Source of the DNA: a virus
Length of the DNA stretch: 29,026 nucleotides
Virus record (IMG/VR): IMGVR_UViG_3300042691_006467
Location: 1-29,026 of that record
Direction: 5' to 3' (one strand)
How positions within the stretch are numbered: the first letter of the stretch is position 1; the number at the start of each line of letters is the position of its first letter. A program made the position numbers and the translations under genes. This document shows, piece after piece, positions 1 through 29,026 of the stretch. The notes under the pieces are model-generated. The model was not told the DNA's origin, did no database searches, and worked only from the letters and a program-made list of their open reading frames with translations.

Positions 1-140
1 TGCAGGACAATTCTTACAAGCCTTCAAGCCGTCCTGAGTTCTACCTACCATATCCTCCAGGTTCAAACGACAAGCCATTTATGTCATACGAAGACTTGTC
101 AAAAGGTGCTAACGGTGCCTACCCAAAGGGTAAGAAGTAA
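1..140 (+). CDS. C-terminal end of an unknown protein (5' end outside window)
   Basis: An open frame (codons in phase with position 3) runs from the window edge to TAA at 138-140. The visible 45 residues are hydrophilic, rich in Pro, Ser, Tyr and Lys, and end in GKK. The stop overlaps the ATG of the next gene (TAATG), so it belongs to the same operon as the small basic genes that follow. No domain is recognisable in the fragment. Coding is inferred from the open frame, the coupled stop/start and similar composition to its neighbours. Confidence 0.6.
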   Translation, partial: QDNSYKPSSRPEFYLPYPPGSNDKPFMSYEDLSKGANGAYPKGKK

Positions 141-301
141 TGAAGAAGAAAGCCGCTGCTAAGAAGGTTGCCAAAGTAATGAAAGAGTTCAAGGGTGGCA
201 AGTTACACTCTGGCTCAAAGAAGGGACCTGTAGTCAAGTCCCGTAAGCAGGCTATTGCTATCGCAATGAGCGAAGCAAAGATGGCTAAGAAGAAGAAGTA
301 A
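140..301 (+). CDS. Small basic protein, DUF6496-like
   Basis: A 53-residue Lys-rich protein. Its centre (VMKEFKGGKLHSGSKKGP, then SRKQAIAIAMSEA) matches from memory the short DUF6496-type motif found in many small phage and bacterial proteins of unknown role. It begins with MKKKAAAKK and ends with AKKKK, so the whole chain is strongly positive and could bind nucleic acid; that is inference. Start and stop are both shared with neighbours through TAATG overlaps, which supports translational coupling and fixes the start at 140. Confidence 0.75.
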   Translation: MKKKAAAKKVAKVMKEFKGGKLHSGSKKGPVVKSRKQAIAIAMSEAKMAKKKK

Positions 302-453
302 TGTCATCTGGCAAATACAAGCGCCACGATGGATTCAATTCAATTCAGATTAGAGATGGCCTGGTGGTACGTCTAAACAAGAACGGTACCATCAGAGCCA
401 CTCTTGGAAAGTATGGCGAATATGGCAAGCAAAAAGGACCCAAGGCTAACTAG
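301..453 (+). CDS. Small hypothetical protein
   Basis: A 50-residue frame starting at the ATG that overlaps the previous stop (TAATG). It is basic and contains a short segment that looks like a beta hairpin (SIQIRDGLVVRLNKNGTI). Its 3' end overlaps the next gene by about 30 bases in another frame. No family is recognised. Support comes from tight coupling in an operon of similar tiny genes; a caller with a 60-residue minimum would miss it. Confidence 0.55.
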   Translation: MSSGKYKRHDGFNSIQIRDGLVVRLNKNGTIRATLGKYGEYGKQKGPKAN

Positions 454-688
454 AGCCGGAGTATCTGGTTTCAATAAACCTAAGAGAACTCCAAGTCACC
501 CAACTAAATCACACGTTGTGGTAGCCAAAGAAGGAAGTCAAGTAAAGACTATCCGCTTTGGTCAACAGGGTGTAACTGGCGATAAGAAGCCAACTGCTAG
601 ACAAGCATCCTTCAAGGCTCGCCACGCAAAGAACATTGCCAAAGGAAAGATGAGCGCCGCATATTGGGCAGACAAGGTGAAGTGGTGA
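422..688 (+). CDS. Small conserved phage basic protein
   Basis: Resembles a small protein seen repeatedly in phage structural regions; function unknown. Key parts are a Pro/Thr/His stretch (KPKRTPSHPTKSHVVVAKEG), a short strand (KTIRFGQQGVTG) and a C-terminal helix with ARHAKNIAKGKMSAAYWADKVKW spread over the last 25 residues. The ATG at 422 is preferred because GGAAAG at 406-411 lies 10 bases upstream; ATG 413 and TTG 404 are also in frame but too close to or upstream of that site. The stop overlaps the GTG of the next gene. Confidence 0.8.
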   Translation: MASKKDPRLTRAGVSGFNKPKRTPSHPTKSHVVVAKEGSQVKTIRFGQQGVTGDKKPTARQASFKARHAKNIAKGKMSAAYWADKVKW

Positions 689-843
689 AGAAGAAAGCAT
701 TCTGGGATACAGAGAACCCAAAGAAGAGAAGCAAGAAACTAACACCAACACAGAAGACCGCAGCCAAGAAACGCGCTAAGGCAGCAGGTCGTCCATATCC
801 AAATTTAGTAGATAACGCAGCAGTCGCTAAGAAAAAGAAGTAA
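685..843 (+). CDS. Small basic protein with poly-lysine tail
   Basis: A 52-residue protein starting at a GTG that overlaps the previous stop (GTGGTGA context). The pattern KKKAFWDTENPKKRSKKL, a helical KRAKAAG segment, RPYPNLVDN and a final AKKKK resembles small proteins I recall from other phage genomes, always near the gene before it. It is almost certainly cytoplasmic or virion-internal and nucleic-acid compatible by charge; no reaction is known. Confidence 0.7.
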   Translation: MKKKAFWDTENPKKRSKKLTPTQKTAAKKRAKAAGRPYPNLVDNAAVAKKKK

Positions 844-852
844 GGAGTCAAG

Positions 853-1143
853 GTGGCAATAAATCCTAATTCAACTCTCAACCAAGAACTAAACCGTCTT
901 GCTAATGGCGGAGCCACCTATCGTTCACCTTCAGAGATGGTTGATATGGCTCTGGCTGCTCGTCAGTGGGCTGCTGCTCGTGCAGTAACTACACAACATA
1001 CTGACACTGTAGGAGTTCTAAATGATATTGCGGGTCTTACGGGTTCTGCGAATACCCATCTTGATTTTAGTGGTGTATGTAATTACATCGCTGGCACTTC
1101 TGGCTTGGCTGCAGCGGCTGCTCTCAGACAGGTCGCATCCTGA
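853..1143 (+). CDS. Hypothetical structural-region protein
   Basis: A 96-residue protein starting at GTG 853, with AAGGAG at 842-847 as a good ribosome binding site. It is Ala-rich and predicted mostly helical (for example MVDMALAARQWAAARAV). A region with NDIAGLTGSANTHLDFSG follows, then an Ala-rich C-terminus. No domain recognised. Its stop overlaps the ATG of the next gene (TGATG), so the two are probably made together. The position just upstream of the fibre genes suggests a virion or assembly role, but nothing in the sequence proves it. Confidence 0.7.
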   Translation: MAINPNSTLNQELNRLANGGATYRSPSEMVDMALAARQWAAARAVTTQHTDTVGVLNDIAGLTGSANTHLDFSGVCNYIAGTSGLAAAAALRQVAS

Positions 1144-1480
1144 TGAGTGCTAAATATAATCTAACCTGCGACCAGGCAACCACATTTAATTTTCAGTTTC
1201 AGATTCTAAACGATACAACTCCTTGGAATCTAACTTCTTATACTGGAACTATGACAGTAAGACCATTCGTTGGTGCATCAAATACAACCCTTGTTGCATC
1301 TACATCTAATGGCTATATGGTTTTAAGTCCTACAGATGGACGTATCAATGTAACAGTCCCAGCATCTGTTACTGCCGACATTGCATCTGGTAGGTATTCA
1401 TATGATTTGGTACTTGACTCTGGCGGTACCGTAACAAGAATTCTTGAAGGCAAATTCGTTGTGACAGGAGCAGTGACTAC

Positions 1481-1484
<4 letters not shown>
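1143..1484 (+). CDS. Predicted beta-rich structural protein (fibre/baseplate-like)
   Basis: A 113-residue protein with alternating hydrophobic residues and many Thr, Ser and Val, as in an immunoglobulin-like or BppU-N-like beta sandwich: [32 protein letters not shown] and [19 protein letters not shown]. Proteins of this pattern usually sit at the root of phage fibres or baseplates (family knowledge, weak match). The stop TGA at 1482-1484 overlaps the TTG start of the collagen-like gene, so an anchor role for that fibre is an attractive inference. Confidence 0.65.
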
Positions 1485-2454
<970 letters not shown>

Positions 2455-2458
<4 letters not shown>

Positions 2459-3024
2459 AGTTTAATGACTACTTCCCCAATCCTGTAGTTATAAATCTAG
2501 ATAGAAGGCAAGACCGGTTAGAACGATTTGACCAACAGGCTAAAGCCTTAGGTATTAGTTACACAAGGTTCAAGGCAGTAGAAGCAGTAGACCCAAGACT
2601 TGGTTGCAAACTAAGTCATATCTCAGCACTAAGTATGTGCAAGGATGACATAGCGTTTGTGTTTGAAGATGACTCAGTCTTCGTGGAAGACTTTCATCAA
2701 AAGTTTGAACAGGCTATGAACTCGGTCCCAAGAGACTGGAATATGCTCTACCTTGGAGCACATTTACTTCAGAAGCAACGGGTCAATGACCAGTGGTTTA
2801 GAAGCCTAGAGTGTTCTTCAACCCACGCTTATGCGGTCAAGAAGGAATACATACCTAGACTAATCAAGCAGGCTATGAGTATGGATGGGCATACCGATGT
2901 ATCTTTTTCAAGCCTTCATAAAGAGATTATTGCCTATGCTGCCAGACCTACCTTGGTCTATCAGGGAGCCTCATATAGCGACTTGCTGGGTAGTGATGTT
3001 GACTATACCTACTTGTATTTCTGA
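2455..3024 (+). CDS. Glycosyltransferase family 25-like protein
   Basis: A 189-residue cytoplasmic enzyme candidate. The N-terminus has the GT25 signature ([15 protein letters not shown], residues 11-25), and an acidic FEDD motif at 70-73 fits the metal/nucleotide-sugar site of GT-A folds. GT25 includes LPS galactosyltransferases and animal procollagen galactosyltransferases. It starts at a GTG that overlaps the stop of the collagen-like gene, so translation of the two is coupled. The obvious inference is that it glycosylates that fibre; modification of host surface sugars is the alternative. It is shorter than many family members but appears complete. Confidence 0.82.
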
Positions 3025-3036
3025 TACGATTGTGGT

Positions 3037-4143
3037 ATGAGATTCCACGTCGTAAGTCTACCACATACCCAAACAACTAAAGATTTTGCTAACTGCGCTT
3101 ATACCGAAAAGGTACGCAGGTTCTGCAATATGATGACTAACCTCGGTCACGAGGTTTATCTATATGCTGGCGAAGAGAATGAAGCCAACGTAACTGAACT
3201 AATCCCTTGTATTACCGAGACACAACGAAGAATCGTTGTTGGTAATAAGCCATATGTAGAAGCACCGTTTGATTACAAACTTCCGCATTGGGAGAAGTTC
3301 AATGGGAATGCTATTAAGCAAATACGTAAGCGTCTCAAAGACCAAGACTTTATCTGCTTGATTGCTGGTGCAACTCATAAGCCGATTGCAGATGCGTTTA
3401 AGACTCATATGTCAGTTGAGTTCGGAGTTGGATACTCTGGAGTATTTTCACAGTACAGAGTGTTCGAGTCTTACGCTTGGATGCACGCAGTCTATGCACA
3501 GTTCAAGAACGCAGCAACAGTAGATGGTCAGTTCTTTGATGCGGTGATTCCAGGATACCTAGACCCTGATATGTTCCCACTTGGTAAGGGTGATGGAGAT
3601 TATTACCTTTACATTGGAAGAATGGTTCCAAGAAAAGGTGTTGAAGTAGCAGCACATATCTGCAAGACAATCGGTGCCAAACTTATTATGGCAGGACCTG
3701 GTGATTACATCCCAACTTATGGTGAGTACATCGGACCTGTTGGACCTGAGAAGCGAGCAGAACTTATGGGTGGCGCTATCGCTACTTTTGTTCCAACGTT
3801 ATACATAGAACCATTTGGTAACGTAAACATTGAATCACAGGCTTGTGGAACTCCAGTAATTACAACAGACTGGGGTGCATTTACAGAGACTGTAGTTCAA
3901 GGAGTTACTGGCTATAGATGCCGAAGCGTAGAAGAATTTATTCTTGCTTCACAGAATGTAAAGAATTTAGATAGGGCTGTTATCCGCAAGAGAGCAGTTG
4001 AAACTTATGGCGTAGATGTTATCGCCAAACAATATGAATATTACTTCCAGCGTCTGCTAACACTATGGGGCGATGGTTGGTACGAAAAAGGAAAAGCAGC
4101 CGAGGCTATTGAGAAGGCCAAGGAGAAGACAACGGAGGGCTAA
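3037..4143 (+). CDS. Glycosyltransferase, GT4-like (GT-B fold)
   Basis: A 368-residue protein with a GT-B two-domain layout. The N-terminal half has the usual early segment for losing-distance control of sugar acceptors (RRFCNMMTNLGHEVYLYAG). The C-terminal half carries YYLYIGRMVPRKGVE (donor-domain start), LIMAGPGD, and the E-x7-E motif E258...E266 in EPFGNVNIESQACGTPVI, which binds the nucleotide sugar in GT4 enzymes. The C-terminus is a charged helix (EKGKAAEAIEKAKEK). The ribosome binding site is weak. It lies 12 bases after the GT25-like gene and overlaps the next stop/start by one base, so it belongs to the fibre operon. Confidence 0.87.
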   Translation: MRFHVVSLPHTQTTKDFANCAYTEKVRRFCNMMTNLGHEVYLYAGEENEANVTELIPCITETQRRIVVGNKPYVEAPFDYKLPHWEKFNGNAIKQIRKRLKDQDFICLIAGATHKPIADAFKTHMSVEFGVGYSGVFSQYRVFESYAWMHAVYAQFKNAATVDGQFFDAVIPGYLDPDMFPLGKGDGDYYLYIGRMVPRKGVEVAAHICKTIGAKLIMAGPGDYIPTYGEYIGPVGPEKRAELMGGAIATFVPTLYIEPFGNVNIESQACGTPVITTDWGAFTETVVQGVTGYRCRSVEEFILASQNVKNLDRAVIRKRAVETYGVDVIAKQYEYYFQRLLTLWGDGWYEKGKAAEAIEKAKEKTTEG

Positions 4144-5045
4144 TGCCTACATTCGACCAGTTGGTAGATGAGGTCAAAAGTAATCTGCAGGGCTACACAC
4201 TGCGTCAAGACCGCATTACCTATGTCAGTAATACAAATGGCCTAAGCACAACTTCATCGGCTATTACTGTTGGTTCAACATCAAACCTTGCTAAAGGTAT
4301 TATTGAAATTGATGATGAACTAATTTGGATTGATAACTTTGATAAGCAGAACAATACTCTAAACGTTGCTCCAGGTTTTGGACGTGGCTATATGGGTACT
4401 ACTGCATCACCTCATAGCCAATATGCTCAAGTTACTTTGGCTCCTACATTTCCAAGAGTCACAATCAAAAAGGCTTTGAACGACACTATCCGTTCTTTGT
4501 ATCCTAAGTTGTTTGCTGTTGGCTCAACAACCTTTACCTTTAATGCAGCGCAGGTTACTTATCCACTACCTGATGATTGCCGAGAAGTTCTATATATGTC
4601 TTGGCAGACCACAGGTTCATCTAAGGAATGGTTACCTATCCGCAAGTGGAGATTTGACCCATTAGCAAATACACCAACTTTCAATACTCAGAAGACTATA
4701 AATCTGTATGAGAATATCCAGCCAGGTCGTACCGTAAAAGTTTGGTACACAATGGTTCCAGATACTATGGATGCTAATACAGATGATTTCGTAGACGTCA
4801 CTGGCTTACCAGAATCTTGCCAGGATGTCATCGTTTATGGCGCTTGTTACCGCCTACTTTCATTCTTGGATGCAGGTCGAATCAATCTATCCTCTGCTGA
4901 GGCTGACCTAAACGACACGAAGATACCTTCATCTGCAGGTTCTTCAGTATCCAAGTATGTCTTTGCTTTATTCCAGCAACGTTTACAGGAAGAAGCATTG
5001 AAACTTTCTGACCAATTCCCAATCAGAATCCATCTATCTCGCTAA
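4143..5045 (+). CDS. Phage adaptor / head-tail connector-like structural protein
   Basis: A 300-residue protein. Residues about 40-100 form a beta domain with IIEIDDELIWID, then a GRGYMGTTASPHSQYAQV loop; this 'RG..GT.A..H' pattern is common in phage virion proteins. The second half (VTIKKALNDTIRSLYPKLF, then VTYPLPDDCREVLYMSW, and VTGLPESCQDVIVYGACYRLL) resembles head-tail adaptor proteins of short-tailed phages. It starts at an ATG overlapping the GT4 stop (TAATG). Structural role is likely; the exact ring position is inference. Confidence 0.65.
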   Translation: MPTFDQLVDEVKSNLQGYTLRQDRITYVSNTNGLSTTSSAITVGSTSNLAKGIIEIDDELIWIDNFDKQNNTLNVAPGFGRGYMGTTASPHSQYAQVTLAPTFPRVTIKKALNDTIRSLYPKLFAVGSTTFTFNAAQVTYPLPDDCREVLYMSWQTTGSSKEWLPIRKWRFDPLANTPTFNTQKTINLYENIQPGRTVKVWYTMVPDTMDANTDDFVDVTGLPESCQDVIVYGACYRLLSFLDAGRINLSSAEADLNDTKIPSSAGSSVSKYVFALFQQRLQEEALKLSDQFPIRIHLSR

Positions 5046-5054
5046 GGAAGTGCA

Positions 5055-5456
5055 ATGACAGTACGCAAGTTTAGTTCTATCAGCGTTGAAACAACGCTTG
5101 CATCTGGCATCGGTGCTACTGGCACAACAGCAACTGTGGCTACAGGAACTGCTACTGCTCTATTGGGCGGAGTAACTCTTGGTCCATCAGTTGGTGGTGT
5201 TTATCCAGACCAGTTCACAGTTGCCATTGACCCAGATACGACCAATGAGGAAATCGTATTCGTCAATTACGTTTCCGGAGATACATTAACCATTGTTCGT
5301 GGCAGAGCAGGTTCTACTGCAGTATCACACGCATCAGGAGCAACAGTTCGCCACGTACTTACATCAGACGACTTAAACGCCTTTGAAGCAGGGTTGACTG
5401 GTGGTGGAGGCGCAGGTGCCTCATCGCCAGATTTACTTATGCTAATGGGTGGGTAA
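5055..5456 (+). CDS. Small structural protein sharing the RG-GT-H loop
   Basis: A 133-residue protein with AAGGAAG before ATG 5055. A low-complexity Ala/Thr/Gly start is followed by QFTVAIDPDTTNEEIVFV and the loop VRGRAGSTAVSHASGATV, then LTSDDLNAFE and a Gly-rich tail. The loop matches that in the preceding adaptor-like protein, so both probably carry the same small virion beta domain. It is likely part of the tail or neck. No enzymatic motif. Confidence 0.65.
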   Translation: MTVRKFSSISVETTLASGIGATGTTATVATGTATALLGGVTLGPSVGGVYPDQFTVAIDPDTTNEEIVFVNYVSGDTLTIVRGRAGSTAVSHASGATVRHVLTSDDLNAFEAGLTGGGGAGASSPDLLMLMGG

Positions 5457-5488
5457 ACCAAGAAACTAACTAAGGAGAAATAAAAGAA

Positions 5489-5818
5489 ATGGCTACAACT
5501 TACAAGGTGCTTGGTCAATCTAACCCAAGTGCAACAACAGCAACAACACTATACACAGTACCTGCTGCAACTTCAGCAATCGTTTCAACTATTGTTGTAT
5601 GTAATCAAGCAGCAACTGCTGCTACATACCGCATTGCAGTTCGTATCGCTGGTACCTCACTAACAGCAGCACAGTACATTGCATATGACGTATCACTTCC
5701 TGCTAATGCCTCAGATACCCTAACTCTTGGTGTAACTCTTGGTGCTACAGATGTAATCACTGTCTATGCCTCATCAGCAACTATGTCATTTTCAGCGTTC
5801 GGAAGCGAGATTGCCTAA
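5489..5818 (+). CDS. Small beta-rich virion protein
   Basis: A 109-residue protein with a strong ribosome binding site (AAGGAGAAA). It is Ala/Thr-rich and predicted to be a beta sandwich: LYTVPAATSAIVSTIVVCNQ, TYRIAVRIAGTSLT and SLPANASDTLTLGVTLGATD. The phrase order (TVPA...VxxIxVCNxxxxxxTYRIAV) is common in small phage structural proteins next to fibre genes. It shares a one-base TAATG overlap with the first tail-fibre gene, suggesting it is made with it. Confidence 0.7.
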   Translation: MATTYKVLGQSNPSATTATTLYTVPAATSAIVSTIVVCNQAATAATYRIAVRIAGTSLTAAQYIAYDVSLPANASDTLTLGVTLGATDVITVYASSATMSFSAFGSEIA

Positions 5819-6924
5819 TGTCAACAGGAAGACTACCTTCAACTGATGGCGGTATTCAGCCTACAGTTGTAGATGCAAAAGGAGATTTACTGGTAGGAGT
5901 AGCGGCAGACTCTGTAAGTCGCCTAGCAGTTGGCAACAACGGCGAAACACTCGTAGCAGATAGTTCCACCAGCACAGGTTTAAGATGGCAGGGTAACCAA
6001 GCCGCTGGTCGTAACGCCTTGATAAATGGTGGTTTTGATATATGGCAGAGAGGAACTTCAGGATTTACTGGTAACGCATATAACGCTGATAGGTGGTATC
6101 TAACTCAATCTGGTGGAACTGCAACAGTTAGTCGCGAGTCAACTATAGTTCCAACCGGTGCAGTTTACTCTTTAAAAATTGCTCAAACAGTCGCTAACGG
6201 AACTGCTTATATCCAACAAGTTATTGAAACCCTAAACGCAATTCAATTCGCTGGTAAGACAATAGTAGTTTCCCTAGATGCAGCAGCAACAGCATCAACT
6301 AATTTTGCCATTGGTGTTGAATATTCAACCGGAACGGATACTGCGGTAACTGGTTCATTTACTAACATAACTGCGACAAGTGGTGGAACAGCAACTATCA
6401 CATCTACAACTTTTGTCAATTTTAGTGGTGTCTTTGCCATACCTTCTAACGCTAAAACAATCAAAGTCTTTGTATCTGCTGCAATTTCCTCGGGTCAATC
6501 GGCTTATTTAGGAAAGATTCAGTTTGAACTTGGGTCAGTGGCAACGCCATTTAGTAGAGCCGGTGGCACACTCGCAGGGGAGTTAGCCGCTTGCCAGAGG
6601 TATTATGTCAATTTCAATGCTAACGCAGATGCCACCGACCCGAGAATCGGAATTGGTTTTGCTTCATCCTCAACTTCTGCAGCCTTCCTTATTTATTTGC
6701 CAGTTGAAATGCGAACCAAACCATCTACGTTAGATTGGACTAATACTGCGGTAAACGCCATAACCGCCGAATATGCCGTTACAGCATTGAGTTTTACTTC
6801 GGCTTGCAACAATCGTGACATTGCAGCGGTCACCGCTACTGTTGCTTCAGGTTTGACAACTAACGCGCCTTATTTTCTAAGTGCGCGGTCATCAAGCAAA
6901 TTAGGAATTGGAGCGGAATTATGA
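5818..6924 (+). CDS. Tail fibre protein with carbohydrate-binding-like domain (fibre A)
   Basis: A 368-residue fibre. Residues 1-60 are a stalk/attachment segment (VVDAKGDLLVGVAADSVSRL, then ADSSTSTGLRW). From about 64 comes NALINGGFDIWQRGTS, the start of a carbohydrate-binding-module-like beta sandwich found in many phage fibres, which ends with FELGSVATPFSRAGG and ELAACQRYY. The last ~100 residues are variable and likely form the receptor-binding tip. Fibre C (8242-9273) is a paralogue; the two share 50 identical bases at 6556-6605 and 8893-8942. The stop overlaps a small coupled gene. Confidence 0.82.
   Translation: MSTGRLPSTDGGIQPTVVDAKGDLLVGVAADSVSRLAVGNNGETLVADSSTSTGLRWQGNQAAGRNALINGGFDIWQRGTSGFTGNAYNADRWYLTQSGGTATVSRESTIVPTGAVYSLKIAQTVANGTAYIQQVIETLNAIQFAGKTIVVSLDAAATASTNFAIGVEYSTGTDTAVTGSFTNITATSGGTATITSTTFVNFSGVFAIPSNAKTIKVFVSAAISSGQSAYLGKIQFELGSVATPFSRAGGTLAGELAACQRYYVNFNANADATDPRIGIGFASSSTSAAFLIYLPVEMRTKPSTLDWTNTAVNAITAEYAVTALSFTSACNNRDIAAVTATVASGLTTNAPYFLSARSSSKLGIGAEL
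6556..6605 (+). repeat. Exact 50-base direct repeat, copy 1 (partner 8893-8942)
   Basis: These 50 bases are identical to 8893-8942. They encode RAGGTLAGELAACQRYY in both fibre genes, while flanking DNA has diverged. It is the boundary between the sugar-binding domain and the variable C-terminal tip. Confidence 0.95.
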
Positions 6925-7082
6925 GTAACAATGTTCGCATCTTAGAAGAAATTGACCCATTGACCGGCGAAGTATCTCAGCACGTCATAATTACAAATGC
7001 TGATGGTTCTTTTACGGGTATGACTAAAGAACATTACGATAATTTGGAAGCCGCTAAAAAGGCAAGCGGAACACTCTCATAG
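6921..7082 (+). CDS. Small fibre-coupled protein (possible fibre chaperone)
   Basis: A 53-residue frame starting at ATG 6921 inside the ATGA stop/start overlap with fibre A. It is acidic in the first part (ILEEIDPLTGEV), has VIITNADGSFTGMTKEHYDNLEAAKKA and ends in SGTLS. The last 17 bases, 7066-7082, are identical to the end of the small gene after fibre C, so both are parts of a duplicated cassette. Small genes immediately after fibres often encode assembly chaperones; that role is inference. Confidence 0.7.
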   Translation: MSNNVRILEEIDPLTGEVSQHVIITNADGSFTGMTKEHYDNLEAAKKASGTLS

Positions 7083-7124
7083 AATGATTACTAATATAAA
7101 CATAGATGAAAGGAGCCATCAGTA

Positions 7125-8036
7125 ATGGCTACAGGAAGAATAGGGGTAACACCAACGCTTGGGACTAGATGGTCCAAGGCGCCTGCTGGTGGAACCACAT
7201 CACTAAGCGGGCTGGATGATAACTCCGTCGCGCTTGTCTACTCTGTGGGATATGAGCAGGTCTACCGTAACGGCGTCTTGCTATCTCGTGGTAATGACTA
7301 CACCGCTACCGATGGTAACTCAATCACCCTGATTGATGCCACCATTGCTGGCGACATCATTGAGGTATTTGCTAACGAGTTAGTACCGCTAACAGATGCA
7401 ATTAGTAAAGGACAGTTCACCGCTAAAGGTGCGCTACTTTCTGCTACTGCTGCATCTACTCCAGCAGTCTTGACTGTAGGAAGCAATGACCAGGTTCTTA
7501 CTGCTGACTCCACAACTAGCACAGGATTGAAGTGGGCTGATGCTGCTGGTGGAATGACACTGATAAATACCGTAAGTGCTTCTAATAGCGCGACTGTGGA
7601 ATTCACAAGTATTCCTGCTACTTATAGAAATTTAGTCGTTTACGTTAGAAATTTTAAGCCAGCCACAGACGCGGCAGTTTTATATTTTAGGTTTAATTCT
7701 GATTCAACGGCAAATAGACATTCAGACCAAGCAATCGGCGCGTCGGCGACTACTGCTCAAACATTCGGGGGAACTTTTGCTGATATAAGTTTAGGTAATG
7801 ATAATTCCGTAGCGAATGGCTTTATCAGATTAGAACTGCCTGATTACGCCAACACGACAACTTGGAAAACTGGTTTGTCTTTTGCGATGACAACCGATGA
7901 AACAACAACAACATCTTACAAATATCGAAACAGATTAAGTTATTATAATCAAACCGGAGCCATAAGTTCTCTTCAATTTTTAGCGTCATCAGGCAACATT
8001 ACTTCCGGCGATTTTCTATTGTATGGAGTTAAATAA
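7125..8036 (+). CDS. Tail fibre protein (fibre B)
   Basis: A 303-residue fibre with AAAGGAG upstream of ATG 7125. Residues 1-95 contain a T7-tail-fibre-like beta domain seen in many phages (YEQVYRNGVLLSRGNDYTA, SITLIDATIAGDIIEVFA). Next is a stalk with TADSTTSTGLKWADAAGG, nearly the same linker as in fibre A. The C-terminal ~150 residues (VEFTSIPATYRNLVVYVRN and following) form a beta-rich tip different from fibres A and C. Its stop overlaps a small coiled-coil gene, as in the other two fibre units. Confidence 0.82.
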   Translation: MATGRIGVTPTLGTRWSKAPAGGTTSLSGLDDNSVALVYSVGYEQVYRNGVLLSRGNDYTATDGNSITLIDATIAGDIIEVFANELVPLTDAISKGQFTAKGALLSATAASTPAVLTVGSNDQVLTADSTTSTGLKWADAAGGMTLINTVSASNSATVEFTSIPATYRNLVVYVRNFKPATDAAVLYFRFNSDSTANRHSDQAIGASATTAQTFGGTFADISLGNDNSVANGFIRLELPDYANTTTWKTGLSFAMTTDETTTTSYKYRNRLSYYNQTGAISSLQFLASSGNITSGDFLLYGVK

Positions 8037-8242
8037 TGAAAAAAATAATCGTTAACTGCGAAACTGGCGAAATTGTCGAAAGAGAACTAAACGAAGAAGA
8101 ATTAGCGCAATATGAAGCAGACCAGGCGGCACAAGCAGCCAGGGCAGCCGAAGAAACAGCCAAGGCGCAGACTCGTCAAGCCCTGCTAGACAAACTAGGC
8201 ATCACAGAAGATGAAGCCAAACTATTACTGGGAGGTAACTAA
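8036..8242 (+). CDS. Small helical protein after fibre B (possible fibre chaperone)
   Basis: A 68-residue protein coupled to fibre B by a TAATG overlap. It begins MKKIIVNCETGEIVEREL, continues with an Ala/Glu/Gln-rich helix that could form a coiled coil (residues 20-48), and ends with LLDKLGITEDEAKLLLGG. This three-part plan (short strand pair, coiled coil, LGIT/DEAKLLL tail) is common in small phage proteins next to fibres and is similar to tail-fibre assembly chaperones. Binding to a fibre is inferred, not shown. Confidence 0.75.
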   Translation: MKKIIVNCETGEIVERELNEEELAQYEADQAAQAARAAEETAKAQTRQALLDKLGITEDEAKLLLGGN

Positions 8243-9273
8243 TGCCAAATACAACTGCAGTAAGAACCGCACAGGTAGGTGCTGCTTCATTCTTCGCTGG
8301 TAAGAACGCTATTATAAATGGTGGTTTTGATATTTGGCAAAGAGGAACAAGTGTAACTGGTGGCAATAATGTTTATACCGCAGATAGATTTTCTACTTTT
8401 ACAGATTCAGAAACAAGAACTGTAAGTAGGCAAGTTACTGGCGACACTACAAATCTTCCAAACATACAATATTGTGCAAGATTTTCTAGACCTTCTGGAA
8501 ATACCGGAACTGGAAGATTAATGCTTGGTGGTTGTATTGAAACAAGCGCTACCATACCTTTTGTTGGTCAGACAGTAACAATGTCATTTTATGCAAGAGC
8601 GGGTGCAAACTTTTCAGCATCCTCAAGTAATCTTTCTGTTATTCTTCAATATGGAACAGGAACTGACCAAAATGTATTTGTTGGATTTACTGGCAATACA
8701 AATTTAGTAAATACTACAAAAACTCTTACAACCACTTGGCAGAGATTTAGCGTAACAGCAACTGTTCCTACTTCTGCTACACAACTTGGGTATCAGGTGG
8801 GTTACACTCCAACTGGAACTGCAGGTGCAGCGGATTATTATGAGATTACCGGATGGCAATTAGAACTTGGTTCAGTTCCAACAACTTTCACCAGAGCCGG
8901 TGGCACACTCGCAGGGGAGTTAGCCGCTTGCCAGAGGTATTACTACCGCACAGGCGTAGGAAATGGAAGCATTACGGCTGCGGCATACGAACCTCTTGGC
9001 TATGGTTCTTTTAGTTCTTCAACATCTTTTGGCGGTCAGGTTGAATTTCCAGTTTCAATGCGAACAGCAACATCTTCGGTTGATTTTTCAAATGTGGCCA
9101 TTAATGATACCGCTAGCGTTATTGCAGTCACCGCTGCTACTGTGAATCAAGGTGGAACAAAAACTTCTAACTTAACACTTACTGTGGCTTCAGGTGGAAC
9201 TCAATATCGATTCGGAAGAATTGTTAATAATAATAATACCGCTGGCTACTTGGCTTGGAGTGCTGAACTATGA
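8242..9273 (+). CDS. Tail fibre protein with carbohydrate-binding-like domain (fibre C)
   Basis: A 343-residue paralogue of fibre A. It lacks the long stalk; the sugar-binding-like domain begins near residue 22 (NAIINGGFDIWQRGTS) and ends with LELGSVPTTFTRAGG and ELAACQRYY at about 216-235. The C-terminal ~105 residues are a variable tip that ends with AWSAEL, compared with GIGAEL in fibre A. Identity at DNA level is patchy, with one exact 50-base block. The start overlaps the preceding stop (TAATG), and the stop overlaps the following small gene (ATGA). Confidence 0.82.
   Translation: MPNTTAVRTAQVGAASFFAGKNAIINGGFDIWQRGTSVTGGNNVYTADRFSTFTDSETRTVSRQVTGDTTNLPNIQYCARFSRPSGNTGTGRLMLGGCIETSATIPFVGQTVTMSFYARAGANFSASSSNLSVILQYGTGTDQNVFVGFTGNTNLVNTTKTLTTTWQRFSVTATVPTSATQLGYQVGYTPTGTAGAADYYEITGWQLELGSVPTTFTRAGGTLAGELAACQRYYYRTGVGNGSITAAAYEPLGYGSFSSSTSFGGQVEFPVSMRTATSSVDFSNVAINDTASVIAVTAATVNQGGTKTSNLTLTVASGGTQYRFGRIVNNNNTAGYLAWSAEL
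8893..8942 (+). repeat. Exact 50-base direct repeat, copy 2 (partner 6556-6605)
   Basis: Second copy of the 50-base block in fibre A, 2337 bases away and in the same orientation and frame. Recombination between the copies would exchange fibre tips or delete the intervening genes. Confidence 0.95.
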
Positions 9274-9410
9274 GTAATGTTACATTTATTGAAGTTGAAG
9301 GTAAAGAGTTTGCTATCATTGATAGAGGAAATGAAGAATATACCTCTATGCCTAAAGCCGATTGGGAAGAATTAGAAGCCCAAAAGGAATTAGGCGGAAC
9401 ACTCTCATAG
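9270..9410 (+). CDS. Small fibre-coupled protein, relative of 6921-7082
   Basis: A 46-residue acidic frame starting within the ATGA overlap at the end of fibre C. It contains VTFIEVEGKEFAIIDRGNEE and a helical end (ADWEELEAQKELGGTLS). The final GGTLS and the last 17 bases (9394-9410) match the small gene after fibre A. It therefore looks like the matching accessory gene of a duplicated fibre unit. Too short for standard length cut-offs; function inferred only from position. Confidence 0.7.
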   Translation: MSNVTFIEVEGKEFAIIDRGNEEYTSMPKADWEELEAQKELGGTLS

Positions 9411-9480
9411 GAGAGTTACCTGTATTACGACCTGAGTATGTCGTTAAACTGCTCAATACTTTTTAGACTAAGGAGAATAA

Positions 9481-11712
9481 GTGGCACCCTTCGGCAGTGA
9501 CATCACGGACGATATTCCCTATACGCTTTCCAATCCAGCAGGTTCGATTAACTATTCTGCTACTGGTGAGGCATACGATGTTGCTATTGCTGGTCAGCCA
9601 TTCTTTCTTCAGACCTCTGATGATACACCTTATCGTCGTGTCACTGCTCAATATCGTAAACAACAGTACGACCAGACCAGAGAAGCAGGCGAACAGTCTC
9701 TTACTGGTTGGTGGTTCCGTAGCCAGTCATCATTCCACCTTGGAATGGGTATCAAGTACTTTGAGCCAGCACAGGATGAAGGACTTAGGTTCCAGTACAC
9801 CGAGTCTAAAGGTGTTGATGTTTGGGACAAAGGTCAAGTAACTCTTATCTATGATACTGATGCTACGCATTACACAACTGCTCAACTAAATCCCAATCTA
9901 AGACCAAACCAGTTCCTTCGTTCTATTCAATGGGACCAGTTGGCATATACCGGAGCAACTACAAACAATACCTACTATGGATGTTTGATGCTTGATGGGT
10001 ATGACATTGACAAGATTTATCCAACCATTACAGCAACCGTAACTAACAAGGCTCTAACATCTAACGTAGCAACCTTGACTACAAGTCCTGCTCACGGACT
10101 AGCAGTAGGTATGGAGATAACAGTTACTGGCGTAGATGCTACCTTCAATGGTACATATACAATCACATCAGTACCTACAGCAACTACTCTTACCTACGCT
10201 AAGACTGCATCTGATGTAACCTCAACCCCATCTAGCGGTACTATCACAAGCGATGTTCAGCACTTTGTAGATTACAACTCTGGTACCGATGACAAGGTAT
10301 ATGCAATGTGTGATGATGGAGTTTACTGCTACTGGGTTACTAACGTAACCTCTGGTGGGTCAACTAAGTTGACGATGTATAAGAAGCCATTGACTGGCTA
10401 TTCAACTGATTCACCTACAAGCACAGTTCAGATGTTCCAAGTTACAGGTCTTATCGTAACCAATGCAGTAATGGAATTTACCAAAGAACGTATTGTTGCC
10501 TGTATCAACAACAAGGTTTATGAGATTTCAACTACAGCAACTGCGTTACCTACTGAAGTTTATACCCATCCAGTAGATGACTTCGTATATACCAGCATCA
10601 CATCAAGCGGTGCTGCTATTTACGTAACTGGATTCTCAGGTACTCAATCTAATATCCAGAAGTTTACGCTTTCATCTAGCGGAACTATGCCTACACTTAC
10701 CAGCGCTATTACCGCTGCTGAGATGCCATCAGGCGAGCGCATTTACAAGATTGCTTACTACCTTGGCTATATGATGATTGGAACTACCAAAGGGATTCGA
10801 GTCGCTGCGGTAGCAGATGATGGCTCTCTAGCCTACGGTCCTTTGATTTGGGAAAATAATCAACCTGTCTATGACTTCTGCTTTAGAGATAGATTTGCTT
10901 GGGCTGCAACAGGTGTAGAAGATGAACCAGGTACAGTTCGTATTGACCTTGGTACCCAGATTTCTCCATTGGTATTTCCGTATGCTTACGATACTTACAA
11001 TGCTACTGGTAATACTGACCACGAAACTACAGCCTGTGCATTTATTGATGGCACAGACCGCTTAGCATTTACAACCAGCGCTACTTCTACTACTAATGGT
11101 TCTGTTTATATTGAATCAGATAGCAGGTATGTATCTTCAGGCTATCTACAGACTGGCTTTATCCGATATAACACCTTGGAACTAAAGCGATTCAAGTTCC
11201 TATTGCCACAGTTTGACACAACCAACGGCAGTATTGAACTCAAGTCCGTAGGTGAAGATGATACAGAATATGGCTTGGGTCTATTCTCGCAAGGAGATAC
11301 CGTAGGTGAGATTGGTATTGGTTACCCATCTACACCGCAGCAGTATCTTGGATTCAAGTTCATTATCAATCTAGGTAATGATGATACAAAGACACCAGTA
11401 TTTACCGGATACCAGACCAAGGCTTTACCTGCTGTTCCACGTCAACGCTTGATTCAATACCCACTAATCTGCTTCGACCACGAGATGGATAAGTTTGGCG
11501 TAGCAGTAGGATACGAAGGTTCTGCTTGGCAGAGAATGCAACAACTAGAAACCATTGAGAACAACGGAGATACTATCCGTATTGAAGATTATAGAACCGG
11601 TGAATCTTATATCGGTCTAATCGAAGAACTAGATTTCATCAACCGTACACCGACTGATAAAAGATACTCAGGTTTTGGTGGCGTTCTGTTGGTGACGATA
11701 AGAAGCGTATAA
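9481..11712 (+). CDS. Large tail protein (minor tail / nozzle-like)
   Basis: A 743-residue protein, starting at GTG 9481 with AAGGAG at 9471-9476. It is beta-rich throughout. Residues about 185-255 are an inserted Ig-like unit (TSNVATLTTSPAHGLAVG, then TVTGVDATFNGTYTITSV) of a kind common in virion proteins. The remainder has repeated strand patterns like a propeller or tail-tube protein (KVYAMCDDGVYCYWV, RIYKIAYYLGYMMIG). Size and place after the fibres would suit the tail nozzle of a short-tailed phage, or a minor tail protein of a long-tailed one; I cannot tell which. Confidence 0.65.
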   Translation: MAPFGSDITDDIPYTLSNPAGSINYSATGEAYDVAIAGQPFFLQTSDDTPYRRVTAQYRKQQYDQTREAGEQSLTGWWFRSQSSFHLGMGIKYFEPAQDEGLRFQYTESKGVDVWDKGQVTLIYDTDATHYTTAQLNPNLRPNQFLRSIQWDQLAYTGATTNNTYYGCLMLDGYDIDKIYPTITATVTNKALTSNVATLTTSPAHGLAVGMEITVTGVDATFNGTYTITSVPTATTLTYAKTASDVTSTPSSGTITSDVQHFVDYNSGTDDKVYAMCDDGVYCYWVTNVTSGGSTKLTMYKKPLTGYSTDSPTSTVQMFQVTGLIVTNAVMEFTKERIVACINNKVYEISTTATALPTEVYTHPVDDFVYTSITSSGAAIYVTGFSGTQSNIQKFTLSSSGTMPTLTSAITAAEMPSGERIYKIAYYLGYMMIGTTKGIRVAAVADDGSLAYGPLIWENNQPVYDFCFRDRFAWAATGVEDEPGTVRIDLGTQISPLVFPYAYDTYNATGNTDHETTACAFIDGTDRLAFTTSATSTTNGSVYIESDSRYVSSGYLQTGFIRYNTLELKRFKFLLPQFDTTNGSIELKSVGEDDTEYGLGLFSQGDTVGEIGIGYPSTPQQYLGFKFIINLGNDDTKTPVFTGYQTKALPAVPRQRLIQYPLICFDHEMDKFGVAVGYEGSAWQRMQQLETIENNGDTIRIEDYRTGESYIGLIEELDFINRTPTDKRYSGFGGVLLVTIRSV

Positions 11713-11730
11713 CACTATAAGGAGCCAGAG

Positions 11731-11934
11731 ATGACCCCTGCTGATTGGGCTGGATTAGCCGTGTCCGTAACTACCCTTGCTGGTGCTCTAGCAATGGGAG
11801 TAAAACATCTAACCAAACATTATCTATCAGAACTGAAGCCCAATGGCGGTTCATCATTGAAAGATAAAGTCAATGCCTTGGAACACAAGGTAGACTTGCT
11901 GACTGACTTAGTAAAGGAAGCAATCAAGCGATGA
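11731..11934 (+). CDS. Small membrane protein, holin-like
   Basis: A 67-residue protein with AAGGAG before ATG 11731. A hydrophobic segment at 5-24 (WAGLAVSVTTLAGALAMGVK) should span the membrane once; a charged helix with coiled-coil spacing follows (LKDKVNALEHKVDLLTDLVKEA). Proteins with one N-terminal span and a C-terminal coiled coil often lie beside phage endolysins as holins or accessory lysis proteins. It overlaps the next gene by ATGA. Lysis role is inferred from location. Confidence 0.65.
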   Translation: MTPADWAGLAVSVTTLAGALAMGVKHLTKHYLSELKPNGGSSLKDKVNALEHKVDLLTDLVKEAIKR

Positions 11935-12095
11935 CCCATTGTCTCCACGTATATCAATACGTTGGAGCAGAGGTATGTCCTCACTGTGGTAGAGATACCC
12001 ACGAGCCTGATTTTGATAAGCAAAATAAAATCAATAGAGACTGGTTGAAAAGGAATCCGAATGCCTGGAGAGAAGTTGGATGGTGGTCAATATGA
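11931..12095 (+). CDS. Small zinc-knuckle protein
   Basis: A 54-residue frame starting at the ATG overlapping the holin-like stop. It has Cys4 and His6 near the start, then CPHCGRDTHEP (two Cys and two His), which would bind one zinc ion; the rest is basic and Trp-rich (DWLKRNPNAWREVGWW). Its end overlaps the endolysin start by 16 bases in another frame. Similar small zinc proteins are frequent in actinophage lysis regions, without known function. Confidence 0.65.
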   Translation: MTHCLHVYQYVGAEVCPHCGRDTHEPDFDKQNKINRDWLKRNPNAWREVGWWSI

Positions 12096-12559
12096 AGAAG
12101 GTAGTCAAAGTAGCAAGTCCTGCTGCAATCGCAGTGTTGCGACAGGCCAGTGCTCTTGTTCCGAAACGCAACAAGGCGAGCGATGGACTACTTCCTTCTG
12201 CTGCGCACCTAAAGCAATCACCGAACTCAGACCACAACACGGGGCTTGCTGCTGATTTAACTCACGACCCACATAGTGGTATTGACTGTGGCGATATATA
12301 CGAGAAACTAAAGGACGATAAGCGAGTCTCGTATCTGATATTCAATGGACGTATCTGGTCTGCTGAGAAGGGTGACCGTAAGTACACCGGACCTAACCAG
12401 CACGTCAAACATCTACATATTTCAATCAAGGAAAAGTATGCCAAGGATACAAGCCCTTGGTTCCCTTGGTTGGGAGAGCCTAAGACTGTCAACGTAGTCA
12501 AGGCTGCCCTTCGTAAGAAGGCAAAGAAAACAGAAACACCAAGTCCTAAAGGAGACTAA
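12080..12559 (+). CDS. Endolysin, M15-type zinc peptidase
   Basis: A 159-residue cell-wall hydrolase. Zinc-site motifs of the M15 (D-Ala-D-Ala / L-Ala-D-Glu carboxypeptidase) fold are visible: SDHNTGLAADLT (H52 and D59) and HVKHLHISI (H113, with H111). These enzymes cut peptidoglycan stem peptides. It has no signal peptide, so release depends on the holin. The start ATG 12080 has GGAG nine bases upstream; ATG 12092 is a possible alternative. The C-terminus (about 130-159) is a Lys-rich tail that may help binding to the wall. Holin genes lie on both sides. Confidence 0.83.
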   Translation: MVVNMKKVVKVASPAAIAVLRQASALVPKRNKASDGLLPSAAHLKQSPNSDHNTGLAADLTHDPHSGIDCGDIYEKLKDDKRVSYLIFNGRIWSAEKGDRKYTGPNQHVKHLHISIKEKYAKDTSPWFPWLGEPKTVNVVKAALRKKAKKTETPSPKGD

Positions 12560-12766
12560 GTGGACAAGTTAATCAAGAAACTAAAAAGCAAAGAGTTCAA
12601 GGCTGCATTCAAGTCTTATCTTCGCGCTGTATTAGCATCTGCCGTAACAATGGGCATCGCTCTGGCTACTGATGTAGCACCAGAATACGCAATCCTAATC
12701 GGTGGTATCACTGCACCACTTGCAAAGTGGGCAGATAGAACTGAGCAAGAATTCGGTTTGAAGTAG
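12560..12766 (+). CDS. Holin-like membrane protein
   Basis: A 68-residue protein starting at GTG 12560, directly after the endolysin stop, with AAAGGAG upstream. A basic amphipathic start (MDKLIKKLKSKEFKAAF) is followed by two hydrophobic segments at about 21-39 and 42-56 joined by a short turn. Size and arrangement match small phage holins, which permeabilise the membrane and set lysis time. It is the last gene before a strong terminator. Identity as holin rests on topology and position. Confidence 0.75.
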   Translation: MDKLIKKLKSKEFKAAFKSYLRAVLASAVTMGIALATDVAPEYAILIGGITAPLAKWADRTEQEFGLK

Positions 12767-12788
12767 TTATATAACAAGCGCGAGGCAA

Positions 12789-12821
12789 GGCCCCTGGGAG
12801 AAATCCTGGGGGCTATTTTTT
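12789..12821 (+). terminator. Rho-independent terminator after the lysis genes
   Basis: A ten-pair stem (GCCCCTGGGA at 12790-12799 with TCCTGGGGGC at 12804-12813, two G-T pairs), a GAAA tetraloop, then TATTTTTT. It lies 23 bases after the holin stop and ends rightward late transcription just before a convergent leftward gene. Confidence 0.9.
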
Positions 12822-12827
12822 ATGCCC

Positions 12828-13058
12828 TTATTCAGGTTTATCTACTGGACAAGGCGCTTTAAGTAGGTTACCGCAGTTAGCACATTGAACATCAAGTGCA
12901 TACCAACAGATGTCATAGTCTTCAAACTGAACGTAGGTATTGAATACAGTACAGCCACAAACACAGGCGTGTGTCGGACCAATGGAACGCAAATCAGATG
13001 CCTGTATCGGCGGTAGTGTTGGTCTGTTTTTCAACAGCCGGAGTAGACGGAGAACCAC
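12828..13058 (-). CDS. Zinc-ribbon protein
   Basis: A leftward gene between two rightward operons. The conserved part is ACVCGCTVF...FEDYDICWYALD...CANCGN, with paired CxC/CxxC cysteines that would hold one zinc; related small proteins occur in many phages, role unknown. The start is unsettled: GTG 13058 gives 76 residues without a clear ribosome site, while TTG 12992, giving 54 residues from MRSIGPTHACVCG, directly follows a TGA in another open frame. The second start is attractive because the residues before it look unlike a folded protein. Confidence 0.65.
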   Translation of the reverse strand: MVLRLLRLLKNRPTLPPIQASDLRSIGPTHACVCGCTVFNTYVQFEDYDICWYALDVQCANCGNLLKAPCPVDKPE

Positions 13059-13071
13059 ACTCTGCTCGGCT

Positions 13072-13189
13072 AGGCGCGTCGAGCGCCTCGCAGTTGGGAG
13101 AGCGCCGGTCTAGCGCTAGGCGCTCTCTTTATATTCGCTGACGCTCATATTGTAGAAAGAAACGGCGTGTCACTGGATTAGACACGCCG
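13072..13189. promoter_or_regulatory. Hairpin cluster before the rightward DNA-metabolism operon
   Basis: Three perfect inverted repeats lie in this intergenic stretch: AGGCGC/GCGCCT at 13072-13088; GAGAGCGCC/GGCGCTCTC at 13098-13127 with a 12-base loop, followed by TTTATATT; and CGGCGTGTC/GACACGCCG at 13163-13189 with a 9-base loop. The middle one may end or regulate transcription and the TATATT after it could be a -10 element. The third, read leftward, is followed by TTTCTTTC and could be a weak leftward terminator. The stem of the middle hairpin recurs before the terminase gene. Confidence 0.65.
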
Positions 13190-13229
13190 ATAAGTAGTAA
13201 ACTTTTTTCTCCGAAGGAAAGGACTGCCG

Positions 13230-13796
13230 ATTACTACGCTCGTTGGAATACAGTTAGATGACCGGTGCATACTAGCAGCAGATTCCCAAGTCACCGAAGA
13301 TAATCTCCGGACTATATCCACAGCCGTGCCGAAGATAGTCTCGGTTGGAAAGTATTTACTTGGAATCGTAGGAGATTCAAGACCTGGAGATATTCTTGCC
13401 TACAACTGGACTCCGCCGGTTTACAAAGGCGCTGACCCTGTTCACTGGATGGGTAAGAAAGTCTTGCCATCCATAATAAAAGCATTCAAAGATAATGGAT
13501 ATGACCCATATGAAGCAACAAAAGATAAAGACGCAGGGTTCGACTACCTTGTCGCGTTTGCTGGCAACCTATTCCACGTTGCGTGTGACTTATCGTTCAT
13601 CCAAAGTAAGTTGGGAATCTACGGTTTGGGGACGGGTGGTCAGTTCGCTCTTGGTTATCTTGCTGGCTTACCTACTTCTAACCTCATTGTAAAAGCAGAG
13701 CAACACGCCGAGAAAGCAGTTCAACTAGCGTCGGTGCTTGATGTCAATACACATCCTCCAATACAATTAGTTTCTCAAGAGAGGGTGTATCAATGA
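13230..13796 (+). CDS. HslV/proteasome-beta-like Ntn peptidase, probable ATT start
   Basis: A 188-residue threonine-peptidase relative. Starting at ATT 13230 it reads (M)TTLVGIQLDDRCILAADS: Thr2 would become the N-terminal nucleophile after Met removal, with D18 and K35 (in AVPKIV) matching the Asp17/Lys33 pair of HslV. Further family marks are LGIVGD, GTGGQFALGYL and AEKAVQLASVLDVNTHPPI. No ATG, GTG or TTG occurs in frame between the stop at 13191 and GTG 13326, and AGGAAAGG lies 7 bases before ATT, so ATT is the best start. Starting at 13326 would remove the active site. Substrate and role in infection are unknown. Confidence 0.78.
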   Translation: MTTLVGIQLDDRCILAADSQVTEDNLRTISTAVPKIVSVGKYLLGIVGDSRPGDILAYNWTPPVYKGADPVHWMGKKVLPSIIKAFKDNGYDPYEATKDKDAGFDYLVAFAGNLFHVACDLSFIQSKLGIYGLGTGGQFALGYLAGLPTSNLIVKAEQHAEKAVQLASVLDVNTHPPIQLVSQERVYQ

Positions 13797-13948
13797 CACA
13801 CGAGGAACTTGTTGCCAAAGTTGATGGCGCATTACTTGCTGTTGTAAATCTACATTCTCCTGAGGGTAAGCCTGACCAACAATGCAGGAACTGCAAGCGG
13901 TTCTATCCTTGCCATACGATTCAGGCAATCATCAAGGAACTGCAGTGA
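13793..13948 (+). CDS. Small Cys-rich protein
   Basis: A 51-residue frame whose ATG overlaps the peptidase stop (ATGA). The C-terminal half has QCRNCKRFYPCHTIQAI, with three Cys and one His in zinc-finger-like spacing; this motif is common in small actinophage proteins of unknown role. Its stop overlaps the GTG of the next gene (GTGA). The start context and the conserved motif together make it a likely real gene. Confidence 0.7.
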   Translation: MTHEELVAKVDGALLAVVNLHSPEGKPDQQCRNCKRFYPCHTIQAIIKELQ

Positions 13949-14145
13949 AGAAAGACTTCAGCAGATATACGATTCATCTGAACAGATATTATTTAGAGAA
14001 CTGGTCTATTGGGATTGACTTCTATAGGGTATATAGATTTCCGGAGTCAGTGCTTAGTGCTACAGTATTCCAAATCAGTTTCTTATTCGGTAACATTACA
14101 TTGACGAGATGGCAGGACAAACTATGGACATCAAAGAGTTATTAG
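13945..14145 (+). CDS. Small hypothetical protein
   Basis: A 66-residue frame from GTG 13945, which overlaps the previous stop and has CAAGGAAC about 8 bases upstream; earlier in-frame ATG 13882 lies inside the previous gene and is less likely. It is aromatic-rich (IHLNRYYLENWSIGIDFYRVYRF) with a hydrophobic end (FQISFLFGNITL) but no clear membrane span. Its last 22-37 bases overlap the nuclease gene. No family recognised. Confidence 0.6.
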   Translation: MKKDFSRYTIHLNRYYLENWSIGIDFYRVYRFPESVLSATVFQISFLFGNITLTRWQDKLWTSKSY

Positions 14146-15071
14146 TAAAGGCGTTACACGCCAAGGAAAATGCTAGACCAAGGTCTACGCAGATACAGGT
14201 AGGGCCATCAGAGTTGGGTGGCTGCCGTCGTAAAGTCTGGTACAAACTAAACGACCAGCCAGAGACTAACGATAATGAATTGAAACTAGCAGCGATTATG
14301 GGTACTGCTATTCATAATGCTATTGAGAAGGCTTTAGATAAACATACAGGAGTGATGCTTGAATCCGAAGTTGAATACAACGGAATGAAAGCACACGTCG
14401 ATTGCTACCTACCGGACAGCGGGGATGTAATTGACTGGAAGACAGTAAAGGCTAAGAACCTTTCCTATTTTCCTTCGGAACAACAACGCTGGCAGGTGCA
14501 AACCTACGGCTACTTAATTGAACAATCTGGATTGGGGAAGGTTCAGAATGTTCATCTAGTCGCTATACCAAGAGACGGTGATGAGAGAGATATAAAGGTC
14601 CACTCAGAGAAGTACGATTCTTCTATCGCTCTAGAAGCCCTCTCTTGGTTAGAGGCTGTCAAAGAATCACAGGTAGCACCAGCACCAGAACGAGATGAAT
14701 CTTATTGTAAATTTTATTGTAAATACTATGACGCAACTGGTGAGATTGGATGCGTTGGTATAAAAAAAGAACGTACAAAAACTGAACAAATAATAATCGA
14801 GGATTCCGAAGCAGATAAAAATGCTTTGGAGTATTTGCAACTGGATGCCAAGATAAAGGAACTGACTGAACGAAAGGAAGGACTCAAAGAGTCGCTTGCT
14901 GGATTACTCGGTGTTACTAAATCTGGCATCCAAGTGCAATGGTCTTCAGTGAAAGGAAGTTTCATTGTTGACAAAGAAGAAATACAAAATAAACTTGGAT
15001 ACATTCCTGGCAAAGAAGGCAAGGAATCTACAAGAATAACAGTCAAACAAATAGGAGGAACTAATGTCTGA
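14109..15071 (+). CDS. Cas4-like iron-sulfur PD-(D/E)XK nuclease with coiled-coil tail
   Basis: A 320-residue nuclease of the RecB/Cas4/AddB group. Visible in order: SELGGCRRKVWY (C39), GTAIH (H69), D98 in AHVDCY, VIDWKTV (D109 and K111), and QVQTYGY (Q131, Y135). C200, C204 and C215 with C39 match the four cysteines of a 4Fe-4S cluster. These enzymes trim DNA ends, often for recombination. Residues about 235-275 form a coiled coil, followed by a small domain (LLGVTKSGIQVQWSSVKG) like that at the end of some YqaJ-type phage exonucleases. ATG 14124 (MDIKELL) with AGGA six bases before is an equally good start. Confidence 0.85.
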   Translation: MAGQTMDIKELLVKALHAKENARPRSTQIQVGPSELGGCRRKVWYKLNDQPETNDNELKLAAIMGTAIHNAIEKALDKHTGVMLESEVEYNGMKAHVDCYLPDSGDVIDWKTVKAKNLSYFPSEQQRWQVQTYGYLIEQSGLGKVQNVHLVAIPRDGDERDIKVHSEKYDSSIALEALSWLEAVKESQVAPAPERDESYCKFYCKYYDATGEIGCVGIKKERTKTEQIIIEDSEADKNALEYLQLDAKIKELTERKEGLKESLAGLLGVTKSGIQVQWSSVKGSFIVDKEEIQNKLGYIPGKEGKESTRITVKQIGGTNV

Positions 15072-15444
15072 GACTACAAAGTTTCAGGCTAACTTCAAGT
15101 TAGCAGACGGAACTCTAATCAATGTCTATGCAGATAATGCACAAGATTTTGAAACTCAGTTAGCAGCAACACAAGACTTGACAACACTGATTCACAGTGT
15201 GAGTCAATCTCTCGGCAGCGCTGGACCGGCTAAGACCTTTCAGCGTAATTATGCTCCGAGACCGCAAGTATCCGCAGGCGCACCAGCAACACCAGCGCCA
15301 GCAGTAGAAGAGGGCAAGGCTCCAACTTGTTCTCACGGACCAATGGTTTACAAGACTGGGACTAACGCAAAGGGTCCTTGGAAAGGCTGGTTATGCAGCG
15401 CACCAAAAGGTGCAACTGATAAGTGCGCTCCAATCTGGTCGTGA
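15064..15444 (+). CDS. Protein with C-terminal zinc ribbon
   Basis: A 126-residue protein with a very strong AGGAGGAA ribosome site before ATG 15064. The N-terminal 50 residues form a small alpha/beta domain (FQANFKLADGTLINVYAD, then a helix). A Pro/Ala linker (residues 65-88) leads to a C-terminal motif with TCSHGPMVYKTGTNAKG, WLCSA and KCAPIW, in which three Cys and a His could bind zinc. Found from memory in other actinophages beside recombination nucleases; a DNA-binding helper is plausible but unproven. Confidence 0.7.
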   Translation: MSETTKFQANFKLADGTLINVYADNAQDFETQLAATQDLTTLIHSVSQSLGSAGPAKTFQRNYAPRPQVSAGAPATPAPAVEEGKAPTCSHGPMVYKTGTNAKGPWKGWLCSAPKGATDKCAPIWS

Positions 15445-15448
15445 CTAA

Positions 15449-15793
15449 ATGCGTGAGCCACGTCAGTACGAGGCTCCGCTATGTGCGCAAGTCGGTGGAG
15501 ACATCTGGTTCCCTGAACAAGGAGGAGACCATACGGTTATCAGTACTGCAAAAAGTATCTGTAACCAGTGTAACCACAAACTTGAATGTGCTGAATGGGG
15601 TATCCATTACGAAAGATTCGGCATCTGGGGAGGGCTTACAAACTTCCAACGAAATGCAATACGTCGCAAACGTAAAATAAAATTACCGAGGGAAAAGCGA
15701 GAGGACATTGCTAAGATTACACAAGGCTTGGGCAACCACGCAGATGAAGGCAGAACCACTGCCAGAAGTGTGGCAAGACCTAGCAAGAAGTGA
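15449..15793 (+). CDS. WhiB-family iron-sulfur transcription regulator
   Basis: A 114-residue WhiB-like protein. The four cluster-binding cysteines are C12, C38, C41 and C47 (CNQCNHKLEC), followed by the conserved turn FGIWGGLT at 57-64 and a basic RRKRKIKLP segment for DNA contact. WhiB proteins bind the host sigma factor and redirect transcription; phage versions such as WhiBTM4 can block the host protein. The basic C-terminus is longer than the minimal family. Its last 50 bases overlap the start of the next gene. It strongly indicates an actinobacterial host. Confidence 0.93.
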   Translation: MREPRQYEAPLCAQVGGDIWFPEQGGDHTVISTAKSICNQCNHKLECAEWGIHYERFGIWGGLTNFQRNAIRRKRKIKLPREKREDIAKITQGLGNHADEGRTTARSVARPSKK

Positions 15794-16553
15794 AGTAAAG
15801 TTCCGCAGAGGACAACTCTGTATGGTGGCTGCTGCACCTAATGCTGGTAAGTCTATGTTTGCTCTGGTCTATGCAATCAAGGCAAAGGTCCCAACACTTT
15901 TCTTTTCAGCAGATACTGATATATCAACAGTGTCATTGCGAGTTGCATCCGCTTTGTCTTACGAGGAGCAAGTCCGAGTAGAACAAAACCTGCACAAGAA
16001 TCCAAAGTCATACGATAAGTATTTACGAGACGCATCTCATATTCAATGGGTCTTTGATTCATCCCCAAACCTAGATGATATTGAAGCAGAGATAAAAGCA
16101 TACGTAGAACTTTATGGAATCTATCCACAACTAATTATCATTGATAACTTGATGAACGTAGTAGCAGAGAGTGACAACGAATGGGCTGGACTACGTGACA
16201 TTATGATGAACTTGCACGATATGGCTAGGAAGACAGAGGCGTGCGTCCTTGTCCTCCATCACGTCTCCGAAGCCAGTGAGTATGGTTCCCCGACTATGCC
16301 ACCGCCACGTCGTGCTATCCACGGAAAAGTATCGCAACTACCCTCTGTGATACTAACCCTTGGTTACGACCCGTCACAAGGGTACCTCCGAGTAGCCACT
16401 GTGAAGAACCGGTTTGGTCCTCACTATGCCGACGCTTCACAGTGGACTACTTTATTTGTCAGGTTTGCACAATGTGCAATATCAGATAGCAATGCAGATG
16501 GTAGAGCGTTGCTTCATATGAACTCAACACAGGAAACTTATGAGTCGGTATAA
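15744..16553 (+). CDS. RecA/DnaB-like P-loop ATPase
   Basis: A 269-residue ATPase of the RecA fold. Walker A is AAAPNAGKS (about residues 29-37), followed by TLFFSADTD (catalytic acidic strand), and Walker B is PQLIIIDNL. A later LVLHHVSE strand fits motif H3 of DnaB-type helicases, and VKNRFGP matches the arginine region near their C-terminus. It lacks the DnaB N-terminal domain, so it is either a minimal replicative helicase or a recombinase-like ATPase. ATG 15744 is chosen; TTG 15708 would add 12 residues but sits too close to its ribosome site. Confidence 0.8.
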   Translation: MKAEPLPEVWQDLARSEVKFRRGQLCMVAAAPNAGKSMFALVYAIKAKVPTLFFSADTDISTVSLRVASALSYEEQVRVEQNLHKNPKSYDKYLRDASHIQWVFDSSPNLDDIEAEIKAYVELYGIYPQLIIIDNLMNVVAESDNEWAGLRDIMMNLHDMARKTEACVLVLHHVSEASEYGSPTMPPPRRAIHGKVSQLPSVILTLGYDPSQGYLRVATVKNRFGPHYADASQWTTLFVRFAQCAISDSNADGRALLHMNSTQETYESV

Positions 16554-16911
16554 CAAAGTTAAGGGTAGCAAGTTTGAGACTGATGTTATGAAATACCTAC
16601 GCAAACTAGGTCATTTCGCAGAGCGACTTGCTAAAGCAGGAGCCAGTGACGAAGGTGATATTGTCACCATAATCGCAGGTCAGACCTATATTTTGGAATG
16701 CAAGAATCGTAAGGCAATGAACCTTCCGCAGTTCTGGGACGAGGCTCAGACTGAGGCAAAGAACTATGCGAAAGCCAGAGGTCTATCTGCTCCGCCTCCG
16801 GCTTTCGTTATAGTCAAGAGAAGACAACACGGAGTAGATAAGGCTTGGGTAATACAATCATTGGAGCAATGGTTAGATGGCAACAGTAATCAAACCGGTA
16901 AAGAAATATAA
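16540..16911 (+). CDS. Holliday-junction-resolvase-like nuclease
   Basis: A 123-residue PD-(D/E)XK enzyme. Catalytic positions are E13 (GSKFETDVMKYL), D40 (ASDEGDIV) and E53-x-K55 (YILECKNRK), the layout of archaeal Hjc-type resolvases. It should cut branched DNA formed in phage replication or recombination. The start at ATG 16540 overlaps the ATPase gene by 14 bases, and its end overlaps the next gene by 35 bases, consistent with one operon of DNA-processing genes. Confidence 0.83.
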   Translation: MSRYNKVKGSKFETDVMKYLRKLGHFAERLAKAGASDEGDIVTIIAGQTYILECKNRKAMNLPQFWDEAQTEAKNYAKARGLSAPPPAFVIVKRRQHGVDKAWVIQSLEQWLDGNSNQTGKEI

Positions 16912-17077
16912 AAGAACATCTTGGAGAAAGAAATATCTAACACAATCCCAGCGATGGGGGAAAGTAGTAATAACTAAAATGCCAATACCACAAGGTGATA
17001 TAACAACAAGTGAAATCCTAAACACACCAGCAAAAGAAGAACCAAAGAAAGAAGAGGAAAAGAAAGATGAAGAATAA
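16877..17077 (+). CDS. Small charged hypothetical protein
   Basis: A 66-residue frame starting inside the resolvase gene. The first half is basic (KPVKKYKRTSWRKKYLTQSQRWGK) and the last 15 residues are a Lys/Glu string, probably unstructured. The SQRWGKVV phrase could be a short conserved motif. No family recognised. Its stop overlaps the next start by 11 bases. Confidence 0.55.
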   Translation: MATVIKPVKKYKRTSWRKKYLTQSQRWGKVVITKMPIPQGDITTSEILNTPAKEEPKKEEEKKDEE

Positions 17078-17255
17078 GATTGTTAATACAGATAAGTTCT
17101 TTGACAATATATTAGAACTTGTAGTTGATACAGATTTACCTGAAGACAATGCCTACAACTGGGGACTTCATCACGCAGGATTACTTCTTAATGGAGTCAA
17201 ACCAGAAGACATAATTGATATGCGTATGAGAATGACTATGGGTACAGAGCAATGA
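17067..17255 (+). CDS. Small hypothetical protein
   Basis: A 62-residue acidic protein, mainly helical (KFFDNILELVVDTDLPEDNAY, then HHAGLLLNGVKPEDIID). GAGGAAAAGAAAG upstream serves as ribosome site. It overlaps both neighbours (11 bases before, ATGA after). No domain recognised; coding is supported by operon packing. Confidence 0.6.
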   Translation: MKNKIVNTDKFFDNILELVVDTDLPEDNAYNWGLHHAGLLLNGVKPEDIIDMRMRMTMGTEQ

Positions 17256-17428
17256 TTTGTGAAGACTGTATGACAGCAGGCAGTTTCAATACTGCTACTG
17301 AATATAAGAAAGCAGAGAACTTTCACGACAAATGTAAAGGAGACTGCGCTTGTCAACACAAGACTGGTCCAGGCTGGTACGTAAAAGCGGGGGCAAAGCC
17401 AACGCTGATGCAGACTCAATCCCCCTGA
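17252..17428 (+). CDS. Small Cys-rich zinc-binding-like protein
   Basis: A 58-residue frame from the ATG overlapping the previous stop. It has CEDC near the start and HDKCKGDCACQHKTG at 27-41: six cysteines and two histidines in metal-binding spacing. The C-KGDC-x-CQHKTG motif recurs in small actinophage proteins from memory. Its last ~79 bases overlap the primase zinc-finger gene in another frame, so this stretch is read twice. Confidence 0.72.
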   Translation: MICEDCMTAGSFNTATEYKKAENFHDKCKGDCACQHKTGPGWYVKAGAKPTLMQTQSP

Positions 17429-17727
17429 CAGCAATAGTTCAACACTATGGTGGTGAGGTAAGAGAGGGTCGGAACGTTAGTGTAAAGTGTTGTATGCACG
17501 ACGATACAAGGCGAAGTGCAGTGATAAACACTTACGATAACTTATATTTCTGCCACACTTGTGGCAAAGGTGGGACAGCAGTTCAGATAGTAATGGAGAA
17601 AGAGGGGTTAGGTTTCAAAGATGCACTCGAACGAGCAAACGAAATCGCTGTTGCAGGCGGTTACTCGGTACGCAGAGGGTCTAGACGAAGCAAGCGTAGC
17701 GTACCTAGAAGGACGTGGAATATCTAA
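17350..17727 (+). CDS. DNA primase zinc-finger (CHC2) protein
   Basis: A 125-residue protein with the N-terminal zinc-binding domain of DnaG-type primases: SIPLTAIVQHYGG, then C47-x2-H50 (CCMHDD) and C68-x2-C71 (FCHTCGKGG), followed by a helix (FKDALERANEIA). It recognises template sequence for primer synthesis in the family. The start is TTG 17350 with AAAGGAG seven bases upstream. The catalytic TOPRIM part is in the next gene in a different frame, overlapping by 107 bases. The basic C-terminus (RRGSRRSKRS) ends naturally, so this looks like a separate subunit and not a broken gene. Confidence 0.85.
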   Translation: MSTQDWSRLVRKSGGKANADADSIPLTAIVQHYGGEVREGRNVSVKCCMHDDTRRSAVINTYDNLYFCHTCGKGGTAVQIVMEKEGLGFKDALERANEIAVAGGYSVRRGSRRSKRSVPRRTWNI

Positions 17728-18265
17728 AGATGTTGCTGAGCAGTTCTCGCTTGGCACTGTGACCGAACCAATCAATGGTCACGAGCAGTTTGTTGGCTGG
17801 CTATCTATACCCTACTTCTCCGCAATGGGTATCTGTACATCAGTCAAGTTCAGAAGAACAGATGAAGGTAAGCCTAAGTATGGGCAACCACTTGGACAGA
17901 AACTTCATATCTATAATGTCTCAGACATCTTGGCAGATACAGGATTCATTGCTATCTGTGAAGGTGAGTTAGATGCTGTTGTTATGTCAGGTCTATGTGA
18001 TATACCAGCAGTTGGTATTCCTGGCGTTGCTGCTTGGAAACCATTTTATTCAAAGTTATTCAATGGCTTTGATAAAGTATTTATATTAGGTGACAATGAC
18101 CTGAAAGAGGACGGCACAAACCCTGGTGCGGAGTTCTCTCGGCGTGTCGCTAGTGAAGTAGTAAACTCACAAATCGTACAATTACCCCTAGGTATGGACG
18201 TGAATGAGTACTACCTCACCAAAGGTGCGGAGTCTGTCAGGGAACTGCTAGGAGTAGCAAAGTGA
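17621..18265 (+). CDS. TOPRIM primase catalytic protein
   Basis: A 214-residue protein with the DnaG-like TOPRIM core: CEGELDAV (E114, D118) and VFILGDND (D158, D160), which bind the metal ions for nucleotide transfer. The preceding region (LEGRGISKDVAEQFSLG, VGWLSIPYF, VKFRRTDEGKPKYG) matches the RNA-polymerase-like segment before TOPRIM in primases. With the CHC2 protein it should form a two-piece primase. ATG 17621 is the first usable start; TTG 17651 is possible. The GTG of the next gene overlaps its stop. Confidence 0.86.
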   Translation: MHSNEQTKSLLQAVTRYAEGLDEASVAYLEGRGISKDVAEQFSLGTVTEPINGHEQFVGWLSIPYFSAMGICTSVKFRRTDEGKPKYGQPLGQKLHIYNVSDILADTGFIAICEGELDAVVMSGLCDIPAVGIPGVAAWKPFYSKLFNGFDKVFILGDNDLKEDGTNPGAEFSRRVASEVVNSQIVQLPLGMDVNEYYLTKGAESVRELLGVAK

Positions 18266-18678
18266 ATGAGCAAGAAAAAGGACCTACAAGAGGCAGCAAC
18301 ATTATTGATGGATATGGGGATGATAATAGTCTCGATAGATTACAAGAGTGGAACGATTACTTGCAAGCCAATCCCAACTCGAAGGTAGATGATGAGTTCA
18401 TTACCAATGTTTGGCGAGTCCTTGACTCAGCCGGTAATCTGCTCATCCGCAAGCATCACGATTACGGTCCGAAGAATGTCGCTCACAGTCCAGGCGGGCC
18501 ACTCAATGGACTCCGAGTGCGAATGTGGGACAAGGTTGCTCGAATCAATAACCTCGTTGATAGTAAAGTCAATCCCTCAAACGAATCACTCAGAGATTCC
18601 TTCATAGATTTACTGAACTATAGTGCCATAGCAATTATGGTAATTGATAAGACTTGGCCTGAACTACGCAATGACTAA
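18262..18678 (+). CDS. DUF1599 / nucleotide-modification-associated protein
   Basis: A 138-residue protein. From about residue 60 it reads LIRKHHDYGPKNVAHSP, GLRVRMWDKVARINNL and SLRDSFIDLLNYSAIAI, which I recognise as the DUF1599 domain (Pfam 'nucleotide modification associated domain 1'), a MazG-like helical fold with acidic and His residues suited to binding nucleotides. Possible roles are nucleotide-pool cleaning or supply of modified bases. Start GTG 18262 overlaps the primase stop; ATG 18267 is out of frame. No base-modifying enzyme is seen in this window. Confidence 0.78.
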   Translation: MNEQEKGPTRGSNIIDGYGDDNSLDRLQEWNDYLQANPNSKVDDEFITNVWRVLDSAGNLLIRKHHDYGPKNVAHSPGGPLNGLRVRMWDKVARINNLVDSKVNPSNESLRDSFIDLLNYSAIAIMVIDKTWPELRND

Positions 18679-18892
18679 GAAGGAAGAGTTCGACCCAGAG
18701 GACAAGGTTTCAATGCGCGATTTTCCTATGGGAGATTTTGAGAGATTTATTCGCAATCAAATTGCTAATGAATTAGAGAAGCAGGCATTTGATGCAATGA
18801 TAAGTAATGAATATAGTTTCAATGATACTGCTGTTCGTGCCAAGACTTTCTATTATGCTGCTCAATATGTTAGAGGTTTATCTAATGGATAG
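18671..18892 (+). CDS. Small helical protein, paralogue of next gene
   Basis: A 73-residue protein starting at ATG 18671, eight bases inside the previous gene. Helical segments FERFIRNQIANELEKQAFDAM and AKTFYYAAQYVRGL align with YLRDSIASDLEVAAKQAA and SIAASYVRG in the following gene, so the two look like a tandem duplication that has diverged. Function unknown. Confidence 0.65.
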   Translation: MTKKEEFDPEDKVSMRDFPMGDFERFIRNQIANELEKQAFDAMISNEYSFNDTAVRAKTFYYAAQYVRGLSNG

Positions 18893-19226
18893 TTACGAAA
18901 GAGTTAGAGATTTAGAAGCACAGGCAGTACTTGATACCTGCTTGAATAAAGAAGAATGTGCCTTGTGTCCATCTATTGCTAGGGATGTGAGGAAGTTTGA
19001 TACTCTTACTCATAATCATCAGTCGGTAGTGACGATGCTTCTTCTAAATAAGATAAGAAAAGACTTCTATCAAATAAAAGAAGATTATCTACGGGATAGT
19101 ATTGCCTCTGACTTAGAGGTTGCTGCTAAACAGGCAGCCATAAGAAAAGAAAACGACCCTGACTACGATGATGTAGACCCAAAGACTTTATCCATAGCAG
19201 CATCTTATGTTAGAGGTAAAGGATGA
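18885..19226 (+). CDS. Small helical protein, paralogue of previous gene
   Basis: A 113-residue protein from ATG 18885 (MDSYERVRDLEAQAV), with AGAGG eight bases upstream. The N-terminal part has CLNKEECALCPSIARDVRKFD, three Cys with unclear role, and the C-terminal half repeats the pattern of the preceding protein, ending in AASYVRGKG. The start at 18885 is preferred over earlier in-frame ATGs, which lie inside the previous gene and encode an odd hydrophobic leader. Function unknown. Confidence 0.65.
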   Translation: MDSYERVRDLEAQAVLDTCLNKEECALCPSIARDVRKFDTLTHNHQSVVTMLLLNKIRKDFYQIKEDYLRDSIASDLEVAAKQAAIRKENDPDYDDVDPKTLSIAASYVRGKG

Positions 19227-19357
19227 CCAAAAAGTATTCGTGGTACAAAGCAGATATGAAACGACGAGCGATAGCAAAAGCAAAGAAGATAAAGGCTGAC
19301 CAGTACATAGATGAGATGAATAAGAGAGCCAACTCCAATGCCACGCAACAGAAATAA
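19223..19357 (+). CDS. Very small basic protein
   Basis: A 44-residue frame from an ATG overlapping the preceding stop. It is Lys-rich and helical (SWYKADMKRRAIAKAKKIKADQYIDEMNKRAN), suited to nucleic-acid contact. Its end overlaps the endonuclease VII start by 20 bases. Supported by position in the coupled gene train and nothing more. Confidence 0.5.
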   Translation: MTKKYSWYKADMKRRAIAKAKKIKADQYIDEMNKRANSNATQQK

Positions 19358-19622
19358 AACCTACGCAGAGAACCGCATATCGCGTATCCGTATATACGGA
19401 ATAGATGTGCCTGATTATGAGCGTATGCTTGAAGAACAGAATGGCGGTTGCTATATCTGTGGCAAGAAACCCACGAAGCGAGCGCTAGATATTGACCACG
19501 ACCACGAGACAGGCAAAGTCCGTGGTCTTCTTTGTTCTAACCACAATAGAGCACTTGGTTTGCTTGGAGATAACTTACTTCTATTGGTCAGGGCTATGGA
19601 ATATCTGGTGAAAAACAAATGA
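19338..19622 (+). CDS. Recombination endonuclease VII-like HNH nuclease
   Basis: A 94-residue protein of the T4 endonuclease VII group. Zinc ligands C38, C41 (GGCYICGKKP), C66 and H69 (LLCSNHNRALG) surround the catalytic DIDHDHETGKVRG segment at 51-63. The family resolves branched DNA before packaging. It is shorter than T4 gp49 and lacks its C-terminal domain, as is normal in actinophages. The stop is overlapped by the sigma factor start (ATGA). Confidence 0.9.
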   Translation: MPRNRNKTYAENRISRIRIYGIDVPDYERMLEEQNGGCYICGKKPTKRALDIDHDHETGKVRGLLCSNHNRALGLLGDNLLLLVRAMEYLVKNK

Positions 19623-20251
19623 CAAACTATTTACATCCGACTCTTGATGAGTTAGTTCCTTCAGTTGTCTATACAATTCATAGAAAGTATCGTCAATGGG
19701 TAGAGAAAGGTGACCTACTCCAAGAGGGTTGGGCTTTTGTATTATCAAGAGCAGACCAGTTCAATGAACTTCTATCTGATGAGTCAGATATACAGCGCAA
19801 ATGGAACGAGAAGAAGATTGCTTGGCAGATACGCAGAACCTTAGAACGCTATGCTCGCAAAGAGAAAGCGGCAAAGTCTGGTTATCAGATAAATGATGAA
19901 ACCTATTACGACACAGTGACTATCGCACAACTACTACCTTTTGTAATCAAGTCCTTTGTATTAGATACTGCCCTTGAACAGAGCCAAGTCCTAGTCAATG
20001 ATGGCACACCTAAGAAGCCATCTGCCCCTGCTGAAGGTGGCAACCTATTGGCTATGCTTGTTGATATAAAGAAGGGCTATGAGAAACTAGATAAGGAAGA
20101 GCAAGACATTCTTCGTCTTAGATATTACGAGAACCATACACTTCAGCAACTTGCTGAGTATCTTGAATGTCACTTCTCTACTGCTGACCGCAGATGCCAG
20201 AGCGCACTGCGTAAATTGCAGAATGAAATCGGTGGAGATAGTCCTTACTAA
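19619..20251 (+). CDS. RNA polymerase sigma-factor-like protein
   Basis: A 210-residue sigma-70-type protein. Region 2-like sequence lies at about 10-50 (VYTIHRKYRQWVEKGDLLQEGW), and region 4 at about 150-205 (LDKEEQDILRLRYYENHTLQQLAEYLECHFSTADRRCQSALRKL spread over the helix-turn-helix). The linker (about 100-140) is long and lacks a clear region 3. It should steer host RNA polymerase to phage promoters, perhaps with the WhiB protein. It overlaps its neighbours by 4 and 1 bases. Confidence 0.82.
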   Translation: MTNYLHPTLDELVPSVVYTIHRKYRQWVEKGDLLQEGWAFVLSRADQFNELLSDESDIQRKWNEKKIAWQIRRTLERYARKEKAAKSGYQINDETYYDTVTIAQLLPFVIKSFVLDTALEQSQVLVNDGTPKKPSAPAEGGNLLAMLVDIKKGYEKLDKEEQDILRLRYYENHTLQQLAEYLECHFSTADRRCQSALRKLQNEIGGDSPY

Positions 20252-20622
20252 TGACTACTAAATCTTCCTTTGACCTAGACTTCTCCTTCGGTAGAGATGG
20301 CGAGCAGTTAGTTGAAGACCTGCTAACTGAAGGCAAAAGGATAGAGGTAAAGCGAGACCGCAAGTGGAGCATTACTGGCAATGTTTATATTGAAACCGAT
20401 TGCTTCTTTACCAAGTCTAATAGTTGGGCGCCAAGCGGATTGTCTGTGACCGAGGCTGAATACTGGGCCTTTGTCTTGAATAGAACTGTGATTATGCTAC
20501 CGACTGAGGTGTTATGGCAAGCAGTTAGAACCTACGGCAGAGAGATAACCTGCCAGATACCACCTAACTTATCTCGTGGCTACCTTGTAAAGGTTGTTGA
20601 TTTGATTGAAGCAAGTAAATGA
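20251..20622 (+). CDS. PD-(D/E)XK nuclease-like protein
   Basis: A 123-residue protein with FSFGRDGEQLVEDLL (E18) and IEVKRDRKWSITGNVYIET (E32-x-K34, then a Gly-Asn strand and E48), the order of a small restriction-type nuclease. Similar proteins appear in phages as unnamed nucleases. The rest forms strands (YWAFVLNRTVIMLPTEVL). DNA end or branch processing is likely; target unknown. Start overlaps the sigma factor stop (TAATG). Confidence 0.72.
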   Translation: MTTKSSFDLDFSFGRDGEQLVEDLLTEGKRIEVKRDRKWSITGNVYIETDCFFTKSNSWAPSGLSVTEAEYWAFVLNRTVIMLPTEVLWQAVRTYGREITCQIPPNLSRGYLVKVVDLIEASK

Positions 20623-20795
20623 TTTACAACTACCGCTGTTCTAATTGCGGTATTGAGTATGAGGTAGAGCGTAGTATCCACGCAGAGTCCTCCTCCCCAT
20701 CTTGCTCTACTTGCCATACAGAGATGGCTAGAGTTTGGTCTCCTCCTCCTGTTCATTTCAGAGGCAGCGGATTTTATACATCAGATAATAAATAA
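20619..20795 (+). CDS. FmdB-type zinc ribbon protein
   Basis: A 58-residue frame from the ATG overlapping the nuclease stop. C7, C10, C29 and C32 form a zinc ribbon (YRCSNCGIEYEVERSI and PSCSTCHTEM), followed by VWSPPPVHFRGSGFY, the typical tail of FmdB/CxxC_CxxC_SSSS regulatory-type proteins. Such proteins occur in many actinophages. It is the last gene of the rightward operon, followed by a hairpin between converging transcripts. Confidence 0.85.
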   Translation: MIYNYRCSNCGIEYEVERSIHAESSSPSCSTCHTEMARVWSPPPVHFRGSGFYTSDNK

Positions 20796-20796
20796 A

Positions 20797-20832
20797 GAAG
20801 CCCCACTCGAAAGGTAGTAAGAGTGAGGCTTC
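20797..20832 (-). terminator. Terminator between convergent operons
   Basis: A 12-pair stem with one C-A mismatch (GAAGCCCCACTC at 20797-20808 with GAGTGAGGCTTC at 20821-20832) and a 12-base loop. Read leftward it is followed by TTTATTTATT, so it ends the leftward operon; rightward it lacks a T-run but may still slow polymerase. Confidence 0.8.
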
Positions 20833-20866
20833 AGGTAGAGAAGATTAGTTTATCTTCCCCTCCTTG

Positions 20867-21289
20867 TCAATAGTGATTGCGCTTGTTGTGAAAGGCAAGA
20901 GCACGGCAAGGTGTTTGATGGCGGTGTTCAATGTATCTAAGACCTCTAAGTATCTGGATTCGAGGGTTTCTACTTGTTTCTCCAATCCGTTGAGCGATTC
21001 CGAAAGCAGAACTTCCTTGTTTGTTCTTTGCGGTATGGTCAAACCTGCTTTCACGGGTCCATAAATCGTGGAGGCAGAACCATTCTCTTCCTCGCCAGCC
21101 CCACCCTGCACTAGCGTAAGCCTTGGCGATTCGTTTATTCTCACGCTTCTCCTCCCAAGTTGCGTGACGAACTTCTATCTTCGCTGGTTTGTCTGCTCTT
21201 ATCCGCACCTCGTTTGTCTTTGGTGCCAGCAAGAACAGGAATGTTAGTATCAATATCATAGTCAATCCAAGCCTTACCTGTTTGTTCAT
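20867..21289 (-). CDS. Secreted transglycosylase / lysozyme-like protein
   Basis: A 140-residue protein. MNKQVRLGLTMILILTFLFLL is a signal peptide or single membrane anchor. The mature part has GWGWRGREWFCLHDLWTRESRFDHTA (E80 as likely catalytic acid), SSAFGIAQ and LRYIEHRHQTPC, which match phage SLT-type transglycosylases that cut glycan strands. ATG 21289 is chosen; a TTG at 21310 is in frame but less likely. It is the last gene of the leftward operon and overlaps the upstream gene by 149 bases in another frame. A wall enzyme far from the lysis cassette may serve genome exit, exclusion or an auxiliary lysis role. Confidence 0.83.
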   Translation of the reverse strand: MNKQVRLGLTMILILTFLFLLAPKTNEVRIRADKPAKIEVRHATWEEKRENKRIAKAYASAGWGWRGREWFCLHDLWTRESRFDHTAKNKQGSSAFGIAQRIGETSRNPRIQILRGLRYIEHRHQTPCRALAFHNKRNHY

Positions 21290-21431
21290 CTCTCTGCCTT
21301 TCTTCTTCAAGATACTGTCGGTATAGGGTTGGATACTCCCTTGACAATCTAACTAACGCCCTCTCCCTCGCCCTTCGATAGTTCCTGTCATAAACTACCT
21401 GCTTAGTTAGGGTTTCTTTCTTACTCCTCAC
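21141..21431 (-). CDS. Small Arg-rich phage protein
   Basis: A 96-residue protein from GTG 21431, with AGAGAGG upstream. The N-terminal 55 residues (QVVYDRNYRRARERALVRL, then REYPTLYRQYLEEERQRDEQ) form basic helices of a type seen in many actinophages, function unknown. The last ~45 residues (TKDKRGADKSRQTSEDRSSS) are low complexity and overlap the transglycosylase in another frame, so they may be constrained by it. Confidence 0.75.
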   Translation of the reverse strand: MRSKKETLTKQVVYDRNYRRARERALVRLSREYPTLYRQYLEEERQRDEQTGKAWIDYDIDTNIPVLAGTKDKRGADKSRQTSEDRSSSRNLGGEA

Positions 21432-21504
21432 GATTCAACCTCTCTTCCAAAACTATCAGGGCATAGGCTAGAAGCGTGACCGCTATTACTCCCAAGATAA
21501 TCAC
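21421..21504 (-). CDS. 27-residue membrane peptide
   Basis: A tiny frame from GTG (complement of 21502-21504), overlapping the previous stop as GTGA, with GGGGGAG five bases upstream. It encodes VIILGVIAVTLLAYALIV as one membrane span, then EERLNREE. The ribosome site, coupling and clean hydrophobic/charged split support translation. It overlaps the next gene by 11 bases. Role unknown; small phage membrane peptides often affect host envelope proteins. Confidence 0.6.
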   Translation of the reverse strand: MIILGVIAVTLLAYALIVLEERLNREE

Positions 21505-21728
21505 GCGTTCTCCCCCTGTATGTAAAGAGTTGCCTCTATTAGTTTAGTGACATCTATCTTATCAATTAGTAGGTGAGGTTCTTCTATATCCTCCTCATCC
21601 CATACGGATACGAACACACGAGCAGATAGCGTTCTCTTATACCACTCAACAGCCTGTAAAGCGCTCGCCCCTCCCCACTCTACCGAACCATCCATAGATT
21701 GAACCTCATAGAAATTGACAGGCTTCAC
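21501..21728 (-). CDS. Small hypothetical protein
   Basis: A 75-residue protein from GTG 21728, overlapping the previous stop (GTGA), with GGAGGAAG upstream. It has FYEVQSMDGSVEWGGASALQAVEWYKR and SARVFVSVWDEEDIEEPHLLIDKIDVTKLI, an alpha/beta pattern like a small ferredoxin-like fold. No family recognised. Confidence 0.68.
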   Translation of the reverse strand: MKPVNFYEVQSMDGSVEWGGASALQAVEWYKRTLSARVFVSVWDEEDIEEPHLLIDKIDVTKLIEATLYIQGENA

Positions 21729-21850
21729 GCTACTTCCTCCTCATAGCAATCGCTACATACCCAATAAAATCCACCTTTATCTCCCCAGATAAGGTCATCA
21801 GTTGGGAAATCTGATAGGCATTTCTTACAAGTTGATACTGTATTTATCAC
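21725..21850 (-). CDS. 41-residue zinc-ribbon protein
   Basis: From GTG 21850 the frame encodes CKKC at 8-11 and CSDC near 33-36, with LIWGDKGGFYWV between: a minimal four-cysteine zinc ribbon. The start overlaps the previous stop (GTGA) and AGGGGAAG lies just upstream. It is too short for many callers but has clear motif and coupling. Confidence 0.68.
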   Translation of the reverse strand: MINTVSTCKKCLSDFPTDDLIWGDKGGFYWVCSDCYEEEVA

Positions 21851-22017
21851 TTCTTCCCCTCCCTGTATTCGATTAGGTTTGCTTCGTTGAGGGCATTGAC
21901 CATACGGAATAAGTTCTTTACCGCATCGTTAGTTGCGCCCTCTCCCATCTGCTTCACGGCAAGGTTCTTACATAGGTCAGCCTTTGCCTCGTAGTATTCC
22001 TTAGTTGGTTTAGACAT
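21847..22017 (-). CDS. 56-residue helical protein
   Basis: From ATG 22017 with an excellent GGGAGGAAG ribosome site. It is helical (EYYEAKADLCKNLAVKQMGEG, then DAVKNLFRMVNALNEANLIEY). It overlaps the next gene at GTGA and the previous gene by 8 bases. No family recognised. Confidence 0.65.
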   Translation of the reverse strand: MSKPTKEYYEAKADLCKNLAVKQMGEGATNDAVKNLFRMVNALNEANLIEYREGKK

Positions 22018-22177
22018 TTACTTCCTCCCTTGTTAGTTTGAATTCGCCAAAGTCTGCTACCTCTGACCCGTAGTTATCTCTTGCTTTGTCTATAGCGTTC
22101 TCTATCGCTTCAGATTCTGATTCTCCCTCAACAGTTATGTAAGCGGTAAAGGTTAGTTCTACTTCATACTTGCTCAT
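22010..22177 (-). CDS. 55-residue hypothetical protein
   Basis: From ATG 22177, overlapping the previous stop (TAATG), with GAGAGGAC upstream. It is an acidic alpha/beta protein (KYEVELTFTAYITVEGES, then EAIENAIDKARDNYG), a strand-helix pattern common in small phage proteins. Function unknown. Confidence 0.65.
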   Translation of the reverse strand: MSKYEVELTFTAYITVEGESESEAIENAIDKARDNYGSEVADFGEFKLTREEVNV

Positions 22178-22335
22178 TAGTGTATGTCCTCTCCCAAGTG
22201 TTCTTCTAGCGCTCTTACTAAATCATTTACAGCAGGCTCAAAAGGTCTTGCCTCCGCCTTGACATCTTCCTCGCATAGTTCGGCGTGCTTCACCATTAGT
22301 TCTCCGTAATGGTCGCCACATACTCCGCACTTCAT
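22177..22335 (-). CDS. 52-residue zinc-knuckle protein
   Basis: From ATG 22335 with GAGAGGGTAAG upstream. The start MKCGVCGDHYGELMVKHAELC holds CxxC, two His and a third Cys, a likely zinc finger; the rest is an acidic helix (VNDLVRALEEHLGED). It lies 3 bases downstream of the nuclease stop. Function unknown. Confidence 0.68.
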   Translation of the reverse strand: MKCGVCGDHYGELMVKHAELCEEDVKAEARPFEPAVNDLVRALEEHLGEDIH

Positions 22336-22338
22336 TTC

Positions 22339-22746
22339 TTACCCTCTCTCTTTACAACTCCACACGCCTAGGCGCTTTGCCTCTGCGTTCCTAGCATACT
22401 TCTCAATAAGGTCGGCATACTTGCCCCTCACTTTATTGTAAAACATAGGTTTAGCATAGCCACCACGGACTAATTCAAGGTTTAGATTTCTCCCTCCCTT
22501 GATTAGATACCGCAACTGCCTGCCGTAGCCGTCTTTATTATCTAGAACAGGGTCGCGCTCTAACTTGAACTCGCCCTCTCCCTCCATAAATTGTTGAGTG
22601 AATCGCCTCGCCTCCCTCGCATAACAGGTGCCTAGTTCAGGCGTATCTATCTGAACAAGGCGCACCCTCTCCCTCTCTATCACCACAGTATCGCCGTCTA
22701 TAGCGTAAGGTGTAGAGATAAAGAGAGCAACGGCGAGAGTAATCAT
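22339..22746 (-). CDS. Secreted thermonuclease (SNase-like)
   Basis: A 135-residue staphylococcal-nuclease relative. MITLAVALFISTPYA is a short signal peptide. Active-site motifs are present: IDGDTV (D19), RLVQIDTPE (R29, D34, E37) and YGRQLRYL (R76), followed by NLELVRGGYA and a final AEAKRLGVW. These residues bind calcium and cleave the phosphodiester bond of DNA or RNA. Export suggests action on extracellular DNA, in the periplasm-like space or on competing phage DNA. Its ATG overlaps the previous stop. Confidence 0.9.
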   Translation of the reverse strand: MITLAVALFISTPYAIDGDTVVIERERVRLVQIDTPELGTCYAREARRFTQQFMEGEGEFKLERDPVLDNKDGYGRQLRYLIKGGRNLNLELVRGGYAKPMFYNKVRGKYADLIEKYARNAEAKRLGVWSCKERG

Positions 22747-22898
22747 TAGACGATAGCCTCCTCCTGCTCATAACTCTCTAACACTTCCCAGCAGTCCTCG
22801 CACTCTAGCGAGATGTTATGAATCTCCCCCTCGTTTTCATATCGAGCCACAACTATCTTGTGTCCTTGATGTCGTAGCAATTCCTCCCACTTGCTCAC
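22746..22898 (-). CDS. 50-residue conserved phage protein
   Basis: From GTG 22898, overlapping the previous stop (GTGA), with AAGGAGAGG upstream; a longer frame to 22928 is less likely. It reads LLRHQGHKIVVARYENE, then HNISLECEDCWEVLESYE, with one CxxC. This 'HNISLEC-x2-C' pattern recurs in small actinophage proteins. Probably binds a metal as a dimer or is a small regulator; unproven. Confidence 0.7.
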   Translation of the reverse strand: MSKWEELLRHQGHKIVVARYENEGEIHNISLECEDCWEVLESYEQEEAIV

Positions 22899-23062
22899 TT
22901 GTTGCCCTCTCCTTCTAGTTGGTAGCACTTATCAACATTTCCCCAGCAATACCCGCTCCCCTCCACATACCAGAGGTTAGACGATACTTGAACCACTACA
23001 TACAGGGCGAGCGAGATAAGTATTACCGCCCGCACCCTCTTGCCTCGTCTTGTGAGTTTCAT
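22895..23062 (-). CDS. 55-residue membrane protein
   Basis: From ATG 23062, overlapping the previous stop (TAATG). A basic start (MKLTRRGKRVR) precedes a hydrophobic span (AVILISLALYVVVQV) and an outside part with two Cys (YCWGNVDKCYQLE) that could form a disulfide. The positive-inside charge predicts an N-in single-pass protein. It may act at the host envelope. No family recognised. Confidence 0.65.
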   Translation of the reverse strand: MKLTRRGKRVRAVILISLALYVVVQVSSNLWYVEGSGYCWGNVDKCYQLEGEGNK

Positions 23063-23259
23063 TAGTTGTCACCCTTTTCATTTTTGAAATAAGTTTCTAA
23101 ATCTGCCTCGTGGTTTCCCACCCCGTCATCAGTGTTTATGGGGTTAGAATCGCACCCGAAATCATTGTCATCAGTTGCCCAATGTTCAACTCTCGCACCG
23201 CTTATAGTGTGGCGGTCGAAGATAGGTTGCTTGCAATGTAAGCATAGAACCTGATTCAC
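23062..23259 (-). CDS. 65-residue Cys/His protein
   Basis: From GTG 23259, overlapping the previous stop (GTGA), with AGAGGTG upstream; a longer frame to 23319 lies in the upstream gene. CLHC at 6-9 with H17, H26 and C36 may bind zinc. The C-terminal half is acidic (NTDDGVGNHEADLETYF). Function unknown. Confidence 0.65.
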   Translation of the reverse strand: MNQVLCLHCKQPIFDRHTISGARVEHWATDDNDFGCDSNPINTDDGVGNHEADLETYFKNEKGDN

Positions 23260-23591
23260 GCGGTCACCTCTTCTTCTTCCATAACTGAGGAGAGAAATCC
23301 CTCGGCTATCTCCCACCACTCCACGCGATAAAGCGACCCGATGTCATCTCGCATTGTTTGCAGAGCGTCGGGCATTTCTCCGCCATACTCGTCACGATAG
23401 GCGCGAAAGTCGAGGAGATTCTCCAGCCACTCTTTCAGATTATCCGCAAGGATTCTTTGCGCGTTGAGTTTGTCCTCTCTCACCGCACTTTTTGCCAGTT
23501 CGCGGGCTTCCTCTTGTAGTCCTTCGTCATTCTCTATCCACAAGTTGGTTGCCCACGTTTCGCGGTTCTTCCAGCCGTTGTATTCTTCCAT
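23256..23591 (-). CDS. Conserved phage protein, NGWxNxETW family (DUF7249-like)
   Basis: A 111-residue acidic protein. The N-terminal YNGWKNRETWATNLWIENDEG is a signature found from memory in many phage proteins, some annotated DUF7249. The rest is helical with many Trp and Glu (LKEWLENLLDF, VEWWEIAEGFL). The family has no known function but is common among early phage genes. Start ATG 23591; stop overlaps the next gene (GTGA). Confidence 0.8.
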   Translation of the reverse strand: MEEYNGWKNRETWATNLWIENDEGLQEEARELAKSAVREDKLNAQRILADNLKEWLENLLDFRAYRDEYGGEMPDALQTMRDDIGSLYRVEWWEIAEGFLSSVMEEEEVTA

Positions 23592-23631
23592 TGTTTCTAC
23601 CTTTCCTTAGTGGAGGCTAGTTCCTCCCCTC

Positions 23632-23656
23632 CCCTATGGTAGGCGATACCATAGGG
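23632..23656. repeat. Perfect inverted repeat between leftward genes
   Basis: CCCTATGGTA at 23632-23641 pairs exactly with TACCATAGGG at 23647-23656 around GGCGA. No T-run follows on either strand, so an operator or an RNA stabilising or processing element is more likely than a terminator. Confidence 0.75.
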
Positions 23657-23675
23657 AAAGGCAAGCACTAGACGA

Positions 23676-23762
23676 TTAGCCCTCTCTATCCGTGTCTAGG
23701 TCAATATGGAGGCAGATTCTCTGCCCTCTAATTACGCAGGTTGAGCAATTTATGAGAGCCAT
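23676..23762 (-). CDS. 28-residue Cys-rich peptide
   Basis: From ATG (complement 23760-23762), overlapping the previous stop (TAATG). It encodes INCSTCVIRGQRICLHID, with three Cys and one His in zinc-binding spacing, then an acidic tail. Very short, but coupling and the motif support translation. Confidence 0.5.
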   Translation of the reverse strand: MALINCSTCVIRGQRICLHIDLDTDREG

Positions 23763-23983
23763 TACGCGCCCACCTTGAATCCCTTGAAAATTGAATTCTC
23801 GCCCTTGTAGGGGTTGTGCGGTAATCTGCCCTCTTGTTGAATTATCGCTCTTGCCCGTAATAGTGCGTAGGATTTTGTCATTTTGTAAAAGGTCATCTCA
23901 CTCTCTACGCCATTCACTAGGGCGTTTATCTGCCACCCCTTGCCGTATCCGTGAGCGCTTAGACTAGTTGCGTGTAGTTTCAT
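23762..23983 (-). CDS. 73-residue hypothetical protein
   Basis: From ATG 23983 with AAAAAGGAA as ribosome site. Basic and mixed alpha/beta (MKLHATSLSAHGYGKGWQI, MTFYKMTKSYALLRARAIIQQEG). No family recognised. It follows an 80-base gap containing CACCGC-GTAA-GCGGTG, a small hairpin at about 24030-24045. Confidence 0.65.
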   Translation of the reverse strand: MKLHATSLSAHGYGKGWQINALVNGVESEMTFYKMTKSYALLRARAIIQQEGRLPHNPYKGENSIFKGFKVGA

Positions 23984-24063
23984 TTCCTTTTTACCTTTCG
24001 TTAGTTGGAGGGCTTAGCCCCTCCCCACCGCCCACCGCGTAAGCGGTGAGCGATAGGCAAGGT

Positions 24064-24270
24064 CTAAGCGTTGAGAGCCTTGAAAGCCTCCATAATCTCG
24101 TGGACTTTCTTTTGGGTTGCTACTGCCTCCAAAATGTATTCAATGTGCTCAGGGCTCATAGTGAAATCAACACGAGCGCCGTCTTTAGTTGATACTGTGA
24201 AAGTCCAAAAAGAGGATAGTTCTAGAATGCTAATGTTCTTGATGTCTTCGTGGTTTATGTTGATGTTCAT
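24064..24270 (-). CDS. First gene of the leftward operon, 68-residue protein
   Basis: From ATG 24270, with AAAAGGTAG upstream. It has strand-rich N-terminal sequence (ISILELSSFWTFTVSTKDGARVDFTMS) and a C-terminal helix (EYILEAVATQKKVHEIMEAFKAL). No family recognised. As the first gene next to the control region it should be expressed earliest and most strongly. Confidence 0.68.
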   Translation of the reverse strand: MNININHEDIKNISILELSSFWTFTVSTKDGARVDFTMSPEHIEYILEAVATQKKVHEIMEAFKALNA

Positions 24271-24383
24271 TTTGATGTTCTACCTTTTCTACTTTTTGAG
24301 CGTAACTTTTACGCTACAAGGAGGACAATACGGCAACCTGTGACAGGTGTCGAATCTGAACACGCGGGAGATTATAACGATTT

Positions 24384-24489
24384 GATAACAGAGTTATCCA
24401 CAGGTTTGGGGCTAACTGTTTAGTTGAGGTTGAGGGTTTAGTTGAAAGTTCAACTATCCGACACGACGGGCGGGCGAGATGTCGGGTAG
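24384..24489. promoter_or_regulatory. DnaA box with direct and inverted repeats (origin-like)
   Basis: TTATCCACA at 24394-24402 is a perfect DnaA-box consensus and sits in GATAAC-AGA-GTTATC (24384-24398). GTTTAGTTGA is repeated at 24418-24427 and 24436-24445; the second copy merges into the palindrome AGTTGAA-AG-TTCAACT (24440-24455). A ten-pair stem with one T-G pair follows (24454-24463 with 24480-24489). Such a set is typical of origins or initiator-binding sites. Confidence 0.6.
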
Positions 24490-24493
24490 GTTA

Positions 24494-24520
24494 TTAGTAA
24501 TCGGGAAAAGAGATTACTAA
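24494..24520. repeat. Perfect 9-base inverted repeat
   Basis: TTAGTAATC at 24494-24502 pairs with GATTACTAA at 24512-24520 around a 9-base loop. No T-run follows, so it is more likely an operator or structured site than a terminator. Confidence 0.8.
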
Positions 24521-24750
24521 GGAAAGGGGCAATAGGTAGAGGGTGCCTAGGTGGTAGCACTCCCTCACTCCTCTAGTCATCTCCCTATCGGTGGGGGTGG
24601 GGGTCAGTTCCCCAGCCACAAGACCAAACCCGGGGGTTGTGAATAGCGGTGTTGGTATAGTTATGTACCCCTTCTAAATATCTGCACTAAACTGAGTTGG
24701 GTAGTTTGTCCTATTTTACATACAGTTATTAGTGATTTATACCACATAAA

Positions 24751-24914
24751 CGCGAAATGGGCTATTTTTCGCGCCTTATATATAGTAGGGGAGTGAAACG
24801 GACCACCCGTAGTTTCACTCTAGGAGGGGTCGCTTCGTTCGACCACTCCGCTCCCCCTAAGCCGCGCCGAAGGCGCGGTGGTATTGGAGAGCGCGTCCTG
24901 CTACCAGCGCTCTC
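24751..24914. promoter_or_regulatory. Stem-loop cluster upstream of terminase
   Basis: Four perfect inverted repeats: CGCGAAA/TTTCGCG (24751-24773); GAGTGAAAC/GTTTCACTC (24791-24820, 12-base loop); CCGCGCC/GGCGCGG (24862-24878, which is a C(TTCG)G tetraloop on the other strand); and GAGAGCGC/GCGCTCTC (24887-24914, 12-base loop), followed by TATATA. GGTCG/CGACC lies between them. The last stem matches the one at 13098-13127. Terminators, operators or a packaging site are possible. Confidence 0.75.
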
Positions 24915-24985
24915 TATATAGTGGGTAGTTTGGTTTACAGCGGGTGAATACTGTCATTTTCTAAAAATTTTTTTTAAGGAACCCA

Positions 24986-26869
24986 ATGTCTAACTCCGTA
25001 CCTAATCCGAGACAAAAGCAAGACTCGGAAAAGGCCAAGAAGGTTATCCTCTCTGCTATCGCAGAAGGTATGACTGTAGAACAGGCCTGTCAAGTAGCAG
25101 GCCGTACCTTAAAGTCCTATGAGTACTATAGACGTACTGACCCTGTATTCAAGTCCCTGGCGGATAGAACTCGGCTAGGTGCACTAGAGAAGAATTTTAC
25201 GGAAGAGACAGCCAAGGATTTAGACTTCGTAACCTGGCGTAAGAAGTATCTACACCAAGAGACCTTCGGTCATCAGAAGAATCTGATAGATGTCATAGAA
25301 GGTAGGGAACCTAGTTGGTTCCATCCGGCGATGAAGTACGAAAAGGGTCTTGCTGAGAACCGCATACTTCTAAACATCCCGCCCAACCACGCCAAGTCAA
25401 TCACGGTAACCGTTGACTATGTAACCTACAAGATTGTCAACAATCCAAACTTTAGAGTTTTGATAGTCTCCCAGACTCAGCGTCTGGCAGCAGACTTCCT
25501 ATACGCTATCAAGCAGCGTCTTACCCACCCGATGTATGAAGAACTCCAGCAGGCATATGCTGCAGGTGTCGGGTTCAATACCAAGACTGCTTCCTGGCAA
25601 CAGACCCGCGTCACCTTTGGTGATGAACTTAGAGAGAGTTCTGAGAAAGACCCGAACCTAGAAGCCGTAGGTATCGGCGGTCAGATTTACGGTAAACGTG
25701 CAGATATGATTATCATAGATGACGCAGTTACCTTGAGTAATGCCAATGACTTTGAAAAGCAAATCAAGTGGCTACAGCAGGACGTTAGGTCCCGTCTAAA
25801 CCCTACCGGTAAACTTATCGTAGTAGGGACGAGAGTCGCTTCGGTTGACCTATATAAAGAATTACGAAACCCAGACCGGTACCCTGGTGGTATCGTTCCT
25901 TGGACATACCTTGCAATGCCAGCACTTCTCGAAACTAACGAAGACCCCGACAAGTGGGTTACACTCTGGCCATATTCCGACCAACCATTCGATGGGCAGA
26001 CTGATGAGCATAAGACAGAAGAAGGATTATATCCGCGCTGGAATGGTAAACATCTTTACGCGGAGCGTCAGGCTATGGACGCTTCAACGTGGGCGCTTAT
26101 CTATCAGCAGCAAGATATTTCAGATGACGCCATCTTTGACCCAGTTTGCGTCAAAGGTAGCATCGACGGAATGCGCAAGGCGGGTCGCCTCACTCCAGGA
26201 TTCCCTGGACATCCTCGTGACCTCAACGGCTTTTCTTTTATCTGTGGCCTCGACCCTGCAATGGTCGGTGACACTGCCGCTGTCTGTTACGCTGTTGACC
26301 GCGTTAGTCATAAGAGATATATCGTGGATGCTATCAAGATTACGCGTCCAACGCCTGCTCAGATTAGACAACTCATCACTGACTGGACTAACGTCTACGC
26401 GCCTTCCGAATGGGTGGTTGAGCGTAACGCGTTCCAATCGTTCCTAACTCAAGACGAAGGTATCAGACAATTTTTAGCATCACGCGGAGTTGTTCTTAGA
26501 GAACACCATACTGGCAATAATAAGTGGGATGCAGGTTTCGGTGTTGCTTCTATGTCTACCTTGTTTGGTACAAAGCAACAAGACGGAAAGCATCATAGAG
26601 ATAATCTTATTCACCTACCGTCAGACCAGACGGAAAATATCAAAAGTTTGATTGAGCAGTTGATTACCTGGTCTCCAACGACTAAAGGTAAGACCGATAT
26701 GGTTATGGCTCTCTGGTTCTGTGAAATCAGAGCAAGAGAAATGCTAAACGTCGGGCTAAATCAAAAGACACATATGAGTAATCCCTTCCTCAATCATAAT
26801 GAAAGAAGACGGCAGGTTGTTGTCAATATAGACCAACTGCTGCAAGACAAAGAGAGGCAGTTCATCTAA
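24986..26869 (+). CDS. terL: Terminase large subunit with N-terminal HTH
   Basis: A 627-residue packaging motor. The ATPase has a Walker A-like NIPPNHAKS at 130-138, coupling residues after it, and Walker B MIIIDD at 241-246. The RNase-H-like nuclease has GLDPAMVGD (D423), VVERNAF (E479) and KTDMVMALW near the C-terminus. Residues about 12-58 form a helix-turn-helix-like unit (SEKAKKVILSAIAEGMTVEQACQVAG spread over two helices, then TLKSYEYYRR) resembling small-terminase DNA-binding domains. No separate small subunit is visible next to it. ATG 24986 follows AAGGAA. Confidence 0.95.
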   Translation: MSNSVPNPRQKQDSEKAKKVILSAIAEGMTVEQACQVAGRTLKSYEYYRRTDPVFKSLADRTRLGALEKNFTEETAKDLDFVTWRKKYLHQETFGHQKNLIDVIEGREPSWFHPAMKYEKGLAENRILLNIPPNHAKSITVTVDYVTYKIVNNPNFRVLIVSQTQRLAADFLYAIKQRLTHPMYEELQQAYAAGVGFNTKTASWQQTRVTFGDELRESSEKDPNLEAVGIGGQIYGKRADMIIIDDAVTLSNANDFEKQIKWLQQDVRSRLNPTGKLIVVGTRVASVDLYKELRNPDRYPGGIVPWTYLAMPALLETNEDPDKWVTLWPYSDQPFDGQTDEHKTEEGLYPRWNGKHLYAERQAMDASTWALIYQQQDISDDAIFDPVCVKGSIDGMRKAGRLTPGFPGHPRDLNGFSFICGLDPAMVGDTAAVCYAVDRVSHKRYIVDAIKITRPTPAQIRQLITDWTNVYAPSEWVVERNAFQSFLTQDEGIRQFLASRGVVLREHHTGNNKWDAGFGVASMSTLFGTKQQDGKHHRDNLIHLPSDQTENIKSLIEQLITWSPTTKGKTDMVMALWFCEIRAREMLNVGLNQKTHMSNPFLNHNERRRQVVVNIDQLLQDKERQFI

Positions 26870-27264
26870 TGGCACGTTCTATTGGAACTTTTGGTGAATC
26901 CGGTGGTTTAGGCCGTGGCATTGGACCTTCATATACTTTCAAAAGTACAAAGTCTGGCGTAAAGACTACAGGCTCAATCTCTAAGCCAAAGAAGAAAACC
27001 GCAGAAGGAACTTCTTTTAGAAGTAGCGAACTTTCAAAGTCTGAAAGAAAAGCAATCAAGAAACAAAATAAAGCAGCAGATACTATGAAGTCAAAAGACT
27101 TAGATGCTGTTGAAAGAGGACAACGGGCTGCAGATACAAAGCGCCGTAAACAAAAACTACGTGACTTGGGCAATATGACAAAGGGTGCTGTCGCAACTGC
27201 TGTAGTTATCAAAGCAGGTAGCGAAGTAAAGAAAAAAGCAAACAAGTCCAATAAGAAGAAGTAG
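26869..27264 (+). CDS. Basic protein between terminase and portal
   Basis: A 131-residue, strongly basic protein with a TAATG overlap to terminase. A Gly-rich start (MARSIGTFGESGGLGRGIGP) is followed by Lys/Ser-rich disordered sequence, charged helices (SELSKSERKAIKKQNKAADTM) and a tail ending NKSNKKK. A hydrophobic patch (AVATAVVIKAG) lies near the end. Its place suggests a packaging, connector or internal virion protein. The Lys tail is like those of the small proteins at the left edge. Confidence 0.7.
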   Translation: MARSIGTFGESGGLGRGIGPSYTFKSTKSGVKTTGSISKPKKKTAEGTSFRSSELSKSERKAIKKQNKAADTMKSKDLDAVERGQRAADTKRRKQKLRDLGNMTKGAVATAVVIKAGSEVKKKANKSNKKK

Positions 27265-27270
27265 GGACAA

Positions 27271-29026
27271 ATGTTATCAGTGAAGGATGTAGTCGCTAAG
27301 GTTGACCGCCTGAAGACGAAGTACGCACCACGCGACCAGCGTATGCGCAGCGTGCTATCAGTACGCCAGGGAGACATCTCCAAGGTCTACCCTGCTATGT
27401 TTACTGAGGAATACCCAAAGCCTCTAGTTGCAAACTTCATTGATGTTGCTGCTCGTGACCTTGCAGAAGCGATGGCTCCTCTCCCATCGTTTGAATGCTC
27501 GGCTACAAATATGGTTTCTGATGCAGCACGTAAAGCAGCAGATACAAGAACCCGTATTGCAAACTATTATGTTTCAGGTTCTGATTTACAAATCCAGATG
27601 TACACAGGTGCTGACTGGTTCAACACTTACGGTATGCTTCCAGCAATCGTTGAGATGGATTATGTAAATAACAATCCACGTATTCGCTTGCTAAATCCAT
27701 TCGGCGTCTATCCTGAGATTGATAGATTCGGACGTACAGTATCTTTGACTCAGATTGTAAACTCTGATGCAGAATCCCTCGCTGCTCAGTATCCTGAGTT
27801 CTATAATGAGATTCTTGGTAAGAACCGCGTTGGATACCCAACCACAAAGATGCCAAGCAATACTCCATACTTGACTTTAGTTCGTTATCACGACAAAGAC
27901 CAAGACCTAATCTTTATCCCAGAACGCGACAATCTAGTTCTATCACAGACTCCAAATCCTCTTGGTAAATGTCTGGCTGCAGTTGCAGTTCGTTCATCTA
28001 TTGATGGCGAAGCACGCGGTCAGTTCGATGATGTTCTGGCGGTACAACTAGCACGTGCTCGCTTTGCAGTTCTGCAAATTCAAGCAGCAGAGAAATCTAT
28101 TCAGGCACCTATTGCGATTCCGCAAGATGTGCAAGAACTGGCACTTGGTCCAGATTCAATTATGCGCTCTGCTAACCCACAAGCAATCCGTCGTGTACCG
28201 CTAGAACTTCCACCTGGAGTCTTTGCTGAATCTGGTGTTCTAGAACGAGAACTACGTATGGGTGCTCGTTACCCAGAAGTACGCTCAGGTAATCTTGATG
28301 CTTCTGTTGTAACAGGTCGTGGCGTACAAGCACTACAGGCTGGATTCGATACTCAGATTCGCAGCGCACAAGCACAGTTTGCTCGTTTATTTACAGAACT
28401 TGTAGCACTTTGCTTTGAAGTAGATGAGAAAATCTTTGGCAATATGACCAAGGAAATCCGCGGTAGCGAAGATGGAACTCCATACTCAATGAAGTATGTT
28501 CCTTCAAAGGCTATCGGCGGAGAATACGGTGTAGATGTTCGCTACGGAATTATGTCCGGTATGGACCCTAACCGTGCAATTATTGCTTTGCTACAAATGC
28601 GTTCTGACAAACTTGTATCACGCGATTATGTACGTCGTGAGATTCCAATGGAGTTGAATGTTACCCAAGAAGAACAACGTGTTGACATTGAAGAAATGCG
28701 TGACTCTCTTCGTGTTGCTATGGCTCAGTATGCTCAGGCTATCCCCGCGCTTGCAGCACAGGGTCAAGACCCTAGTACGATTGTTACCCGAATCGCGGAA
28801 GTTATCAAGGGTCGCCAAAAAGGTAAAGCGATTGAAACGATTGTTGATGAAGTATTCCAACCAGAAGAACAACCAGTCCCAGCAGAAATGATGGGCGCAC
28901 AAGTTCCAGCAGCAGGTACGGCCCCAGTTCCTGCCTCGCAGCCAACTCCAGAAAATATGACTGGTGCGGCCCCTGCTGCTGGCGCTCGTCCCGATATAGC
29001 AAGTTTGCTCGCGCAAATCGCAGGTT
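27271..29026 (+). CDS. Portal protein (3' end outside window)
   Basis: A 585-codon open frame that runs off the window. It starts at ATG 27271 after TAGGGACAA. The N-terminus (VVAKVDRLKTKYAPRDQRM, then FIDVAARDLAEAM) and a central beta/alpha body (WFNTYGMLPAIVEMDY, LNPFGVYPEIDRFGR, ARFAVLQIQAAEKSI) resemble portals of tailed phages, and its place after terminase fits. Portals form the 12-subunit ring for DNA entry and exit. The visible C-terminus is Pro/Ala-rich (PVPAEMMGAQVPAAGTAPV). The identity rests on length, order and weak sequence resemblance. Confidence 0.8.
   Translation, partial: MLSVKDVVAKVDRLKTKYAPRDQRMRSVLSVRQGDISKVYPAMFTEEYPKPLVANFIDVAARDLAEAMAPLPSFECSATNMVSDAARKAADTRTRIANYYVSGSDLQIQMYTGADWFNTYGMLPAIVEMDYVNNNPRIRLLNPFGVYPEIDRFGRTVSLTQIVNSDAESLAAQYPEFYNEILGKNRVGYPTTKMPSNTPYLTLVRYHDKDQDLIFIPERDNLVLSQTPNPLGKCLAAVAVRSSIDGEARGQFDDVLAVQLARARFAVLQIQAAEKSIQAPIAIPQDVQELALGPDSIMRSANPQAIRRVPLELPPGVFAESGVLERELRMGARYPEVRSGNLDASVVTGRGVQALQAGFDTQIRSAQAQFARLFTELVALCFEVDEKIFGNMTKEIRGSEDGTPYSMKYVPSKAIGGEYGVDVRYGIMSGMDPNRAIIALLQMRSDKLVSRDYVRREIPMELNVTQEEQRVDIEEMRDSLRVAMAQYAQAIPALAAQGQDPSTIVTRIAEVIKGRQKGKAIETIVDEVFQPEEQPVPAEMMGAQVPAAGTAPVPASQPTPENMTGAAPAAGARPDIASLLAQIAG

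Follow-up and report, generated by a model that had tools for sequence, protein, structure and literature searches.

Where does translation of a predicted proteasome-like peptidase begin when its frame holds no canonical start codon ahead of the catalytic threonine? This question is raised by a virus record of 29,026 bases (IMG/VR record IMGVR_UViG_3300042691_006467; GC 45 %), which may be a fragment and whose whole length is referred to here as the window. The peptidase frame (13191-13796) is closed upstream by TAA at 13191 and its first canonical start codon is GTG 13326, while translation from ATT 13230 reads ITTLVGIQLDDRCILAADS. We confirmed on the sequence that the frame contains no ATG, GTG or TTG between TAA 13191 and GTG 13326 and that AGGAAAGG ends 7 nt before ATT 13230, as the initial annotation had stated. 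The features of the gene are as follows.

13230-13796, + strand: gene for an N-terminal threonine peptidase of proteasome-like (HslV/BPH-like) type; 188 aa from ATT to a TGA stop
13230-13232, + strand: putative start codon ATT, aligned with ATG or GTG in 73 relatives, with ATC in two and with ATA in a separate lineage
13233-13235, + strand: codon of the catalytic Thr1 (T2 with Met), invariant; Thr would be exposed after Met removal
13281-13283, + strand: codon of the catalytic Asp17 (D18 with Met), invariant in the alignment
13332-13334, + strand: codon of the catalytic Lys (K35 with Met, corresponding to Lys33 of HslV), invariant in the alignment

The initial annotation had placed Thr, Asp and Lys in the spacing of HslV. 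This holds for Thr and Asp, but the Lys falls at mature position 34, one residue beyond its place in HslV (Lys33). Similarly, a start at GTG 13326 had been expected to remove the active site; Thr and Asp would indeed be lost, although the Lys, whose codon lies directly downstream of GTG 13326, would be retained.

Start codon position among viral relatives

We found 516 relatives in viral contigs, kept the best 80 and read 79 of these, L011 being left out of the start-codon count as its contig begins inside the gene. Among these 79 and the window (n = 80) the position of ATT 13230 holds ATG in 50, GTG in 23, ATT in five (the window, L002, L003, L004 and L007) and ATC in two (L005 and L006). Following two wider scans, a larger set of 97 distinct window-type sequences contained 63 ATG, 27 GTG, four ATT, two ATA and one ATC. 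The N-termini of the homologues therefore fall at the position of ATT 13230 and not at 13326, which supports the earlier contention that gene callers restricted to ATG, GTG and TTG would lose the catalytic Thr. T2, D18 and K35 are invariant in the peptidase alignment (K35 across 43 aligned family members) and the ATT/ATC lineage shows purifying selection, with dN/dS values of 0.078-0.18; the window compared with another ATT relative gave 0.078 at a dS of 0.95. As these residues are invariant, the ATT matches the ATG/GTG of 73 relatives and dN/dS is as low as 0.078, the comparison indicates that the upstream coding of Thr and Asp and the position of the ATT are not due to chance. A sequencing error is very unlikely to account for the codon, since five contigs carry ATT and two carry ATC.

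Translation from GTG 13326 or a later canonical codon, with the upstream similarity surviving as a relic, is hardly credible. No canonical start precedes GTG 13326 in the frame, but this internal GTG is unconserved, relatives having GTT or ACT in its place, and L004 and L007 contain no ATG, GTG or TTG within their first 60 codons; the invariance of T2 and D18 in a gene under purifying selection also argues against a relic. It is improbable, if less so, that translation begins further upstream and yields a short propeptide that is removed by autoprocessing. CTG 13224 of the window is in frame, and in L005 and L006 a GTG lies in frame 15 nt ahead of the ATC and is a possible start in those two. 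However, neither codon is found across the lineage, L002-L004 having an out-of-frame CTA and L005 none. CTG 13224 also abuts the Shine-Dalgarno word with zero spacing, and a survey of proteasome homologues found propeptides in the proteasome beta subunit and HslV alone (PMC8665760). Initiation at ATT 13230 itself is thus the reading that we carry forward.

In a tree of the family the window clusters with L002-L004, and a second group comprises L005-L007 together with L024. L024 has an ATG start and an upstream region of the leaderless type (see below) yet groups with ATT/ATC relatives, so that by this tree an exchange of upstream regions or a reversion must have occurred within the lineage. 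We infer a direction of change from leaderless to leader-bearing; this direction is not proved and the placement of L024 counts against it.

A pattern scan for further ATT relatives returned known loci apart from L085, which we rejected as a chance match. Frames at 377, 1448, 2380, 15681 and 18208 of the window were considered as candidates for hidden non-canonical starts and dismissed, as canonical starts are present in them and most are conserved. Among the frames checked in the window, the peptidase gene thus appears to be the sole clear case of a non-canonical start. The window gave no tRNA and no Rfam family, and hence no special initiator tRNA.

Family, possible partners and genomic neighbourhood

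The peptidase matches PHROG_1040 ('peptidase HslV family', E = 8e-20) and falls slightly below the cut-off of the Pfam Proteasome family. The match to the HslV equivalog TIGR03692 is weak (24.7 bits against a cut-off of 157.75), placing the protein outside that equivalog. An AlphaFold model built with 40 sequences (pLDDT 89.3, pTM 0.86) gave as its best Foldseek match the beta-proteobacterial proteasome homologue BPH (5ovs; TM 0.73-0.75, E = 4.6e-11), followed by HslV, and the profile search gave the same order (BPH 1.2e-11, HslV 5e-10). The predicted model has the Ntn fold of proteasome beta subunits that characterises group I (HslV, BPH, AAH and PPH), and T2, D18 and K35 correspond to the Thr1/Asp17/Lys33 catalytic set of that group. 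On the basis of the model we assign the peptidase to group I as a proteasome-like subunit of BPH/HslV type.

BPH (5ovs/5ovu) is the nearest solved structure by both profile and fold and shares the N-terminal Thr with Asp and Lys; it differs in showing 20-22 % identity over the structural alignment, and the window peptidase is phage-borne with an ATT start. With HslV it shares the Met-Thr-Thr start layout and a GSGG-type motif, which is GTGG in the window. PPH, at ~140 residues, lacks helix 2, whereas the window protein has 188 residues and both helices (50-59 and 70-88) in the model. AAH and PPH resemble it in being phage-borne members of group I, the comparison with AAH resting on its published description. 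Group I homologues were reported in phages by Fuchs 2021, where AAH was most abundant in Actinobacteria and an Actinobacteria-specific phage encoding AAH was not found (PMC8665760). The present loci contribute many further proteasome homologues from phages that bear actinobacterial marks. Among the viral matches is an uncharacterised protein of a Gordonia phage, and two scans of genome contigs returned no cellular relatives.

It had also been suggested that the peptidase acts without HslU. Searches of 15 related records (27-43 kb, all possibly fragments) gave no AAA_2 or AAA domain and no ClpX/HslU-type unfoldase, the controls being positive in 14 of 14 genomes. This absence and the proximity of the fold to BPH, for which no unfoldase is known (PMC8665760), favour the suggestion; it stands in part, since fragmentary records could lack such a gene and a partner could come from the host.

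Two flanking genes help to place the peptidase within the genome.

12828-13109, - strand: small Cys-rich (zinc-ribbon-like) ORF, divergent; first canonical start GTG 13058, start uncertain
14109-15071, + strand: Cas4/RecB-like exonuclease, present in 78 of 80 loci and the first large gene after the peptidase in the operon

The divergent ORF is found on the opposite strand in 77 of the 80 loci. It has the pattern CxCxC ... CxxC and no family matches, and its similarity to relatives continues upstream of GTG 13058. A small ORF lies downstream of the peptidase in 78 of 80 loci, and the exonuclease is followed by genes for a WhiB regulator, a DnaB-like helicase, a RusA-like resolvase and a primase; the peptidase gene stands at the head of this replication operon. 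The host probably belongs to the Actinobacteria and is probably from freshwater; the actinobacterial assignment follows from the WhiB gene in the operon and from the terminase and gp9481, both of which match Streptomyces phages.

Upstream region and start-site change

Alignment of 22 upstream regions revealed a shared inverted repeat and a shared TANNNT word, with ~18 additional nt confined to the ATT/ATC rows. The corresponding features of the window are given below.

13163-13189, no strand assigned: inverted repeat CGGCGTGTC...GACACGCCG, candidate operator
13198-13203, + strand: putative -10 box TAAACT, at the same place as the -10 box of the presumed leaderless promoter of relatives (alignment and TANNNT statistics)
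13204-13229, + strand: stretch from the -10 box to ATT, exceeding that of relatives by ~18 nt in the alignment and containing the predicted 5' leader
13217-13223, + strand: Shine-Dalgarno word GAAAGGA, the best such word, 6 nt before ATT

All of 15 records contain the inverted repeat, each at a single site, and wherever upstream regions were aligned it lies just ahead of the peptidase gene. All 44 distinct upstream regions of canonical (ATG/GTG) relatives have TANNNT 5-9 nt before the start, compared with a shuffle mean of 3.9 and maximum of 12, a control that overstates significance as the sequences are related and so non-independent. In a larger set the word lies within this distance in 80 of 82, the remaining two, read by eye, showing it at 10 nt. 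Of the 44 canonical relatives, 39 have no Shine-Dalgarno word 4-11 nt before the start, and AAGGA is present in all four distinct ATT/ATC leaders. GAAAGGA of the window gave a duplex energy of -10.0 against an assumed anti-Shine-Dalgarno of actinobacterial 16S rRNA. As a control, a sister subfamily had TANNNT in 3 of 44 upstream regions (shuffle mean 2.0). This subfamily (L084, L091-L170; ct2KA10 type, 199 viral loci) carries a GGGGACA-like word before ATG/GTG, and the leaderless pattern is absent from it. Promoters of M. tuberculosis have a TANNNT -10 motif and no conserved -35 element, and many are leaderless (PMC3898074). The peptidase genes of the ATG/GTG relatives look leaderless, given the near-fixed distance of the -10 box and the lack of a Shine-Dalgarno word in most of them.

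These relatives could alternatively be transcribed from a promoter further upstream, TANNNT being no -10 box and the inverted repeat forming a hairpin in a leader with a distant Shine-Dalgarno. In favour of this, AAGGAG occurs in some relatives at 12 nt from the start, and the upstream region holds another conserved block, which contains CTCATATTGTAGAAA. We nevertheless regard it as unlikely: 39 of 44 are without a Shine-Dalgarno at usable distance, TANNNT is kept in all at its near-fixed distance, and the ATG of an inserted endonuclease ORF occupies the same place. This insertion, found in L284 and L307, puts an endonuclease VII ORF (PF02945, 5e-20) of ~413 bp precisely on the peptidase start codon; in L284 the gene spans 1088-1504. 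Its ATG lies 8 nt from TATATT, the same spacing as that of the peptidase ATG in the insertion-free relative L069, and the peptidase is left with ATA, which overlaps the endonuclease stop as ATAA. By this arrangement the endonuclease VII gene seems to have taken over the promoter and ATG of the peptidase, and because the inserted ATG keeps its spacing from the -10 box, both the promoter and the start position gain independent support. A 10-mer, AAGGACTGCC, is common to the window leader (13219-13228) and the inserted endonuclease gene (L284 1106-1115). We did not adopt it as the scar of a past insertion, L002 and L005 being without it and its chance occurrence being roughly 1 %.

We consider it likely that the window encodes an ATT-started BPH/HslV-type peptidase whose gene was ancestrally leaderless and gained a leader in the window lineage, a proposal that combines features established by sequence comparison (start position, catalytic residues, -10-like pattern, extra leader and synteny) with a predicted peptidase fold. 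In the ancestral state the -10 box would lie 6-10 nt before ATG or GTG, so near that the start codon would itself form the 5' end of the mRNA. The window lineage would then have gained ~18 nt with a Shine-Dalgarno between the -10 box and the start, removing the need for AUG or GUG at the 5' end, and the codon would have become AUU or AUC, a change that, as the initial annotation had suggested for ATT, probably lowers peptidase synthesis, and that leaves operon transcription unaltered. Ribosomes would begin at ATT 13230, positioned by GAAAGGA 6 nt upstream, and the initiator Met would be cleaved off because Thr follows, which would bare the catalytic Thr1 with no propeptide involved. Assembly of the subunits probably gives a self-compartmentalised peptidase that works without a dedicated phage unfoldase, and its action would fall early in infection, given the place of the gene at the head of the replication operon.

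Near-cognate starts are usually weak (PMC13009471), and the ATT lineage might be thought to make little or no peptidase from a gene heading for loss. This seems very improbable, given dN/dS values of 0.08-0.18, catalytic residues that persist at dS as high as 0.95 and a strong Shine-Dalgarno word in all distinct ATT/ATC leaders. In S. aureus, AUU and AUA starts with extended Shine-Dalgarno words reach ~10 % of AUG (PMC13009471). The window gene resembles cvfC1 and ccpN of S. aureus and infC and pcnB of E. coli in its AUU-type start, strong Shine-Dalgarno and conservation in relatives, but differs from them in being a phage gene and in that its start follows an extra leader where the promoter of relatives looks leaderless. 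What is new here is this apparent leaderless-to-led switch of the start site, the proteasome-like peptidase itself being of a known kind.

A broader reading, to which we give somewhat less than an even chance, is that an ancestrally leaderless peptidase lost its canonical start at least twice (to AUU/AUC with a Shine-Dalgarno leader, and to AUA via endonuclease VII) under continued selection on the protein, the start codon tuning an active protease at the head of a replication operon. The apparently leaderless AUG/GUG, Shine-Dalgarno-led AUU/AUC and endonuclease-coupled AUA genes constitute three natural start-site states with close relatives as controls, making the evolution of start codon and leader testable. 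Other N-terminal nucleophile enzymes could likewise lose a catalytic residue to gene callers limited to ATG, GTG and TTG.

Elsewhere in the window we observed a phage-encoded sigma-70 region 4 protein (19619-20251), which might recognise the conserved promoter, and a gene with collagen-like Gly-X-Y repeats (1481-2458; PF01391, 2.7e-43) that has a TTG start.
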